Shown: positions 1-64,000 of the stretch, one piece after another | How the letters are laid out: each line of letters starts with the position of its first letter | Numbering within the stretch: position 1 is the first letter of the stretch | NCBI RefSeq assembly: GCF_011174775.1 | Contig: NZ_JAANHS010000008.1 | Span: 62,001-126,000, forward strand | DNA: 64,000 nt | Source of the DNA: Rhodobacter calidifons | Lineage (GTDB): Bacteria; Pseudomonadota; Alphaproteobacteria; Rhodobacterales; Rhodobacteraceae | Direction of reading: 5' to 3' | The notes under the pieces: generated by a model | The model's input: the letters and a program-made list of their open reading frames with translations, nothing else | The model's database searches: none | Told to the model about the DNA's origin: nothing | Position numbers and translations under genes: made by a program

Positions 1-1799
1 CGCAGAAGCTCGGCCAGGTCGCAGTCGCGGCGGTCGGGCTCGGGCATCCGGGCGAAGCGCGAGAATTCGTCGACGATCCGGCGCAGGTCGTTCGTCTGGC
101 GGACGATGACGTCGGTGTATTGTTCCAGATCCTCATGATCGCGGACCTGCGAGGCGAACTTGCGCTTGATGCGTTCGGCCGAGAGCTGGATCGGGGTGAG
201 CGGGTTCTTGATCTCGTGCGCGATGCGGCGGGCGACATCGCCCCAGGCGGCCATCCGCTGCGCCGAGACGAGATCGGTCACATCGTCGAAGGCCACGACA
301 TAGCCTTCGAGATCCCCCGTTTCGCTGCGGCGGGTGGACATGCGGACAAGGAGGCTTTCCAGCTTGCCCCGGCGGGTCAGGCGGACCTCTTCCTGGACCG
401 CATTGGTGCCGGCGTCGCGCAGACGGTCGAAGAGGGCGGCAAATTCCGGGACGGCGACGGCAAGCGGCGTGTCGACCTGACCACCGGCGAGGTCGAGGAG
501 TTTTTCGGCGGCGCGATTGACGAAGTCGATGTCGCCGTCGGAATCGAGGCCGATAACGCCCGCGGTCACGTTCGACAGCACCGAATCGAACAGCCGCCGC
601 CGCGATTCGGTCTGCGCATTGGTTTCGATCAGCGCCGCGCGCTGGCCCTTCAGCTGGCGGGTCATCTGGTTGAACATGCGGCCCAGCGAAGCGATCTCGT
701 CATCGCCCTCTTCCTCGGTGACCTGAACGTCAAGGTCGCCGCCCCCGACCCGTTCGGCCGCCCCCGCCAGACGCCCGACGGGACGCGAAAGCCTTTCGGC
801 AAACCACAGGCCCAGCCAGATCGCGGCGAGGATCAGGATCAGCGCGAAGCCGAGGTAGATCAGGCCGAAGTTGAACAGCAGCCGCCCGCGTTCGGATTCA
901 AGCTGGTTGTAGAGCTTTACGGTTTCCTGCGTCTCGTCCAGCAACGACAGGATCGAACCGTCCACCGTTCGCGTGACGTAGAGATAGCGGTCGGCATAGG
1001 CGTCAAGACGCACGAGTGCGCGAAATTCGTTGTTCTTCCAGTCGGGGATCAGGACAGTGTTGCCCTCGCGCGCGAGGCGCAGGTGTTCGGCGGTCAGGGG
1101 TTCGAAGTCGAAGAGATAGGACTTCTCGCCCCGGGTCTTGAGCGCGCCGGTGCCATCGACAAGGTAGGCCTCCTTCAGCCCGCGCTGGACGACGGCCTGC
1201 GCCTGCGAGAGGAGCGGGCGCAGCTGGTCGTCGCGGATGAAGGGCGACTTGCGCTTTGCCTCGTTCAGATAGCCGGCCAGCGTCCCCACATCGGCGGCAA
1301 GGTCGTCGCGCTGCACCGCCTCGTAGGCCTGGGCGGCCGAGAGGGAGGAGCCGACGACGGACCGCACCCGGTCGGAGAACCAGCCTTCGAGGCCGATGTT
1401 GATCGACAGGACCGCGAAGACGGCGACAAGGACGGTCGGGATCAGCGCGATCAGCATGAAGACGCCGGATAGCCGCATGTGCAGCCGCGACCCGGCAGAG
1501 CGGGAGCGGCGTTCGGCGATCAGGCGGGCAACGCGGGCCAGGACGAGGGCCGCGATGACGAGAACGTAGATCAGGTCGGCCAGCAGGATAAGCCGCAGGA
1601 CCGGGGAGGCCGCGCTGGTGTTGATCGAGCCGAGCGCAAGGAAGGTGGCGACGGCCAGGACGGGGCCGAGGAAGACCAGGCCAAGCGTCACAGCCGTCTG
1701 CACGCGGCGTTGCCGACGCAGGCGGGAAAACCGCAGCCAGACATCCCTTGTAACCGCCCGATCCACCCTGCCCTGCGCCTTAGCCGGTGGTTCGCCCAC
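1..1799 (-). CDS. ntrY: Nitrogen regulation sensor histidine kinase NtrY (C-terminus outside window)
   Basis: Membrane-bound two-component kinase that partners NtrX. The visible 599 codons start with a basic segment and hydrophobic helices within the first ~100 residues, then an extracytoplasmic loop, another helix, and HAMP and PAS regions. The dimerisation/phosphoacceptor box reads HEIKNPLTPIQLS, with His near residue 528, followed by VIVRQTNDLRRIVDEFSRFA, typical of NtrY. The ATPase domain lies beyond the left edge. The start is taken as GTG at 1799, because an in-frame stop lies a few codons upstream; GTG at 1766 is the alternative. It lies 66 bases after ntrC in the same direction, so it is probably part of the dusB-ntrBC-ntrYX cluster, with ntrX expected just outside the window. 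Confidence 0.93.
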   Translation of the reverse strand, partial: MGEPPAKAQGRVDRAVTRDVWLRFSRLRRQRRVQTAVTLGLVFLGPVLAVATFLALGSINTSAASPVLRLILLADLIYVLVIAALVLARVARLIAERRSRSAGSRLHMRLSGVFMLIALIPTVLVAVFAVLSINIGLEGWFSDRVRSVVGSSLSAAQAYEAVQRDDLAADVGTLAGYLNEAKRKSPFIRDDQLRPLLSQAQAVVQRGLKEAYLVDGTGALKTRGEKSYLFDFEPLTAEHLRLAREGNTVLIPDWKNNEFRALVRLDAYADRYLYVTRTVDGSILSLLDETQETVKLYNQLESERGRLLFNFGLIYLGFALILILAAIWLGLWFAERLSRPVGRLAGAAERVGGGDLDVQVTEEEGDDEIASLGRMFNQMTRQLKGQRAALIETNAQTESRRRLFDSVLSNVTAGVIGLDSDGDIDFVNRAAEKLLDLAGGQVDTPLAVAVPEFAALFDRLRDAGTNAVQEEVRLTRRGKLESLLVRMSTRRSETGDLEGYVVAFDDVTDLVSAQRMAAWGDVARRIAHEIKNPLTPIQLSAERIKRKFASQVRDHEDLEQYTDVIVRQTNDLRRIVDEFSRFARMPEPDRRDCDLAELL

Positions 1800-1865
1800 C
1801 TGACGCCACTATATCTAGCCGCAGCGCGGGGTGAAACCGAAAAGACACAGGTCGGCGTGGCCCCG

Positions 1866-3230
1866 CTACATCAATTTGCGGCGGCGGGTCACGCGGATGT
1901 CAAGGTCGGTGATCTTCTTGCGCAGGGTGTTGCGGTTGATGCCCAGAAGATCGGCGCATTTCGCCTGGTTCCCGGCGGTGGCATCCAGCGCGATCTCGAT
2001 CAGCGGCAGTTCCACCTCGCGCAGGATGCGCTGGTAGACACCGGGGGGCGGCAACTGGCCGCCGTGCAGGTCGAAATAGCGCTTGAGGTGACGGGCCACC
2101 GAGGCCGAGAGCTTGTCGCCATCGACCATCCCGGTCATCGGTTCGGGGCCGGGCTGCTGGCCGAGGACCTGTTCCACCTCGGACCGGGCGATCTCGGTTT
2201 CCGAGGCGGTGATCAGGAGGCGGCGGATGGTGTTTTCCAGTTGTCGCACGTTGCCGGGCCAGGAATAGGCGCGGATCAGGTCGGCGGCGGGTTGCGACAG
2301 GCGGCGGACGGTGCCGAGATCGCGTTCGCCCCGGGCAAGGAAGTGTTCGGCCAGAAGCGGGATATCCTCGACCCGCTCGCGCAAGCTGGGCACATGCAGC
2401 GTGACGCCGCCAAGGCGGTAGTAGAGGTCCTGGCGGAACTGGCCGGCCTCCATCCGGGCGGAAAGGTCGGTCTGGCTGGTGGCCATCACGCGGGGTGCCT
2501 TGTCGCCCAGCATGTCGAGCATGCGGACCACGCGGGCCTGGGTATCGGCGTCGTAATCGGCGACTTCGTCGAACACGATTGACCCGCCCCGCGCGCGGGA
2601 GAGGAGTGTCGCAGGGCCGTCGATGCCCGCCAGATCGGCGGCCTGGGCCACGACGAACGGGAGCGTGCGGCGGTCGGAGAAATCGTGGATCGCGCGGGCG
2701 ATCAGCGATTTGCCGGTGCCGCTTTCGCCGGTGATGAGCACGGTAAGTTCGGTGTTCATCACGCGGGCCACAAGGCGGTAGAGAGCCTGCATCGCGGGCG
2801 TCCGGCCCACCAGCGGCAGATCGTCACCGGGTTCGCGCGGGGCCACGACGACCTTGGGGGCGCGGCGCTTCTGGTCCAGCGCCTTGGCCGAGCGCTTCAT
2901 CAGGTCGGGCAGGTCGAAGGGTTTGGGCAGGTAGTCGAAGGCTTCCGCTTCGGCGGCTTGGATCGCGGTCATGATCGTGTTCTGCGCCGAAATGACGATC
3001 ACCGGCAGGCCGGGGCGCATCTTGGAAATGCGCGGCAGCGCGTCCAGCCCGTTGCCGTCGGGCATGATGACGTCCGAGATCACGAGGTCGCCCTTCCCTT
3101 CCTCGACCCAGCGCATCAGGGTCATCAGCGAAGAGGTCGCATGGACCTTGCATCCCGCGCGGGTCAGCGCCTGGGTCAGGACGGTGCGGATCGTGCGGTC
3201 GTCATCGGCGACAAGGATTGTGCCATCCAT
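1866..3230 (-). CDS. ntrC: Nitrogen regulation response regulator NtrC (GAFTGA-less Rhodobacter type)
   Basis: 454-aa response regulator phosphorylated by NtrB under nitrogen limitation. The receiver domain covers residues 1-120, with phosphoacceptor Asp53 in ISDVIMP and Lys103 in LPKPF. The AAA+ domain has Walker A GESGTGKS at 168-175 and a Walker B-like GGSIVFDE near 215-222. A C-terminal Fis-type helix-turn-helix contains [20 protein letters not shown]. The segment between Walker A and Walker B is short and has no GAFTGA loop, the sigma-54 contact element, as known for Rhodobacter capsulatus NtrC, which activates the housekeeping polymerase. The start ATG overlaps the ntrB stop by one base (TGATG). 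Longer upstream starts would only duplicate ntrB sequence. Confidence 0.95.
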
Positions 3231-4327
3231 CAGGGGGACTCCTTCTTTTTCTCGCGTGGCGCCACGGGCAGCGACACGCGGAACACGGTGCGACCGGGGA
3301 CGGAATCGACCGAAATCCATCCGTCATGGTCGGTGATGATCTTGGAGACGAGCGCCAGGCCGAGCCCGGTGCCGTTCTCGCGGCCCGAGACGAAGGGCTC
3401 GAAGATCGAGGCGGCGATGTCGGGCGGGATGCCGGGGCCGTCGTCGATGATCTCGATGTTCAGCGGCAGCGCGGCCGAGGGGCCGTCCTTGCGGCGCAGG
3501 CGCAAGCTGAGGTCGTAGAAGGTGCGCAGCCGGATCGTGCCCCCGGTCTTGCAGGCCTCGGCAGCGTTCTTGATGAGGTTGAGGAAGACCTGCATCAGCT
3601 GGTCGCTGTCGGCCAGCGTGGGCGGCAGCGAGGGGTCGTAGTCCTCGACGATGGTCATGTGCGCGGCAAAGCCCACCAGGGCCGAGCGGCGCGCGCGGTC
3701 CAGCGCATCGTGGATGTTCACCGGCTTGCGGTCGGGGGGGCGGAGGTTGCCGAACTGTTCGACCTGTTCCAGCAGCTTCACGATGCGGCGGGTTTCCTCG
3801 ACGATCAGATCGGTCAGTTCCTGATCCTCGGGGGTCAGGTTCATCGACAGAAGCTGGGCCGCACCCGAAATGCCGGCGAGCGGGTTCTTGATTTCATGCG
3901 CCAGCATCTCGGCCATGCCGATGGCCGACCGCGCCGCCGTCTTGACCCCCAGCGAGCGGCCCATCCGGTCGGCAAGCTCTCTGGGGCTGAGAACCAGCAT
4001 CACGATGCCCGGATTGTCGTGCATCGGCGCAAGGTGGATGGTGCACTGGACCGGAGGCCGTTCGCCCGAGGTCACGTCCACGTCGTTGATGTTCAGCGGC
4101 GACTGGTTGGCGCGCACCCGGGCCAGCGCCTCGTCCATCGGCGCGTCGATCGCCAGGCGGTCGAACACCGGCTGGCCGCGCAGCGCCTTCTGCGAGGTGT
4201 TGAGGAAGGTCTCGGCCGCCGGGTTCACCTCGAGGATGGTCCCGCCCTGGTCGATCAGCAGCGTCGGGAAGGGCAAAGAGGCCCAGATCACGCCGGGCAC
4301 CGGATAGGGCGCGCGGTAGGGTGTCAT
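3230..4327 (-). CDS. ntrB: Nitrogen regulation histidine kinase NtrB
   Basis: 365-aa soluble kinase/phosphatase of NtrC, controlled by PII in well-studied systems. An N-terminal PAS domain (about 15-115) is followed by the H box [12 protein letters not shown] with His144, the N box [12 protein letters not shown] near 260, and ATP-binding glycine motifs DDGPGIPP and GTGLGLALV. There are no membrane segments. The ATG overlaps the dusB stop by four bases (ATGA) and the gene ends in a one-base overlap with ntrC, so translational coupling across dusB-ntrB-ntrC is likely. Length is normal for the family. Confidence 0.96.
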
Positions 4328-5301
4328 GCGGCCAGCTCCAGCTCGGCGAAGGCCAGTTCCAGAAGCTGGATCACCTCGGCCGGGTCGGTCGAGGTCAGGA
4401 TCGGCTCGCGCGCATGGGGCAGCCCGGCTTCCTCAAGATACCAGCCCAGGTGCTTGCGGGCCATGCGCAGGCCGAGATCGCGACCGTAGAAGGTGAGCAT
4501 GTCGTCATAATGGTCGAGGACCATGCGACCCAGACGCCCCCCCTCGGGGATCTGCGGCGCCGGGGTGCCGAACAGGTCATGCGCGACCTGCGCCAGCCGC
4601 CAGGGCGCACCCTGCGCGCCGCGGCCGATCATGACGCCATCGGCCCCCGAAAGGCGCAGCGCCTCGCGCGCCGAGGCGGTGTCGGTGATATCGCCGTTCG
4701 CGATGACGGGGATCGACACGGCGTCCTTCACCGCGCGGATCGCGGCCCAGTTGGCGGCCCCCTTGTAGAACTGGCAGCGAGTGCGGCCATGGATCGTGAT
4801 CATCTGCACGCCCGCATCCTCGGCGCGCCTGGCGAGGTCCGGGGCGTTGTGCAGGCTGTCGTCCCAGCCGAGACGGGTCTTCAGCGTGACGGGCAGCTTC
4901 ACGGCCCGCACGACCGCCTCGATCAGCGTAAGCGCCAGGTCGAGATCGCGCAGGAGCGCCGAGCCGCAGAGGCCGGTCGTCACTCGTTTCGACGGGCAGC
5001 CCATGTTGATGTCGATGATGCGCGCACCCTGCCCTTCGACGAAGCGCGCGGCTTCGGCCATCCAGTAGGCATCGCGCCCGGCAAGCTGGACGGCGGTCGC
5101 CTGTTCGCCGAATCCCAGTTCGGCACGGGCCCTGGCCTCGGGCTGGGCGCGCACCACTTCGGCCGAGGCCACCATCTCGCTGACCACAAGGCCCGCACCA
5201 AAGCGCGCGACAAGCCGGCGGAACGGCAGGTCTGTGATCCCCGCCAGCGGCGCGAGGAAGACGGGAGGGTCCAGCATGAGCGGGCCGAGGGGGACGGACA
5301 A
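4324..5301 (-). CDS. dusB: tRNA-dihydrouridine synthase DusB (NifR3)
   Basis: FMN-dependent reductase that converts uridine to dihydrouridine in tRNA. The N-terminal signature APLAGITDLPFR, the active-site NMGCPSKRV with its catalytic Cys, and the TIHGRTRCQFYKG and PVIANGDI segments are all present. The start is ambiguous. ATG at 5277 gives MLDPPVFLAPLAG. The in-frame TTG at 5301 adds the LSVPLGPL lead normally conserved before this motif and has an AAGGAAAAGG ribosome site just upstream, so it is preferred. The open frame extends far beyond, but only through the antisense of ispDF. First gene of the nitrogen operon, as nifR3 is in Rhodobacter. Confidence 0.93.
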   Translation of the reverse strand: MSVPLGPLMLDPPVFLAPLAGITDLPFRRLVARFGAGLVVSEMVASAEVVRAQPEARARAELGFGEQATAVQLAGRDAYWMAEAARFVEGQGARIIDINMGCPSKRVTTGLCGSALLRDLDLALTLIEAVVRAVKLPVTLKTRLGWDDSLHNAPDLARRAEDAGVQMITIHGRTRCQFYKGAANWAAIRAVKDAVSIPVIANGDITDTASAREALRLSGADGVMIGRGAQGAPWRLAQVAHDLFGTPAPQIPEGGRLGRMVLDHYDDMLTFYGRDLGLRMARKHLGWYLEEAGLPHAREPILTSTDPAEVIQLLELAFAELELAA

Positions 5302-5392
5302 AGCCTTTTCCTTGTGCAACTGATCAGGTGGTAGTGCGGGGCGGTGGCGCAACCAAGGCGGGATGGCAGGATAATGACTGAAAAACATGCGC

Positions 5393-5409
5393 TGCACAAA
5401 TTTTGTGCG
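5393..5409. promoter_or_regulatory. NtrC-type palindrome (GCAC-N7-GTGC)
   Basis: Between the divergent dusB operon and ispDF lies GCACAAATTTTGTGC (5394-5408), a perfect inverted repeat around a central T. It has the GCAC-N7-GTGC geometry of classical NtrC sites and sits about 92 bases upstream of the dusB start. Autoregulation of the ntr operon is inferred; rhodobacterial NtrC site preferences may differ. Confidence 0.5.
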
Positions 5410-5478
5410 CAGGCTTGAACCAAGCGCCAGATTGTCATGCAGGTCGGGCTGGATTAGGCAGAAGGGAAAGGAGCCCGC

Positions 5479-6597
5479 ATGCGCACAGCCGTCATCATCG
5501 TCGCCGCCGGTCGCGGAACCCGCATGGGGGGCGAGATACCCAAGCAATGGCAGCTTCTTGCCGGCAAACCCGTTCTGGCCCATACGGTTGCGGCCTTCGC
5601 CGGGATGCAGGTGCTGATGGTGATCCATCCCGAAGACCGTGACCGGGCGGCGGCCCTGGGCGTGCCCGTGGTCGAAGGCGGAGCGACGCGGGACGCCTCG
5701 GTCAGGGCCGGGCTGGCCGCGCTGGAGGGGACGGGCGTCGAGGCGGTCCTGATCCATGACGGCGCCCGACCGCTGGTCTCGTGCGGGCTGATCGACCGGC
5801 TGATCGCGGCGCTGGACAGGCATGATGGCGCGGCCCCGGCGCTGGCCGTGACCGACGCCTTGTGGCGCGGGACGGAGGGGCGGGTGTCGGGCACGCTGGA
5901 CCGGACGGGGCTCTACCGGGCGCAGACGCCGCAGGCGTTTCGCCTTGCGCCCATCCTTGCGGCACATCGTGCCCATCCCGGCGGCGCGGCGGATGATGTC
6001 GAGGTGGCCCGCGCCGCGGGGCTTGACGTGGTGATCGTCGAGGGCGACGAAAGCAATCTGAAGCTGACCTATCCGGGCGATTTCGCGCGGGCCGAGGCGA
6101 TCCTGCGGGGGCGGACGATGGATGTGCGGTTGGGCAACGGCTATGACGTGCACGCCTTCTGCGAGGGGGACCATGTCTGGCTGTGCGGGGTGAAACTGCC
6201 GCATGGCAAGGGACTGCTGGGCCATTCGGATGCCGATGTAGGCATGCATGCGCTGACCGATGCGATCTACGGCGCCATGGCCGAGGGCGACATCGGCCGG
6301 CATTTCCCGCCCAGCGATCCGCAATGGAAAGGCGCGGCGAGCCATATCTTCCTGTCCCATGCCATCGCGCTGGCCCGGTCGCGGGGTTTCGACCTGGGCA
6401 ACTGCGACGTGACGCTGGTCTGCGAACGCCCGAAGATCGGCCCGCATGCCCTTGAAATGCAGGCAGAAATCGCCCGGATCATGGCAGTCGAGGCCGGGCG
6501 CGTCTCGGTCAAGGCCACCACCTCGGAGCGGCTGGGGTTCACCGGGCGCGAGGAAGGGATCGCCGCCATCGCCACGGCAACGCTGGTGCGGGCATGA
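5479..6597 (+). CDS. ispDF: Bifunctional IspD/IspF enzyme of the MEP isoprenoid pathway
   Basis: 372-aa fusion typical of alphaproteobacteria. Residues 1 to about 210 are 2-C-methyl-D-erythritol 4-phosphate cytidylyltransferase, with the nucleotide-binding start [13 protein letters not shown], Lys in PKQWQ and the DGARPLV motif. IspF (2,4-cyclodiphosphate synthase) begins near Met214, with metal ligands in GNGYDVHAF and LLGHSDADV and the late [18 protein letters not shown] motif. The two domains catalyse non-consecutive steps around IspE. The ATG at 5479 is preceded by AGAAGGGAAAGGAG. The stop overlaps pgpA by four bases, giving an ispDF-pgpA-cinA unit. Confidence 0.97.
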
Positions 6598-7100
6598 GCG
6601 CGCTGGTCGCCACCTTCTGCGGCGCGGGGCATCTGAGGCCCGCCTCCGGCACCTGGGCCAGTGCGATCACGGTGGCGCTGGCGGTTGCCACCTATCAGGC
6701 GGGCTGGGCGCTGGCGGTGCCGGCCGGATTCGTGCTGGCGACGCTGCTGGGCTTCTGGGCGGTGCCGCGCTATCTGGCGGCACGGGGCGGCAAGGATCCG
6801 TCCGAGGTGGTGATCGACGAGGTGGCCGGGCAGCTTCTGGCGCTGTCGTTCACGGTGATCCCGCTGTGGCGCCACGGGGTAGCGGACCTGTTCCTGGGCG
6901 CCTGGCCCGGCTGGGTGGCGCCCTTCCTTCTGTTCCGCCTGTTCGACATCTGGAAGCCCTGGCTGGTGGGCCGGGCCGACCGGCGGGGCGATGCGGCGGG
7001 GGTCATGCTGGACGACCTCTGGGCGGGGTTGTTCGCCGGGGTGGTCTCGGTCGCGCTAGCGGGGCTCTGGCACGGGGTGGTGCAGCCATGGCTGGGATAG
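6594..7100 (+). CDS. pgpA: Phosphatidylglycerophosphatase A
   Basis: 168-aa integral membrane enzyme that dephosphorylates phosphatidylglycerol phosphate in phospholipid synthesis. It shows the family signature: [14 protein letters not shown] near the N-terminus, [18 protein letters not shown] (acidic metal-binding residues), and the [11 protein letters not shown] segment, with three to four hydrophobic helices. The ATG overlaps the ispDF stop (ATGA), and the 3' end overlaps the following gene by 13 bases, so the three genes are probably cotranscribed. Confidence 0.93.
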
Positions 7101-7564
7101 ATCTTCCCGATCTTCTGCAACGGGCCCGCTACTGGGGCATTCGGATCGCCACCGCGGAAAGTTGCACCGGGGGTCTGGTCGCGGCGGCCCTGACCGAGGT
7201 TCCCGGATCCTCGGACGTGTTCGAGCGCGGCTTCGTCACCTATTCCAATACGGCCAAGATCGAGATGCTGGGCGTCCGTGCCGAGACGCTGGCCGCACAT
7301 GGCGCCGTCTCCGAGGCGGTCGCGCAGGAGATGGCAGAGGGCGCGCTGCGCCATTCGGCGGCTGTGCTGGCGGTGGCGATCACCGGCATTGCCGGGCCGG
7401 GCGGGTCGGAATTCAAGCCCGAGGGTCGGGTCTGCTTTGGTCTGGCGCAGCGGGGCCGCGAGACGCGGGTCGAGACGGTGGAGTTCGGCGCCCCCGGCCG
7501 GGCAAGGGTGCGGGCGGCCGCGACGCAGCACGCGCTTGGGCTGCTGGACGCGGCGCTGTGGTAG
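7088..7564 (+). CDS. CinA-family nicotinamide-nucleotide amidohydrolase
   Basis: 158-aa protein corresponding to the C-terminal CinA/PncC domain alone, which deamidates NMN in pyridine nucleotide recycling. Motifs are IATAESCTGGLVAAALT (catalytic Ser/Cys region), YSNTAK and ITGIAGPGGSE. The N-terminal molybdopterin-like domain of full CinA is absent, as is usual for the short form. The open frame extends upstream only as a shadow of pgpA; ATG 7088 is the natural start. Confidence 0.92.
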   Translation: MAGIDLPDLLQRARYWGIRIATAESCTGGLVAAALTEVPGSSDVFERGFVTYSNTAKIEMLGVRAETLAAHGAVSEAVAQEMAEGALRHSAAVLAVAITGIAGPGGSEFKPEGRVCFGLAQRGRETRVETVEFGAPGRARVRAAATQHALGLLDAALW

Positions 7565-7622
7565 GCGGCAAGGCCTTTCGAAGGGATCTGCAAAGTCCTG
7601 CCAGGGAATCCGGTGCCCGCCG

Positions 7623-8480
7623 CTAGGGATGCAGCGCGAAGAAGTCGAGGATTTCGGTGTTCGCATCGATCTCCTGCGTCATCGCCATGTCCTTGCGCGG
7701 CATGCGGCCGCCCGGCCAGTTGTGCCCGCCCCCTTCAACGGTCATCAGGCGCAGCACGACGCGCCCGTCCTTGCGGTAGTCGGTGACGACGACCGCCGTG
7801 CCGTCGTCCTTGCGGTCGATCCGGCGAGAGGTCTCGGTCAGGCCTCCGCCCCAAGGGGCGAGGAACGCCTTGACCACCGAGACCACCGAGGCGAAATCGG
7901 TTCGCGTCAGGCTGGTGTCGCCCTGCCCGCCCGCATAGGGCACCATGGTGTCGGCGGTGCCGTGGATGATCAGGGCCGGCACCGGCGCCTTTACCCGGAC
8001 CGAGCGGGTGTCCATCGTGCCGGCCACCCCGGCGACCGCCCGCACCTTCGCAGGGTTCCTTGCCGCGAAGGTCTCGGCCAGCATCGCGCCGTTCGACATG
8101 CCGGTGATGTAAACGCGCTCGCCCAGCCCGAAACGGGCCTGCGCATCGGCGATGACCCGGATCAGGAAGCCCTCGTCATCCACCCCGGAGCGCGCAGCCC
8201 CCGCACAGCAGTAACCGGCGTTCCAGGACAGAAGCCGCCGCCCGGTTCCGGCCGGATAGGCCACTGCATAACCCCGGCGCAGGGCGACCGCCGTCAGGCC
8301 GGTCAACCTCTCGGTCCGCTCGGGATTGCCGCCCCCGCCGTGGAGCACCAGAAGCAGCGGGGCGCCCTTGGCACGCGGGGGCAGCGAGATCTCGTACCAG
8401 CGGTCGCCCAGACGGACGGTCTCGGCCAGCGCGGCAAGGGGCAGGAAAAGCAGGGAAAGGAGAAGAACAAGACGGCGCAT
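7623..8480 (-). CDS. Secreted LpqC/PHB-depolymerase-like esterase
   Basis: 285-aa alpha/beta-hydrolase. The start is set at MRRLVLLLSLLFL (8480), which has AGAGG at good spacing and begins a Sec signal peptide ending near LAALAE. The mature part contains VLHGGGGN (oxyanion region), the nucleophile elbow GMSNGAM, a C-terminal Asp in HGTADTMVPY and a His in GGGHNWPGG. This is the arrangement of LpqC-type and extracellular polyhydroxyalkanoate depolymerase-type esterases. A Cys pair (CCAG) may form a disulfide. The substrate is unknown. Convergent with the CinA gene, separated by 58 bases. Confidence 0.87.
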   Translation of the reverse strand: MRRLVLLLSLLFLPLAALAETVRLGDRWYEISLPPRAKGAPLLLVLHGGGGNPERTERLTGLTAVALRRGYAVAYPAGTGRRLLSWNAGYCCAGAARSGVDDEGFLIRVIADAQARFGLGERVYITGMSNGAMLAETFAARNPAKVRAVAGVAGTMDTRSVRVKAPVPALIIHGTADTMVPYAGGQGDTSLTRTDFASVVSVVKAFLAPWGGGLTETSRRIDRKDDGTAVVVTDYRKDGRVVLRLMTVEGGGHNWPGGRMPRKDMAMTQEIDANTEILDFFALHP

Positions 8481-8537
8481 GACGAACCTCTGGTTGGTGG
8501 CCACAGCATCACGCCCTTGTGAAGGAATTCCGTCGCG

Positions 8538-8996
8538 TCACGCCGTTCCCGGTCCGTAAAGTTCGGCCGCCCGGCGTTCGAAGGCCCGCACCACGCGCTG
8601 CATCGCGTCGTTGAACACCACGCCGATGATCCCCTGAAGGATCGCGTTGCGGAACTCGAAATCGACGTGGAAATCCACCTCGCAGCCGCCCGGAGCCTCG
8701 CGGAAGGCCCAGTTCGAGCGCATGTGGCGGAAAGGTCCGTCGATGTATTCGGTGTCGATCCGCTTCGCTTCGGGCCAGAGCGTCACCCGGCTGCCGAACC
8801 GTTCGCGGAACACCTTGAAGCTGATTACGAGGTCCGCCTCCATCACCTCGCCACCGCCGGGGATGGGCCTGCGCGACCGGATGCGGGCGGCCGAGTTCCA
8901 GGGCAGGAACTTGGGATAGGAGGCGACATCGGCCACCAGATCGTACATCTGCTGCGCGGTGTAGGGCAGGCGTTTGGTTTCGGAATGGGTGGGCAT
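8538..8996 (-). CDS. RatA/COQ10-like START-domain protein
   Basis: 152-aa polyketide-cyclase/START-like protein of the ubiquinone-binding (COQ10) and RatA family. It begins [24 protein letters not shown], with the family's typical YPKFLPW and VDFEFRN segments. The ATG at 8996 has GGAGAACG upstream; a TTG one codon earlier is less likely. The best-supported role in relatives is a coenzyme Q chaperone for respiration. The RatA ribosome-association toxin name is often transferred without evidence. Confidence 0.9.
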
Positions 8997-9118
8997 CAAC
9001 GTTCTCCGGACCGAGATGTGGCCCGACGGGAGGCGAAGATCAAGCGGGCGTCGCGTCGCGGCCTAGGCAAGCGCGACCGGGGGCGCTAGGAAGGGGTGTA
9101 AGCCCTGGGACGACAGAC

Positions 9119-9664
9119 ATGCCGGACAGACCCTATGTGATCGACCAGATGATCAGCGCCAAGTCCATCGCGGCGCGGGTCGAGACGCTGGCGCGCGAGA
9201 TCACCGCGTATTTCAAGGGCACCGACAAGCTGGTGGTCGTGGGCCTTCTGCGCGGGTCCTTCGTCTTCATCGCCGACCTCGTGCGCGAGATCGACCTGCC
9301 GGTGGAGGTGGATTTCCTGGAAGCCTCGTCCTATGGCGACGCGATGCATTCCAGCCGCGAAGTGCGCATTCTGAAGGACCTGCGCGGCGAGATCGCGGGC
9401 CGTGACGTGCTTGTGGTCGAGGACATCATCGACACCGGGTTCACGCTGAGCCATGTGCTGCATCTGCTGAAGGCACGGGAACCGGCGCGGCTGAAGACCT
9501 GCGCGCTGCTGGACAAGCCCTCGCGCCGGGAAGTGCCGGTCAGGGCCGACTGGACGGGTTTCGAGATCCCCGACGAATTCGTCGTCGGCTACGGCATCGA
9601 CTTCGCGCAGAGGAACCGCAACCTGCCCTACATCGGCAAGGTGCGGTTCACGGAAGGCGGATGA
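9119..9664 (+). CDS. hpt: Hypoxanthine phosphoribosyltransferase
   Basis: 181-aa purine salvage enzyme converting hypoxanthine/guanine plus PRPP to IMP/GMP. The PRPP-binding motif VVEDIIDTG is at 99-107, preceded by the flexible-loop region [11 protein letters not shown]. The C-terminal [22 protein letters not shown] closes the purine site. The stop overlaps the next small gene by four bases (ATGA). Confidence 0.96.
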
Positions 9665-9837
9665 ACCAGCTGCTGTGGCTCTTGCGCGCGAAGCGCTGGG
9701 TGCAGAACCCGCCTTCCTGGGGCCGGGTCAAGCTGGTCCTTGCGGTGATCGGGCTGTGCCTGGCGCTGGTGGTGGTGGAGCGGGTATTCGGCTGGCCGGA
9801 CTGGATGACGGTGGACAGCCTGCGCCGGAAACCGTGA
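9661..9837 (+). CDS. Small single-span membrane protein (58 aa)
   Basis: Short gene coupled to hpt by an ATGA overlap. The protein starts [20 protein letters not shown], then has one hydrophobic helix (about 24-39, [16 protein letters not shown]) and a basic tail ending RRKP. A positive amphipathic N-terminus before a single transmembrane span suggests an inner-membrane protein. No family is recognised. It sits between hpt and a cytochrome c gene. Confidence 0.7.
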
Positions 9838-9897
9838 TTGGAAGGGCGCGGGGTCTCGTCTAGGCTCGCGCCGAGGTTGAACGCGGAGAGGGATGCG

Positions 9898-10785
9898 ATG
9901 CGGGTGCTGCGCTGGCTGCTGGTTCTGGTCCTGGTTGCGGCCGGCGGGCTTTATGTCCTGGCCCGGCCCAATCCGCTGAGCGCTGCGGCGGTGGCGAACC
10001 TGACTGGCGATACAGCCCGCGGAGAACAGGTCTTCTGGGCGGCGGGCTGCGCCTCGTGCCACATGGCCCCGCAGGCAAAGGGCGAGGCGCAGCTGGTTTT
10101 GTCGGGCGGACAGCGCTTTCCGTCGGACTTCGGCACCTTCGTCGCGCCCAACATCAGTCAGGACCCCGACCATGGGATCGGCGCCTGGTCGGTCCTGGAC
10201 CTCGCCAATGCGCTGACGCGCGGGGTCAGCCCGAAGGGAGAGCACTATTACCCTGCCCTGCCCTATGCCTCCTATGCGAAGATGCAGATGCAGGATGTGG
10301 CGGACCTGCACGCCTTTCTGAAGACCCTGCCTGCCGACCCGACGCCGAGCCAGCCGCACGAGCTGGGCTTTCCCTTCAACATCCGCGACACGATCGGGGT
10401 CTGGAAGCTGCTGTTCCTGACCAGGGACTGGGCGCTGCCCGGCAACCTGACGCCGACCGCTGCCCGGGGGCGCTATATCGCCGAGGCGCTGGCGCATTGC
10501 GGCGAGTGCCACACGCCGCGCAACCTTCTGGGGGCGATGGACAGGACCCGCTGGCTGGGCGGGGCGCCGAACCCCTCGGGCCAGGGGCGGATCCCGAACA
10601 TCACGCCGGGCAAGCTGGGCTGGTCGGCCGGCGACATCGTGCAGTATCTGACCACGGGCTTCACCCCCGAATACGACAGCGTGGGCGGGCACATGGCGCA
10701 TGTGGTGGAGAACATGGCGCGCCTGCCCGAAGGCGACCGGGTGGCGGTGGCGGAGTATCTGCTGGCCCTGCCGACGGTGGAGTGA
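9898..10785 (+). CDS. Dihaem c-type cytochrome, membrane anchored
   Basis: 295-aa protein with an N-terminal hydrophobic segment (residues 5-22) that is either a signal anchor or an uncleaved signal, followed by two cytochrome c domains. Haem motifs are CASCH (51-55) and CGECH (201-205). Candidate axial Met residues occur in YASYAKMQM and GGHMAH. The layout resembles the cytochrome subunits of alcohol/gluconate dehydrogenases, but no dehydrogenase gene is adjacent, so the redox partner is unknown. Start ATG 9898 has GGAGAGGG upstream; the frame is open further 5' but without a better site. Confidence 0.9.
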   Translation: MRVLRWLLVLVLVAAGGLYVLARPNPLSAAAVANLTGDTARGEQVFWAAGCASCHMAPQAKGEAQLVLSGGQRFPSDFGTFVAPNISQDPDHGIGAWSVLDLANALTRGVSPKGEHYYPALPYASYAKMQMQDVADLHAFLKTLPADPTPSQPHELGFPFNIRDTIGVWKLLFLTRDWALPGNLTPTAARGRYIAEALAHCGECHTPRNLLGAMDRTRWLGGAPNPSGQGRIPNITPGKLGWSAGDIVQYLTTGFTPEYDSVGGHMAHVVENMARLPEGDRVAVAEYLLALPTVE

Positions 10786-10919
10786 GCGGGCGGGCTGTCA
10801 TTCACCCGGCAAGGCTGTTGAAATCAGGGCACATCGGCGGGAAATTCGCGCCGCACGGGTATGGCCGCAGGCCTGAGCGTGATAGAATGCCGAAGGAGGG
10901 CAATTGGCTGGAGGATAGG

Positions 10920-11849
10920 ATGCGTCGGTCCTTGTCGCTTGTCTTCGTGGCGTTGGCCGCGAGCCCTGCCGCGGCGCTGGATCTCGGGAACGGCTTCTCG
11001 ATCATCGGGGATGTCGAACTGGAATATCTGGCCGCCGGCTCCGACCAGCAAAGGCTGGCGATCCATGACCTGACCCTGGGCTGGCGCAGTCAGGGCAGCG
11101 GCAGCCTGGGCTTCGGGCTGGACGTGACGACCCAGGGTTACAATATCCTCGGCGAGGATATCGACACCCACATCCTCTGGGCCGCGGGCGTGCTGGTGAC
11201 GCCTTACGGCGAGATTGCCGCCGGTCGCCCGCAGCCGGTGCTGGAGCGCATGTTCCCCCTGCCTCAGCCCGGCGGCACGCGCTATGTGGATTTCCTGCTT
11301 GCCTCGATCGGCGGTCATGGCGGCTCGTTCCTGGTTCAGGCGGCCTTGCAGTCGGACGACGTGGACTTCACCGGCCTTACGCTGAAGGGAAGCGCGGGCG
11401 ACGTCACCTACGGCGCCGGCGTGCACCGGATCGACGCTGGCAGCGAAACGGCAGACGGCTACGAGCTGGGTGCGATCTACCGGCTGGGCGGGACCGAGCT
11501 TTTTGCCGCCTACGAGGCGATCGAGGTCCCGGGGAATACCTTCGACCGCTGGCAGATCGCCGCGCGCTATGCGGCGGAACGCTGGTCGGTGGGCGTGCAC
11601 CATCAGGACGCCGACTATTTCCTGTCCGGCTATGGCATCACCACGCTCTTTGCGGATTACCGGCCGATGGACGCCCTCACCATCGGTGCTCAGGTACTGG
11701 CCACGAATCCGGGCGAGTTCGAGCTTTACGGTCTTTCCGCAGAGTACCGTTTCGGTCCCGGAGCCTTCGGACAGCTGGGCTATGTGACCCAGAGCAGCGG
11801 ATCGGGGTCCGACGATATCTTCTCTGCCTCGCTCGGCTATCGGTTCTGA
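10920..11849 (+). CDS. Porin-like outer-membrane beta-barrel protein (first of a pair)
   Basis: 309-aa protein with a signal peptide (MRRSLSLVFVALAASPAAA) followed by alternating aromatic/hydrophobic strands and a C-terminal ASLGYRF, the terminal Phe expected for outer-membrane barrels. It aligns along its length with the next gene, including the DLGNGFSI/GNGLTFGG start, LGWRSQG/MSWRSGG, GRPQPVLE/GAPRPLLE and DVTYGAGVH/SLTYGAGYH, so the two are tandem paralogues. ATG 10920 is preceded by TGGAGGATAGG. The cargo is not evident. Confidence 0.8.
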   Translation: MRRSLSLVFVALAASPAAALDLGNGFSIIGDVELEYLAAGSDQQRLAIHDLTLGWRSQGSGSLGFGLDVTTQGYNILGEDIDTHILWAAGVLVTPYGEIAAGRPQPVLERMFPLPQPGGTRYVDFLLASIGGHGGSFLVQAALQSDDVDFTGLTLKGSAGDVTYGAGVHRIDAGSETADGYELGAIYRLGGTELFAAYEAIEVPGNTFDRWQIAARYAAERWSVGVHHQDADYFLSGYGITTLFADYRPMDALTIGAQVLATNPGEFELYGLSAEYRFGPGAFGQLGYVTQSSGSGSDDIFSASLGYRF

Positions 11850-11875
11850 CCGGATCACACCCTCAATATCCGGTC
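11848..11875 (+). terminator. Hairpin after the first porin-like gene
   Basis: Perfect 8-bp inverted repeat GACCGGAT / ATCCGGTC with a 12-base loop, beginning at the stop codon. There is no T run, so it may be a processing or stability hairpin rather than a strict terminator. Confidence 0.4.
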
Positions 11876-11937
11876 CGATGGCGCTTTTCTTTGCCCGCAT
11901 TGTGCGCCATGATGCAGAAAACCGAGCAGAACGGACC

Positions 11938-12825
11938 ATGCCCATGACCAGACTTCTTCCCTTTGCCCTTGCGGCGCTGACCGCCCTTCCCGCCGCGGCG
12001 CAAACGGCCGGGAACGGCCTGACCTTCGGCGGCGAGGTCAAGCTGGAATACCTCGACGCCAATCCGCGTGTCTGGGCCTTCGACGGAGATGTCGGGATGA
12101 GCTGGCGGTCTGGCGGACTGCTTGGCTTCGACGCCGCACTCGACACGACCTACCTGGATGACGGCACCGATCTGACCAATGTCTGGGCGGCGCTGGTCCT
12201 GTCCACGGGTGCGGGCGAATTCGCGGTCGGTGCGCCGCGTCCGCTGCTGGAAACGCAACGGGTGATGCCGCGGTTCTCATCCTCGCGGGTGTTCGACCTT
12301 GAGCTCAGCTTCCTGCGCGGCCCGATCACTCCGCTGGTAAGCGGGGAGGACAACGGCGTGACGCCGGGTCTGACCTATCTGAACACCGCAGGCAGCCTGA
12401 CCTATGGGGCGGGCTATCATTATCTGAACGACGGCGACGGCCTGGGCGTCTTTGAAGGGGTGATGCAGTACAAGGCGGGCCCCACCACACTTTTCATCAC
12501 CGGCGAGCTCGCCGATGTTGACGGGCCGAATGCCGCCCTTTTGCAGATCGGCGCCTTCCACGATGCCGACCGCTATGATCTTGGCGCAGCCTTCGCGCAT
12601 TTCGTTCGGTCTGATGGCAACGATTCGTTGCGCCTCTATGGCAGCTTCGATGTCGTGCCTTCGCTGACCGTGCGGGGCGATGTTGTGCTGGTGCAGGATT
12701 CCAGAGATATCTATTCCCTCTCGGCCAGCTACGGTCTGAGCAACGGCCTGTTCGTCGAGGGCGGCGGCACCAAGATCCAGAACGGACCCGAAACCTACGA
12801 CATCGGCGTCGGTTTCAAGTTCTAG
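11938..12825 (+). CDS. Porin-like outer-membrane beta-barrel protein (second of a pair)
   Basis: 295-aa paralogue of the preceding gene. The signal peptide is MPMTRLLPFALAALTALPAAAQ and the C-terminus is DIGVGFKF, again with terminal Phe. The mature region is rich in short beta strands, Gly and aromatic residues and has few charged clusters. Two close ATGs exist (11938, 11944); the first is chosen. Whether it forms a channel, and for which solute, cannot be told from sequence. Confidence 0.8.
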   Translation: MPMTRLLPFALAALTALPAAAQTAGNGLTFGGEVKLEYLDANPRVWAFDGDVGMSWRSGGLLGFDAALDTTYLDDGTDLTNVWAALVLSTGAGEFAVGAPRPLLETQRVMPRFSSSRVFDLELSFLRGPITPLVSGEDNGVTPGLTYLNTAGSLTYGAGYHYLNDGDGLGVFEGVMQYKAGPTTLFITGELADVDGPNAALLQIGAFHDADRYDLGAAFAHFVRSDGNDSLRLYGSFDVVPSLTVRGDVVLVQDSRDIYSLSASYGLSNGLFVEGGGTKIQNGPETYDIGVGFKF

Positions 12826-12845
12826 TCCCGGCAGAGGGACCAGGC

Positions 12846-12871
12846 AAAGGGCCGCCTTCGGGCGGCCCTTT
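12846..12871. terminator. Bidirectional intrinsic terminator
   Basis: Perfect 11-bp stem AAAGGGCCGCC / GGCGGCCCTTT closed by a TTCG tetraloop, between the convergent porin-like gene and lipA. The A and T tracts flanking the GC core let it work in both directions. Confidence 0.85.
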
Positions 12872-12876
12872 CAGTT

Positions 12877-13821
12877 TCAGCCCCGGCCCGCCTGCCGCGC
12901 CGCGCGCATCCGGGCGAAATCGTCACCCGCGTGGTAGCTCGACCGGGTCAGCGGCGTGGCCGATACCATGAGGAACCCCTTGCCCCAGGCGGCGGTCTCG
13001 TAGGCCTTGAACTCCTCGGGCGTCACGAAGCGATCGACGCGGTGGTGCTTGGGGGTCGGTTGCAGATACTGGCCGATGGTCAGGAAATCGACATCGGCCG
13101 AGCGCATGTCGTCCATCACCTGCAACACCGCCTGCCGCGTCTCGCCCAGGCCCACCATGATGCCCGACTTGGTGAACATCAGCGGGTCCAGTTCCTTGAC
13201 CCGTTGCAGCAGGCGCAGGGAGTGGAAGTAGCGCGCACCGGGGCGGACTTCGTGATAGAGGCCGGGCACGGTTTCGAGGTTGTGGTTGAAGACATCAGGG
13301 CGCGCCTCCACCACCTTTTCCAGTGCCGAGGGCGGGCATTTCAGGAAGTCGGGGGTCAGCACCTCGATCGTGGTGCCGGGCGAGCGGTGACGGATCGCGC
13401 GGATGGTCTGGGCAAAGTGCTCGGCCCCGCCGTCCTCCAGATCGTCGCGGTCCACCGAGGTGATGACGACATGCGACAGGCCAAGTTCGGCGACGGCATG
13501 GGCGACGCGGCCGGGTTCGAACACATCCAGCTTCTGCGGCTTGCCGGTGGCCACGTTGCAGAAGGTGCAGCCACGGGTGCAGATCTCGCCCATGATCATC
13601 ATGGTGGCATGGCCCTGGGACCAGCATTCCCCGACATTGGGGCAGCCGGCCTCTTCGCAGACCGTCACCAGCTTCTTTTCGCGCAGGATGTCGCGGGTCT
13701 GCCTGTAGCCCTCGGATGTCGGCGCCTTGACGCGGATCCAGGCGGGTTTCTTCGGCTGGGCATTATCGGGCCGATGCGCCTTTTCGGGGTGGCGCTCTTC
13801 GGGAAGCTTGAGGTCGCGCAC
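12877..13821 (-). CDS. lipA: Lipoyl synthase
   Basis: 314-aa radical SAM enzyme inserting sulfur into octanoyl groups of lipoyl-dependent enzymes. The auxiliary cluster ligands are Cys55, Cys60 and Cys66 ([12 protein letters not shown]), and the radical SAM CxxxCxxC is Cys81/85/88 (CTRGCTFC). The C-terminal RSSYH motif supplies the serine ligand. The start is GTG at 13821 ([20 protein letters not shown]), with GGGGGA seven bases upstream. A longer in-frame extension is the antisense of aqpZ and is not used. Confidence 0.96.
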
Positions 13822-13948
13822 GGAAAATTCCCCCTGACCGCATTGTTCCCCTCCAGATAAGCCCGTTTCCGGCCCAAGGCAACGCCGGCAAGCCCCGCAG
13901 AAGCGCCTGCTGCCCATGCAAGGGGCGCAAGTCACGGTGGAGCATGCG

Positions 13949-14632
13949 ATGACGAAGATATTCATTGCCGAAGTGATCGACACGGCAATCCTGGTGCTGT
14001 TCGGCTGCGGATCGGCCGTGCTGATGGGGGCCGAGATCGGGATGACCGGGATCTCGCTGGCCTTCGGCCTTGCCATCGTCGCGCCGGCCTACGGGATCGG
14101 ACCGATCTCGGGCGCGCATCTGAATCCGGCGGTGTCGCTGGGGGCCTTCCTGGCCGGTCGGATGACGGGCGGGTCGCTGGCGGGCTATGTCGCGGCGCAA
14201 CTGTCGGGTGCCGTCGTCGGGGCGGGAGTGCTCTACCTGATCGCTTCGGGCCAGGCCGGTTATGACATCGCGGTCAACGGTCTGGGCCAGAACGGCTATG
14301 GGCCGGGCTATCTGGGGGAATATTCGCTGGCCTCGGCGCTGATCTTCGAAACGGTGATGACCTTCCTGTTCGTCACGGTGATCCTGGGCGCCACGCAGCA
14401 GGGCGCGCCGGGCGCGATGGCGGGGCTGGCCATCGGCCTGACGCTGGTGGCGATCCATCTGGTCGGGATCACGGTGACGGGCGTCTCGGTGAACCCGGCA
14501 CGCTCCTTCGGGCCGGCGCTGTTCGTCGGCGGCAAGGCGCTGGCCGATCTATGGGTGTTCATCGCGGCCCCGTTGGCCGGGGGCGCCCTGGCCGGGCTCC
14601 TGCACCGGATGGGGGTTACGCGCGCCGACTGA
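13949..14632 (+). CDS. aqpZ: Aquaporin Z-type water channel
   Basis: 227-aa MIP-family protein with six hydrophobic helices and two half-helix NPA motifs, HLNPAVS (59-61) and SVNPARS (182-184). The narrow filter reads Phe39, His170 and Arg185, as in water-selective AqpZ; the fourth position is Val179 where E. coli AqpZ has Thr. The glycerol-facilitator Asp after the second NPA is absent. ATG 13949 follows GGTGGAG; upstream in-frame codons lack a site. Divergent from lipA with about 127 bases between starts. Confidence 0.93.
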
Positions 14633-14672
14633 CAGGCAGGTTGCGCGCGATCCGGGGACGGGGAAGCCCCGG

Positions 14673-14700
14673 AGGGGGATGCCGATATCGGCATCCCCCT
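14673..14700. terminator. 28-base perfect palindrome after aqpZ
   Basis: A GGGGGATGCCGAT arm, flanked by A/T, meets its exact complement with no loop; a shorter GGGG-AAG-CCCC hairpin lies just before it. Located 40 bases after the aqpZ stop and before the LysE-family gene. Most likely a terminator/processing hairpin for aqpZ. Confidence 0.65.
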
Positions 14701-14706
14701 TCCACT

Positions 14707-14720
14707 TTGACCGGGATCAA
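14707..14720 (+). promoter_or_regulatory. Fnr-like box upstream of the LysE-family gene
   Basis: TTGAC-CGGG-ATCAA matches the Crp/Fnr consensus TTGAY-N4-RTCAA used by FnrL in Rhodobacter at every conserved position. It sits about 47 bases before the ATG of the LysE-family gene, so oxygen-responsive control of that gene is inferred. Confidence 0.55.
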
Positions 14721-14766
14721 GGCCGAGCCCTTGCCGAACCGGCAGGAAAGCCCCAGAACGGGGGCG

Positions 14767-15339
14767 ATGATGTCTTTCACCGAACTTTCGTTGGCGGTGC
14801 TGCTTCTGCTTCTGACACCAGGGCCGAGCAATTCGCTGATGCTGGTCGCCGGGGCCGAGCGCGGCTGGGCCAGAGCCTTACGGCTGATTCCGGCCGAGCT
14901 GGCTGGCTACCTGCTGTGCGTCCTGCCTCTGGCCCTGGCGGGGGCTGCGGTCCTGGACGGGCAGGACGGGCTGCGCAGCCTGGTGACGCTGGCGGCGGGG
15001 ATCTGGGTCGCCGCGCTGGCGGCAAGGCTGTGGCGGCTGCCCGCCATCGGTGCTGCCGGTCCGGCGGTCGATGCCCGCGCGCTGTTCGTCACCACCGCGC
15101 TGAACCCCAAGGCGCTGATCTTCGGGCTGGTCCTGTTGCCCTCGCCCGACCGGCTGGCAGCGAACCTCGCGCTGTTTGCCGGGCTCGTGGTGCTGGTGGC
15201 CGCACTCTGGGCGGCTTTCGGCGCGCTGCTGCGCCAGGGATCCGGCCAGCCGCGCGCGATGTTCGTCCTGCGGCGGCTGGCCTCGGTCTGGCTGGCGGCG
15301 ATCTCGGTGGTGCTGATCGCCCGAGGCGTGGGCGCCTGA
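14767..15339 (+). CDS. LysE/RhtB-family amino-acid exporter (short)
   Basis: 190-aa protein opening with the family N-terminus FTELSLAVLLLLLTPGPSNS, with five to six hydrophobic helices and a mid-protein ALNPKALIF that corresponds to the conserved NPK region. Family members export amino acids or their derivatives from the cytoplasm; the substrate is unknown. ATG occurs twice (14767 and 14770). The far upstream extension overlaps aqpZ and is not used. Preceded by an Fnr-like box. Confidence 0.85.
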   Translation: MMSFTELSLAVLLLLLTPGPSNSLMLVAGAERGWARALRLIPAELAGYLLCVLPLALAGAAVLDGQDGLRSLVTLAAGIWVAALAARLWRLPAIGAAGPAVDARALFVTTALNPKALIFGLVLLPSPDRLAANLALFAGLVVLVAALWAAFGALLRQGSGQPRAMFVLRRLASVWLAAISVVLIARGVGA

Positions 15340-15348
15340 GCGGCGATC

Positions 15349-16536
15349 CTAACCGATCAGAGGGCCGGACTTGCCATAGGTTTCCTCATAGTGCCGCCGG
15401 AGCCGCATCAGCGCGATGCGCAGCACGATCTTGCCCGACCGCGCCGCCCAGCCCATCCGCTTTTCTGCAACCTCCAGCCCTTCCAGGAAACAGCAGCAGC
15501 GCAAGGCCACATCGCCAAGACCCGGCCCCAGATCGCGCAGCGCCGCCGCGACCCGGCCCCGGGCCGAGGACGGCCCCTCACCCAGTCCGCTGTCCGGCTG
15601 GAAGGCCCCCCGGTCACCGCCGGTCAGGAAGCGGTCCCAGTTCTGCGCCACGCGCGGCCCCATCTGGGCCAGTTCGAAGTCCTCGCGCAGGCGTTCGGCG
15701 GCGGCCACCAGTTCCGGCTCCAGGAAGGGCTTGCCGTCGCGATCCCGGCGGCGGCCCAAGAGTGCCACCGGACTTTCCGCCAGATTGTAGCGCACCCGAC
15801 GCGGGCCGGCATCGTCGATCACCTCACGGTCGCCCCAGACGCGATGCTGATCGCCGAAGGGAGTTGCCCCTTCTGCCATGCCGTGGCGCCGGCGGTCTTC
15901 CTCGTCCACCATGCGCTTCAGCGCGGCGCGGCCGGCCGAGGTGATCTCGTAGGTGGAGACCCGGCCGGGCTTGCGGCAGGTCACCCAGTCCTTCAGCGCA
16001 AAGGCATGGGCGACCGAACGCTCCAGGACGGCGGTGCGCAGGCTTCTGCCATCGGGCAGTTCACGCAACACCACCGCCTTGTCGAGATCGGGCGCGATGG
16101 CCATCACCGCGCGGGGTTCGGCCAGGCGCCGCAGCACGCGCATCCCCTCGCGCTGAAGCATGTGTTCGTCAAGAGCTTCGGGCGGCATGCCGGATCGGTC
16201 GGGACGCTGGTGAACAGACATCGGGGGATCATCCTTTTCGGCTGAGACAACGGACTGACGGGATGCAAGACGGGAAATTGCCGTCAGCGCCTCGTCCATC
16301 AGCGGGTCCTCGCGGCGGTTCTCGAACCGTCGCACCTGGCGCAGGATGGTGGAGGCATGCAGACCTTCGCGCCGCGCAAGCTCCCGTAGCGATGTGCCAT
16401 CTTCTGTATGATCAAGGTAATGACGCACGGCAGCAGGAAGCCAGTCCGGTAGGCTGGCAGCAGTCACTTCTGGCAATTCGGTCGTCCTGTATCTGTCCAC
16501 ACCCGGGCTGCAATAGGTCCAGCCTTGGACGCACAC
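15349..16536 (-). CDS. DUF6456 helix-turn-helix protein
   Basis: Up to 395 aa; a conserved rhodobacterial protein of unknown role. An N-terminal segment around LPDWLPAAVRHYLDHTEDGTSL is followed by a HTH-like stretch SLRELARREGLHASTILRQV, which resembles a DNA-binding domain. The C-terminal DUF6456 part carries the motif RYNLAESPVALLGRRRDRDG and an acidic/basic helix ending in MRLRRHYEETYG. The start is uncertain: GTG at 16536 gives the longest protein, but conservation probably begins near ASLPDWLP. It is divergent from the DUF6477 gene across an AT-rich palindromic spacer. A role as a transcription regulator is inference. Confidence 0.82.
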   Translation of the reverse strand: MCVQGWTYCSPGVDRYRTTELPEVTAASLPDWLPAAVRHYLDHTEDGTSLRELARREGLHASTILRQVRRFENRREDPLMDEALTAISRLASRQSVVSAEKDDPPMSVHQRPDRSGMPPEALDEHMLQREGMRVLRRLAEPRAVMAIAPDLDKAVVLRELPDGRSLRTAVLERSVAHAFALKDWVTCRKPGRVSTYEITSAGRAALKRMVDEEDRRRHGMAEGATPFGDQHRVWGDREVIDDAGPRRVRYNLAESPVALLGRRRDRDGKPFLEPELVAAAERLREDFELAQMGPRVAQNWDRFLTGGDRGAFQPDSGLGEGPSSARGRVAAALRDLGPGLGDVALRCCCFLEGLEVAEKRMGWAARSGKIVLRIALMRLRRHYEETYGKSGPLIG

Positions 16537-16552
16537 AACCTTGGGTGGAATT

Positions 16553-16621
16553 GGTTACCTGAGAGTTAAGCTTCCGTCTGGCCTCGACAATTCGATGGAA
16601 AGTTTAAACTTTTCGGTAACC
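16553..16621. promoter_or_regulatory. Palindromic divergent promoter region between DUF6456 and DUF6477 genes
   Basis: The AT-rich spacer contains GGTTACC (16553-16559) mirrored by GGTAACC (16615-16621), enclosing a 14-base perfect palindrome AAAGTTTAAACTTT (16599-16612). Such nested dyads suggest operator sites, possibly for the adjacent HTH protein. No binding protein can be named. Confidence 0.4.
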
Positions 16622-16714
16622 TCCGCGCGCTGCTACCCGGGTTTGCGCAACGCCAGGTTGCATTGCGCCATCATCGCCCGGACCAGCACCGCCTGGCCAG
16701 CAATGGAGGACCCG

Positions 16715-16999
16715 ATGACCGACTGCCGCACCCTGCTTGCCACCCTGCGCCGCCCCCGGCTTCTGATGCGCGCGGCGCGTTTCGGCCTGGGCGACTACCG
16801 GCGCGAGCGTGACCTGCGCCGCTATGTTGACCGGACCGGCTCGCCAGAAGAGACGGTGACTTCGCTGATGACGGTCGAGGCGCGGCTCGAGGCCACGAGG
16901 CAGGCCGGCGATGCGGGCTATTCGGTGGCGCGCCACATCGAGGTGCTGATCGCGCTTCTGGCCGAAGCCCAGTTGCTGCGTCGGGGAGAAACCGCCTGA
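16715..16999 (+). CDS. DUF6477 family protein
   Basis: 94-aa conserved rhodobacterial protein that begins MTDCRTLLATLRRPRLLMRAARFGL and continues with Arg-rich helices (GDYRRERDLRRYV) and a conserved end GYSVARHIEVLIALLAEAQLL. It is short, basic and predicted all-helical; function unknown. ATG 16715 has GGAGG five bases upstream. It is typically paired divergently with the DUF6456 gene, as here. Confidence 0.85.
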   Translation: MTDCRTLLATLRRPRLLMRAARFGLGDYRRERDLRRYVDRTGSPEETVTSLMTVEARLEATRQAGDAGYSVARHIEVLIALLAEAQLLRRGETA

Positions 17000-17015
17000 A
17001 ACGTCGCGCGGATGC

Positions 17016-17041
17016 AAAGGGCGGCCCCCCGGCCGCCCTTT
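17016..17041. terminator. Bidirectional intrinsic terminator
   Basis: Perfect 11-bp stem AAAGGGCGGCC / GGCCGCCCTTT with a CCCC loop, between the convergent DUF6477 and mttB-like genes. Confidence 0.85.
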
Positions 17042-17065
17042 CGGACGCCGGGAGTCCTTGCCGGT

Positions 17066-18607
17066 TCAGATGAAGGCGTCCGGCATTTCGGCCTTGCGCC
17101 GGGCGACGAAGGCCTCCAGCGCCTCGCGGGTGCCGGGGTCGATCTCGGGCGCCTGGTAATCGGCCAGAAGTTTCTTCACCCGTTCGTTCGCCAGCGTCTG
17201 CGTGTCGCGGCTGCCTTCCTCGGCCCAGGTCTCGAAGGGCTTGTAGTCCAGCAGGTCCGACCGCCAGAAGGCCGACTTGAAGTTCGCCTGGGTGTGCGCG
17301 CAGCCCAGGTAATGGCCGCCGGGACCCACCTCGCGGATCGCGTCCATCGCCTGACCGTTCTCGTCGATCTGGATGCCTTGCGCCAGATGATGCAGCGTGC
17401 CCAGCTGGTCGGCATCCATCACGAATTTCTCGTAGGACGACACGAGGCCACCCTCCAGCCAGCCGCAGGCGTGCAGCATGAAGTTGACCCCGGCCAGAAG
17501 CGCCATGTTCAGGCTATTCGCGGTTTCATAGGCGGCTTGCGCGTCGGGCAGCTTGGAGCCGCAGAACGACCCGCCCGACCGATAAGGCAGCCCCAGCCTG
17601 CGCACCAGTTGCCCCGCGCCATACGTGATATGCGCAGCTTCGGGCGTCCCGAAGGTCGGCGCGCCGGAGTTCATGTCGATCGAGGTCACGAAGGCCCCCG
17701 CGACCACGGGCGAGCCGGGGCGCACGAGCTGGGAATAGCTGACGCCCGCCAGGATCTCCGCCAGCACCTGGGTCAGCGTGCCCGCCACCGTCACCGGCGC
17801 CATGGCCCCGCCGACGATGAAGGGCGAGACGATGCTTGCCTGGTTGTTCGCGGCATAGACTTCCAGCGCGCCCATCATGATCCCGTCGAAGACCATGGGC
17901 GAGTTGATGTTGATGAGGCTGGTCATCACCGTGTTACTCTGGACAAAGTCCTTGCCGAACAGGATGGAGGCCATGTCGACCGAATCCTGCGCCCGGCTGG
18001 GTTCGGTGACCGATCCCATGAACGGCTTGTCCGACAGGGTCATGTGGGCCAAGAGCATGTCGAGGTGGCGCTTGTTCACCGGCACGTCGGTCGGCTCACA
18101 CACCGTGCCGCCGGAATGGTGCAGCCATTTCGACATGTAGCCCAGCTTCACGAAGTTCTGGAAATCCTCCAGCGTCGCATAGCGGCGGCCGCCTTCCATG
18201 TCGCGCACGAAGGGCGGGCCATAGACCGGGGCGAGGACGAGATTGCGCCCGCCGACCTCGACGTTGCGTTCGGGGTTGCGGGCGTGCTGGGTGTAGGACT
18301 TCGGCGCGGTCGAGATCAGCTTGCGCGCCAGGCCCCGGGGAATATGCACCCGTTCTCCCTGCACATCGGCCCCGGCATCGCGCCAGCGGGCAAGCGCAGC
18401 CGGGTTCTCGACGAAGTTCACGCCGATCTCTTCCAGCACAGTTTCCGCGTTGTGTTCGATGATCTGAAGGGCTTCCTCGTTCAGGATCTCGAAATTCGGG
18501 ATGTTGCGCTGGATGAAGCGCGCGGTCTCGAAGCTGATCGCGGTGCGTTCCGCCCGGCGGCTGGCGCCCCCGCCACTGCGCGACCTGCGCCCTGCAACTT
18601 CGTTCAT
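17066..18607 (-). CDS. MttB-family (non-pyrrolysine) methyltransferase
   Basis: 513-aa protein of the trimethylamine methyltransferase superfamily. The reading frame is uninterrupted, with no internal TAG, so it lacks the pyrrolysine residue of methanogen MttB. It belongs to the large Pyl-free group, whose characterised members (such as MtgB) demethylate glycine betaine or other quaternary amines. Conserved parts include the Gly-rich LVLAPVYGPPFVRDMEGG, the TLSDKPFMGSV region and the C-terminal GGHYLGCAHTQANF. ATG 18607 follows GGAGG. No corrinoid protein or RamA activator lies beside it, so the methyl acceptor partner must be encoded elsewhere. Confidence 0.88.
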   Translation of the reverse strand: MNEVAGRRSRSGGGASRRAERTAISFETARFIQRNIPNFEILNEEALQIIEHNAETVLEEIGVNFVENPAALARWRDAGADVQGERVHIPRGLARKLISTAPKSYTQHARNPERNVEVGGRNLVLAPVYGPPFVRDMEGGRRYATLEDFQNFVKLGYMSKWLHHSGGTVCEPTDVPVNKRHLDMLLAHMTLSDKPFMGSVTEPSRAQDSVDMASILFGKDFVQSNTVMTSLININSPMVFDGIMMGALEVYAANNQASIVSPFIVGGAMAPVTVAGTLTQVLAEILAGVSYSQLVRPGSPVVAGAFVTSIDMNSGAPTFGTPEAAHITYGAGQLVRRLGLPYRSGGSFCGSKLPDAQAAYETANSLNMALLAGVNFMLHACGWLEGGLVSSYEKFVMDADQLGTLHHLAQGIQIDENGQAMDAIREVGPGGHYLGCAHTQANFKSAFWRSDLLDYKPFETWAEEGSRDTQTLANERVKKLLADYQAPEIDPGTREALEAFVARRKAEMPDAFI

Positions 18608-18724
18608 GGTCAGCCTCCGATAGGGTTTGCCGCCCTTATGCCGCCAAACCGTGCCGATCCGCCCCCCGAAACCGTCCAATCCTTTCCAAAACCGACATGC
18701 CCCCGCGTCGCAAACGGCCCTGGA

Positions 18725-18779
18725 TTGCCCATGTCGCAAATACTCCACGGGGGTCCGGGGGTGTGAAACCCCCGGTCCG
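18725..18779. repeat. Dispersed intergenic repeat unit (copy 1)
   Basis: The motif TTGCCCATGT-CG-CAAATACTC is followed by a G-rich/C-rich hairpin (GGGGG...CCCCC). A second copy of the motif, differing only in the two middle bases, occurs at 35790-35810. Both are intergenic. It lies about 80-100 bases before guaA. Confidence 0.55.
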
Positions 18780-18827
18780 CCACCTGCCACCCCTTGCACC
18801 GCTTGCAGCCTCGCGCTACGCGGGCGC

Positions 18828-20402
18828 ATGACCCAAGCCCATGACCGCCTTCTCATCATCGACTTCGGTTCTCAGGTGACGCAGCTGATCGCGCGCCGCC
18901 TGCGCGAGCTGAACGTCTACTGCGAAATCCACCCTTACAACCGCGTGGACGAGGCTTTCCTCAAGGCCTTCGCGCCTAAGGCGGTCATCTTCTCGGGCGG
19001 CCCGGCAAGCGTCTACTGGGAGAACGCCCCGATGCCGCCCAAGGGCGTGTTCGATCTGGGCGTGCCGATCCTGGGGATCTGCTACGGCCAGCAGGTGATG
19101 ATGCATTGCCTGGGCGGCCAGGTCGAAGGCGGGCACGGCACGGCAGAGTTCGGCAAGGCCTTTGTCACCCCCACCGCGCTGACGCATCCGTTTCTGGCCG
19201 GTTGGTTTGAGACAGATGCCGGCCCGCAGGCGCAGGAACAGGTGTGGATGAGCCACGGCGACCATGTCTCGAAACTCGCGCCGGGGTTTCAGGTCTATGG
19301 CACTTCGCCCAATGCGCCCTTTGCGATCACAGCCGACCCGGACCGGCATTTCTACGCCGTTCAGTTCCACCCCGAGGTGCACCACACGCCGAAGGGCGCG
19401 CAGCTTTACCGGAACTTCGTCCGGCTGGCAGGCTTCAAGGGCGACTGGACCATGGGCGCCTACCGCGAGGAGGCCATTCGGAAGATCCGCGAACAGGTCG
19501 GTGATGCCAAGGTGATCTGCGGACTGTCCGGCGGGGTGGATTCTTCCGTCGCCGCCGTCCTGATCCACGAGGCGATCGGCGACCAGCTGACCTGCGTCTT
19601 CGTGGATCACGGCCTGTTGCGGCTGGGCGAGGCAGAGCAGGTCGTGACCATGTTCCGCGACCATTACAATATGCCGCTGATTCATGCCGACGAGTCCGAC
19701 CTGTTCCTGTCGGCGCTGGAGGGCGTCTCGGACCCCGAGGTCAAGCGCAAGACCATCGGCAAGCTTTTCATCGACGTGTTCCAGAAGCATGCGACCGCTG
19801 TCGGTGGGGCGAAGTTCCTGGCGCAGGGGACGCTTTACCCGGACGTGATCGAAAGCGTTTCGTTCAGCGGCGGCCCCTCGGTCACGATCAAGAGCCACCA
19901 CAATGTCGGCGGCCTGCCGGAAAAGATGGGCCTGAAGCTCGTCGAACCCCTGCGGGAACTCTTCAAGGACGAGGTCCGCGCGCTGGGGCGCGAGTTGGGC
20001 CTGCCGCAATCCTTTATCGGCCGCCATCCCTTCCCCGGCCCCGGCCTGGCGATCCGCTGCCCAGGCGAGATCACCCGCGAAAAGCTGGACATCCTGCGCC
20101 GGGCGGATGCGGTCTACATCGACCAGATCCGCAAGCACGGGCTGTACGACGAGATCTGGCAGGCCTTCGCCGCGATCCTGCCGATGCGGACCGTGGGCGT
20201 CATGGGCGACGGGAGGACCTACGACTATGCGCTCGCCCTGCGGGCGGTGACCAGCGTGGACGGGATGACGGCGGACTACTACCCGTTCACGCACGAGTTC
20301 CTGGGCGAAACCGCGACCCGGATCATCAACGAGGTCAAGGGCATCAACCGAGTCTTCTACGACTGCACCTCAAAGCCGCCGGGCACGATCGAACTGGAAT
20401 GA
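18828..20402 (+). CDS. guaA: GMP synthase (glutamine-hydrolysing)
   Basis: 524-aa enzyme converting XMP to GMP. The N-terminal class I glutamine amidotransferase domain has catalytic Cys85 in LGICYGQQ and a His/Glu pair in [10 protein letters not shown]. The ATP pyrophosphatase domain has the PP-loop [11 protein letters not shown]. The C-terminal dimerisation domain ends in [11 protein letters not shown], the invariant XMP-binding tail. ATG 18828 gives the normal protein length; the frame is open upstream but non-coding there. Its stop is three bases from a giant hairpin. Confidence 0.97.
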
Positions 20403-20404
20403 GC

Positions 20405-20470
20405 CTCCTCGTGCGCCTTCGGCTTCTCGTCGCTGCGGTCTACGACGAGAAGACGAAGGCGCGCGAGGAG
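20405..20470. terminator. 66-base near-perfect hairpin between guaA and nitroreductase
   Basis: Counted base by base: CTCCTCG/CGAGGAG, one G-T wobble, GCGCCTTCG/CGAAGGCGC, one G-A mismatch, CTTCTCGTCG/CGACGAGAAG, 10-base loop. This gives about 26 Watson-Crick pairs over a 28-position stem. It fills the gap between two convergent genes. It lacks a T tract, so it may be an RNase III/processing element or a REP-like repeat as well as a transcription block. Its 3' arm resembles 28779-28807. Confidence 0.7.
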
Positions 20471-20476
20471 CCGGCC

Positions 20477-21070
20477 CTAGAACCGCCCGTGCCGAGCGAT
20501 CTCGACCACAGGCTTCCGCCCGTTCGGCTTCTCGCGCGCCTGCAACTCCTCGGGCAGGTCGGCGACCGGTCCCTGCGCGCCGACGGCCACCACGCAGTGC
20601 AGCGTATGGCCCTCGGGCAAGCCGATCGCAGCCGCCAGTTTCGCCCCGTCAAACCCGCCCATGGCGTGCGACACGAGCCCCATCGCCTGTGCCTGAAGGG
20701 CAAGGCTCATCCAGGCCGCCCCGGTGTCGAAGCCTGCCGTGCGGTTCGCGACCTCCGCCCCCTCGCGGTTGGTCACCCTGTCCTTCGAGGCCACCACGAC
20801 CAGCAACCCCGCCTTGCCAGCCCAGACCGGATTGATCCCGGTCAGGCTGTCCCGGATCGCATCGAACTCTGCCTCGCCCCGCAGCGCCCAGATGAACCGC
20901 CAAGGCTGGTGGTTCGAGGCGGACGGCGCCCAGCGGGCGGCTTCCAGAAGCGACATCACTTCGGCCTCGGTCAGGGCGCGGTCGGTGAAGGACCGGGGCG
21001 ACCAGCGGGCGGGAAACTGCGGCGCGACGGGGTGATCGGGGTTGCGGTCAGGGGTCAGGTCAAGGCTCAT
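20477..21070 (-). CDS. Nitroreductase family protein
   Basis: 197-aa FMN-dependent oxidoreductase of the NfsB/malonic semialdehyde reductase fold. FMN-contact motifs are RWSPRSF near the N-terminus, ARWAPSASNHQPWRF, and a later AMGLVSHAMGGFD followed by LPEGHTLHCVVAVG. The substrate is unknown. ATG 21070 has AGAGGA upstream; the long N-terminal open extension has no conserved sequence. Convergent with guaA. Confidence 0.92.
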   Translation of the reverse strand: MSLDLTPDRNPDHPVAPQFPARWSPRSFTDRALTEAEVMSLLEAARWAPSASNHQPWRFIWALRGEAEFDAIRDSLTGINPVWAGKAGLLVVVASKDRVTNREGAEVANRTAGFDTGAAWMSLALQAQAMGLVSHAMGGFDGAKLAAAIGLPEGHTLHCVVAVGAQGPVADLPEELQAREKPNGRKPVVEIARHGRF

Positions 21071-21239
21071 CACGGCATCCTCTGCGACTTGTCCTCGAGA
21101 TAGGGCGCCAGTGACGGCCCGGCAACCGCCCGCAGCGGCATCGCGCCGTGCAGGAACGCACAGAGGCCAGCGGCAACCGACGACCCAAATATTGCCGCAA
21201 TCGCCTACCACCCTGTCCCCGACGCTGGAGATCCGCACG

Positions 21240-21482
21240 ATGGAGATGCTTCTTGGCCTTGCGATCACGCTGTGTCTGCCCGCCTATCTGGTGGCGCAGG
21301 TCCTGGCCCTGATGCACTGGCCGCTGCGGGTTTCGCTGGTGCCCCTGATCGTCATGGGAGCGGCCTTCGCCGCCTTCCTGTCCGGCCTGGCACGGGGCTC
21401 GAACCTGGCACCGATCTTCATGGTCCTCGCCGCGCCGCCTTGCCTTGCCTGGCTTGGCCTCATGCGACTCATGCGGTCCTGA
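21240..21482 (+). CDS. Small membrane protein (80 aa)
   Basis: Predicted three-helix membrane protein, MEMLLGLAITLCLPAYLVAQ to LAWLGLMRLMRS. Hydrophobic stretches cover roughly 3-22, 27-47 and 55-75. ATG 21240 and ATG 21246 are both possible. No family recognised. It lies 42 bases ahead of the DMT exporter in the same direction and may be cotranscribed with it. Confidence 0.6.
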   Translation: MEMLLGLAITLCLPAYLVAQVLALMHWPLRVSLVPLIVMGAAFAAFLSGLARGSNLAPIFMVLAAPPCLAWLGLMRLMRS

Positions 21483-21524
21483 GCGCGCTGGACAATTCCG
21501 GATCCGACCGGCAAGGCTGCGCCG

Positions 21525-22424
21525 ATGACACATCGCCCGCTTGCCGCAGCGCTCTGGATGACCGGGGCCATCGCCGCCTTTACCGCCATGGCCATCGCCA
21601 CGCGGCAGATCAAGGGCGCACATGATACCTTCGAGATCCTCGCCTTCCGGTCGATGATCGGTTGGGTCATCGTGCTTGCCGCCGGACTTGCGCTGGGGCA
21701 GCTGGGCCGGGTGCGTACCGACCGCCTGGGCAGTCACCTCCTGCGCAACCTCTTTCACTTCACCGGCCAGTCGCTGTGGTTCTGGGCGATCACCCTGATC
21801 CCGCTGGCCCAGGTCTTCGCGCTGGAGTTCACGTCTCCGATCTGGGTGATCCTGTTGTCGCCGCTGTTCCTGGGCGAGCGTCTGACCCGGCGAAAGCTGG
21901 CGGCCGCCGCCCTGGGCTTTGCGGGCGTGCTGATCGTCGCCCGGCCCGGCTTTGCCAGCATCGAACCTGGAGTGATCGCCGCAGCCGGCGCGGCCGTGTT
22001 CTTTGCCGCGACCACCCTGATGACCAAGGCCCTGACCCGGGGCGAGGCGATCATCTCGATCCTGTTCTGGCTCACGCTGATGCAGGCGATGCTGGGCAGC
22101 CTGGCCATGCTCCTTCTGGGGCCGGTGGCCTTGCCAACCGCCGCCACCCTGCCCTGGCTGGGCCTGATCGCAGTGGCCGGGATCATCGCGCATCTGTGCC
22201 TGACAACCGCGCTGAGCCTGGCCCCGGCCAGTGTCGTGGTGCCGGTGGACTTCGCGCGGCTGCCGATCATCGCCGCGGTGGGCGCGCTGTTCTACGCCGA
22301 GCCGATCGAACCGGCGCTGTTCCTGGGCGCCGGGCTGATCTTCCTGGGCATCTGGCTGACACTAAAGCGCGGTGCTCCGGGTGGGGCCTCGGCGCCACAG
22401 GGTCAGGTCGTCACAAAATCGTGA
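21525..22424 (+). CDS. DMT-family (EamA) transporter
   Basis: 299-aa inner-membrane protein with ten hydrophobic segments arranged as two EamA repeats. The repeat signature appears as ALEFTSPIWVILLSPLFLGERLTRRKLAAAALGFAGVL and again near VPVDFARLPIIAAVGALFYAEPIEPALFLGAGLIFLGIWL. Members export metabolites such as amino acids; the substrate cannot be assigned. The stop codon overlaps an inverted-repeat cluster in front of the fadL-like gene. Confidence 0.88.
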   Translation: MTHRPLAAALWMTGAIAAFTAMAIATRQIKGAHDTFEILAFRSMIGWVIVLAAGLALGQLGRVRTDRLGSHLLRNLFHFTGQSLWFWAITLIPLAQVFALEFTSPIWVILLSPLFLGERLTRRKLAAAALGFAGVLIVARPGFASIEPGVIAAAGAAVFFAATTLMTKALTRGEAIISILFWLTLMQAMLGSLAMLLLGPVALPTAATLPWLGLIAVAGIIAHLCLTTALSLAPASVVVPVDFARLPIIAAVGALFYAEPIEPALFLGAGLIFLGIWLTLKRGAPGGASAPQGQVVTKS

Positions 22425-22434
22425 CGTGGCGTCA
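22409..22434. promoter_or_regulatory. Triple CGTCA inverted-repeat cluster
   Basis: CGTCAC-N6-GTGACG is followed at once by TGG-CGTCA, so three half sites form two overlapping dyads. It lies about 80-100 bases before the fadL-like gene and is the best candidate for an operator there; the regulator is unknown. Confidence 0.4.
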
Positions 22435-22509
22435 TCGATTGACCGGTTGTGCCGAGACGCATAGCGTTTCCAGCGGGGAGGGTCCCGCGGCGGGGCTTCA
22501 GTTCGAGGG

Positions 22510-23625
22510 ATGAGCACAATGAAACAAATTCTGATGGCTTCGGTCGCCGTCCTGGTCGCAGCTTCGGGCGCTACGGCCGGGGGGATCGACCGTTCGGGTC
22601 AGGGCCTGGGCGCGCTGTTCGAGAAGGGCCGCTATCTGGAACTGTCCTTCGGCCTGGCCTCGCCCAGCGTCTCCGGGACCGACGTCCTCTCCGCGCCCAC
22701 CGGCGATGTCGCCGGAACCTATGCGCAGCTTGCCTTCAGCTACAAGTACGACATCAGCGACCAGCTTTCGATGGCGCTGAACATCGACCAGCCCTTCGGT
22801 GCGGACATCCTGTATGACACGACCTCGCTCGTTTTGGGCGGGACGATGGCCAAGGCCGAATCCTACGCCGTGACCGGCATCCTGCGCTACAAGCTGAACG
22901 ACGCCTTTTCGGTCCACGGCGGCCTGCGGATGCAGCACGCCAAGGGCGACATCCGGTTGCAGGGCCTCGCCTACGGCGGCCTGTCCGGCTACAATGTCAG
23001 TCTCTCGGGGGACTGGGCGCCGGGCTATCTGGTCGGCGTGGCCTTCGAGAAGCCCGAGATCGCGCTTCGCGTGGCGCTCACCTACAATTCGGCCATCAAG
23101 CACGGGTTTGGCACCATCGAGCGGGTGGGCGCGGTGCAGGTAGCTCCGGGCAGCGAAACCGAGGTTGAACTGCCGCAGTCGATCAACCTGGACTTCCAGA
23201 CCGGCATTGCCAAGGACACGCTGGTCTTCGGCCAGATCCGCTGGGCCGACTGGTCCGAGTTCCAGATCAATCCCGCCTTCTTCACCCCCATCGCCGGCGG
23301 CGGGCTGGTCGATCTGGAGGACACCGTGACCTATACCCTCGGCGTCGCCAGAAGGTTCAACGAGAACTGGGCCGGGTCCGTCTCGCTGAACTACGAGGGC
23401 AAGGGCAGCGACGATCTGGTCTCGCCCCTGGCGCCGACGAACGGTCGCCTGGGGGCCACCCTCGGCGCGGTCTACACGATGGACAACATGAAGATCACCG
23501 CCGGGATCAACTATACCAGGGTCGGCGATGCCCGGCCCGAGACCGGCACGCCCGACACCGCGCGCGCCTCGATGACCGGAAATGACGTCATCGGCGTCGG
23601 CGTGAAGGTCGGCTGGTCGTTCTGA
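22510..23625 (+). CDS. FadL/OmpP1-family outer-membrane transport protein
   Basis: 371-aa outer-membrane protein with a signal peptide (MKQILMASVAVLVAASGATAGG) and a mature start GIDRSGQGLGALFEKGRYLELSFG, typical of the FadL hatch region. The rest shows FadL-like strands and ends GVGVKVGWSF with the terminal Phe. Members move hydrophobic molecules such as long-chain fatty acids or aromatics. Two starts are possible: 22510 (MSTMKQ) and 22519, the latter better spaced from GAGGG. Confidence 0.9.
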   Translation: MSTMKQILMASVAVLVAASGATAGGIDRSGQGLGALFEKGRYLELSFGLASPSVSGTDVLSAPTGDVAGTYAQLAFSYKYDISDQLSMALNIDQPFGADILYDTTSLVLGGTMAKAESYAVTGILRYKLNDAFSVHGGLRMQHAKGDIRLQGLAYGGLSGYNVSLSGDWAPGYLVGVAFEKPEIALRVALTYNSAIKHGFGTIERVGAVQVAPGSETEVELPQSINLDFQTGIAKDTLVFGQIRWADWSEFQINPAFFTPIAGGGLVDLEDTVTYTLGVARRFNENWAGSVSLNYEGKGSDDLVSPLAPTNGRLGATLGAVYTMDNMKITAGINYTRVGDARPETGTPDTARASMTGNDVIGVGVKVGWSF

Positions 23626-23648
23626 ACCGACCCGCACGGATGCATCGC

Positions 23649-23672
23649 CCCCGCCCCTTCGGGCGGGGTTTT
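23649..23672 (+). terminator. Intrinsic terminator after the fadL-like gene
   Basis: 8-bp stem CCCCGCCC / GGGCGGGG, CTTC loop, followed by TTTT. Confidence 0.85.
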
Positions 23673-23723
23673 GCGTTGTGAAGCCGCGTTCCGGGCGCTA
23701 AGACCGGCGCCGGGGGTGATGCG

Positions 23724-24581
23724 ATGATCTACCATTCGGGACAGGACTATCTGGACGCAGCGCGCAAGCGTGTCTTGCTGTTCGGCATGTCGGGGCTGGG
23801 AAAGACACGGCTTTCCAACCTCTTGCGCGCCCACGGCGACTGGTTCCACTATTCGGTCGATTACCGGATCGGCACCCGCTACATGGGCGAGTACATCGCC
23901 GACAACTTCAAGCGCGAGGCGATGAAGGTGCCGCTGCTGCGCGAGCTTCTGATGACCGACAGCGTCTACATCGCCTCGAACATCACCTTCGACAATCTGG
24001 CGCCGCTTTCGACCTACCTTGGCAAGCCCGGCGATCCGGCAAGGGGCGGCCTGCCCTTCGCCGAATACATGAAGCGGCAGGAACAGCACCGCGCCGCAGA
24101 AGTTGCCGCCACGCTGGACACCGCCCGCTTCATCGAGCGCGCGGAAGAAATCTACGGCTACCCCAATTTCGTCTGCGACACCTCGGGCTCCATCTGCGAA
24201 GTGGTGGACCCCGAAGACCCGCAGGACCCGGTGATGAAGCAGCTTTCGGAAACGCTGCTTCTGGTCTGGATCAAGGGCTCGGATGCCCACACGGCAGAGC
24301 TCGTCCGTCGCTTCGACCGCGCACCGAAACCGATGTACTACCAGCCGCACTTTCTTCACGCGATGTGGAAGGAATACCGCGCAACCCATTCTGTTTCCGA
24401 GGAAACCTGCGATCCAGACCACTTCGTCCGCTGGACCTATGCCCGCGCCCTGGCCCATCGGCAGCCGCGCTATGCCGCGATGGCGCGCTGGGGCGTGACG
24501 GTCACGGCCGAAGAGGTCGGCGCAGTGCAGAACGCGGTCGATTTCGACACGCTGATGGCGCGCGCCATCGACCGAAGCTGA
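23724..24581 (+). CDS. P-loop ATPase of unknown role
   Basis: 285-aa soluble protein. Walker A is GMSGLGKT at residues 21-28. Notable later segments are YSVDYRIGTRYMGEY, a central SNITFDNLAPLS, CDTSGSICEVVDPED (possible Walker B/acidic region) and a C-terminal helical part with HFVRWTYARALAHRQPRY. The overall fold looks like a nucleoside-kinase-like P-loop enzyme. No specific function is recognised; similar lone ATPases are common in rhodobacteria. Followed after 77 bases by metA in the same direction. Confidence 0.75.
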   Translation: MIYHSGQDYLDAARKRVLLFGMSGLGKTRLSNLLRAHGDWFHYSVDYRIGTRYMGEYIADNFKREAMKVPLLRELLMTDSVYIASNITFDNLAPLSTYLGKPGDPARGGLPFAEYMKRQEQHRAAEVAATLDTARFIERAEEIYGYPNFVCDTSGSICEVVDPEDPQDPVMKQLSETLLLVWIKGSDAHTAELVRRFDRAPKPMYYQPHFLHAMWKEYRATHSVSEETCDPDHFVRWTYARALAHRQPRYAAMARWGVTVTAEEVGAVQNAVDFDTLMARAIDRS

Positions 24582-24658
24582 CAGCGCCCCTGACGATCTT
24601 GCGCCCCTGATGATCACCCCCTAGCTCTAGGCCCTCTGACCCCAAGGATCCCTGCCCC

Positions 24659-25576
24659 ATGCCCATCACCCTGCCCGAAACCCTGCCCGCCTTTGACGTG
24701 CTGCGGTCCGAAGGCGTCATGGTGATGACCCCGGACCGCGCCGCGCATCAGGACATCCGGCCGCTGAAGATCGGCCTTTTGAACCTGATGCCGAAGAAGA
24801 TCCAGACAGAGAACCAGTTCGCTCGGCTGATCGGCGCGACGCCCTTGCAGATCGACCTGCACCTGATCCGCATGTCGGAACACCAGACAAAGAACACCGC
24901 CGCCGAACACATGGCCGCCTTCTACCGCCCCTTCCAAGAGGTGAAGGGCGAGAAGTTCGACGGCCTCATCATCACCGGCGCGCCGATCGAGCACCTGCCG
25001 TTCGAGGAAGTAACCTACTGGAAGGAACTTTGCGAAGTCTTTGACTGGACGCAGGAAAACGTCCATTCCACCTTCGGCGTCTGCTGGGGTGGCATGGCGA
25101 TGATCAACCATTTCCACGGCGTGCGGAAGCACATGCTGCCACAGAAAGCCTTCGGTTGTTTCCGCCACCAGAACCTTGCCCCCACCTCTCCCTACCTGCG
25201 CGGGTTCTCGGACGATTTCGTCATCCCGGTCAGCCGCTGGACCGAGATGAAGCAGGACGAGATCGCCGCTGTGCCGGGGCTGCGCATCCTGCTGGGCTCG
25301 GACGAGGTGGGCCCCTGCCTGGTCGAGGATGCCGCGCACCGGGCGCTGTATATCTTCAATCACTTCGAATATGACAGCGACACGCTGAAGCAGGAATATG
25401 ACCGCGACGTGGCGAACGGCACGCCGATCAACGTGCCCGTGAACTATTACCCCGATGACAATCCCGCGCGGCCGCCGCTGAACCGGTGGCGAAGCCATGC
25501 GCATCTGCTATATGGCAACTGGATCAACGAGATCTACCAGACAACGCCATATGACATTGAAAAGATTGGCTCTTAG
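24659..25576 (+). CDS. metA: Homoserine O-acyltransferase MetA (acetyl-CoA signature)
   Basis: 305-aa enzyme of the first committed methionine step. Catalytic Cys142 is in GVCWGG, and the His/Glu pair is in IFNHFEYD. The acyl-specificity loop reads [13 protein letters not shown] with Glu111; family studies tie Glu at 111 to acetyl-CoA and Gly to succinyl-CoA, so O-acetylhomoserine is the expected product despite the usual succinyltransferase name. No SAM riboswitch could be recognised in the 77 bases upstream. The 3' end overlaps the next gene by 26 bases. Confidence 0.95.
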
Positions 25577-26483
25577 TCTATTCATCGCCATATTGGTCCT
25601 TGCCGGTGTCACCCACTGGCGGGCCTCGGCGCGCGAGGCGGCGGCCGAGGCGGCCTTTCCGCCCTCGGGTCAGTTCGTCACGGTCAACGGCAGGCGCCTG
25701 CACTACGAGATCGCGGGCAATGGGCCCGATCTCGTCCTGATCCACGGGGCCAGCGGATCCTTGCGCGACCTGACCTTCGCGTTCCGCGACCGGCTGACCG
25801 ACCGTTACCGGGTGATCGCGGTGGACCGGCCCGGCCTTGGCTACTCCGACCCGCTCGAGGATGCCAGCCTGCTGGCCCAGGCGCGGCACATCAAGGCGGG
25901 GCTTGCGCAGCTGGGCGTGACCGAGCCTGTGGTGCTGGGCCAAAGCTACGGCGGAGCGGTCGCGCTGGCCTGGGCGCTGGACGGGGGACCGCGCGCGCTG
26001 GTGCTGGTCAGCGCGCCCTCGATGCCCTGGCCCGGCAAGCTGGACCCCTGGTATCGCCTGACCGACACCTGGCCCGGCAGGCACTTGGCCATACCGCTGG
26101 TCGCGGCCTTCGTGCCCGACAGCTATGTCCGCGCGGTCACCGCCTCGGTCTTTGCACCCGACCCGGTGCCCGAGGGATATGAGAAGCACCTGGGCGCAGC
26201 GCTGACCCTGCGGCGCGAGACCCTTCTTGCGAACACCAGCCAGATCAATGCCTTGCGGGACGAACTTGTCACGATGGAATCGCGCTATCCGACGCTGGCC
26301 CTGCCGGTGGAGCTGATCCACGGCACTGCCGATACCATCGTGCCGCTGGACATCCACTCCGGTCCGCTGTCGCATCTTCTGCCTGAGGCCACGATCACCG
26401 TGATCCCGGGTGCGGGCCACATGCCGCACCATTTGCATCAGTCCCTGGTCGTCGCCGCCATCGACCGCGCCGCATTGCGCTGA
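25551..26483 (+). CDS. Alpha/beta-hydrolase, membrane-anchored or secreted
   Basis: 310-aa protein starting [20 protein letters not shown], an N-terminal signal anchor. The hydrolase fold shows the oxyanion HGASGS, the nucleophile elbow GQSYGG, an acidic residue in [11 protein letters not shown] and a His in GAGHMPHH, a complete catalytic triad. The start overlaps metA by 26 bases, giving probable translational coupling. The closest broad resemblance is to the haloperoxidase/epoxide-hydrolase-like group; the substrate is unknown. Confidence 0.85.
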
Positions 26484-26526
26484 ACCGCGCAATCGCCATA
26501 CTGGCCGCAATGTAAGGAGGCTTCAG

Positions 26527-27396
26527 ATGACCCTGCCATTCGACGGCGCGATCAGCCGCTATTTCCGCGAAGGCGCGCCGCAAGAGGTGCGCAAGGCCAT
26601 CGAAGAGGCGGGCAAGGACGACATCCTCAACCCCGCCTACCCCTACCGGGAAGAGATGAAGGGCAAGGACTACGACCACCGGATGGCGGCGCTTCAGATC
26701 GAGCTGGCCAAGATGCAGGCGGGTCTGAAGGCCTCCGGGCAGCGGCTGCTGGTCGTGTTCGAAGGGCGGGATGCCGCCGGCAAGGGCGGCACGATCAAGG
26801 CGGTGACCGAGAACATGAACCCGCGCCAGGCCTATGTCGTGGCCCTGTCGAAGCCGACCGAGCGCGAAAGCCAGCAATGGTATTTCCAGCGCTATGTCGA
26901 CTGGTTCCCGGCGCTGGGCGAAATCGCGCTTTACGACCGCAGCTGGTACAATCGCGCGATGATCGAGCATGTGTTCGGCTTCTGCAAACCCGATCAGCGG
27001 GAGAAATTCTTCCGGCAATTGCCCGAGTTCGAGCAGATGATCGTCGAGGAAGGGATCATCTTCCGCAAGATCTGGCTGGAGGTCGGCCGGGCCGAGCAGC
27101 TGAAGCGCTTCCTCGACCGCGAGGGTGATCTGCTGAAGCAGTGGAAGCTGAGCCAGATCGACGTGGACGGGCTGGCGAAATGGGATGCCTACTGCGCCGC
27201 CATCGACGAGACGATGGAGCGGACCCATTTCAGGCACGCACCTTGGACGGTCATCCTGTCCGACGACAAGAAACGCGCGCGGATTGCGGCGATCCAGACG
27301 ATCCTCGCGGCGGTGGACTATGCCGGCAAGGATGCAGAGGCCATCGGGACGATCGACGACAGGATCTGCGGCGGGCCGGCCCTGCGGTCGGCATGA
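26527..27396 (+). CDS. ppk2: Polyphosphate kinase 2
   Basis: 289-aa PPK2-family kinase using polyphosphate to phosphorylate nucleoside diphosphates or monophosphates. Walker A is GRDAAGKGG (80-88), the Walker B-like motif is [10 protein letters not shown], and the lid region includes [16 protein letters not shown]. The single-domain length fits class I. A strong AAGGAGG precedes the ATG. The stop overlaps the TetR gene (ATGA). Confidence 0.95.
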
Positions 27397-28004
27397 AGCG
27401 GGGCTATCACCACGGCAACCTGCGGCAGGCGCTGGTCGAGGCGGCGCTGGCGCTGATCGCCGAGAAGGGGCCGCAGGGTTTCACGCTGTCCGAGGCGGCG
27501 AAGGCGGCGGATGTGACACCGGCGGCGGTCTACCGGCATTTCGCGGGGCGCGACGATCTTCTGGCCGAGGTGGCGCGGCAGGGCTTCGACATCTTCGCCG
27601 CGCTGCTGGAATATGCCTACGATGAGGGGCGCCCCTCGGCCCTTGCGGCCTTCGAAGCGACGGGGCGGGCCTATCTTGCCTTCGCGCGGAAATATCCGGG
27701 GCACTACCAGGCAATGTTCGAAAGCGGGCTTCAGCCGGGCCAGCATCCCGACCTCGCCCAGATCGCGGCCAAGGCGCGGGCCGCCATGGACCGCGCGGCG
27801 GAGGGGCTGGTCCGGGCACTGCCGGACGGCAAGCGGCCGCCGGCCTCGATGGTCTCGGCCCATGTCTGGGCGGTCAGCCATGGGGTGGTGGAGCTGTTCC
27901 TGCGCGGCAATGGCGGCCCCCAGCCCTGGCCGCCGGAGGATCTGCTGGAGACCGGGATCGGGATCTATCTGCGGGGTCTGGGGCTGTTGTCGCCGGATCG
28001 GTAA
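27393..28004 (+). CDS. TetR/AcrR-family regulator
   Basis: 203-aa regulator. The N-terminal HTH runs [29 protein letters not shown]...[17 protein letters not shown], followed by a TetR_C/WHG-like ligand domain with [16 protein letters not shown]. Translation is coupled to ppk2 by an ATGA overlap, so it may control its own operon; the ligand is unknown. Confidence 0.92.
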
Positions 28005-28012
28005 GACAGGCT

Positions 28013-28026
28013 GCCCACGCGTGGGC
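28013..28026 (+). terminator. Terminator hairpin after ppk2-tetR
   Basis: Palindrome GCCCACGCGTGGGC nine bases after the stop, followed by GCCTTTTG. Confidence 0.6.
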
Positions 28027-28295
28027 GCCTTTTGCCTGCAAGCAGAATCAACGGGTTGTCCGTGGGCCTTCAGCAATGGTTAACCCTACCCCGCACGCGG
28101 CGAAACTGCGCGATCTCCAATGGCGGAGCCCGATGCAGGCGGAGGCCCCGGGTCAGGCCCGGGGCGGGCAGTCCGGCTATCCGGGTCGAAACCCTGGGTG
28201 GTTGGAGGGACAGGCCACGGGCCGGGCCGGCGGCAGCAAGCAAGGGCCGCGTGTGGCGAGGATCGTGTCCTGCGCCTGGGTCCTCCGGGTTTCCC

Positions 28296-28538
28296 GTGGC
28301 CCTTCTGGCCATGGCAGGTGCCGCATTGGCCTGCGGCGGGGTGCCAGCCTGCACGATCACGGCCCCGACCGATCAACCGCCGGACATCAGCCTTTCGGCA
28401 AATGGACCCGTTGTCGGCAGAGCGAAAAACGACTGCACGCCCTGCGCCATTTCGCAACGGCCGCACAAGAACGGGCAACGGATCCTTGTGGAGAAATGGA
28501 CCGGCGACGGTGCGGTGGGCCGGGTTTGCGACGCCTGA
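28296..28538 (+). CDS. Possible small Cys-rich secreted protein (low confidence)
   Basis: About 80 codons from GTG 28296 with a hydrophobic start (VALLAMAGAALACGG) that could be a signal peptide or lipobox, then TDQPPDISLSANGPVVGR and a DCTPC motif near the middle. Third-position GC is visibly lower than in neighbours and no ribosome site is clear. It may be a real atypical gene, a decayed one or chance. Confidence 0.25.
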   Translation: MALLAMAGAALACGGVPACTITAPTDQPPDISLSANGPVVGRAKNDCTPCAISQRPHKNGQRILVEKWTGDGAVGRVCDA

Positions 28539-28586
28539 ATAGCCTGCGCCGAGGACGAGAGCCACCGAGGTCCGGCTCCGGTCTGA

Positions 28587-28617
28587 CCGCTCGTCGGAGG
28601 CTTCACCCCCTCCTCGC
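28587..28617. repeat. Intergenic repeat unit, copy A
   Basis: About 31 bases, CCGCTCGTCGGAGGCTTC followed by ACCCCCTCCTCGC. A near-identical unit is at 28722-28751. Confidence 0.6.
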
Positions 28618-28721
28618 TGACGCGACAGGCGTGACCAGGCGATGCGGAGCCTGTTCGCGGGACGGGAAGAGTGCGCCTGACTGCGGCAAACGAGAGGCAC
28701 CGGGGCCTGGCCCCGCACGGG

Positions 28722-28751
28722 CCGCTCGTCGGGGGCTTCGCCCCTCCTCGC
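28722..28751. repeat. Intergenic repeat unit, copy B
   Basis: About 30 bases, CCGCTCGTCGGGGGCTTC followed by GCCCCTCCTCGC; differs from copy A at a few positions. It is preceded by GGGGCCTGGCCCC, a self-complementary hairpin, and its CTCGTCG can pair with CGACGAG at 28779. Confidence 0.6.
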
Positions 28752-28811
28752 CCGGGAACACGCGGACAGATGGCCCGGCGACGAGGAGCGAAAGCGTACG
28801 AGGAGCCGCTG

Positions 28812-29912
28812 CTAGCGGAAAAGGACCAGGGCCGAGGGGCTCCAGGCGACGCGGACCTTCTCGCCCACATCCAGCACCGGGCGGCCGGGGACGTTGCGCA
28901 TCGACAGGCGCACTTCCACGTCCGTCCCGCCAAGATAGACGTCGTAGTAGGTCATGTCGCCGAAGTAGATCACCTCGTCGATGACGCCATCCGTCTCGCG
29001 CTCGGGGGCTTTCTGATCGTCGTAGAGCAAGGTCAGCGTCTCGGGCCGCAGGCCCACGACGGGGCTTTCGCCGGCCTTGGCGGGGGCCTGGTCGATGTCC
29101 AGCATCACCCGGCCGAGGCCCTTGGCATCGACCTCCACGGCATTGCCGGTTTCCGACAGGATCGTCGCCGGGACGAAGTTCATCGTGCCGATGAAGTCGG
29201 CGACCTTCTTCGTCGCCGGGCGGCGATACAGCGTCTCGGGGTCGGCCAGCTGCGCGATCTCGCCTTCGAACATCACGGCGATGCGGTCGGACATGACCAG
29301 CGCCTCTTCCTGGTCATGGGTGACGAGGATGAAGGTGATGCCGACCTGACGTTGCAGCTTGATGAGCTCAACCTGCATGTGCTCGCGCATCTTCTTGTCC
29401 AGCGCAGAGAGCGGTTCGTCCAGCAGCAGCACCTTGGGCTTCAGAATCAGCGCGCGCGCCAGCGCCACCCGCTGGCGCTGGCCGCCCGAAAGCGCATGGG
29501 CAGCGCGGTTGCCGTAGCCCTTGAGGCCGACCATCTCCAAGGCTTCGGCAACGGCCCTCGCCTTCTCCTCCTTCGAGCGCGGGTCCTTGCGCAGGCCGAA
29601 GCCCACGTTTTCGGCCACCGACATGTGCGGGAAGATCGCGTAGCTCTGGAACACCATGTTGGTGGGGCGCGCGTTCGCGGCCACCCCGGCCATGTCCTTG
29701 CCGTCGATCATGATGACGCCCGAGGAAATGTCCTCGAACCCCGCGATGGTGCGCAGAAGCGTGGTCTTGCCGCAGCCCGAGGGGCCGAGGAGCGAGAAGA
29801 ACTCTCCCGCCTTGATCGTGCCGTTGATCCCGCGCAGGGCGTGATAGTCGCCGTAGTACTTGTGGACGTCCTTGAACTCGATCATCGTCGCGCGGTCGTC
29901 GGAATAGGTCAC
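28812..29912 (-). CDS. Polyamine-type ABC transporter ATP-binding protein (PotA-like)
   Basis: 366-aa ATPase of the CUT/PotA class. Walker A is LLGPSGCGKTT, the signature is LSGGQRQRVALARAL, Walker B is VLLLDEPLSALD, and a C-terminal TOBE region starts near MNFVPATI. The start is GTG 29912 (MTYSDDRATMIEFKDVHKYYG): GGAGG stands six bases upstream and the GTGA overlaps the permease stop. ATG ten codons later is weaker. Last gene of a permease-permease-ATPase operon. Confidence 0.92.
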   Translation of the reverse strand: MTYSDDRATMIEFKDVHKYYGDYHALRGINGTIKAGEFFSLLGPSGCGKTTLLRTIAGFEDISSGVIMIDGKDMAGVAANARPTNMVFQSYAIFPHMSVAENVGFGLRKDPRSKEEKARAVAEALEMVGLKGYGNRAAHALSGGQRQRVALARALILKPKVLLLDEPLSALDKKMREHMQVELIKLQRQVGITFILVTHDQEEALVMSDRIAVMFEGEIAQLADPETLYRRPATKKVADFIGTMNFVPATILSETGNAVEVDAKGLGRVMLDIDQAPAKAGESPVVGLRPETLTLLYDDQKAPERETDGVIDEVIYFGDMTYYDVYLGGTDVEVRLSMRNVPGRPVLDVGEKVRVAWSPSALVLFR

Positions 29913-30715
29913 AGGAATCCTCCGGCATCTTTGCCCCCGGCCTTGGCGATGCCGCGGCGGCGCATGTACTCGGCAAAGCCGAGCAGGATGATCGAGAAGC
30001 AGACCAGCACCGTCCCCAAGGCCAGCATCGAAGGCACCTTGGACGGAAAGCGGAACTGGCCGAAGATGTAGACCGACAGGATCGGCCGGCCCGAACCAAG
30101 GAAGTTCGCGATGATGAATTCGTCGAACGAGATGGTGAAGCAGATCAGGAACGAGGCCAGGATCCCCGGCATGACCAGGGGCAGGATGATGAGGCGGAAG
30201 GTGCTCCACTGCGTCTCGCCCAGATCGAGCGCCGCCTCTTCCAGCGAGCGATCGAGCGACTGGAAGGCCGAGGTCAGGATTGCGACGGCGAAGGGGGTGC
30301 AGATCAGGACCTGGCCCATGATGACGGTCAGCAGCGACAGGGGCACGCCGATCGACAGCAGCACGACCAGCAGCGACATGGCGACGATCATCTCGGGCAG
30401 GACCAGGGGCAGCATGATGAGGCCCATGAGCGGCGCCTTGCCCGGAAAGCGATAGCGCACCGAGGCGCGGGCCGCGAAGATGCCCAGGATGGTGGACAGC
30501 GTGGCCACCGACAGCGCGATGATCAGGCTGTTCTTGGCGGCGATGCGCAGGTTCTTGTCCGCCCACATCTCGACGAACCAGTTGGTCGTGAACCCCGACA
30601 GCGGGAAGGAGACGACCTTCGAATCGTTGAAGGCGAAGATCGGCAGCAAAAGGATCGGGCTGTAGAGGAACAGCAGGTAGAACAGCGTGAAGCCGCGCAG
30701 CCAGGGGGCCTTCAT
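29909..30715 (-). CDS. ABC transporter permease (PotC-like)
   Basis: 268-aa inner-membrane subunit with six hydrophobic helices. The cytoplasmic EAA loop reads EEAALDLGETQWSTFRLIILPLVMPG. The N-terminal FTLFYLLFLYSPILLLPIFAFNDSK is typical of PotC-type spermidine/putrescine permeases. Four-base overlaps with both neighbours show tight coupling. Confidence 0.92.
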   Translation of the reverse strand: MKAPWLRGFTLFYLLFLYSPILLLPIFAFNDSKVVSFPLSGFTTNWFVEMWADKNLRIAAKNSLIIALSVATLSTILGIFAARASVRYRFPGKAPLMGLIMLPLVLPEMIVAMSLLVVLLSIGVPLSLLTVIMGQVLICTPFAVAILTSAFQSLDRSLEEAALDLGETQWSTFRLIILPLVMPGILASFLICFTISFDEFIIANFLGSGRPILSVYIFGQFRFPSKVPSMLALGTVLVCFSIILLGFAEYMRRRGIAKAGGKDAGGFL

Positions 30716-31581
30716 TTCGAGCCTCCGATGAAGCGGCGGTTGAGCAGCACGAAGACCACGCTGACGATACCGACCATCAGCATCGAGACCACCGCGAAGG
30801 CCGAGCCCTGCGGGTAGTTGCGCAGCTTCAGGAGGGCAGTCTCGATGAAGTTCGCGATCATCGGCTCGCGCCCGTCGCCGACGAGTTTCGGCGTCACATA
30901 GTCGCCCACGGTCGGGATGAAGACGATCAGCGCGGCGGCGATCACGCCGGGCATCGACAGGGGCAGCGTCACGCGCAGGAAGGTGACCCAGCGGCTTTCG
31001 CCGAGGTCCTGGCCGGCCTCGAGCAGCGAACGGTCAACCTTCTCCAGGCTGACGAAGATCGGCAGGACGGCGAAGGGGGCATAGGCATGCGCCAGGACGA
31101 AGATGATCGCCGGGATGCCGTAGCTGGAGAAGTTCAGCTGGGTGTTCATGATCCCCAGCGACATCAACGCCTTGTCGAGGATGCCGTCATAGCCGAGGAT
31201 CACGAACCAGAGGCTGACGCGGATGATGTAGCTGGTCCAGAACGGAATGGTGATCAGGAACAGCCACAGGCTTTTCCGGTCGGGCTTGACGTGGAAGCTG
31301 ACGAAATAGGCGACCGGATAGGCCAGCACCACGGTGATGAAGGTGACCGAAAGCGCCACCAGCAGCGATTTCAGCAGGATGTAGCCGTAGACGGGCTTCG
31401 ACCAGAGTTCGGCATAGTTGGCAATGGTCAGAGGCAGGGACACATTGCCCCGCCCGCCGGTCATCATCGAATAGACCAGCACCGTCGCCAGCGGGAGCGC
31501 CAGCAAGACGATCACATATATCGCTGTCGGACTGATCAGCTTGAGACCAGCCCTGGCCTCGGATCTTGGCGTTGCAGCCAT
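30712..31581 (-). CDS. ABC transporter permease (PotB-like)
   Basis: 289-aa partner permease with the EAA loop LEAGQDLGESRWVTFLRVTLPLSMPG and six helices. The start is MAATPRSEARAGL at 31581, after GGGGGGCAAG; a slightly longer form is possible. First gene of the operon. No periplasmic binding protein gene lies upstream or downstream within the window, so substrate identity (probably polyamine) rests on subunit resemblance only. Confidence 0.9.
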   Translation of the reverse strand: MAATPRSEARAGLKLISPTAIYVIVLLALPLATVLVYSMMTGGRGNVSLPLTIANYAELWSKPVYGYILLKSLLVALSVTFITVVLAYPVAYFVSFHVKPDRKSLWLFLITIPFWTSYIIRVSLWFVILGYDGILDKALMSLGIMNTQLNFSSYGIPAIIFVLAHAYAPFAVLPIFVSLEKVDRSLLEAGQDLGESRWVTFLRVTLPLSMPGVIAAALIVFIPTVGDYVTPKLVGDGREPMIANFIETALLKLRNYPQGSAFAVVSMLMVGIVSVVFVLLNRRFIGGSK

Positions 31582-31619
31582 CTTGCCCCCCTGTCCCGCC
31601 ACGCTTTGGTGGCCTTGTT

Positions 31620-31631
31620 ATTTGATCAAAT
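31620..31631. promoter_or_regulatory. ATTTGATCAAAT palindrome upstream of the ABC operon
   Basis: Perfect 12-base palindrome 39 bases before the potB-like start, in an AT-rich patch. Position fits an operator or promoter element. Confidence 0.35.
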
Positions 31632-31703
31632 CTAACCCAGACGGCCACACCTCGGCAAGAGGGCCATCAATCGGCGGGCAAATCAACCCCGATGAGCAGG
31701 CAG

Positions 31704-31729
31704 ACCGGGGAGGATCATGCCTCCTCGGT
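31704..31729 (-). terminator. Hairpin after the small unknown gene
   Basis: 10-position stem ACCGGGGAGG / CCTCCTCGGT with one G-T wobble and a six-base loop, 12 bases beyond the stop of the gene at 31741. Confidence 0.55.
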
Positions 31730-31740
31730 CCGCCCCTCGG

Positions 31741-32001
31741 TCACGAGGCGACGCGTTCGATCGCGATCGCCCGTTTCTTCAGCTCGTCGTAAAGCGTCGG
31801 CACCACGCGGATGGAGCCGACCGCGACGCGCAGCGCTTCGGCGATGCGGGCTTCGGAGGGGTCGTCGGAGGCCACGCGCCAGATCATCCGCCGCGCCACG
31901 CCGTCGTCATAGACGATCTCGGTGCTGCCAGCCATGGTCTTGCGCCAGCCAAGGAAATCCGCGCCACCATGCGGCGCGTGGAACGTATGTTGCAGTCCCA
32001 T
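31741..32001 (-). CDS. Small conserved-looking protein, function unknown (86 aa)
   Basis: Soluble, starts MGLQHTFHAPHGGADFLGWRK and ends YDELKKRAIAIERVAS. The middle EARIAEALRVAVGSIRVVPTLYD looks like an alpha/beta fold. ATG 32001 has AAGAAGG ten bases upstream. No domain recognised. It is flanked by the ABC operon and the MocR gene on the same strand. Confidence 0.6.
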   Translation of the reverse strand: MGLQHTFHAPHGGADFLGWRKTMAGSTEIVYDDGVARRMIWRVASDDPSEARIAEALRVAVGSIRVVPTLYDELKKRAIAIERVAS

Positions 32002-32121
32002 TTTTCGGACCTTCTTGTTTTCTGCTCGTGCCGAAAGGGTGCGGCAAGGGCGGCAAAGCGGTCAACGGGGCCTATGGGCAAATCCGCGTGAGCGAGTCCC
32101 TTTTGCAACAGGTCGGGAATT

Positions 32122-33546
32122 TCACACCAGCAGGTCGCTTGGCGGTCGGGCGAGGAGATCGGCGAGGGTGCGCATCGCGGTCTCGAAAGCGTCGCGGGGC
32201 AAGGCGGCGGCGATGGCGATGCGGACGGCGTTCGGGGCGCGGGCGTGGACGAGGGCGTATTCGTCGGCCGACCGGACCAGCACGCCGCGGCTTTCGGCGG
32301 TGCGCAGGAAGGTGGACGCGCGCCAGCCCTGCGGCAGGCGCAGCCAGACGAAGGGCACGCCGGGCTGCCAGCCCAGATCGAAGGCGCCAAGGTGATTGAC
32401 CAGGATCTGCTGACGCAAGGCGAATTCGGCCTGGACGGCTTCGCGGATGCGCTGCGCAGCGCCAGTCTGGAACAGCCGCAGCATCAGGTCGGCCACGGGC
32501 CGCGAGAGGGCGAAGAACCCGTGCTGCGCCGTCAGCCGCCCGGCCTCGCCCATGCCCGCCGGACAGATCACATAGCCAAAGCGCAGCGCGGCCGACACCG
32601 TCTTGGAAACCGACCCCACCAGCCAGACCCTTTCGGGCGCAAGCGCGCGCAGCGAAGGAATGTCGGATACGGCCACGGAATAGCAGTCGTCCTCCAGGAC
32701 CTGAAGGTCGTAGGCGCGGGCGATCTCGGCGATTTCCTGCCGCCGGCGGATCGGCATCCGGCCGGTGGTGGGGTTCTGCGCCTCGGTCGTCAGGCAGAGG
32801 ACCTGCGCGCCGTGGCGGCGGCAGGCGGCCTCGAGCGCGGCGGGCACGATGCCGTGTTCGTCGATCTCGACCGCCACCACTTCCGCCCGGGCGGCGCGGG
32901 CGGCATAGCGGAAGCCCGGATAGGCCAGTTCCTCGATCAGCACCACGGGCCGCTCTCCGCGCAGGCAGCAATCGAAGATGAGGTGGATCGCGTTCTGCCC
33001 GCCATGGGTCAGCGCCACGTCCTCGGGACCGATGGGGCCAAGGATTCGGTCGCCCATCCAGCGCACCACTTCGGCGCGCAGGGCGGCCTCGCCCATCTGG
33101 CTGGTGTAGTCGAGCCAGCCCTGCCCCGTCGTCGTCGCCATGTCCAGCAGTGCGGCACGGAAGGCCTCGGCCTGGCCCACCTCGGGCACCTGCGGCGGGC
33201 GCAGATCGACAAGACCCGTCGTGCCGCCGGTGATCCTTTCGGTGTAAAGCGGCTGGGTCGGCCCCAGGCGCGGCGTCTGCGCCGCAACGAAGGTCCCCCG
33301 CCCCACCGTGGCGGCAAGAAGCCCCTCTTGCGTCGCCAGCTGATAAGCCCGCGCCACGGTCCCCGGCGTCAGATGCAGCCGCCAGGCCAGATCCCGCACC
33401 GTCGGCAGCTGCGTATTCGCCGGAAGCTCGCCGCTGCGGATCGCTTCGCGCAGCGCCCGGGAAAGGGCAAGATACTTCGGACCGGGGAATTGAGTCAGAT
33501 CGGGAGACCAACTTGTATCAGTCACAATAATCCTCTGGCGACTCAT
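32122..33546 (-). CDS. MocR-type GntR/aminotransferase regulator
   Basis: 474-aa fusion. The N-terminal winged HTH (about 20-90; SGELPANTQLPTVRDLAWRL, LTPGTVARAYQLATQEGLL) is joined to a fold-type I aminotransferase-like domain. PLP-binding landmarks are THGGQNAIHLIFDCC, TEAQNPTTGRMP and the lysine in SVSKTVSAALRFG. MocR proteins sense PLP-linked amino compounds. It is divergent from a DUF1127 gene across a 70-base spacer with a repeated TTGTATCA site, which it probably binds. Confidence 0.92.
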   Translation of the reverse strand: MSRQRIIVTDTSWSPDLTQFPGPKYLALSRALREAIRSGELPANTQLPTVRDLAWRLHLTPGTVARAYQLATQEGLLAATVGRGTFVAAQTPRLGPTQPLYTERITGGTTGLVDLRPPQVPEVGQAEAFRAALLDMATTTGQGWLDYTSQMGEAALRAEVVRWMGDRILGPIGPEDVALTHGGQNAIHLIFDCCLRGERPVVLIEELAYPGFRYAARAARAEVVAVEIDEHGIVPAALEAACRRHGAQVLCLTTEAQNPTTGRMPIRRRQEIAEIARAYDLQVLEDDCYSVAVSDIPSLRALAPERVWLVGSVSKTVSAALRFGYVICPAGMGEAGRLTAQHGFFALSRPVADLMLRLFQTGAAQRIREAVQAEFALRQQILVNHLGAFDLGWQPGVPFVWLRLPQGWRASTFLRTAESRGVLVRSADEYALVHARAPNAVRIAIAAALPRDAFETAMRTLADLLARPPSDLLV

Positions 33547-33600
33547 TTGCGGAGAGAGCTACATTGTTCCTACAGAGACTGGCTTATTGTATCAATACAA
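33513..33600. promoter_or_regulatory. Paired TTGTATCA boxes in the MocR/DUF1127 spacer
   Basis: TTGTATCAATACAA (33587-33600), a dyad with a CA centre, and TTGTATCA again at 33513-33520 inside the first codons of the MocR gene. Two spaced copies are usual for MocR regulators. The first box overlaps the presumptive promoters of both genes. Confidence 0.5.
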
Positions 33601-33616
33601 ATCGCAGGAGGCGCAA

Positions 33617-33820
33617 ATGCCCCAGACCCAGATCCAGACCCGTTCGCTGCACGCCGGCAGGGGCTTCGTTGCACGCAGCCTGACCGCATTGACCGAAGCC
33701 CTCGCCCGCCGCCGCGACCGCCAGCACCTGGCCCATCTGGACGCGCATCTCTTGCGCGACATCGGGTTGGACGCGCAGGAGGCCCGCCGCGAAGCCGCCA
33801 AACCCTTCTGGCAGCCTTGA
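33617..33820 (+). CDS. DUF1127 (YjiS-like) small protein
   Basis: 67-aa basic protein ending in the DUF1127 motif: LARRRDRQHLAHLDAHLLRDIGLDAQEARREAAKPFW. Relatives in Rhodobacter and Agrobacterium bind RNA and affect stress and sRNA metabolism. The ATG has a perfect AGGAGG five bases upstream. A strong terminator follows about 40 bases after the stop, so it is a monocistronic gene divergent from the MocR regulator. Confidence 0.9.
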   Translation: MPQTQIQTRSLHAGRGFVARSLTALTEALARRRDRQHLAHLDAHLLRDIGLDAQEARREAAKPFWQP

Positions 33821-33861
33821 CCGCCAGTTCCCCCGAGCGTTCGCGCTCTTACCCCTGAACT

Positions 33862-33889
33862 GGGCCGGGTCACACCGGCCCGTTTTTTT
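33862..33889 (+). terminator. Intrinsic terminator after the DUF1127 gene
   Basis: Stem GGGCCGG / CCGGCCC, six-base loop, then G and seven T. It overlaps the final codons (QKNGPV) of the convergent acetyltransferase. Confidence 0.9.
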
Positions 33890-34538
33890 GGTCTCGGCGG
33901 CGGGACGGGTCACTGGCGACGATCTCTTCCATCCTGTCCAGGATCGCGTCGTCGGGCGGCATCGACAGAAGCGGCACCAGCTCTCGGATCGTGGCCTGGG
34001 AACAGTCCCACCAACGCAGCGCGTGAAGCCGGCGCGAAATGGCTTCCTGAAAGCGCGGCCTGATGAGGCGGGCCGGGTTGCCGCCCCAGATCTCGTAGGG
34101 GCCGACCGATTTTCCGACGGTGGAGTTCGCGGCAATCACCGCCCCGTCCCCGATCGTCACGCCGGACATGATGGTGACGTTCATCCCGATCCAGACGTCG
34201 TTGCCGATGACGACATCGCCATTGGTCTGCGGATGCCCGACGATATCGCGGCCACCGAAGGCGCCGACGAAGACATGGCCGAAGGGATAGGTGGTGCCCC
34301 AGTCAACGCGGTGATTGCCGCCGAGGAATACCGTCAAGCCGTATGCGACGGAGCAGAAAGCCCCCACTCTGAGCGCAGCGCCTTCTCCCCACTGCCGGAT
34401 TGCCGAGTGTTCCACCCCATAGCTGAAGCGACCGATCTCGACGACCGAAGCCCCGACCTTGCCCGACCATCCTTCCTCGGCCAATCCAGACAGCCAGGGC
34501 CGGTCCTTGCGGGTCAGTACCTTTTTCCACCTACGCAT
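33870..34538 (-). CDS. Hexapeptide-repeat (CatB/Vat-like) acetyltransferase
   Basis: 222-aa left-handed beta-helix acyltransferase. Repeats run through GRFSYG, LRVGAFCSVAYG, then VVIGNDVWIGMNVTIMSGVTIGDGAVIAANSTV, and the catalytic His is in GGNHRVDW. The C-terminal GNPARLIRPRF is typical of the CatB/xenobiotic and sugar O-acetyltransferase group. Resistance activity cannot be inferred; a surface polysaccharide substrate is equally likely. MRRWKK at 34538 is preferred over a start ten codons upstream. Confidence 0.85.
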   Translation of the reverse strand: MRRWKKVLTRKDRPWLSGLAEEGWSGKVGASVVEIGRFSYGVEHSAIRQWGEGAALRVGAFCSVAYGLTVFLGGNHRVDWGTTYPFGHVFVGAFGGRDIVGHPQTNGDVVIGNDVWIGMNVTIMSGVTIGDGAVIAANSTVGKSVGPYEIWGGNPARLIRPRFQEAISRRLHALRWWDCSQATIRELVPLLSMPPDDAILDRMEEIVASDPSRRRDQKNGPV

Positions 34539-34620
34539 TTTGATATCACCCCTGAAGTTGGTACACACGCCAACTCCTAACTTTGACCAAATCCCGAAAC
34601 AATCGATGCAGGAAATTGAA

Positions 34621-34645
34621 AAGGCCCGCCGATCGGGCGGGCCTT
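34621..34645 (-). terminator. Intrinsic terminator of rplM-rpsI
   Basis: 10-bp stem AAGGCCCGCC / GGCGGGCCTT with a five-base loop; on the minus strand it is followed by a T run (TTTTC). Located 40 bases past the rpsI stop. Confidence 0.85.
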
Positions 34646-34684
34646 CTGTGGTTTGCTGCGCTGTAGCACAGCCCGGGATAGCGG

Positions 34685-35167
34685 TTATCGCTTGGAGAAC
34701 TGGAACGACCGGCGGGCCTTCGGCTTGCCGTATTTCTTCCGCTCGACGACGCGGCTGTCGCGGGTCAGGAAGCCCGCGGCCTTCAGCGCGGGGCGCAGGG
34801 CGGGTTCGTACAATTGCAACGCCTTGGAGATCCCGTGCTTCACCGCACCGGCCTGGCCCGAGAGCCCGCCCCCGGCGACGGTCGCGTAGACATCGAACTG
34901 GCCTTCCACGTTCGCCACGGTGAAGGGCTGCTTCAGGATCATCTGCAGCACGGGACGGGCGAAGTAGACCGCCATTTCCTTGCCGTTGACCACGACCTTG
35001 CCGGAACCGGGCTTGACCCAGACGCGGGCGACAGCATCCTTGCGCTTGCCGGTCGCGTAGGAACGGCCCAGCTTGTCGCGGACGGGAACGCGCGGAGCGG
35101 CCTCGACAGCGGCGGGGGCCGAACCGACGGCCGATTTCAGGTCATCGAGAGATTTGATGTCGGCCAT
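34685..35167 (-). CDS. rpsI: 30S ribosomal protein S9
   Basis: 160-aa protein with an alphaproteobacterial N-terminal extension (about 35 residues) before the core [21 protein letters not shown]. The C-terminal [17 protein letters not shown] tail reaches the decoding site. The start ATG 35167 is two bases after the rplM stop. Confidence 0.97.
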
Positions 35168-35169
35168 GA

Positions 35170-35634
35170 TCACGCGCTCCGGGTGTTCTTCGGGTTCATG
35201 GACTTGACGTCCAGAACGGTGGGCTGCTGCGCCTCATGCGGGTGCTGGCTGCCGGCATAGACACGCAGGTTGGTCATCTGCTGGCGGCCCAGGCGGTTGC
35301 GGGTGATCATGCGCTCGACGGCCTTGACCACCACACGCTCGGGGTGGGCGCCTTCCAGCACCTGCCGCGCGGTCCGGCTCTTGATGCCGCCGGGGTGGCC
35401 GGTGTGCCAGTAGTAGACCTTTTCGTCGCGCTTCTTGCCGGTCATCTGCACCTTGTCGGCGTTGATGACGATGACATTGTCGCCCATGTCCATGTGGGGA
35501 GTGAAGGTCGGCTTGTTCTTGCCGCGCAGGATGTTGGCGACGATCGTGGCGAGGCGGCCCAGCACAACGCCCTCGGCGTCGATCAGGATCCACTTCTTCT
35601 CGATGTCCGCCGGAGTAGCGGTGAAGGTTTTCAT
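35170..35634 (-). CDS. rplM: 50S ribosomal protein L13
   Basis: 154-aa protein beginning [20 protein letters not shown] with conserved [24 protein letters not shown] and [12 protein letters not shown]. Co-transcribed with rpsI, the universal L13-S9 pair. The open frame continues upstream, but ATG 35634 is the conserved start. Confidence 0.97.
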
Positions 35635-35652
35635 GGCTTTCCCAAAGAAGAA

Positions 35653-35669
35653 GGGGGCAAGATGCCCCC
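35653..35669 (-). promoter_or_regulatory. Leader hairpin of rplM
   Basis: Stem GGGGGCA / TGCCCCC with a three-base loop, 19 bases before the rplM ATG. In transcript sense it is followed by TTCTTCTTT, resembling an attenuator. It lies between the predicted promoter and the gene. Confidence 0.5.
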
Positions 35670-35686
35670 GGAAACTCGGATGCAGG

Positions 35687-35715
35687 CTTATCGCCGAAGC
35701 TCCACGCAGCGTCAA
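35687..35715 (-). promoter_or_regulatory. Predicted sigma-70 promoter of rplM-rpsI
   Basis: On the minus strand, TTGACG (35715-35710), a 17-base spacer, then GATAAG (35692-35687). Spacing is ideal and the -35 is near consensus. Confidence 0.55.
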
Positions 35716-35789
35716 GCGCCGCGCCCAAGATTTAACATAGCAAAATCAATGCTCTGCAAGAGCGGTATCTAGTTACCCCATTTTTCAGC

Positions 35790-35810
35790 TTGCCCATGTG
35801 CCAAATACTC
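35790..35810. repeat. Dispersed intergenic repeat unit (copy 2)
   Basis: TTGCCCATGT-GC-CAAATACTC, matching 18725-18745 except for the two middle bases. Located in the spacer upstream of rplM and downstream of the sseB-like gene. Confidence 0.55.
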
Positions 35811-35890
35811 TCGCCGAAGGCCACCCGAGCCGGTTGGCCGGAACGGCCAGAGGCGAGACAAGGGCTTGCGCCGCAAGGCGCTCAATTTCC

Positions 35891-36679
35891 TTACCGCAGC
35901 TTCGGCGGGCGCGAGGGGTCCATGCCGGGGGCTGCCGGGGTCAAGGCCTGAACCTCGGGGGGCGGCAGGTCAAAGCGCAGCGCGACGCGAGCCATGACGG
36001 CGGCGGCGGGGTCCGAGGCACGGAGGAAGGCCACGTCCAACTCGCCTGCCTCGATGCCAGAGAACACCAGCGCCTCGTTCATCGCCCGGGCAAGCGCCGC
36101 CTCGGCGCCCTCGGCCGCGTCCAGAACCGCCAGAAGATGCCCGCGCCGCCCGTCGCGATAGACGACTCCGGCCAGAAGTGCCGCGGTGGCAAGGCCCCCT
36201 GCCCGCGCCAGCTTGGCATCCAGCGCTGCGATCACCGCCTCGGGCACGGAGGGCGGCAGGAAGTCCTGCGGCAGGGCCCGAACCTCCTCCGGCCCGCCGT
36301 CCAGCGTCTCGGCCAGCCAGTCCATCGCCTCGGGCGGGAGCAGCATCGACGAAGGTGCCACGCCCAGGTTCACCCCCATGCCGATCCCCTGCCCTTTCAG
36401 AAGCCCCGCGATCACCCGGCCCGGCAGCGCGGCATAGGGGGTGATCCCGCCGGTGAAGCTGGCCAGCCGCTCCTCGCTGTCGAAGACCAGGACCACGGGG
36501 CCGTCCTCAAGCTGGAACACCTTCGGCTCCAGGCTGTCGCCCTGGGCTTCGCGTTCCAGGAGGATCACCATCTCGCCATCGGCGAGGCGTTCGAAGAAGC
36601 GCAGGCGCAGCGCCTCGTTCCCGGGGTCGGCCGAGACGGCGGCGTGGGCGGCATCGAGCAGGGTCACGAGTTCAGACAT
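35891..36679 (-). CDS. SseB-family protein
   Basis: 262-aa protein with N-terminal SseB domain features (LRFFERLADGEMVILLE, VFDSEERLASFTGG, YAALPGRVIAGLLKGQGIGMGVNLG) and an SseB-type C-terminal part. Family function is poorly defined; in E. coli it is linked to serine sensitivity. The start overlaps the preceding UDG-like gene by eight bases. Confidence 0.88.
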   Translation of the reverse strand: MSELVTLLDAAHAAVSADPGNEALRLRFFERLADGEMVILLEREAQGDSLEPKVFQLEDGPVVLVFDSEERLASFTGGITPYAALPGRVIAGLLKGQGIGMGVNLGVAPSSMLLPPEAMDWLAETLDGGPEEVRALPQDFLPPSVPEAVIAALDAKLARAGGLATAALLAGVVYRDGRRGHLLAVLDAAEGAEAALARAMNEALVFSGIEAGELDVAFLRASDPAAAVMARVALRFDLPPPEVQALTPAAPGMDPSRPPKLR

Positions 36680-37256
36680 CCAGCACCTCTCGCACCCGGG
36701 CGCGCAGGGCCGGAAGAAGCTCGGCCCGGAACCACGGATGGCGTTTCAGCCACCCCGTATTCCGCCACGAGGGATGCGGCAAGGGAAAGACGCCACGCAA
36801 GGCCGGGGCGCGCCAATCGGCCACGGCCTGCGTCACGTCCCGCAGGCCCAGATGCCAGCGGATTGCAGCCCCGCCGACAAGAAGGGTCAGCGGCAGAGGG
36901 CCAAGGCTGTCCATCACGCGCGCGCGCCAGGTCTGCGCGCAGACCGGCGGCGGCGGCAGGTCCGCGCCCCTGGCGTCATAGCCGGGAAAGCAGAAGGCCA
37001 TCGGCACGATCGCCACGCGGGACAGGTCGTAGAACTCGGCCGCGGTCACCCCCATCCAGTCGCGCAGCCGGTCGCCGGAGCGGTCGGTGAAGGGCCGACC
37101 GCTGTCATGCACCCGCGCGCCAGGGGCCTGGCCGGCGATCAGCAGCCGCGCGCCCGGGCGGAACCAGACGACGGGGCGCGGCTGGTGGGCGGTCGCGGTG
37201 GCGGCAAAGCGCCCGCGACACAGCTGACAGGCCCGGATTTCGGCAGCAAGCGTCAT
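36672..37256 (-). CDS. Uracil-DNA glycosylase family protein
   Basis: 194-aa protein of the UDG superfamily. It has an N-terminal CxxC (ACQLC), the motif I-like GQAPGARVHDSGRPFTD with GDRLRDW, and motif II-like PLPHPSWRN. The N-terminal Cys pair lacks the full four-Cys cluster of families 4 and 5, so it belongs with uncharacterised UDG-like proteins; glycosylase activity is unproven. Confidence 0.88.
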   Translation of the reverse strand: MTLAAEIRACQLCRGRFAATATAHQPRPVVWFRPGARLLIAGQAPGARVHDSGRPFTDRSGDRLRDWMGVTAAEFYDLSRVAIVPMAFCFPGYDARGADLPPPPVCAQTWRARVMDSLGPLPLTLLVGGAAIRWHLGLRDVTQAVADWRAPALRGVFPLPHPSWRNTGWLKRHPWFRAELLPALRARVREVLDV

Positions 37257-37474
37257 GGCGCGACCCTGACTGCTTGCCGCCCACTGCGCAAGGCGGGCCT
37301 TGGCCGGCGGCCCCTGCCGATGCAGGGGGGTGACGGATGCGTGAACAGGCGGCAGCTCCGGGCCCGAAATCCCTGCTTTCCCCGTTGCTGCCCTTTCAAG
37401 GCCACAAACCCGATGTTAACGATATGCCGGTAATCGGGACACAGACGCCCGACCGCCGGGTACCGAGGCCATCG

Positions 37475-38128
37475 ATGATCGAGTTCCGCAACGTATCGAA
37501 GTCGTTCTGGACCGGGAAGCAGCGCAAGGTGATCCTTGACCGCGCCTCGTTCCGCATCGACCTCGGCAATTCGATGGGGATCCTGGCCGCGAACGGGACC
37601 GGCAAGACCACGATCATCAACATGATGGCGGGCCTGGAAAAGCCGGACGAGGGCACGATCCGCAAGACCTCGCGCGTGTCCTTCCCGCTGGGGTTCATGG
37701 GCGGGGTGAACAACAAGCATTCGGCCCGGGAAAACTGCCGCTACATCGCGCGGCTCTACGGGCTTGACCCGGATTATGTCGAAAGCTTCTGCCGCTGGGT
37801 CTGCGGGCTTGGCGAATATTTCGAGATGCCGCTGGCCACCTATTCCTCGGGCATGCGGTCGCGCTTTTGCTTCGCGCTGCTTCTGTCGATCGAGTTCGAC
37901 ATCTACCTGATCGACGAAGGCATGCCCGCCACTTCGGATGTCGAGTTCAACCGGAAGGCGGGCAACATCCTTCAGGAACGGCTGAAGCAGGCGACCGTCG
38001 TCATCGTGTCGCATTCGGCCAAGACGCTGGAACGGTTCTGCCGGTCGGCGGCGGTGCTGAAGGACGGCAAGCTCTACCAGTTCGAGACCCTTGAAGAAGC
38101 GAAACGTCTTTATGACTACCAATCCTAA
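37475..38128 (+). CDS. Capsule polysaccharide export ATPase (KpsT-like)
   Basis: 217-aa ABC ATPase. Walker A is GILAANGTGKTT (Ala where Gly is common), the signature region is TYSSGMRSRFCFALLLSIEF and Walker B is IYLIDEGMPATSD, all typical of group 2 capsule exporters (KpsT/RkpS). It overlaps the next gene (KpsE-like) by 17 bases. A KpsM permease is not adjacent in the window. Confidence 0.9.
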   Translation: MIEFRNVSKSFWTGKQRKVILDRASFRIDLGNSMGILAANGTGKTTIINMMAGLEKPDEGTIRKTSRVSFPLGFMGGVNNKHSARENCRYIARLYGLDPDYVESFCRWVCGLGEYFEMPLATYSSGMRSRFCFALLLSIEFDIYLIDEGMPATSDVEFNRKAGNILQERLKQATVVIVSHSAKTLERFCRSAAVLKDGKLYQFETLEEAKRLYDYQS

Positions 38129-39836
38129 GGCCGCCCGCTATCACACCCGCCGGGTCGAAAGACCGGCCCTTCCCGAAGCGGGCGGCGACGGCACGGGGAT
38201 CTTCGACACCCATGAGGACGGGTTCGGCAACCTCGACTTCCGGCGTGACGCGGATCGCCCCGGGCCGGCGGCCGCCCCCGTCGCGGAAACGACCGAGGGC
38301 GCGGAACCGGCCCGGGCGACCGCGCAGGCCCCCGCCGCAGAGGCCGGGACGCCCGAACAGGTCGAGGCGGCCCTGGCGGCGATCGCTGCCGAAGGCCTGA
38401 CCAGCCGCCAGTTGCGGCGCGCGCTGCTGATCGCCGAAAAGCACGGGATCAGGCCCGTCTCGGAATTCGACGCCGTCCGCCAGTTGCGCGAGGCCGGGAT
38501 CGACCCCTTCTCGCGCGCCTCGCTGCTGCGGATCGTCAGTTCGAACAGTGCGGATGCCGGCGCGGATGCGCCACCACCGCCCCGGGCCAGCCGCGAGCTG
38601 ACGCGCCTGCCGGGCGACCAGGTGCAGTTGCCGAAGAAGGTGAAGCCGATCGCCGTACCTTCGACCGAGCAGCGCGCCGAGGTCAATCAGGCGGCAGAAA
38701 TCCTGCGGATGCAGAAGGACATCGCCCGCCGCCGCCGCCGCAGGCTGGCGCTGCTGGGCGCAAGGCTCTTTGCCTTCGTGATGCTGCCCACCTTCCTGGC
38801 CGGCTGGTATTTCTACATGATCGCCACGCCGATCTATTCGGTGCGCAGCGAGTTCGTTATTCAGCAGGCCGGCCCCGCCTCTTCGGGCGGATCGCTGGGC
38901 GGGCTGTTCTCGGGCACGGCCTTCGCGACCTCGCAGGATTCGATCGCCGTGCAGGGCTATCTGCAATCGCGCGAGGCGATGGCGCGGCTGGATGCCGACC
39001 TTGGCTTCCGTCGTCATTTTCAGGACGAACGCTTCGATCCGCTGCAAAGGCTGGACCCCGATGCCTCGCTGGAGGCGGCCTACAAGGTCTACAAGAAGTT
39101 CCTGAAGATCTCGTTCGACACGACTGAGGGCGTGATCCGGATGGACGTGATGGCCGCCGATCCCCAGGTCGCGGCGGACTGGTCGCGCCAGCTGATCTCC
39201 TATGCCGAGGGCCAGGTGGACCACCTGACGCAACGGCTGCGCGAGGACCAGATGCGCGACGCCCAGGCCGGATATGACGCGGCCCAGGAAGCGCTGCTCG
39301 CCTCGCAGCGCCGACTGATCGAGTTGCAGGAGAAGTTCAAGATCCTCTCGACCGATTCCGAGGTCGGGCTGATCGTCGGCCAGATCAGCGGGCTTGAGAG
39401 CCAGCTGACCCAGGAACGGCTGTCGCTGGCGCAGATGGAAGCGAACCCCAACCCGAACCAGGCGCGGATGGAGCCGGTCAAGCGCCGGATCGCCACGCTG
39501 GAGGGCGAGGTCGCGGCGCTGCGTGCCCGGCTGACGGAAAACAGCGGTGGCGTGACCAGCCTGGCCGAGGTGCAGGGCGAGCTTCTGGTCGCCCAGGCGG
39601 ACATGCAGACGCGGCAGATGCTGCTGGCCCAGGCGCTGCAATCGATGGAAACCGCGCGGATCGAGGCGAACCGTCAGGTGCGCTATCTGTCGCTGTCGGT
39701 CAGCCCGATCCCGCCGGACGAGCCCTCCTATCCCCGCGCCTTCGAGAACACGCTGGTCACCATGTTGATCCTTCTGGGGATTTACCTCATGGTCTCGATG
39801 ACCGCCGCGATCCTGCGGGAACAGGTCTCGTCGTAA
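38112..39836 (+). CDS. Capsule polysaccharide export inner-membrane protein (KpsE/RkpR-like)
   Basis: 574-aa protein. The long Pro/Ala-rich cytoplasmic N-terminus (to about 215) includes a helical segment TSRQLRRALLIAEKHGIRPVSEF. A transmembrane helix follows (LLGARLFAFVMLPTFLAGWYFYM), then a periplasmic PCP domain (ATPIYSVRSEFVIQQAG), a long coiled coil (about 390-510) and a second helix near the C-terminus (LVTMLILLGIYLMVSMTAAIL). The 200-residue N-terminal extension is longer than in classical KpsE. Confidence 0.9.
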   Translation: MTTNPKAARYHTRRVERPALPEAGGDGTGIFDTHEDGFGNLDFRRDADRPGPAAAPVAETTEGAEPARATAQAPAAEAGTPEQVEAALAAIAAEGLTSRQLRRALLIAEKHGIRPVSEFDAVRQLREAGIDPFSRASLLRIVSSNSADAGADAPPPPRASRELTRLPGDQVQLPKKVKPIAVPSTEQRAEVNQAAEILRMQKDIARRRRRRLALLGARLFAFVMLPTFLAGWYFYMIATPIYSVRSEFVIQQAGPASSGGSLGGLFSGTAFATSQDSIAVQGYLQSREAMARLDADLGFRRHFQDERFDPLQRLDPDASLEAAYKVYKKFLKISFDTTEGVIRMDVMAADPQVAADWSRQLISYAEGQVDHLTQRLREDQMRDAQAGYDAAQEALLASQRRLIELQEKFKILSTDSEVGLIVGQISGLESQLTQERLSLAQMEANPNPNQARMEPVKRRIATLEGEVAALRARLTENSGGVTSLAEVQGELLVAQADMQTRQMLLAQALQSMETARIEANRQVRYLSLSVSPIPPDEPSYPRAFENTLVTMLILLGIYLMVSMTAAILREQVSS

Positions 39837-39858
39837 GGATCGGACGCAAGGATTTGGC

Positions 39859-40689
39859 ATGAAGGATGTGAAGATCGGCGGGCTGACCGTCGGCAACGAC
39901 CGCCCGCTTCTGGTGATCGCGGGACCGTGCCAGCTTGAAAGCCTCGACCATGCCCAGATGATCGCGGGGCAGATGGCCGAGGCCTGCCGGGCCGCGGGCG
40001 CGCAATACGTGTTCAAGGCAAGTTACGACAAGGCCAACCGCACCTCGCTGTCCGGCAAGCGGGGCCTCGGGATGGAGACGGGGCTGAAGATCCTGGCCGC
40101 GGTGCGCGCGATGGGGATGCCGGTCCTGACCGATGTGCACGACGCCGCCCAGGCGCGCGCGGCGGCGGGGGTGGTCGACGTGATCCAGATCCCGGCCTTC
40201 CTGTGCCGCCAGACCGACCTCTTGCTGGCCGCCGGCGAGACCGGGGCGGTGGTGAACATCAAGAAGGGCCAGTTTCTGGCGCCCTGGGACATGGCGAATG
40301 TGGCGGCCAAGGTCGCCTCCACCGGGAACGACCGCATCCTGCTGACCGAGCGCGGGGTCAGCTTCGGCTACAACGCGCTGGTGGCCGACATGCGCGCGCT
40401 GCCGATCATGGCGCGGACCGGCTGGCCGGTGGTCATGGATGCGACCCATTCCGTACAGCAGCCGGGCGGACAAGGCAGCAGTTCGGGCGGCCAGCGCGAA
40501 TTCGCCCCGGTGATGGCGCGCGCCGCGGTGTCGCTGGGCATCTCCGGGGTCTTCATCGAGACGCACGAGGAGCCAGACCGCGCACCGTCGGACGGACCGA
40601 ACATGGTCCCTCTGCACCAGATGCCGTCCCTGGTCGAAAGCCTGATGGAGTTCGACCGGCTGGCCAAGGCCAATCCGCTGCGGGTTTGA
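39859..40689 (+). CDS. kdsA: 3-deoxy-8-phosphooctulonate synthase
   Basis: 276-aa aldolase joining PEP and arabinose-5-phosphate to make KDO-8-P for lipopolysaccharide and capsule linkers. Conserved motifs are IAGPCQLES, FKASYDKANRTS, LTDVHD, NIKKGQFLAPWDM and VMDATHSVQQPGG. It sits 22 bases after the capsule export gene, in line with KDO use in group 2 capsules. Confidence 0.96.
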   Translation: MKDVKIGGLTVGNDRPLLVIAGPCQLESLDHAQMIAGQMAEACRAAGAQYVFKASYDKANRTSLSGKRGLGMETGLKILAAVRAMGMPVLTDVHDAAQARAAAGVVDVIQIPAFLCRQTDLLLAAGETGAVVNIKKGQFLAPWDMANVAAKVASTGNDRILLTERGVSFGYNALVADMRALPIMARTGWPVVMDATHSVQQPGGQGSSSGGQREFAPVMARAAVSLGISGVFIETHEEPDRAPSDGPNMVPLHQMPSLVESLMEFDRLAKANPLRV

Positions 40690-40777
40690 GGCCGGGCCGC
40701 ACCGGCCAGGCGGACGCGCGCCCGTTCCCGCGCTGGGCCAGCTGCCCGACCGGATTTCCGCGATGTTCGGGTAAGGT

Positions 40778-40852
<75 letters not shown>

Positions 40853-40965
40853 ACCGTGCGGCGGTGTTTAGCGAAGGGACTTGGGGCGTGCAAGGCCCCA
40901 GCGCGGAAATTTTCGGTCATGCGTCACGGCTTGCCGGACCCGGTGCCTGCAGCTAGGACGGGCGC

Positions 40966-42141
40966 ATGGCATGGGACGCGATCATCCTGGGCGCCGGGGC
41001 TGCCGGCATGATGGCGGCGATCGAGGCCGGGCGGCGCGGTCGCCGCGTGCTGGTCATTGACCATGCCAGGGCCCCGGGCGAGAAGATCCGAATCTCGGGC
41101 GGGGGGCGGTGCAACTTCACCAACCTCGGCATCGCGCCCGAGCGATTCCTGTCGCAGAACCCGCGCTTTGCCCTGTCGGCGCTGAAACGGTTCACGCAGT
41201 GGGATTTCATCGCCCGGATCGATGCCGCCGGCATCGCCTGGCACGAAAAGACCCTCGGGCAGCTGTTCTGCGATGGCCCTGCGACGCAGGTCGTGGCGAT
41301 GCTGGTCGGCGACATGGAACGCGCCGGCGTCACGCTGTGGCTGGACTGCGCCCTGGGCGAAGTGCGGCGAGAGAACACGCGGTTCACGGTCGCGACCCCG
41401 CGCGGGGTACAGAAGACCAAGGCGCTGGTCGTGGCGACCGGGGGCAAGTCGATTCCGAAGATGGGAGCGACGGGATTCGGCTACCAGCTGGCCGAACGCT
41501 TCGGCCTGCCCCTGGTCCAGACCCGGCCCGCGCTGGTGCCGCTGGCCTTTGCCGAACAGGAACTGGCCTGGATGCGACCTCTCGCCGGAGTTTCGGTCCA
41601 TGCCCGGGTCAGCGCGGGGCGGACCGGCTTTGACGAGGCGCTTTTGTTCACCCATCGCGGCTTGTCGGGACCGGCGATCCTTCAGGTCTCGTCCTACTGG
41701 CGCGAGGGCGATCCGATCCTGGTCGATCTGCTGCCAGGCCAGGACATGGCGGCGGGTCTCAGGGCGGCAAAGGCGGCACAGGGCAAGGCCGCCCTGCGCA
41801 CGGTCCTTGGCCACTGGTTGCCGGACCGGCTGGCGCGGCAACTGGCCGAGGCATCCGGCGTCACGGGCCCGTTGGCGGAACTGCCGGGCGCGGCGCTGGA
41901 CCGGATCGCGGCGGGGATCAACGCCTGGCGGTTGGTGCCGGTCGGCACGGAAGGCTACCGCACCGCGGAAGTCACGCTGGGCGGGGTGGACACCAGGGCG
42001 CTGGACGGGCGCACGATGCAGGCCCAGGGGGTGCCGGGCCTCTACTTCATCGGCGAAGTGGTGGATGTCACCGGCTGGCTTGGCGGCTACAACTTCCAGT
42101 GGGCCTGGTCCAGCGGCTGGGCCGCGGGACAGGCGCTGTAG
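40966..42141 (+). CDS. BaiN/RdsA-like flavoprotein (HI0933 family)
   Basis: 391-aa FAD protein. It has the N-terminal Rossmann motif ILGAGAAGMMAAIEAG, the HI0933 signature KIRISGGGRCNFTN, the middle VVATGGKSIPKMGATGFGY, and a C-terminal FIGEVVDVTGWLGGYNFQWAWSSG closing the FAD site. Family members are reductases of unclear physiological substrate. Convergent with the Anbu operon, with only three bases between stops. Confidence 0.92.
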   Translation: MAWDAIILGAGAAGMMAAIEAGRRGRRVLVIDHARAPGEKIRISGGGRCNFTNLGIAPERFLSQNPRFALSALKRFTQWDFIARIDAAGIAWHEKTLGQLFCDGPATQVVAMLVGDMERAGVTLWLDCALGEVRRENTRFTVATPRGVQKTKALVVATGGKSIPKMGATGFGYQLAERFGLPLVQTRPALVPLAFAEQELAWMRPLAGVSVHARVSAGRTGFDEALLFTHRGLSGPAILQVSSYWREGDPILVDLLPGQDMAAGLRAAKAAQGKAALRTVLGHWLPDRLARQLAEASGVTGPLAELPGAALDRIAAGINAWRLVPVGTEGYRTAEVTLGGVDTRALDGRTMQAQGVPGLYFIGEVVDVTGWLGGYNFQWAWSSGWAAGQAL

Positions 42142-42144
42142 ACC

Positions 42145-42867
42145 TCAGATCACGATCTTCGCGAACCCGTCGCGCAGCGCGTTCGACCAGGCCTCGGACA
42201 TGGCGCGGAAGGCCGGATCGCCGGCCTCGATCCGCCGCGACTGGCTGATGCGGCAGGCGTCGCGTTCGATCACGCAGAGGTCCAGCGGCATGCCGACCGA
42301 CAGGTTCGACCGCAGGGTCGAATCCATCGACAGAAGCACCGCCTTGGTGGCATCCGACAGGCTGGTCGTGGGCTTCACCACCCGGTCCAGGATCGGCTTG
42401 CCGTATTTGTGCTCGCCGATCTGGAGGAAGGGCGTATCCTCGGTCGCCTCGATGAAATTGCCCTCCGGGTAGATCAGGAACAGCCGCATCGTCCCGCCCT
42501 TGCGCTGGCCGGCGACGATCATCGAGGCCGATGCGCCCTGCATCACCGACAGCTTCTGGTCGATCTCGGCCCGGACGCGCGCCAGGCGGTCCCCGACGAT
42601 CTCGGCCACCTTCAAAAGCGTGGGCGCCAGCATGATCGAGGTTTCCGGCGTGGCCTCGGGGTCCTCGATCGCCTCGCGCAGCTGGGCGATGGTGGTCTGC
42701 GAGACCGAGAGGCTGCCTGCCGTCATGATGACGATCACGCGTTCGCCCGGTTCCACGAAGGTGAACATCTTGCGGTAGGTGGAGATGTTGTCGAGCCCCG
42801 CGTTCGTGCGCGTGTCCGACAGCAGCACCATGCCGTCGTTCAGAAGAAGGCCAACGCAGTAGGTCAT
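42145..42867 (-). CDS. Anbu (bacterial proteasome homologue)
   Basis: 240-aa Ntn-hydrolase of the Anbu/BPH family. The protein begins MTYCVGLLLNDGMVLLSDTR: after Met removal, Thr is the N-terminal nucleophile. SDTRTNAG, a later KYGKPILDRV and SMDSTLRSNLSVG are family hallmarks. Anbu forms open-ring proteasome-like assemblies with unknown natural substrates. It is last in an operon with ATP-grasp, alpha-E and transglutaminase genes, the standard Anbu neighbourhood. Confidence 0.94.
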   Translation of the reverse strand: MTYCVGLLLNDGMVLLSDTRTNAGLDNISTYRKMFTFVEPGERVIVIMTAGSLSVSQTTIAQLREAIEDPEATPETSIMLAPTLLKVAEIVGDRLARVRAEIDQKLSVMQGASASMIVAGQRKGGTMRLFLIYPEGNFIEATEDTPFLQIGEHKYGKPILDRVVKPTTSLSDATKAVLLSMDSTLRSNLSVGMPLDLCVIERDACRISQSRRIEAGDPAFRAMSEAWSNALRDGFAKIVI

Positions 42868-42892
42868 GAACGGTCCCCGTTTACCGCGCAGA

Positions 42893-43699
42893 CTATTGGG
42901 CCGTCTGGAGAACCGCAACCGTCACATCCATGACCTCGACCGCGGCCCCGCGCGCGATCCCGCGGATCGGTGCTGCATCCTGCGCGTCGAAGCCCGAGCC
43001 GAGCCGGATGTAGCGGTCGTCGGGGCAGGCCCGGTTGGCCGGATCGAACCCGACCCAGCCAAGCCCGGGAACATGCAGCTCGGCCCAGGCATGCGCGGCC
43101 TCATGCGCGCTGCCGTCCGCGCTTGCGGACAGGTATCCCGAGACATAGCGCGCCGGAATCCCACGGATCCGGGCGACGGCGATCAGGGCATGGGCATGAT
43201 CCTGGCAGACGCCCTCGCCCAGGGCCAGCGCCTCGGCTGCGGTGGTATGGGCATGGGTGACACCGGGGCGGTAGGCGATGGCATCCGAGACCGCGGCCGA
43301 CAGGGCATGGGCCAGTTGCAGCAGATCCTCCCCGCTGGCGGACCGGGCAAGCGTCACCAGCGCGACATCGGCGCGGGTCGGTGTCGTCTCGCGCAGATAG
43401 CAGTCCGGCGGCACGGTTTCGCGGTGGCCGCGCAGGACGCCTGCAAGATCCGTTGTCTCGACCGTGCCCCGGACCGCAACCGCGATCTCGCTGACCGGGC
43501 CGGCGATGGTCCAGCCCTGCACCAGGTCCCCTGCCCCGTCGCGATGCTGCGCACCCTTCACGCCGCCGGTCACCGTCACCTCCCAGTCGATCACCTTCTG
43601 GCCAGCGAAGACCGAGGGCGAGAGCCGATGGCTTTGCACGACCGACCTCACCGGGTGGTCGTAGGCGTAGCGGGTCACATGGTCGACGGTCAGGCGCAT
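42893..43699 (-). CDS. Transglutaminase-like protein of the Anbu operon
   Basis: 268-aa protein with an N-terminal bacterial transglutaminase-like beta domain (MRLTVDHVTRYAYDHPV) and a papain-like catalytic core. The triad is Cys in GEGVCQDHAHA, His in HAWAELHV and Asp in GFDPANR. A cross-linking, amidase or protease role on peptides is likely. The start overlaps the alpha-E stop by one base (TGATG), and 25 bases separate it from Anbu. Confidence 0.93.
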   Translation of the reverse strand: MRLTVDHVTRYAYDHPVRSVVQSHRLSPSVFAGQKVIDWEVTVTGGVKGAQHRDGAGDLVQGWTIAGPVSEIAVAVRGTVETTDLAGVLRGHRETVPPDCYLRETTPTRADVALVTLARSASGEDLLQLAHALSAAVSDAIAYRPGVTHAHTTAAEALALGEGVCQDHAHALIAVARIRGIPARYVSGYLSASADGSAHEAAHAWAELHVPGLGWVGFDPANRACPDDRYIRLGSGFDAQDAAPIRGIARGAAVEVMDVTVAVLQTAQ

Positions 43700-44649
43700 C
43701 AGCGCATCTCTCCGCTGAGGTAGCTGTCGTGGATCGCCGTGGCCAGCGTGGCGGCTTCGGTGATGTAGCGGGTGAGGAATTCGTGCAGACCTTCCTCGAA
43801 GATCCGGTCGACGGTCACGCTTTCGATCCCGGCCAGCAGGGCGCGGGCGCAATCCTGCGCCGCGGTCTCGCGGCCGTAGGCCTTGGCGATGCGGCCGAGG
43901 TGGTTCACGAGTCCTGCGGTGCAGGTCGCCAATGATCGCGGCGACTGCGGGTTGCGGATCAGGAAGTCGGCGATCTTCGAGGCCGTGACCTCGCCGCCAT
44001 AGGCCCAGTGGAAGGCGCGCAGCGCCCCCATCGCGCGCAGAAGCGTGGACCACTGGTAGTTGTCCAGCCCCGAGCCGACGAAATCGACGCGCGGCAGAAG
44101 AACGTAGTATTTGACGTCCATCAGCCGGGCCGTGTTGTCGCCGCGTTCCAGATAATAGCCGATATTCAGGAAGTTGAACCCGTCATTGCGCAGAAGCGTG
44201 GCGTCGATGGCACCACGCAGCATGGCGGCGTGGCGCATGGTCCAGTCGGTCAGGCGCGACAGGTCCAGCGTCGAGCGTTCGGCCCGCTCCAGCTGGCGCA
44301 GTTCCTGGAAGGCGGTGTTCAGCGCGTCCCAGACCTGGGTGGTCAGTGCGGTGCGGACGATGCGGCCGTTTTCGCGGGCGGCGGTGATGCAACTGGCGAT
44401 GGAGGACGGGTTGTCGCGGTCGAAGAACAGGAAGCTTTCGATATTGCGCTGCACCGGGTCGCCGTATTTGGCAGCGAAGGCATGGGCCATGCCGGTGGCC
44501 TGCAACAGGCTGTCCCATTCGCTGCGATAGCCCTGCGCCGAGGGCAGCAGGCTGATCCGGCTGCCCACCTCCAGCAGCCGCGCGACCGTGTCGGCGCGCT
44601 CCATGTAGCGGGCGATCCAGTAGAGGTTGGCAGCGGTGCGGCTCAGCAT
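43699..44649 (-). CDS. Alpha-E domain protein of the Anbu operon
   Basis: 316-aa all-helical protein beginning MLSRTAANLYWIARYMERADTVAR, the alpha-E domain signature. The rest is rich in heptad-like helices. Function unknown, but always linked with the circularly permuted ATP-grasp enzyme, suggesting one complex for peptide synthesis or modification. Four bases downstream of the ATP-grasp gene. Confidence 0.93.
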   Translation of the reverse strand: MLSRTAANLYWIARYMERADTVARLLEVGSRISLLPSAQGYRSEWDSLLQATGMAHAFAAKYGDPVQRNIESFLFFDRDNPSSIASCITAARENGRIVRTALTTQVWDALNTAFQELRQLERAERSTLDLSRLTDWTMRHAAMLRGAIDATLLRNDGFNFLNIGYYLERGDNTARLMDVKYYVLLPRVDFVGSGLDNYQWSTLLRAMGALRAFHWAYGGEVTASKIADFLIRNPQSPRSLATCTAGLVNHLGRIAKAYGRETAAQDCARALLAGIESVTVDRIFEEGLHEFLTRYITEAATLATAIHDSYLSGEMR

Positions 44650-44653
44650 GTCC

Positions 44654-46063
44654 CTACTCCGCCAGAACCCAGGTGTCCTTGACCCCGCCGCCCTGGCTGG
44701 AGTTCACCACCAGCGAGCCCTCCGTCAGCGCCACCCGCGTCAGACCGCCGGGGACCAGTTCGATCCGTTCGCCGACCAGGCAATAGGGGCGCAGGTCGAC
44801 GTGGCGGGGGGCGATGCCTTCCTCGACGAAGGTGGGCACGGTGGACAGCGCCAGCGCGGGCTGGGCGATATAGTTTCCGGGATCCTCGATCAGCTTTGCG
44901 CGGAAGCGGTCGATCTCGTCCCGGCTGGCCTTGGGACCCACCAGCATGCCGTAGCCGCCCGAGCCATGGACTTCCTTCACCACCAGGTCCGGCAGCTTGT
45001 CCAGCACCTGCGCAAGGTCATTGGGCCTGCCGCATTGCCAGGTGGGCACGTTCTGAAGGATCGGCTCTTCGCCGAGGTAGAAACGGATCATGTCGGGGAC
45101 GTAGGTATAGACCGCCTTGTCGTCGGCCACCCCTGCCCCCGGCGCCGAGCAGATCGAGACCCCGCCCGAGCGGTAGACATCCATCAGGCCGGGGATGCCC
45201 AGCATGGAATCGGGGCGAAAGCAGAGCGGGTCGAGGAAGGCATCGTCGATCCGGCGGTAGATCACGTCCACCCGTTTCGGGCCTTCCGTGGTGCGCATCC
45301 AGACGCATTCGCCTTCCACGAACAGGTCCTGGCCTTCGACCAGCTCCACCCCCATCAGGTCGGCCAGCAGCGAATGTTCGTAATAGGCGCTGTTGAAATG
45401 GCCGGGGGTAAGGATCACCACCGTCGGCTCGCCCGCGCATTTCGCCGGGGCGACGCTGGCCAGGGTGCGGCGCAGTTTTTCCGAATAGGTATCGACGGGT
45501 TCGATCCGGTTTTCGCGGAACAGGTGCGGGAACATCCGCATCATGATCTCGCGGGATTCCAGCATGTAGCTGACGCCCGAGGGCGTGCGGCAATTGTCTT
45601 CCAGCACGTAGAACTGGTCCGGCCCGGTGCGGACGATATCGACGCCGACGATGTGGGAATAGACGCCCTTGGGTGGCACAAAGCCTGCGACGGCCTTTTC
45701 GTAAGCCTCGTTCTGATAGACCAGGCGCCCGGGGATGCGGCCAGCACGGATGATTTCGCCGCGCCCATAGACATCGACTAGGAAGGCGTTCAGCGCCTGC
45801 GCGCGCTGCTTGATGCCGCGTTCGAGTTTTGCCCATTCCATCGCGGAAAAGACCCGGGGGAACATGTCGAAGGGAATGAGCCGGTCGGGGTCGCCGCCTT
45901 CGCCATAGACCGCGAAGGTGATGCCGATGCGGCGGAACAGCGCCTCGGCCTCGGCCTGCTTGAGGCTGCGCAGCTCTTCCGGCATCGTCGCGACCCAGTC
46001 CTGCAATCTTGCATAGGGTGCCCGGACTTCGGTTCCCTGGAACATCTCGTTGAACTGGGCCAC
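44654..46063 (-). CDS. Circularly permuted ATP-grasp protein of the Anbu operon
   Basis: 469-aa protein of the CP-ATP-grasp type 2 family. Characteristic stretches are DMFPRVFSAMEWAKLERG, FYVLEDNCRTPSGVSYMLE, VILTPGHFNSAYYEHS and VVKEVHGSGGYGML (ATP-binding Lys and Gly-rich loop). Probably a peptide ligase. The start is one of two adjacent GTGs (46063 or 46066), with GGGGG upstream, giving MAQFNEMF; a longer form is unlikely. First gene of the four-gene Anbu operon, behind a dyad at 46083-46100. Confidence 0.93.
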   Translation of the reverse strand: MAQFNEMFQGTEVRAPYARLQDWVATMPEELRSLKQAEAEALFRRIGITFAVYGEGGDPDRLIPFDMFPRVFSAMEWAKLERGIKQRAQALNAFLVDVYGRGEIIRAGRIPGRLVYQNEAYEKAVAGFVPPKGVYSHIVGVDIVRTGPDQFYVLEDNCRTPSGVSYMLESREIMMRMFPHLFRENRIEPVDTYSEKLRRTLASVAPAKCAGEPTVVILTPGHFNSAYYEHSLLADLMGVELVEGQDLFVEGECVWMRTTEGPKRVDVIYRRIDDAFLDPLCFRPDSMLGIPGLMDVYRSGGVSICSAPGAGVADDKAVYTYVPDMIRFYLGEEPILQNVPTWQCGRPNDLAQVLDKLPDLVVKEVHGSGGYGMLVGPKASRDEIDRFRAKLIEDPGNYIAQPALALSTVPTFVEEGIAPRHVDLRPYCLVGERIELVPGGLTRVALTEGSLVVNSSQGGGVKDTWVLAE

Positions 46064-46082
46064 CACTAACCCCCTGCGCGTC

Positions 46083-46100
46083 CTGTTCCGACTAGAACAG
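46083..46100. promoter_or_regulatory. Dyad upstream of the Anbu operon
   Basis: CTGTTC-CGACTA-GAACAG, a perfect 6-6-6 inverted repeat 20 bases before the operon's GTG start. It is within the likely promoter or leader. It does not match LexA spacing. Confidence 0.45.
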
Positions 46101-46203
46101 AGCACATGCCAGGGGAAAAGAGCTTCCGGGAAGTTTGCGCTCGCCCCGCAATCGGATGCTCAATTTTTGGGCCGACAGCGCCGGGGCCTCGGTCGGTGCC
46201 GGG

Positions 46204-46827
46204 TCAGATCCGGGGAAGGACCGGGCGGAGGGCGTCCAGTACGCGGGCGGCGACGGTGTCGGGATCGCCGCTGGCGTCGATGATGCGGAACCGCGGTTCC
46301 CGGGCGGCAAGCGCCAGAAAGCCCTCGCGGGCGCGGGTCTGGAAGGCAAGCCCCATGTCCTCGAACCGCATCTCCGTGCCGGGGCGGGCCTGCGCGCGCG
46401 AAAGGCCCAGGGCCGGGTCGAGATCGAACAGCAGCGTCACGTCCGGTTCGATCCCGATCATCAGCGCGTGCAGCCGGTCCACCACCCCGGCCAGATCGCC
46501 GCGGGTGATGCCCTGGAAGATCCGCGTGGAATCGGCGAAGCGGTCGGTGATGACGATCTCGCCGCGCAGAAGTGCCGGGCGGATGGTCTTTTCCAGATGG
46601 TCGCGCCGTGCGGCGGTGAAGAGAAGGATCTCGGTTTCGGCCGACCAGCGGTCGCTGGCGCCTTCAAGGACCAGGCGGCGGATCTCTTCCGCGCCCGGAC
46701 TGCCGCCGGGTTCACGGGTCAGGGTGACGGCATGGCCCGCGCGGCGCAGGGTTTCGGCAAGGCGCCGGCCCTGCGTGGACTTGCCGGACCCGTCGATGCC
46801 TTCCAGCGAAAGGAAAAGCCCGGCCAT
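46204..46827 (-). CDS. tmk: Thymidylate kinase
   Basis: 207-aa dTMP kinase. The P-loop is GIDGSGKS (10-17), the DR motif is VITDRFADSTRIFQG, and TREPGG is the substrate loop. It directly follows dacA, with ATG adjacent to the dacA stop (TGAATG). DNA precursor synthesis. Confidence 0.96.
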   Translation of the reverse strand: MAGLFLSLEGIDGSGKSTQGRRLAETLRRAGHAVTLTREPGGSPGAEEIRRLVLEGASDRWSAETEILLFTAARRDHLEKTIRPALLRGEIVITDRFADSTRIFQGITRGDLAGVVDRLHALMIGIEPDVTLLFDLDPALGLSRAQARPGTEMRFEDMGLAFQTRAREGFLALAAREPRFRIIDASGDPDTVAARVLDALRPVLPRI

Positions 46828-47982
46828 TCAGCTGGCCGGTGCCCCGATGTAGCGGGCATAAAGCGCGCCTGCGGCCGTGGTCAGCCGCCCGAGGAAACCG
46901 GCCTTTCCGACATCGGTCTCGGCCACCAGGGGCACTCGGCGGTCGGGCAGATCGGGGGAATGGACAATCAGCTCTGCGACCGGGGCCCCCCGCCTGACCG
47001 GGGCGATCAGCGGGCCGTTGTAGACGACCTCGGCGGTCAGGCTTTCCTGGACCAGCGCGGGGACCAGCATGCGGATGTCCTCGGCCGGAACCAGGCCCAC
47101 GGTCGGGGTGGCACCCATGTGCACCTCGGCCTCGGCCACCCGGACGCCGGCCCTGGCGATGGTCTTTTCCGAGAACTGCCGGAAGGCCCAGCCGACGATG
47201 CGTTCGGCCTCTTCGGCGCGGGCCCGGTCCGAGGGCAGGCCGGTGATCGCGAAGATGATCCGCCGGTTGCCCTGCTTGGCCGAGCCGACGAGGCCGTAGC
47301 CGGCCTCGGAGGTGTGACCCGTCTTCAACCCGTCGGCGCCGATGCCCAGCGTCAGGAGCGGGTTGCGGTTGAAGCGGTTGTCCGGGGCGCGGTTCTTGTA
47401 GTTGTACTCGGTCTCGGCGAAGATCGGATAGTATTCCGGGAAGTCCTGGATCAGGCGCCGGGCCAGGATGCCAAGGTCGCGCATCGACATCCGGTGGTTG
47501 GGGTCGGGCCAGCCGCTGGCATTGGCAAAGACCGAGGCCGTCATTCCCAGCGCCCTCGCCCGTTCCGTCATCTGCCGGGCGAAGGCCTCTTCCGTCCCGG
47601 CCAGCCCCTCGGCGACGACGACGCAGGCATCGTTGCCCGAGTTCACGATCATGCCGTGGATCAGGTCGTTGACCGTCGGCCGGTCGGTTTCCTGCAGGAA
47701 CATGGTCGAGCCGCCCATCGCCTTGGCCCGGGACGACACCGCAAAGGGCGTGTCCATCGTGACGCGGCCATCCTTCAGGGCCTCGAACAGCATGTTGATG
47801 GTCATCAGCTTGGACATCGAGGCCGGCGGCAGCGGCTGGTCGGCGTTCTTGTCCATCAGGACGGTGCCCGTGGTCATGTCATAGACCCAGGCGGCCGTGG
47901 CGGCCGTCTCGAAGGCGCGCGCCGGAAGGGCGGCCAGCGCGACGGCGATCAGGGTCAGGGCAAGGCGCAGTCGGTTCGGCAT
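46828..47982 (-). CDS. dacA: D-alanyl-D-alanine carboxypeptidase (DacA/PBP5-6 type)
   Basis: 384-aa periplasmic penicillin-binding protein. A Sec signal (MPNRLRLALTLIAVALAALPARA) is followed by an SxxK motif SMSK (55-58), SGN (115-117) and KTG (220-222), then a C-terminal beta domain with an amphipathic anchor-like end. Trims peptidoglycan pentapeptides. In an operon with the SPOR lipoprotein upstream and tmk downstream. Confidence 0.95.
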   Translation of the reverse strand: MPNRLRLALTLIAVALAALPARAFETAATAAWVYDMTTGTVLMDKNADQPLPPASMSKLMTINMLFEALKDGRVTMDTPFAVSSRAKAMGGSTMFLQETDRPTVNDLIHGMIVNSGNDACVVVAEGLAGTEEAFARQMTERARALGMTASVFANASGWPDPNHRMSMRDLGILARRLIQDFPEYYPIFAETEYNYKNRAPDNRFNRNPLLTLGIGADGLKTGHTSEAGYGLVGSAKQGNRRIIFAITGLPSDRARAEEAERIVGWAFRQFSEKTIARAGVRVAEAEVHMGATPTVGLVPAEDIRMLVPALVQESLTAEVVYNGPLIAPVRRGAPVAELIVHSPDLPDRRVPLVAETDVGKAGFLGRLTTAAGALYARYIGAPAS

Positions 47983-47998
47983 GACGGGCGATCCCAGC

Positions 47999-49219
47999 TT
48001 ACTTCAGGAAATAGGCGTCTGCGAAGCCGGCGGCCTTGATCTTCTTCAGCACCGCCTCGTCGCCCTGGACCACCACGCCCCAGACCGCCTGCCCGCCCTT
48101 CTCCGACTTCTGCGGCGTGGCAGTCAGGCCGATCTTTGCCAGGGCCTCGGCGGCGCGCCGGGCATTTTCCTCCTTCGAGAAGGAAGCGACCTGGATCGGC
48201 CGGACCGGACCGCTGGCAACGACAGGGGCCGCAGCTTCCGCGGCGGGGGCCGCCGGCTTCGCTGCGGTGGTCGCGGCGCCGCCGACGACCTTGCGGGTGC
48301 TGTCAGCTGCGGGCTTTGCAGCCACGGCTTCGGGCTTGCGGGCGTCCAGCGGTGCAGCCTCGATCGGGGCGACGGCCACCGTGGCGGCAGTGGCGGTCGG
48401 GGCGACAGCCGACCCCGTGGCACCGCCAGCGGTCTGCGCGGCCTCGGCCTCGGCGGCGGAAGCAGCGGCCCTCGCCTCGGCTGCTGCGCGCCGCTTCGCC
48501 TCGCGCTCGGCCTTGGCCTCGGCGCGGCGTTCCTTCCAGGTCTTGCGCTTCGGCGGCTCCTCGGCCGCAACAGCGGCGGCGCCCGCAACGGTGCCGGCAG
48601 CGGCGCCGGTTGCAGCCCCTGGCGCAGCAGCCGGCGCCCCCGAAGCCGCCGGCGCCGGTTTGCCGGCATCAACCGCCGCAAGCGCTGCCGAGGCAATTGC
48701 GGCAGCCTCGCCGGACTTCGTATCGGTCGGTTTGGTCCCGGCCGCCTGCGCCGCTTCGGCCGCAACCGCCGCAGGCGCCGCAGTCTTGACCTCTTCCTTG
48801 CGCAAGGCGACCACCCGGATCTCGGTCGGCTGTCCGGCAAGGATGCCCAGCGCCTCGGCCGCGTCGGACGAAAGTTGCAGCCGCGGGCCGGGGTTTTCCC
48901 GTTCGCGCCGGAACAGCGCGCCGGTGACCGACTTGCCGGTCGCCTGGTTGACGATCAGCGCGCGTTCCGGGTTCTTGACCGAGGGCGCGGCGACCCAGAT
49001 GCCGCCCAGCGAAGGCCGCCCGTCCCACAGCGCCTTTTCGGTCGCCTGAAAGACCTCGGGTGCCTCGACGTCGCGGGTTCCGGCCTTCGTGCCGCCCGTA
49101 GCCGCAGCAAAGCTTGCCCCGCCCCCGTCGGCCCCGCCCCTGCCGCCCTCGACGCACCCTGTCAGCAAGCCCGCTGCTGCCAGGCCGATGATCGTGAACC
49201 GAAGCCCTGCTCTTGCCAT
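47999..49219 (-). CDS. SPOR-domain lipoprotein, Ala/Pro-rich
   Basis: 406-aa envelope protein. The signal peptide ends in the lipobox LLTGC. A conserved N-terminal domain follows (WDGRPSLGGIWVAAPSVKNPERALI, GALFRRERENPGPRLQLSSDAAEALGI), resembling an RlpA-type double-psi barrel region. Then come a long low-complexity Ala-rich linker with a KRKTWKERRAEAKAEREAKRR helix, and a C-terminal SPOR domain (PIQVASFSKEENARRAAEAL...VWGVVVQG) that binds denuded peptidoglycan. Septal or cell-wall localisation is inferred. First gene of SPOR-dacA-tmk. Confidence 0.9.
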   Translation of the reverse strand: MARAGLRFTIIGLAAAGLLTGCVEGGRGGADGGGASFAAATGGTKAGTRDVEAPEVFQATEKALWDGRPSLGGIWVAAPSVKNPERALIVNQATGKSVTGALFRRERENPGPRLQLSSDAAEALGILAGQPTEIRVVALRKEEVKTAAPAAVAAEAAQAAGTKPTDTKSGEAAAIASAALAAVDAGKPAPAASGAPAAAPGAATGAAAGTVAGAAAVAAEEPPKRKTWKERRAEAKAEREAKRRAAAEARAAASAAEAEAAQTAGGATGSAVAPTATAATVAVAPIEAAPLDARKPEAVAAKPAADSTRKVVGGAATTAAKPAAPAAEAAAPVVASGPVRPIQVASFSKEENARRAAEALAKIGLTATPQKSEKGGQAVWGVVVQGDEAVLKKIKAAGFADAYFLK

Positions 49220-49517
49220 CTTCCGCCCTCAGAACCGCACAGTCTGTCCGCTGCGCTTAAACGATGATGTTTCCCCGGGGTCCGGGCACATGCACCCGCG
49301 GCTTGTGTCGCCACTTTTCCCCAGGGGTCCGCCTGCAATTTGTGGTCAGCATACCGATTTGCGCAAGCAGTGGGAAGGGCACAGGCATGCTTGCCCCTTC
49401 ACGATCAGCGGAATTCGCCACTGCGGCCGTCCCGTGGCGGGACAAGGACGGACTTTCAGAATCGAGCTGCGCCGTTTATGCGGGCAGCGCGATCCGGGCA
49501 GGGTTTCGGACCGCGGG
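49220..49517. other. Intergenic region between the SPOR gene and tRNA-Ser
   Basis: About 300 bases without a credible gene. It contains the dyad GTCCCG-TGG-CGGGAC (49429-49443) and must hold the promoters for the SPOR-dacA-tmk operon and tRNA-Ser; none is clear enough to place. Confidence 0.5.
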
Positions 49518-49606
49518 GAAGTGTGGCCGAGTGGTTTAAGGCTCTGGTCTTGAAAACCAGCGTGGGGGAAACTCCACCGTGGGTTCGAATCCCACCGCTT
49601 CCGCCA
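49518..49606 (+). tRNA. tRNA-Ser (UGA)
   Basis: 89 bases including encoded CCA. Acceptor GGAAGTG pairs with CGCTTCC (one G-T); the anticodon loop CTTGAAA gives UGA; a long variable arm and the T loop GGTTCGAATCC are present. tRNA-Ser genes are common integration sites, and a decayed island follows. Confidence 0.96.
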
Positions 49607-49632
49607 CTTGCCCTTGAGAAAGCGTTCTCCCG

Positions 49633-49653
49633 ATCCGGCTCCGGCCGGATTTT
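49633..49653 (+). terminator. Terminator of tRNA-Ser
   Basis: 7-bp stem ATCCGGC / GCCGGAT with a four-base loop running into TTTT. Confidence 0.75.
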
Positions 49654-50085
49654 CTCGTTGTTTTCGAGGGTTATACGGGAGGGGCTGAACACCGGCCCCG
49701 GTGGCAAGAGCCTCGGAAGCGGTCTCTCCGGGCCGATATTCTCCGGACCTCTCGACCTGCATGAGTCAGTGCAGAGTCCTTAAGTCCTTCGAAAAAATGA
49801 AGAAATCCGAGGCCAGACCTGAACACTTCGACGCCAGTCGCACGGTCGAGATGGAACTGGCATCGAAAATGGCATCGCTGTGCTGAACGAACCCGAAGCA
49901 TCGTTACCCTCGCTCGCCAGCGATGGACTGTCTCGCAATTACGTCCCGCATCGAGTGCACAGCGCGCAAAGTGTTATTCACAGCGTCTGGAGCTTCCCGC
50001 CGCATTTATCGGCTTGTCCCAGTCGTCGAGGGGCAAGCGAACACTTGCGCGAGGATGCGCTCGCGGCGAACGATTTTCGGCGGCC
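49654..50085. other. Non-coding remnant between tRNA-Ser and the dnd relic
   Basis: Short frames on both strands (one plus-strand frame ends KSEARPEHFDASRTVEMELASKMASLC) with no recognisable family. AT content is higher than in the flanking core genes. Interpreted as decayed island DNA. No copy of the tRNA 3' end marking an attachment repeat was found. Confidence 0.5.
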
Positions 50086-51063
50086 TTACCAGGCCTTGAT
50101 CTTCCTCGCGGAAGGATCATTCCGCCGCCGGATATAGGCTTGGCCAGTCTGCAAAGTTGTTAGGTTCACGCCCTTGCCCAGCACCCGTGCGGCGCTCCCC
50201 GGTTTTGCATTGGTCGAGAAGGCGGCGACCAGCCCCATCTGATCAAGGAAATCGTCATCCTCACCCTGGAAATCGTCGGGCGATTGCGACACCAGCATGA
50301 TCGCACCGCCCTTTGACCGGCTCATGCGGATCAGGCGTGAGAGCGAGGGCAGCTTCGTTCCCAAAATCTGGTGCGCCTCATCAACCATGCACAAGATGCG
50401 CAGACCCCGCGCGCCGTCTGCACTGCTCTGAGCATCCACCAAGCTGTTGAGATACTGGTCGAGCGCATCCAGCAGCAGATTGACAACAATCGTGCGACTG
50501 TCCTCAGCCACGTTCGGCGGCAGCTTGATGATCCAGCTCTTTTGGAAGAACTCCGCGGGGCTCAGGGTAGGTTGGAAAAGCGGAAAGCGGCAAATCTCAT
50601 CCATCGTCGAGATCGCTCCGTCTTCCCTCATCTCGTGTTCGGCATATACGCTGCTCAGGGCATCGCGGATGTGATGCAGCTCGCAGGGGCTCTCACTCCT
50701 GAGCGCCCGACTGGCCGCCTCATGGAGAGCCGTGCGCTGCCGATCTCCGAGGCGGCTGCCTTTCAGCCGCGCGAAAGACTCCCGGAACCTTGAGGCCGCT
50801 TCGGCAATGCCGATTTCATCACGGGCATTAATGGAGAGCACATCCAGAGGTATTGGCATGCGCGGCGGTTCGATCACTTCAGCTTCAAATGCATCGCCGA
50901 GCGAAGACGCGTCCTGGCGCGTCCCTGTGAACCCCGCTAGGTCGCCCTTGAAGTCAAACGCCAGCAGTGGAACCGGAGCCTTCTCGCGGATCGCCCGCAG
51001 TATCGCGGCGGCCGTGACGGTCTTTCCAGATCCGCTTCGGCCTATGATAGCGCTGTGCGGTGA
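50086..51063 (-). pseudogene. HerA/FtsK-type ATPase, C-terminal remnant (DptH-like?)
   Basis: About 325 codons open from the Walker A region to a stop. Reading inward from 51060: PHSAIIGRSGSGKTVTAAAI (Walker A), LLAFDFKGDLAGF, a middle helical part, LRILCMVDEAHQIL (Walker B), IMLVSQSPDDF (sensor) and a basic end AYIRRRNDPSARKIKAW. There is no start codon: the frame meets a TAG at 51070-51072, immediately where the DndC frame takes over. This is the ATPase core of a longer HerA-like protein. Next to DndC, the natural candidate is the phosphorothioation-dependent restriction ATPase DptH; that identity is inference. Confidence 0.7.
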
Positions 51064-51385
51064 TGCTGTCTATGATGTGCTGGACGACGAGCGGGCTCTC
51101 GACGAGCGTGTCGTTGGCGACGATGTGCACCTGACGCCTCCGCTCGCTTGGGGGCAATGCCATGAGCATCTCGAAGACCAGATGGGCAACTAGTGTGCTA
51201 TCCTTGCCGCCCGAATAGCCAATGATCCAAGGATAGGGGTGAGGCTGCCGGTACTCATCAAGCAGCTCGGCGCGTATGTGCTGGAAGGCCTTGGCGTGGT
51301 CGTCATCTGCCCGGATGACCTCAGCAATACCAACCCCATAGCCTGCTCCTGTTTCCCATTTTTCTTGTTTATTTGGTGTAGCAGC
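51056..51385 (-). pseudogene. DndC N-terminal fragment (DNA phosphorothioation sulfurtransferase)
   Basis: About 110 codons readable in one frame: FQHIRAELLDEYRQPHPYPW, the PP-loop IIGYSGGKDSTLVAHLVFEM, then SERRRQVHIVANDTLVESPL and VVQHIIDS. The SGGKDS ATP-pyrophosphatase loop followed by V-ANDTLVESP is specific to DndC among PAPS-reductase-like proteins. It then loses homology at about 51060, where the HerA frame starts, and a stop follows at 50954. The natural N-terminus is also unclear, because the IS110 remnant abuts it. A fusion by internal deletion of a dnd cluster is the simplest reading. Confidence 0.8.
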
Positions 51386-51647
51386 CGAACGGCCCTACCG
51401 TAAATCGCGGATGACCCATCTCGGTCAACTGACGATGCAGGCCATAGCCGCAGGGACCGGCCTCGTAGCAGAAGCGCAAGGTGCCATGCGCCTTCAGCAA
51501 CTTGGCCACCAGCTTGCGCACCGCCTCGCGCGTGTTGGCGATCTCGCCCAGATAGCGCACCTCGCCGCCGCGCCGGTCCTCGGCCACCGCGACCGCTATC
51601 GTTTCTTTGTGCACGTCGAGACCGACAAATGCTGTATCCTCTCCCAT
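51369..51647 (-). pseudogene. IS110-family transposase, N-terminal fragment
   Basis: 92 codons from ATG 51647 (GAGGAGACGAGCC upstream). The start MGEDTAFVGLDVHKETIAVAV carries the first Asp of the DEDD catalytic set and FCYEAGPCGYGLHRQLTEMGH carries the Glu. Homology stops right after GH; the last residues (PRFTVGPFGCYTK) are read through foreign sequence. The remaining RuvC-like and Tnp20 parts are gone. Confidence 0.85.
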
Positions 51648-51883
51648 GGCTCGTCTCCTCGTGTATGGGGCGTCTCTACCCGCGCCGCGCGGGCAATCCC
51701 CGTCATAACACGACGGGGGCGAGCCACCCCGAAACGAACATTGGGTCCTTCGTGGCGATATTCGTATGCTGGCGGGCGAAGCGCGGCATATCGCCAGCGA
51801 CAGGGCCGGATTTTCGGGAAGCCACCCGGAAGCCAGCGCTGCCTGAACCCTTCTGAATCCCTGCAAATTCAAACCCTTGATGC
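51648..51883 (-). mobile_element. Upstream end of the truncated IS110 element (possible bridge RNA region)
   Basis: Non-coding sequence upstream of the transposase fragment with two clear hairpins: CCCGCG-CCG-CGCGGG (51679-51693) and CCCCGTC-ATAACAC-GACGGGG (51698-51718). In IS110-group elements the region 5' of the transposase encodes the structured bridge (seek) RNA, so this may preserve it. The outer element boundary cannot be fixed without an intact copy. Confidence 0.5.
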
Positions 51884-51959
51884 TGGACACCCCTGGCGGC
51901 CGCTGGACCCCGCACGGAGTCCAGTCTGGACCCCGGAGTCCGGAAGCCAGGGGTATCCA
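51884..51959. repeat. 76-base nested inverted repeat
   Basis: Terminal arms TGGACACCCCTGGC and GCCAGGGGTATCCA (14 bp with one mismatch) enclose further dyads (CTGGAC/GTCCAG and repeated GGAGTCC). Lies between the IS110 relic and the 3' end of tonB. It could be a MITE-like element or a large terminator of the tonB operon. Confidence 0.5.
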
Positions 51960-52044
51960 TCCTGATCCGAGGAGTCACCCGACGATGACCCTGAGCTTTG
52001 CCCCGGACCGGATCGAGACGTGGCCGCCGGGCAGGGTTGAAACC

Positions 52045-53055
52045 CTATCCACGGCTTTCGTAGGCGACCTGAAACCGCCTTTGAGCGCCTGCCGGGGGGA
52101 CGGGGAATGGTGCGGCGCGGCGCAGGTGGTCTACCGCCGCGGCATCAATGGCCTCGTTGCCCGACGAGGTGAGTATTCGGACACTGGCCAAGGAACCGTT
52201 CGCGGCGATCTCGAACCCTACAACCGCCGTGCCGCGCGCACCGACCTGCGGCTTTCGAGTACGGCTGATCTTGCGCATGACGGAGCCGGGGTAATTCGAC
52301 GCAGCCGCATTGCCGGTCTCGCTTGCGACGGGGCCCTTGCCCGGAGCCTCGCTTAAAGTGCCCTGCTCGGTCCCCTCGACCAGGCCCTTGCGCTCTGCTT
52401 CGGCGGCCCCTGCCTCGGCGGCCGATGATGGCTTGGGCTTTGCCTTGGTCTTCCGCTCCGGCGCGGCTTCGGGCGTGGGCGCGACGCGTACGGATGTTTC
52501 CGGCGTCTGCCTTGGGCGGGGACGCGGGCTTGTCGCCAGGGCCGTCGCGGGGTCGACTGCCGGAATTGTCTCGCGCGGCGGAGCGGGTGTCAGGGCGGCT
52601 GGCAGAGGTGCAGCAAGCGCCGCGCGAAGGGTCTCGGGGGGCACCGCGGTCCCCTGCGGGATGGCGGCGGGCGCGACTTCAGCGATCGGTTCTTGCAGGG
52701 ATACGGTTGCCGCAGCCTCCGGCGGGACTGGCGCGAGTGGCGGTGGCAGGGTTGCCGGAACCGTCGCGGGAACCTCGGCGGGCGCGGCTGTCTCAGCCTG
52801 GGTTTCGACAGGAACCAAGGCCGCATCCGGAGCGGGATCGGGTGCCAGGGCAGCCGGAGTCGGCGTTGCGGTCGCCAGCCCCGGCACCGACACGGCGCTG
52901 CCGGCCGCGACATCGGCAAAGCTGTTGCCCAAACGGGCTGCCGCGGGTGCGGTTCCGGCGATCTCCGGGCCGTCCGGTTCGCCCAGGATCATCGCCCCGC
53001 CAAGATGGGCCAGGACCGACAGCGCCCCGAAGACCATCGCGCCCCGGACCCTCAT
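52045..53055 (-). CDS. tonB: Energy transducer TonB
   Basis: 336-aa protein with an N-terminal membrane helix, a long Pro/Ala-rich periplasm-spanning region (about 40-200) with KTKAKPKPSS, and a C-terminal TonB domain (YPGSVMRKISRTRKPQVGARGTAVVGFEI, ASVRILTSSGNEAIDAAAVDHLRRAAPFPVPP). Transmits proton-motive energy to the receptors in this locus. The start overlaps the ExbD-like gene by four bases. Confidence 0.94.
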   Translation of the reverse strand: MRVRGAMVFGALSVLAHLGGAMILGEPDGPEIAGTAPAAARLGNSFADVAAGSAVSVPGLATATPTPAALAPDPAPDAALVPVETQAETAAPAEVPATVPATLPPPLAPVPPEAAATVSLQEPIAEVAPAAIPQGTAVPPETLRAALAAPLPAALTPAPPRETIPAVDPATALATSPRPRPRQTPETSVRVAPTPEAAPERKTKAKPKPSSAAEAGAAEAERKGLVEGTEQGTLSEAPGKGPVASETGNAAASNYPGSVMRKISRTRKPQVGARGTAVVGFEIAANGSLASVRILTSSGNEAIDAAAVDHLRRAAPFPVPPAGAQRRFQVAYESRG

Positions 53056-53423
53056 GGCAGGGACCGCTCGGCCACGATGACGATGTCGGAGGCACCCGCC
53101 TCCTTCAGCGCAAGCCCGAGGGCGATCAGGCCTTCGGCAGGCAGGGCGCGGTCGGGAACGATGCGCACGGTTCCCCCGGCGGCGCCCGCCTCGGCCGCCG
53201 TGACCGCCCGGCCGCGCTGCAAGAGCGTGCCGTCCGCAAGCACGAGCAGCCCGTCGGGCGGCGGGGCCGCCACCAGGTCGCGGGCGTTCACCAGCGTCAG
53301 GCGCGGGTCGCGGGCCGGGGCAAGCGTCCCGGCCACCAGAAAGAAGATCAGCATCAGGAAGACGACGTTGATCAGCGTGATGGTCGGCTCGCGGCTGCTG
53401 CGGCGGAAGGGTTTCCTCTGCAT
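53052..53423 (-). CDS. ExbD/TolR-family protein (second copy)
   Basis: 123-aa protein. MQRKPFRRSSREPTITLINVVFLMLIFFLVAGTL is the ExbD N-terminal region, but the usual membrane Asp (LIDVVF) is replaced by Asn in LINVVF. The periplasmic domain ends DIVIVAERSLP. A longer start is disfavoured. Between tonB and the other exbD. Confidence 0.88.
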   Translation of the reverse strand: MQRKPFRRSSREPTITLINVVFLMLIFFLVAGTLAPARDPRLTLVNARDLVAAPPPDGLLVLADGTLLQRGRAVTAAEAGAAGGTVRIVPDRALPAEGLIALGLALKEAGASDIVIVAERSLP

Positions 53424-53427
53424 CGGG

Positions 53428-53814
53428 TCAGTCCACCACGGTGACCTGAAGGCCGTCGATGCGCGCCAACGGCGCAAGCACATCGACCAGCGCCTGCGCG
53501 GTGACCGCCCCCGTGACGGCGACGATCACCCGCGGGGCCGGGTCGCCGCCGCTCTGCGCCCGGATCGCCTCGGGCAGCCGGGAAAGGTCGATCACCACGC
53601 CGTTCAGGCTGAGCCCGTCGCCGTCCAGCCGCAGGAACAGCGGCGGTTCAGCGGCGGCCGGGGCGGCGCCCTGCGTTGCGGCCAGAAACCGGATCTCGCC
53701 GTGTTTCGAGAAGGTCGAGGACAGCATGAAGAACAACAGCAGCAGGAAGATCACGTCGATCAGCGAGGTCAGCGACAGCCTGCGCCGCCGGAAGGCCGCC
53801 AGTCTAACCGGCAT
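53428..53814 (-). CDS. exbD: ExbD/TolR-family protein (first copy)
   Basis: 128-aa protein with the standard ExbD start LSLTSLIDVIFLLLLFFMLSSTF, including the proton-carrying Asp in LIDVIF, and a periplasmic domain ending LARIDGLQVTVVD. The start overlaps exbB. Encoded directly before the Asn variant, so ExbB may pair with a mixed ExbD dimer. Confidence 0.9.
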   Translation of the reverse strand: MPVRLAAFRRRRLSLTSLIDVIFLLLLFFMLSSTFSKHGEIRFLAATQGAAPAAAEPPLFLRLDGDGLSLNGVVIDLSRLPEAIRAQSGGDPAPRVIVAVTGAVTAQALVDVLAPLARIDGLQVTVVD

Positions 53815-54487
53815 GCGCGCGCAGCGGTTGCAAGGGGGCGGTCCCGCCCGCCGCGGCGGGCGAAGCGGGTCTGAGCGGCGCGCGGACCCGGGCAAGGGCC
53901 CCCGCCAGCCACAGGCGTTCAGCGGCCACACGCGCCTCGAACCAGGTCAGCATCAGGCCGGTCGGGATCGCCACGGCAAGGCCGACCGCCGTGGTCAGAA
54001 GTGCCACCCAGATGCCGCCCGCCAGCACCGAAGGATCAACCGCCGCGCCCGCGCCCTGCATCGCCCGGAACGCCTCGATCATGCCCAGCACGGTGCCGAA
54101 CAGGCCCAGAAGCGGGGCGGTCTGGCTGATGGCGTCAAGCAGGCGGAACCCGCCTTCCAGCCGCGCCATGGCGTCTTCGGCCATGGCATCCACCCGTTCC
54201 GCCGCGGCAGCGGAGCCATCCGACGCCAGCGCGGCCGACAGGACCGGCACCAGCCCGGAACGCGCCCGGCCAGTGGCAGACTGGGCCTTGTCGGCCTGCC
54301 CGGCATCCCAGTCGGCAAGCGCCGCCTCAAGCGCGGCATGGCGGCCAAGCCCGGCCCGCCAGAACTGCCACAGCTTGAACAGGATGACGGCCAGCGCGAC
54401 CACCGACAGACCGGTGAGCAGCCAGATGACCGGCCCGCCCAACATCAGCAACTCGCGCACCTGACCGGGCAGCAGGTCGATCATCAT
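53804..54487 (-). CDS. exbB: ExbB/TolQ/MotA-family proton channel
   Basis: 227-aa protein with an N-terminal membrane helix (LGGPVIWLLTGLSVVALAVILFKLW), a cytoplasmic part, and the typical RLLDAISQTAPLLGLFGTVLGMIEAF plus ALLTTAVGLAVAIPTGLMLTW helices containing the conserved Thr residues. Stators for TonB. ATG 54487 overlaps the preceding stop; ATG 54484 is next. Confidence 0.93.
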   Translation of the reverse strand: MMIDLLPGQVRELLMLGGPVIWLLTGLSVVALAVILFKLWQFWRAGLGRHAALEAALADWDAGQADKAQSATGRARSGLVPVLSAALASDGSAAAAERVDAMAEDAMARLEGGFRLLDAISQTAPLLGLFGTVLGMIEAFRAMQGAGAAVDPSVLAGGIWVALLTTAVGLAVAIPTGLMLTWFEARVAAERLWLAGALARVRAPLRPASPAAAGGTAPLQPLRAHAG

Positions 54488-54918
54488 CCCAGAAGCTCCA
54501 CATCCGTGCGGCTGGACCAGTGCAGCCCGGCCTTGCAAGCCGCCCGGTCCAGGCCCTCGCCGGTGCAGGCATGGATGTCGTTCAGGATCACCCGGCCCAG
54601 CGTGGCGCAATCGGTGCCCGCCAGATCGAATTGGCGCGCGCGGGGGCGCCCCTGCGGCAGGTCGCGGAAGTCGAACAGCGTCAGCAGGACGACCTTGCCC
54701 GCCCGGTCGATCACAACGGTTTCCACCACCAGCGCCGATAGGTCGGCCCCGAGCGCGTTCGTCGCCAGGAACACCAGTCGGCAGGCGCCCGCCTGTGGCT
54801 CGACCGCGTTCAGCTCGATCGTCAGCACGGGCGCCTGCCCCCCGGCCGTTTCGGCGGCGGCGGGGGACAGGCTGGCGGCGAAGGCGAGGGCGGCCGCGAA
54901 GGCAGGGGTTCGTCGCAT
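54484..54918 (-). CDS. Periplasmic protein of the haem operon, unknown
   Basis: 144-aa protein with a signal peptide (MRRTPAFAAALAFAASLSPAAAE) and a beta-rich mature domain: LTIELNAVEPQAGACRLVFLATNALG, IDRAGKVVLLTLFDFRDLP and CATLGRVILNDIHACTGEGLD. Four Cys suggest disulfides. Always near TonB systems in rhodobacteria as far as recalled; function not known. Overlaps exbB by four bases. Confidence 0.78.
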   Translation of the reverse strand: MRRTPAFAAALAFAASLSPAAAETAGGQAPVLTIELNAVEPQAGACRLVFLATNALGADLSALVVETVVIDRAGKVVLLTLFDFRDLPQGRPRARQFDLAGTDCATLGRVILNDIHACTGEGLDRAACKAGLHWSSRTDVELLG

Positions 54919-54928
54919 CGGTTGCCTT

Positions 54929-57028
54929 TCAGAAGGTGCGTGTCAGGGTCAGCCGGAACGTGCGGCCGGGGCCGTTTTCCTGGTCGAGGTTGTTCTGGTA
55001 GGTCTTGTCGAACGCGTTCTCGACCCCGAAGCGGATGTCGGTTCCCGCCAGCGCCCCACGCTGCGGCGTCCAGTTCACGAACATGTCGTGCACGTCATAG
55101 GCGGAAAAGTCCGTGGTCGTGATGACCCCCGTGTTGACGCTGCGCGTCGAGGTCGAGATTCGGTCGACGACATGCGCGGTCCAGCCGAATTCCAGCCCGC
55201 TGTCCGGCAGCCTGCGCGCCAGCGTCAGCGACAGGCTGTCGGCCGGCGTGGAGCTGAGCGTGTAGTCGAAGGTCGTGTCCTCTCCTCGCACATGCGAATA
55301 GGCAAGGCGGACGTAACCGCCCGGCGCCTCGTAGCTGCCTTCCAGCTCCACGCCCTCGAACCGCGCGGTACCGATGTTGCGGAAATAGACCGGCACCGAA
55401 CTTGGGCTGCGCTCGATCAGGTTGTCCACGTCGTTGCGGAAGGCCGTCAGCTTGAACTGAAGCGCGTCATCGGCGCCGAACACCCCCTGCCGGTCAAAGG
55501 CAATGCCAAGCTCGACCGATTCGGATTTCTCCTTCTCGAGGTTCAGGGCCGGCGCCTGCACCGTCGGGCTGACCTGCGAGGAATAGAGCTCGTCAAGCGT
55601 CGGTAGGCGTTCCGTGGAGGCCCAGGAGCCGAACACCGACAGGTCCTCGGTGATGTCGTACAGGGCCGCGATCTTGGCCGACACGGCCACGTCGTCGGTT
55701 TCGGTGGCACCCGGCACCAGGGGGCCCGGCGTGCGATTCACGAAATCGGCGCGCAGGCCGGGGATGATGGTCAGCCTTTCGCCGAAGACGAATTCGCCCT
55801 GTCCATAGACGGCAACCCTGCGGTCCGTCCCCTCGGGGTGGAAGCCGATGTTGACCCCGCTGGCCGGGCGCGCCGTGCGTTCCAGTTGCGAGACATCGAG
55901 GCCAAGGACAAGCGAGCCTTCCCAGCCCGCGCCCGAGAATTCGGACCGGTTCTGCGCCTTCAGCGTCACGGTGCGGTAGCCGTAGCTCGTGTCCTGGAAC
56001 AGGACCGAGGACGAGGGGAACCCGGGGTTGGCGTTCGTCTGATCGTTGGTCGTGTCCGACACGCCCAGGCTGAAGGTATAGTCGAGCAGCGGATTGTCGG
56101 GCACGTCGTCCGAAAAGCTCAGCAGCGCGGTCGTGTCCACCACCCTGCGGTCTACCGTGCCGAAGGAGCTGGAGCCGGTCTGCGCATAGCGCGCTTCATC
56201 CTCGTCGCTGGTCCAGCGCTGCACCGAGAAGCGAAGCTTCTGGCCGCCGCCCAGGGTCCAGGTGCCCTTCAGCAGGCCCGAGGGGGTGCCGTAGCCGGTG
56301 CCGTCGATGACGGTGCCGTCGCCGTCCTTGACATCGCCCGAGCGGCGGTAGTTCAGCGCGCCGAGGAATTCGAAGCGGTCGCTCGGCCGCACGGCATAGA
56401 TCGCCGAGGCCAGCGCGCTGTCGCCGTTGGACCCGTATCCCAGCCGGAACCGCAGCGCGCTGCTGTCGCCGTCTTGCAGGAAGTCCGAGGCGTCCTTGGT
56501 GGTGAAGTTGATGATGCCGCCGATCGCGCCCGAACCATACAGCGTGCCCGCCGCCGGGCCGCGCAGCACCTCGACCCGCTTGTACAGCTCGGGATCGCTG
56601 AAGAACGAGCCCATGCGGTACTGTTCGTAGAACTTCGGCACGCCATCGACCGTGACGATGATCCGGCTTTCGGAAGCCGGCTGTTCGGTGTTGCCGACGC
56701 CGCGGATGTTGAAGGCAAGGCCCAGCGGGCGCGCGGTGGACCCGGCCGTCTGCACGCCCGGGACGCCGTCGAAGATGCCGCGCACGGTGGCGGCCGGTTC
56801 GCGGTCAAGGTCTTCCTGGTCCAGCACGGTCACCGCCAGCGGCGTGTCCGAGGCGACCTTGGGCGTGCCGAAGCCCAGAACGACGCGACCGAGCAACGTG
56901 AACAACCCCTCGGGCTGCCGTTCCTGTGCCGGCGCGATGCAAGGCGTCAGCGCGGTTGTCGCCGCGAAAAATGCGGTCAGGGCGTGTTGCCTGACGCGGG
57001 CAACAGGTATCGAAGTCGTACGCAGCAT
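54929..57028 (-). CDS. TonB-dependent haem-type receptor
   Basis: 699-aa outer-membrane receptor. Signal peptide, then a plug domain (TPLAVTVLDQEDLDREPAATVRGIFDGVPGV, FNIRGVGN, RVEVLRGPAAGTLYGSGAIGGIINF) and a 22-strand-type barrel ending RLTLTRTF. A TonB box is likely near KVASDTPLAVTVLD. The FRAP/NPNL haem motif seen in HmuR is not obvious, so haem specificity rests on the divergent hmuSTUV genes. First gene of the receptor-unknown-exbB-exbD-exbD-tonB operon. Confidence 0.9.
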   Translation of the reverse strand: MLRTTSIPVARVRQHALTAFFAATTALTPCIAPAQERQPEGLFTLLGRVVLGFGTPKVASDTPLAVTVLDQEDLDREPAATVRGIFDGVPGVQTAGSTARPLGLAFNIRGVGNTEQPASESRIIVTVDGVPKFYEQYRMGSFFSDPELYKRVEVLRGPAAGTLYGSGAIGGIINFTTKDASDFLQDGDSSALRFRLGYGSNGDSALASAIYAVRPSDRFEFLGALNYRRSGDVKDGDGTVIDGTGYGTPSGLLKGTWTLGGGQKLRFSVQRWTSDEDEARYAQTGSSSFGTVDRRVVDTTALLSFSDDVPDNPLLDYTFSLGVSDTTNDQTNANPGFPSSSVLFQDTSYGYRTVTLKAQNRSEFSGAGWEGSLVLGLDVSQLERTARPASGVNIGFHPEGTDRRVAVYGQGEFVFGERLTIIPGLRADFVNRTPGPLVPGATETDDVAVSAKIAALYDITEDLSVFGSWASTERLPTLDELYSSQVSPTVQAPALNLEKEKSESVELGIAFDRQGVFGADDALQFKLTAFRNDVDNLIERSPSSVPVYFRNIGTARFEGVELEGSYEAPGGYVRLAYSHVRGEDTTFDYTLSSTPADSLSLTLARRLPDSGLEFGWTAHVVDRISTSTRSVNTGVITTTDFSAYDVHDMFVNWTPQRGALAGTDIRFGVENAFDKTYQNNLDQENGPGRTFRLTLTRTF

Positions 57029-57110
57029 GGTTTCCCCCGGGGTTCCCTTGTGATTTGGGGCTGGCGAAACCGCTGGCGCCGCAGGCCCTGTCCGGCCCGC
57101 GTTTCTTGTC

Positions 57111-57139
57111 TTGCAGCGCTTATTTTATCCGACTATTAA
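57111..57139 (+). promoter_or_regulatory. Predicted promoter in the divergent haem intergenic region
   Basis: TTGCAG (57111-57116), a 17-base spacer, TATTAA (57134-57139), directed at hmuS. The same AT-rich patch holds a TTGACA on the opposite strand, so receptor and hmuS promoters probably overlap under shared iron control; no exact Fur, Irr or RirA box is evident. Confidence 0.45.
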
Positions 57140-57247
57140 TGTCAACAACTCGCCGCCATAACTTTCTGCGGCAGTTCGCCAGCGACACCCCGGCCGATGC
57201 GGTCAGGTCGCCAGCCCAACTCAAGCCCCTACCGGAGAGACGATGGG

Positions 57248-58291
57248 ATGATGGACCCCGACCTGATCCGCGCTGCCCGCGCCGAACATCCGAAACTGCG
57301 CGAGCGGGACCTGGCTGCACAGCTGGGCATCTCGGAAGCCGAGCTCGTGGCCGCCCATGTCGGCCATGGCGTGCGCCGGATCGCCGCCGACCCCGACCGA
57401 CTGGTCCCGGCGCTGGCGGCTCTGGGCGAGGTGATGGCGTTGACGCGCAACGACTCGGCCGTGCACGAGAAGGTCGGGCGCTACGACAACTACCAGGGCG
57501 GCAACCACGCGGCGATGGTGCTGGCCGACGACATCGACCTGCGCATCTTTCCGCAGCACTGGGTACATGGCTTTGCCGTGGCGCGCGACACAGAAGATGG
57601 CCCGCGCCACAGCCTGCAGGTCTTCGACGGCGCCGGGGATGCAGTGCACAAGGTGTATCTGCGGGCGGAATCGGACGCCGCCGCCTATCAGGCCTTGGTT
57701 GACGCGCTGGCGACGGAAGATCCCGCCCGCACGGTGGCAACCGCGCCTCGCCCCGCGCCCGAGGGGGCCCGCGGCGATGCGGCCCGGCTTGACGCTCTGC
57801 GGGGCGAATGGGCCCGGATGACCGACACGCACCAGTTCATGCGGCTGACCGCGAAGCTGAAGTTCAACCGGCTGGGGGCCTACCGCATGGTCGGCGCGCC
57901 TTTCGCGACACAGCTTGACCCCACGGCGGTTGACCGGGCACTGGCTGCCGTGGCGGCGGCCGGGATCGGCATCATGGTTTTTGTCGGCAACCGCGGCTGC
58001 ATCCAGATCCACTCCGGCCCGATCGCCACCCTGCGCCCGATGGGTCCGTGGCAGAACGTGATGGATCCCCGCTTCAACCTGCATCTGCGCCTTGACCACA
58101 TCGCCGAGGTCTGGCGGGTGGCCAAGCCGACGCGGCGGGGCGATGCAATCTCGGTCGAGGCCTTCGACGCCGAGGGCCGCCATATCCTGCAGATCTTCGG
58201 CCAGCGTGGCGAGAAGACCGACATGGCCGAACTCGCGGTTTGGAACGACATTGCCGCGGCGCTGCCGGACAGGGCGGAGGTGCCTGCATGA
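57248..58291 (+). CDS. hmuS: Haem-handling protein HmuS (HemS/ChuS family)
   Basis: 347-aa duplicated-domain cytoplasmic protein for haem degradation or trafficking. N-terminal repeat: MALTRNDSAVHEKVGRYDNY; C-terminal repeat: FVGNRGCIQIHSGPI, LRPMGPWQNVMDPRFNLHLR. ATG 57248 has GGAGAG upstream (57251 also possible). First of hmuSTUV, with ATGA overlap into hmuT. Confidence 0.95.
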   Translation: MMDPDLIRAARAEHPKLRERDLAAQLGISEAELVAAHVGHGVRRIAADPDRLVPALAALGEVMALTRNDSAVHEKVGRYDNYQGGNHAAMVLADDIDLRIFPQHWVHGFAVARDTEDGPRHSLQVFDGAGDAVHKVYLRAESDAAAYQALVDALATEDPARTVATAPRPAPEGARGDAARLDALRGEWARMTDTHQFMRLTAKLKFNRLGAYRMVGAPFATQLDPTAVDRALAAVAAAGIGIMVFVGNRGCIQIHSGPIATLRPMGPWQNVMDPRFNLHLRLDHIAEVWRVAKPTRRGDAISVEAFDAEGRHILQIFGQRGEKTDMAELAVWNDIAAALPDRAEVPA

Positions 58292-59142
58292 CCCGCCTGT
58301 TCGCCATCGGGGCTGCGCTCGCGATCTGTGCCCTTGGCGTGCCGCTTGCCGCGCAGGAACCGGCGCAGCGCATCGTGTCGCTGGGCGGGTCGGTGACAGA
58401 GATCGTCGTGGCGCTCGGCGCCGAAGACCGGCTGGTGGCGCGCGATTCGACCTCGTCCTTCCCCGACAGCATCCTCGCGCTGCCCGATGTGGGCTACCTG
58501 CGCGCCCTGTCGCCCGAAGGCGTGCTGGCGCTTGGTCCGGACCTGATCGTGGCCGAAGCCGACGCCGGGCCGGTCGAGGCGGTGGAGGTGCTGCGCGGCG
58601 CGGGCGTTCCCTTCGTGCTGATGCCAGATGATCCCACGGCGGCGGGTGTTGCGGCCAAGATCGCGGCCGTGGCCGGGGCGCTCGGCCTTCCGGCCGAGGG
58701 GGAGGCCCTTGCTGCCCGCGTGACGGCAGAACTGGCCGCTGCCGAAGCCCTGGCGACCGGCGTGACCGCGCCGAAACGGGTGTTGTTCGTCCTTTCGGCG
58801 CAAGGCGGGCGGATCATGGCCGGGGGGGACGGCAGCGCGGCCGAAGCGATCATACGGCTGGCAGGCGGGGTCAACGCGGCGACCGGGTTCGAGGGCTACA
58901 AGCAGATGACGGACGAGGCCGTACTGACCGCCGCCCCCGATGTCATCCTGATGATGGACCGCGGGGGCGACCATGCGGCGCTGGATGCCGAACTCTTCGC
59001 CCTGCCGTCGCTGGCCGGTTCGCCTGCGGCGCGCGACGGGGCGGTGATCCGCATGGACGGGCTGTTGCTGCTGGGCTTCGGCCCGCGCACGCCCGAGGCG
59101 GTGCGCAAGCTGCACGCGGCGCTGTACGGGGACGAGCCCTGA
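58288..59142 (+). CDS. hmuT: Haem ABC transporter binding protein HmuT
   Basis: 284-aa periplasmic class III solute-binding protein. Signal peptide MTRLFAIGAALAICALGVPLAAQ, then RIVSLGGSVTEIVVALG and VARDSTSSFP, typical of HmuT/BtuF. A Tyr in LPDVGYLRALS is a likely haem ligand. Overlaps hmuS; two bases before hmuU. Confidence 0.94.
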   Translation: MTRLFAIGAALAICALGVPLAAQEPAQRIVSLGGSVTEIVVALGAEDRLVARDSTSSFPDSILALPDVGYLRALSPEGVLALGPDLIVAEADAGPVEAVEVLRGAGVPFVLMPDDPTAAGVAAKIAAVAGALGLPAEGEALAARVTAELAAAEALATGVTAPKRVLFVLSAQGGRIMAGGDGSAAEAIIRLAGGVNAATGFEGYKQMTDEAVLTAAPDVILMMDRGGDHAALDAELFALPSLAGSPAARDGAVIRMDGLLLLGFGPRTPEAVRKLHAALYGDEP

Positions 59143-59144
59143 TC

Positions 59145-60215
59145 ATGGTGGCCCTTATGCGCCCCGATGTTGCGCCCCAGGGCGACCGCTCGGCACGAGC
59201 GCGGCAGGCGACGGTGGTCCTGTTCGCCTGCCTGGCGCTGGTGGCCGCCCTGTCGCTGGGCACCGGCGCCTCGGGGGTGTCGCTGGTCGATCTGGCCGCG
59301 GGCTGGCTGCGCGGCGAGGCGATGGCGGCGCGCGACCGGGTCGTGCTGTTCGACATCCGCCTGCCGCGGCTGGCCATGGGCATGCTGGTGGGCGCGGCGC
59401 TCGCGGTGTCGGGCGCGCTGATGCAGGGGCTGTTCCGCAACCCGCTGGCCGATCCGGGGCTGGTCGGCGTCGGCGCAGGGGCCGGACTGGGGGCAGTCCT
59501 GGCCATCGTGCTGGGTGGCCTTCTGCCAGCGGGCCTTGCCGCCGCACTGGGCCAGTATCTGGTGCCGGCAGCGGCGTTCCTTGCCGGCTGGGCGGCGACG
59601 CTGCTGCTCTACGCCGTCTCGTCCCGGCAGGGGCGCACATCCGTCGCCACCATGCTGCTGGCGGGGATCGCACTTGGCGCGCTGTCCGGGGCGGCGACCG
59701 GCATCCTGATCTACCTGGCCGACGACCGGCAGTTGCGCGACCTGACCTTCTGGGGTCTCGGCTCGCTCGGCGGGGCCAGTTGGCAAAAGATCGCGCTGGC
59801 CGCGCCGCTGATCCTGCCGGTGCTGCTGTTGTCGCCGCTCTTGGCGCGCGGGCTGAACGGGCTGGCCCTGGGCGAGGCGGCGGCGCTGCACATGGGGGTC
59901 GAGGTGGAGCGGGTCAAGCGGCTGGCCATCCTGTCGGTCGCGGCGGCGACCGGGGCGGCGGTCGCGGTGTCGGGCGGCATCGGCTTCATCGGCATCGTCG
60001 TGCCGCACCTGCTGCGGCTGGCCAGCGGGCCGGATCACCGGTACCTGCTGCCGAACGCGGCCCTGCTTGGCGCCGCGCTGCTGGTGGGGGCGGACATGGT
60101 CGCGCGCCTGGTGGTGGCCCCGGCCGAACTGCCCATCGGGATCGTAACCGCCGTCCTGGGCGCGCCGGTGTTCCTGTTCATCCTGCTGCGCAGCCGCGGC
60201 ATCCTGGATCTCTAG
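59145..60215 (+). CDS. hmuU: Haem ABC transporter permease HmuU
   Basis: 356-aa FecCD/BtuC-family permease with about ten helices. Signature RLPRLAMGMLVGAALAVSGALMQGLFRNPLADPGLVGVGAGA and the C-terminal GGIGFIGIVVPHLLRL, the coupling-helix region. In the hmuSTUV operon. Confidence 0.95.
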   Translation: MVALMRPDVAPQGDRSARARQATVVLFACLALVAALSLGTGASGVSLVDLAAGWLRGEAMAARDRVVLFDIRLPRLAMGMLVGAALAVSGALMQGLFRNPLADPGLVGVGAGAGLGAVLAIVLGGLLPAGLAAALGQYLVPAAAFLAGWAATLLLYAVSSRQGRTSVATMLLAGIALGALSGAATGILIYLADDRQLRDLTFWGLGSLGGASWQKIALAAPLILPVLLLSPLLARGLNGLALGEAAALHMGVEVERVKRLAILSVAAATGAAVAVSGGIGFIGIVVPHLLRLASGPDHRYLLPNAALLGAALLVGADMVARLVVAPAELPIGIVTAVLGAPVFLFILLRSRGILDL

Positions 60216-60219
60216 GGTA

Positions 60220-60999
60220 ATGCTGGCCGCCTCTCACCTCACCCTGCGGATCGGCCGGCGCCGGATCCTGGATGATGTCGACTTCGAGGCCCGCGCAGGG
60301 GCCGTGACGGCCATCGTCGGGCCGAACGGGTCGGGCAAGACCACGCTGTTGCGCGCCCTGACCGGCGAGGGTGCGGCAGAGGGCCGGATCACGCTGAATG
60401 GCATCGACATCGCCGCCGCCCGACCCGCGCGCCTTGCCGCCGTCCGCGCCGTGCTGCCGCAGGCAACGCCGCTGGCCTTTCCGTTCCTGGTGGCCGAGGT
60501 GGTGCGGCTGGGACAGCGCGCGGGCCTGTCGGCGGCCGATCCCGGCCTGGCCGAGCGGGCGCTGTCGGCAGTGGGCTTGCAGGGCCTTGCCGCGCGCCCC
60601 TATCAGGAACTCTCGGGCGGCGAGCAGCAGCGCGTGCAACTGGCCCGCGTGCTGGCGCAGGTCTGGCAACCTGTGGGTCCCGAAGGACCGCACTGGCTGT
60701 TCCTCGATGAACCCGTGGCCAGCCTCGACATCGCGCATCAGTTGCAGGTCATGCGGCTGGCGCGCGGCTATGCCGATGCCGGGGGCGGCGTGGTGGCGGT
60801 CATGCACGACCTGAACCTGACGGCCATGTTCGCCGACCGTGTGGCTCTTCTGGCCGGGGGCCGGGTGCTGGCGGCGGGGCGCGTGTCCGAGGTGCTGACC
60901 GACACGCACCTGTCACAGGCCTACGGCTGCGCGCTTCGGGTCGGCGTGCTGCCCGCACAGGGGCCCTACATCCTGCCGCAGGCCGCGGGCGCCGCCTGA
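60220..60999 (+). CDS. hmuV: Haem ABC transporter ATPase HmuV
   Basis: 259-aa ATPase. Walker A GPNGSGKT (34-41), Q loop LPQATPLAF, signature LSGGEQQRVQLARVL, Walker B WLFLDEPVASLD and switch His in VMHDLNL. Ends about 70 bases from the convergent siderophore cassette. Confidence 0.95.
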   Translation: MLAASHLTLRIGRRRILDDVDFEARAGAVTAIVGPNGSGKTTLLRALTGEGAAEGRITLNGIDIAAARPARLAAVRAVLPQATPLAFPFLVAEVVRLGQRAGLSAADPGLAERALSAVGLQGLAARPYQELSGGEQQRVQLARVLAQVWQPVGPEGPHWLFLDEPVASLDIAHQLQVMRLARGYADAGGGVVAVMHDLNLTAMFADRVALLAGGRVLAAGRVSEVLTDTHLSQAYGCALRVGVLPAQGPYILPQAAGAA

Positions 61000-61071
61000 C
61001 GCCCCGCCTCCCGCCCCGCCTCCCACCCTGGTGCCGGACCGGCTGTACCGGGCAGGCCTGCGGTGTGCGGC

Positions 61072-62124
61072 TCAGTCGTCGTGCCGCCGCGCATCCCCAC
61101 GCTTGCCGCGCCGCCAGTAGGTGACGATCTCGGTGCGGTCGGGTGGCATTGTGCTGCACAGCGGGCGCAGTGCCAGTGCCAGGGCATGCTCTGCGCCAAG
61201 CCAGACATGGGCGGGTTGTCGGGTCAGCAGATCAGCGGCAAGCACCACCGCCTCGGCCGCGAACCGCCCGGGCGGCAGGGCCAAGATGTCCGTCTCCGTC
61301 TTGGGCAGATAGGCGGCCAGCGACGCGGCCTCGCCTTCGGCCACCAGCCAGCCGGTCGTTGCGGGGCCGCGTGCGGCCAGGATGCGCGCGGCGGCCGGCA
61401 GGCCGGTGGCATCGGCCACCATGAGGATCGGACCCGGCGTCACCGGAGGCCGGCCGCCGCCCGGCCCCATCACGCCGATCCGGTCGCCCGGCTGCGCGGC
61501 ACGGGCCCAGTCCGATACCGCGCCGCCCGGATGGTCGGCCACGTCGATGGCGATGCGCCCGCCGTCGGGGTCCAGCGCGGCGATGGTGAAGTAGCGCACA
61601 TGCAGCCGCTGCGCCCCCCGCGGCCAGAGCGTGCGCCCGTTCGCCGCTACCGCGGGCCAGACCGGCGCGATGCTCCGATCGGCGGGCAGCATCAGCTTGA
61701 CGTGAAGCCCTTCGTCGGCCAGCGCCGCCAGCCCTTCGCCCCGCAGCCAGAGGCGGATCAGGCCGGGCATCGGCACCGCGCGCGCCTCGACCGCCAGTTC
61801 GCGGAAGTTCGGCGGCCGGGCCGCGGCCACCGGCCCCGCCCCGGTCCAGACCAGCGACCGGGCGGCGCGGGGGGCGATCTCGGCGAGATGTTCGGCCACG
61901 GCTTCGCGCAGGAAGTAGAGCGCGTTTTCGCTGGTGGCGCGCAGGGCAAAGCTGACTGCGGCGCCTTCCAGCGTCATGCACAGGCTGTTGCCCTGAAAGT
62001 CCAAGCTGAAGGTGCCGTCGCTGTCCTGCGTCGGCCGCACGCCTTTTTCGATCAGATGCGCGCGCAGGGCGGCAAAGGCAGCGGCGGCGTCCGGCAGGGT
62101 GGCCAAGGCATGGCTTTCGATCAT
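61072..62124 (-). CDS. Siderophore-interacting protein with N-terminal DUF2218
   Basis: 350-aa fusion. Residues 1-90 form a DUF2218 domain (TLPDAAAAFAALRAHL, HLAEIAPR); 105-215 are the FAD-binding domain with RYFTIAALDPDGG and DHPGGAVSDWA; the rest is the SIP NAD(P)H-binding domain (LMVADATGLPAAARIL, WLGAEHA). Reduces ferric siderophores in the cytoplasm. ATG 62124 overlaps the MFS stop (ATGA). Third gene of receptor-MFS-reductase. Confidence 0.92.
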   Translation of the reverse strand: MIESHALATLPDAAAAFAALRAHLIEKGVRPTQDSDGTFSLDFQGNSLCMTLEGAAVSFALRATSENALYFLREAVAEHLAEIAPRAARSLVWTGAGPVAAARPPNFRELAVEARAVPMPGLIRLWLRGEGLAALADEGLHVKLMLPADRSIAPVWPAVAANGRTLWPRGAQRLHVRYFTIAALDPDGGRIAIDVADHPGGAVSDWARAAQPGDRIGVMGPGGGRPPVTPGPILMVADATGLPAAARILAARGPATTGWLVAEGEAASLAAYLPKTETDILALPPGRFAAEAVVLAADLLTRQPAHVWLGAEHALALALRPLCSTMPPDRTEIVTYWRRGKRGDARRHDD

Positions 62125-63326
62125 GTCCGCCCCTGCCTTGCGGCCAGCATTGCCCCCGCCAGACTTGCGATCCCGGCGACCGTCAGCACGGCAGTCAGGC
62201 CAACCCGGTCCAGCATGCCTGTGGCGACGGCGTTGATGGCGAGGATCACGATGCTGGAAGCGGTCCCGAAACCCGCAACGTCTGTGGCGGCCCGGTCCGG
62301 ATCGACCCGCGCATACAAGAGCTGCGCCATGGCGATGGACGCGGCATAGACCAAGGCACCTGCCGTGACGGTATAGGCCGCCACGGGCCAGCCCGTGCGA
62401 TGGCCGAGGCCCAGATGCACCGCTGCCAGCCCGCAGCCCAGAGCCGCCACGCTGACCATCACCCGATATCCGCCGTGCCGTTCCACCAGCGGCCGTGCCG
62501 CCAGTGCCGCGACCAGCCCCAACGCGTTGGCCAGCACAATGCCGATCAGCCCGACCTCGGCCACGCCAAAGCCCGCATCCACCAGCAGAACCGACTTCAT
62601 CGCATAGGGCAGATCGCAGACCAGGGTCGCCAGTGCGCCCACCGCGAACAGCACAGGAATGCCCGGCAGGCGAAACACACGCACATAGTCGGCCGGATGA
62701 AAGGCCAGCACGGCCGGGCGGGGTGCGCCCCTGTCCAACGGAGCGGCCAACAGCAGCGCCAGCGCCGCTGCCTGCACGACGGTCAGCGCCAGCATGGCAG
62801 CAGCCCAGCCCAGCCCGCCGAAGCCCCAGACGACACCGCCGCCCAGTATCGCCCCGGCCAATGCGGTCCCCGCGCGCTGCCAGACCACCGCGCGCGGCAC
62901 GTCGGGGGCGGGAATCAGCCGCACCGTCAATGCCTCCAGCGCCATCACCTGCGTGCCGAGACAGACCGACACCGGCACCAGCAGGGCCACCAGAAGCATG
63001 GCCTCTGCGACCGGGTCCAACGTGGCCAGTGCCGCGAACAGCCCGACCAGAACCACCTGCGGCCCCAGCACCCATCCGCGGTAATGCCCGAGCCGCGCCA
63101 CCCCGCGCCGGTCCAACAGCGGCGCCCAAAGGAAACGCGCCACATAGGGGATCGCCACCAGCATCATCAGCCCCACCGCCCCCGATGCCGCCCCGCCCGC
63201 GCGCAGGAACAAGGGAACGGCAAAGATGATGAACTGCCCGGCGACTGCCGCCGAACAGGACAGCACGGCCAGTGACGGGATCGGGCCAATCCCAGAGCGG
63301 TGCTGCGATCCGAGGGCCATTGCCAT
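62121..63326 (-). CDS. MFS siderophore importer (RhtX/FptX-like)
   Basis: 401-aa transporter with twelve hydrophobic segments. LWAPLLDRRGVARLGHYRGW is the intracellular loop 2-3 region, and DLPYAMKSVLLVDAGFGVAEVG is typical of the AmpG/RhtX group, which imports intact ferric siderophores across the inner membrane. Starts one base after the receptor stop and overlaps the reductase gene. Confidence 0.88.
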   Translation of the reverse strand: MAMALGSQHRSGIGPIPSLAVLSCSAAVAGQFIIFAVPLFLRAGGAASGAVGLMMLVAIPYVARFLWAPLLDRRGVARLGHYRGWVLGPQVVLVGLFAALATLDPVAEAMLLVALLVPVSVCLGTQVMALEALTVRLIPAPDVPRAVVWQRAGTALAGAILGGGVVWGFGGLGWAAAMLALTVVQAAALALLLAAPLDRGAPRPAVLAFHPADYVRVFRLPGIPVLFAVGALATLVCDLPYAMKSVLLVDAGFGVAEVGLIGIVLANALGLVAALAARPLVERHGGYRVMVSVAALGCGLAAVHLGLGHRTGWPVAAYTVTAGALVYAASIAMAQLLYARVDPDRAATDVAGFGTASSIVILAINAVATGMLDRVGLTAVLTVAGIASLAGAMLAARQGRT

Positions 63327-63327
63327 C

Positions 63328-64000
63328 TCAGAACCGCCGCGTCAGGGTCAGCCCGATCGTGCGCGGCGCCACAAGGTCGGCCCCGGCCCCGGTGACGATG
63401 CGGGTCTTTCCCGCACTGTCGGTCAGGTTGGTGACATAGGCGCGCAGTTCAGCCTGCCCGATGAACCGGCTGACGCCCAGATCGACGACCGTGTAGTCGC
63501 CCACCGCCTCTTCCGGCAGATTGTTGAAATCGTTGAAGGTCTTGCCGACATAGGTGATCCGGCCGTCGACCTGCCAGTCGGGCGCCGGTGTCCAGACGGC
63601 ACCCAGCGACAGTGTGGCCCGCGGGTCCTGGCCGAACCGGTTGCCCTGCACGGCGGGCGTCGCCGCGGCGGCGCGGGTGATGCGTGTGGTAAGAAGGCCG
63701 AAGGCCGCGTCGATCCGCAGGTCGTCGGTCGCCTGCCAGTCGCCCTCGGCCTCGATGCCCCAGGATTCGCCTTCTTCCTGGTTGAAGACCTGCAGGCTCA
63801 GCCGGTTGCCGGGCACCGTGGCGCCGTAGACCTGCGGCGCGTCGAGCCGGTTGTAGAAGGCGGTCAGCCCCAAGCGCAGGTTGCCGTCCGCGCTTTCGTG
63901 GCGCCAGGTGGCCTCGGCCGTCCACATGCTTTCGCTGTCATAGCTGTAGGGCACGCCGGTGAAGGCGTTGATCGCCGCGCCCCCCGGCGTGAAGCCGCGC
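63328..64000 (-). CDS. TonB-dependent siderophore receptor, C-terminal part (5' end outside window)
   Basis: About 223 C-terminal codons of a barrel: RGFTPGGAAINAFTGVPYSY, TAFYNRLDAPQVYG, GIEAEGDWQATDDLRIDAAFGLLTT, YVGKTFNDFNNLPEEAVGDYTVVDLGV, terminal LTRRF. The plug domain lies right of the window. Together with the MFS importer and reductase it forms a compact single-siderophore uptake cassette; the ligand is unknown. Confidence 0.9.
   Translation of the reverse strand, partial: RGFTPGGAAINAFTGVPYSYDSESMWTAEATWRHESADGNLRLGLTAFYNRLDAPQVYGATVPGNRLSLQVFNQEEGESWGIEAEGDWQATDDLRIDAAFGLLTTRITRAAAATPAVQGNRFGQDPRATLSLGAVWTPAPDWQVDGRITYVGKTFNDFNNLPEEAVGDYTVVDLGVSRFIGQAELRAYVTNLTDSAGKTRIVTGAGADLVAPRTIGLTLTRRF

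Follow-up and report, generated by a model that had tools for sequence, protein, structure and literature searches.

A remnant of the DndE-HerA Dnd family near tRNA-Ser in Rhodobacter calidifons

Comparison with described systems

Proteins in which a HerA/FtsK ATPase (clade 3) is fused to DndE, encoded next to a DndD-related ABC ATPase, have been reported from Dnd modification systems (Rakesh, Aravind and Krishnan 2024, PMC10853773). The intact system considered here is therefore of a known kind, described from sequence in the accessible portion of that article, but it is little studied. Set against the fusion systems in that portion of the article, the locus examined here, which lies in a 64,000-nucleotide stretch of Rhodobacter calidifons DNA (from this point on, the window), retains no more than the first quarter of dndC and, from the fusion, the HerA part. 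It is a remnant of the DndE-HerA Dnd family and not a working member; no DndD-related ABC ATPase gene is adjacent, and the HerA part is not fused to DndE. We put at roughly 0.88 the probability that the window holds the ruin of a four-gene phosphorothioation cassette, gained horizontally at the flank of tRNA-Ser, that lost ~3.74 kb in one deletion running from dndC to dndE::herA. Such a ruin is in itself ordinary.

A Burkholderia glumae plasmid (NZ_CP100298.1) has, by annotation, the identical four-gene order, namely dndC, a small protein, dndD and a 'DNA translocase FtsK'. Its genes are annotated as full-length, whereas those of the window are broken, and its small protein is a remote relative, scoring 21.7 bits against the 22-copy profile introduced below. 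The canonical dndBCDE systems, such as that of the Ruegeria plasmid NZ_CP045388.1, have DndC and DndD in common with the cassette family. Canonical DndC is, however, a single polypeptide (476-544 aa across the five proteins compared) and DndE is separate, whereas in the cassette family DndC appears to be split and DndE is fused to HerA. Five DndC cysteines are invariant in a joint alignment of seven sequences with canonical DndC, which is consistent with phosphorothioation by the intact family. In DndFGH (DptFGH), DndH is a long multidomain protein with a HerA/FtsK domain at its C terminus, and this domain is the closest solved structure; the relatives of the window's ATPase are instead DndE-HerA proteins, encoded after dndD. 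The CxC type (PbeABCD), whose ABC ATPase has a CxC zinc hook, differs as well: neither CxC nor CxxC occurs in any of eight ATPases of the cassette family, although for the ABC ATPase of one relative, locus L008, PADLOC ranks PbeC first; in NCBIfam that protein scores above the DndD cut-off. As for MADS, the PADLOC profile mad8 matches the HerA part and mad2 matches a methyltransferase beside loci L007 and L008, while the operon is of the Dnd type. A convergent methyltransferase gene lies downstream of the cassette in six of the 32 loci (L007, L008, L011, L013, L014 and L015). Our literature search found no publication joining DNA phosphorothioation and Rhodobacteraceae.

Head, tail and junction in the window

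On the reverse strand, a DndC-like head (51062..51340) carrying the PP-loop SGGKDS and the stretch NDTLVESP reads ...IIGYSGGKDST...HIVANDTLVESPLVVQHIIDSI until ~51066, the last three quarters of DndC being gone. A HerA-like ATPase tail (50086..51069, same strand) begins TASPHSAIIGRSGSGKT... in another frame and ends at its natural stop at 50086. It represents the C-terminal 327 codons of a DndE-HerA fusion, or the C-terminal two thirds of the HerA-like ATPase; the DndE part is lost, and Pfam and profile searches find no DndE domain in the tail. In profile searches the head matches PADLOC DndC, a PP-loop sulfurtransferase, as a fragment (E = 1.6e-23), and the tail matches PADLOC mad8 (E = 1.6e-18), DndH (E = 2.1e-15), and Pfam DUF87 (E = 8.1e-8) and HerA_C. 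The best relative of the tail is 84% identical, and alignment with relatives places the two retained motifs, the P-loop and DEAH, at 51042-51019 and from 50382, respectively. The reading frames and the DndC, DUF87, mad8 and DndH profiles thus bear out the first-pass annotation, in which a DndC head was joined to a HerA ATPase tail in a different frame. The junction, which that annotation put at ~51060, is actually at ~51066 (51060..51072, reverse strand), where dndC codon ~92 meets dndE::herA codon ~189 out of frame.

These two codons are 3735-3740 bases apart in all four relatives measured, as the previously proposed internal deletion would have it, and to judge from the aligned sequences the junction is explained by a single deletion of ~3.74 kb. 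Little or no common sequence is visible when the join is compared with the relatives. The ruin illustrates how a phosphorothioation island dies, with the middle gone and the ends left. A draft genome of 59 contigs would also allow for a mis-join in the assembly, the cassette itself being intact, yet we regard this as quite improbable. No repeat able to cause a collapse is present at the junction (between 49400 and 52200 there are only two pairs of 12-base direct repeats, none at the island ends), and searches of the rest of the genome, rated 99.99% complete, did not turn up the missing genes, although the DndD search, which gave no match, had no positive control. A DndB search likewise gave no match elsewhere in the genome and was positive in two of 14 control genomes. 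The window stretch is single copy in this draft assembly, where the one HerA-family match covers profile positions 186-511. In addition, an independent genome (G406) has a decayed HerA tail at the matching spot, which bears on the site and not on the junction itself.

No in-frame ATG, GTG or TTG occurs in the head upstream of 51169, so that its first possible start comes only after the PP-loop, and the first in-frame start codon of the tail, at 50877, is downstream of the P-loop. Neither nucleotide-binding loop can therefore be made from a normal in-frame start, and the remnant is most likely dead, making nothing useful. Could the tail nevertheless serve as an orphan ATPase, or as an interfering fragment? 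Its 327-codon open frame, its conserved motifs and the 63 silent changes among 88 specific to the window speak for such a use, which the position of the first start after the P-loop makes very improbable, as does a relative excess of replacing changes over the L007 branch (25/88 versus 3.5/52, counted under different filters). Over 320 codons, the window branch has 63 silent and 25 replacing changes, mostly silent, and the L007 branch has 48.5 silent and 3.5 replacing. The selection result is mixed and only hints at relaxed constraint. Since the frame of the tail is still open, either the collapse would be recent or the tail would not be wholly free, with some residual function.

The intact operon in relatives

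Scanning one-genome-per-species contigs with the HerA tail returned 32 loci, from 84% to 45% identical, whose neighborhoods were all searched with seven full-length proteins and a 66-aa protein. The order dndC, 66-aa gene, dndD, dndE::herA, all on one strand, recurs in 30 of them; L029 meets a contig end inside or just before dndD, and L037 is without dndC and the front of dndD, though its upstream sequence is present. A whole or partial dndD directly precedes HerA in 32 of 32, tying the HerA gene to the dnd cluster, and the four genes of the 30 loci amount to the variant Dnd system with its own HerA partner that had been suggested. The fragments had also been read as the first and last genes of a dnd/dpt cluster; strand and order hold, but the HerA part is a DndE-HerA tail that follows dndD and not DptH. 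Such HerA relatives are rare in the order, where five of 390 genomes match the tail query at E up to 1e-15, a count that takes in the genome of the window and a distant one at 29%. All four genes were matched on the megaplasmid of the laboratory strain Methylorubrum extorquens AM1.

The HerA alignment has 29 members, the window tail and 28 of the 32 relatives, with L022, L024, L030 and L035 omitted as open frames with unclear starts. The Pfam DndE domain (PF08870) is detected in 28 of these 29 at E up to 0.01; the exception is, by its length, the window tail. The DndE score of L008 is barely above the curated cut-off. The fusion protein is ~512 aa long, mostly 504-517 aa by first start codon, the four omitted frames being longer. 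When scanned in full by Pfam, the L008 fusion has no other DndH domain, and its AlphaFold2 model (pLDDT 85.8) has as its closest solved structure the DndH C-domain 7es4 (E = 4.6e-17). This structural match, together with the DndH profile hit of the tail (E = 2.1e-15), could be taken to mean that the HerA part derives from the DptH/DndH protein of a DndFGH restriction cluster. We rejected that origin, whose probability is practically nil, as every one of the 32 closest relatives detected (84% to 45% identity) is encoded directly behind dndD or part of one, and all 28 relatives scanned contain a DndE domain; the relatives are DndE-HerA proteins beside dndD.

The L008 DndC scores 361.6 bits against TIGR03183, above the cut-off of 290.4. 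A DndB-like gene follows the cassette in eight of 32 loci, omitting one weak match (E = 5e-3), and the one in L008 scores above cut-off against TIGR04172, 'DNA phosphorothioation-associated DGQHR protein 1'. In at least four of 30 loci (L007, L019, L022 and L034, with L018 perhaps a fifth), dndC or dndD is in two open frames; broken cassettes may be common, although several of these assemblies are draft or metagenome. In the Xanthomonas copy (L022), dndD is interrupted by an open frame at 7208-8434, presumably a transposase.

In the intact relatives, DndC and its detached C-terminal domain would introduce sulfur into the DNA backbone at sites that DndD and the DndE domain locate, and the fused HerA/FtsK-type ATPase would move along the DNA, linking scanning to a modification or restriction step. 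The intact family makes testable the role of a HerA motor fused to DndE, and also the purpose of the DndC C-terminal domain, here seemingly cut free.

A small protein and the C terminus of DndC

Between dndC and dndD, 30 of 32 loci encode a small protein of ~66 aa (7152-7349 in L008, and equivalents). It occurs in all 30 loci that hold dndC, and also on the plasmids L075 (AM1) and L083 (B. glumae). In an alignment of 22 of 31 copies, those with easily placed starts, five residues are invariant, one of them a cysteine, and the cysteine is present, by eye, in the nine remaining copies too. RefSeq labels the B. glumae copy and a more distant Mesorhizobium one 'DNA modification system-associated small protein'. 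On the plasmid of Mesorhizobium amorphae (L082), two ATPase modules stand in tandem by annotation, in the order desulfurase, dndC, ABC ATPase, DndE, then small protein, second ABC ATPase and FtsK/SpoIIIE-domain protein.

The L008 DndC ends at position 374 of the 447 of TIGR03183, and the sole NCBIfam match of the L008 small protein at E up to 0.1 is weak (E = 0.017) and falls at positions 394-445 of that same model; the L032 small protein has no NCBIfam match. Five canonical DndC proteins were then compared with the small protein, profile to profile. Their C-terminal segment, picked because the weak NCBIfam match had drawn attention to it, gave a probability of 94.6 and P = 6.8e-8, as compared with P = 0.18-0.77 for five other segments of those proteins. 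A search of 10619 sequences with the small-protein profile finds the five canonical DndC proteins at E = 0.039-2.1 only, and four unrelated open frames outrank two of them. It is the profile-profile comparison alone that separates the C-terminal segment from the rest. The matching cysteine is kept in four of the five canonical DndC, Massilia being without it. Two copies of the small protein have no Pfam match, and PDB holds nothing better than E = 0.96. The idea, taken from sequence, that the small protein is a ribbon-helix-helix protein was dropped, since its AlphaFold2 model is all helical (pLDDT 79.9).

From these sequence comparisons, DndC is most likely split in the DndE-HerA cassette family. 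No statement on a split DndC was found in the accessible portion of PMC10853773 or in the literature searched, a scope that takes in few subscription journals. Tentatively, DndC might work as a PP-loop and cysteine-rich body plus a detached 66-aa C-terminal domain, the latter either relaying sulfur between the cysteine desulfurase and DndC or docking DndC onto the DndD/DndE-HerA motor; we consider this possible, though on the doubtful side.

The tRNA-Ser site

The tRNA-Ser gene (TGA; 49517..49606, forward strand) is a conserved neighbor of the island. Together with the preceding gene it finds some match in 32 of 32 genus genomes, reduced in G396 and G400 to a 31-base piece. The flank between the tRNA and the end of the HerA tail (49607..50085) aligns with G406 into the HerA remnant of that genome, weakly between ~49900 and 50060. 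Among eight genus neighbors, DNA homology past the tRNA extends for 144-261 bases in five, 88 in one, and 7 and 0 in the other two. Thus, the patch is indeed downstream of tRNA-Ser, as first described, but it does not abut it. Insertion precisely at the 3' end of the tRNA, flanked by repeats, was considered and rejected, as the island has no end repeats and in most of the eight neighbors the homology runs on beyond the tRNA.

A 29-row profile matches three of 32 genus genomes at E up to 1e-10, namely the window's own, G401 and G406. G401 is the only one of the 32 with a full-length fusion; this is on a contig other than that of its tRNA-Ser, the same contig as locus L014, from a Tabrizicola sp. 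MAG. The HerA remnant of G406 is shorter than that of the window, shares its orientation and lies ~500 bases from the tRNA-Ser of that genome. The presence of this remnant at the matching spot argues that the insertion is real and old, and the island was probably present before the species of the window and that of G406 split, so one tRNA-Ser site would have decayed differently in two species of one genus. No cassette remnant was detected in 20 other stretches around tRNA-Ser in 16 genus genomes, of which L044 and L050 end at the tRNA and are uninformative, and most extend only ~1.5 kb past it.

The expectation that sister strains would carry the intact island holds in part: intact versions exist elsewhere, but the genus offers only the full-length fusion of G401, on a different contig from its tRNA-Ser. 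The suggested comparison of tRNA-Ser loci did turn up an uncollapsed version beside a matching flank, not in the genus but in Sulfitobacter delicatus (L017). There, an unbroken operon, with dndC in the opposite orientation, follows at ~0.5 kb a flank that shares 85% identity with 49583-49751 of the window over 169 bases. This flank (L017 5279-5447) consists of a copy of the tRNA-Ser 3' end and its downstream sequence, with no whole tRNA, and is located between the dnd operon and genes that we take to be conjugation-like. It is perhaps the attachment site of a separate element. In a tree of HerA tails, the window falls in a 10-row group with Mangrovicoccus, Hasllibacter, Stappia and others (support 100/99), apart from L014 of the same genus, which supports horizontal transfer. 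The cassette dndC, small gene, dndD, dndE::herA would thus have entered the tRNA-Ser flank by such transfer, and a single deletion removing ~3.74 kb between points within dndC and within dndE::herA would have followed.

The upstream motif and the right-hand side

On the reverse strand, an open frame at 51372..51647 contains a truncated, 92-codon N-terminal stub of an IS110 transposase; it matches NF033542 at E = 2e-13, under the curated cut-off, as expected for a stub. Within the same stretch, at 51375..51404 (reverse strand), lies the upstream motif of the dnd operon, TTTACG-N18-TACACC in the window. In eight of 11 relatives aligned, TTTACA-N18-TACACA precedes dndC; one hexamer deviates in L011 and both do in L013, L009 is unaligned there, and a twelfth relative, L037, has no dndC for anchoring. 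From its sequence the motif appears promoter-like. As homology to the dnd upstream region begins at ~51412, the IS part seems to end there, just ahead of the motif. The description of the patch as capped by a truncated transposase therefore stands insofar as the IS110 stub adjoins it, but the stub meets the conserved dnd upstream motif, with a phage-like remnant on its far side.

For other Dnd genes, the flanks 49600-50100 and 51360-52100 were compared with the 32 loci and gave no match in or near the cassettes, with the exception of the tRNA flank of L017 and weak matches to L018 and L031 (E = 0.01-0.03). The genes to the right of the island, which we read as TonB/Exb-like, were not found beside tRNA-Ser in eight neighbor stretches, two of them short. 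The phage-like remnant beyond the stub occupies 51743-52043. Over its first part, 51743-51959, it shares 74% identity with a segment of another contig of the same genome (C9). In C9, this segment comes just before a gene that we take, by eye, to be ParB/methylase-like, and the start of that gene is seemingly retained in the window at ~51985.
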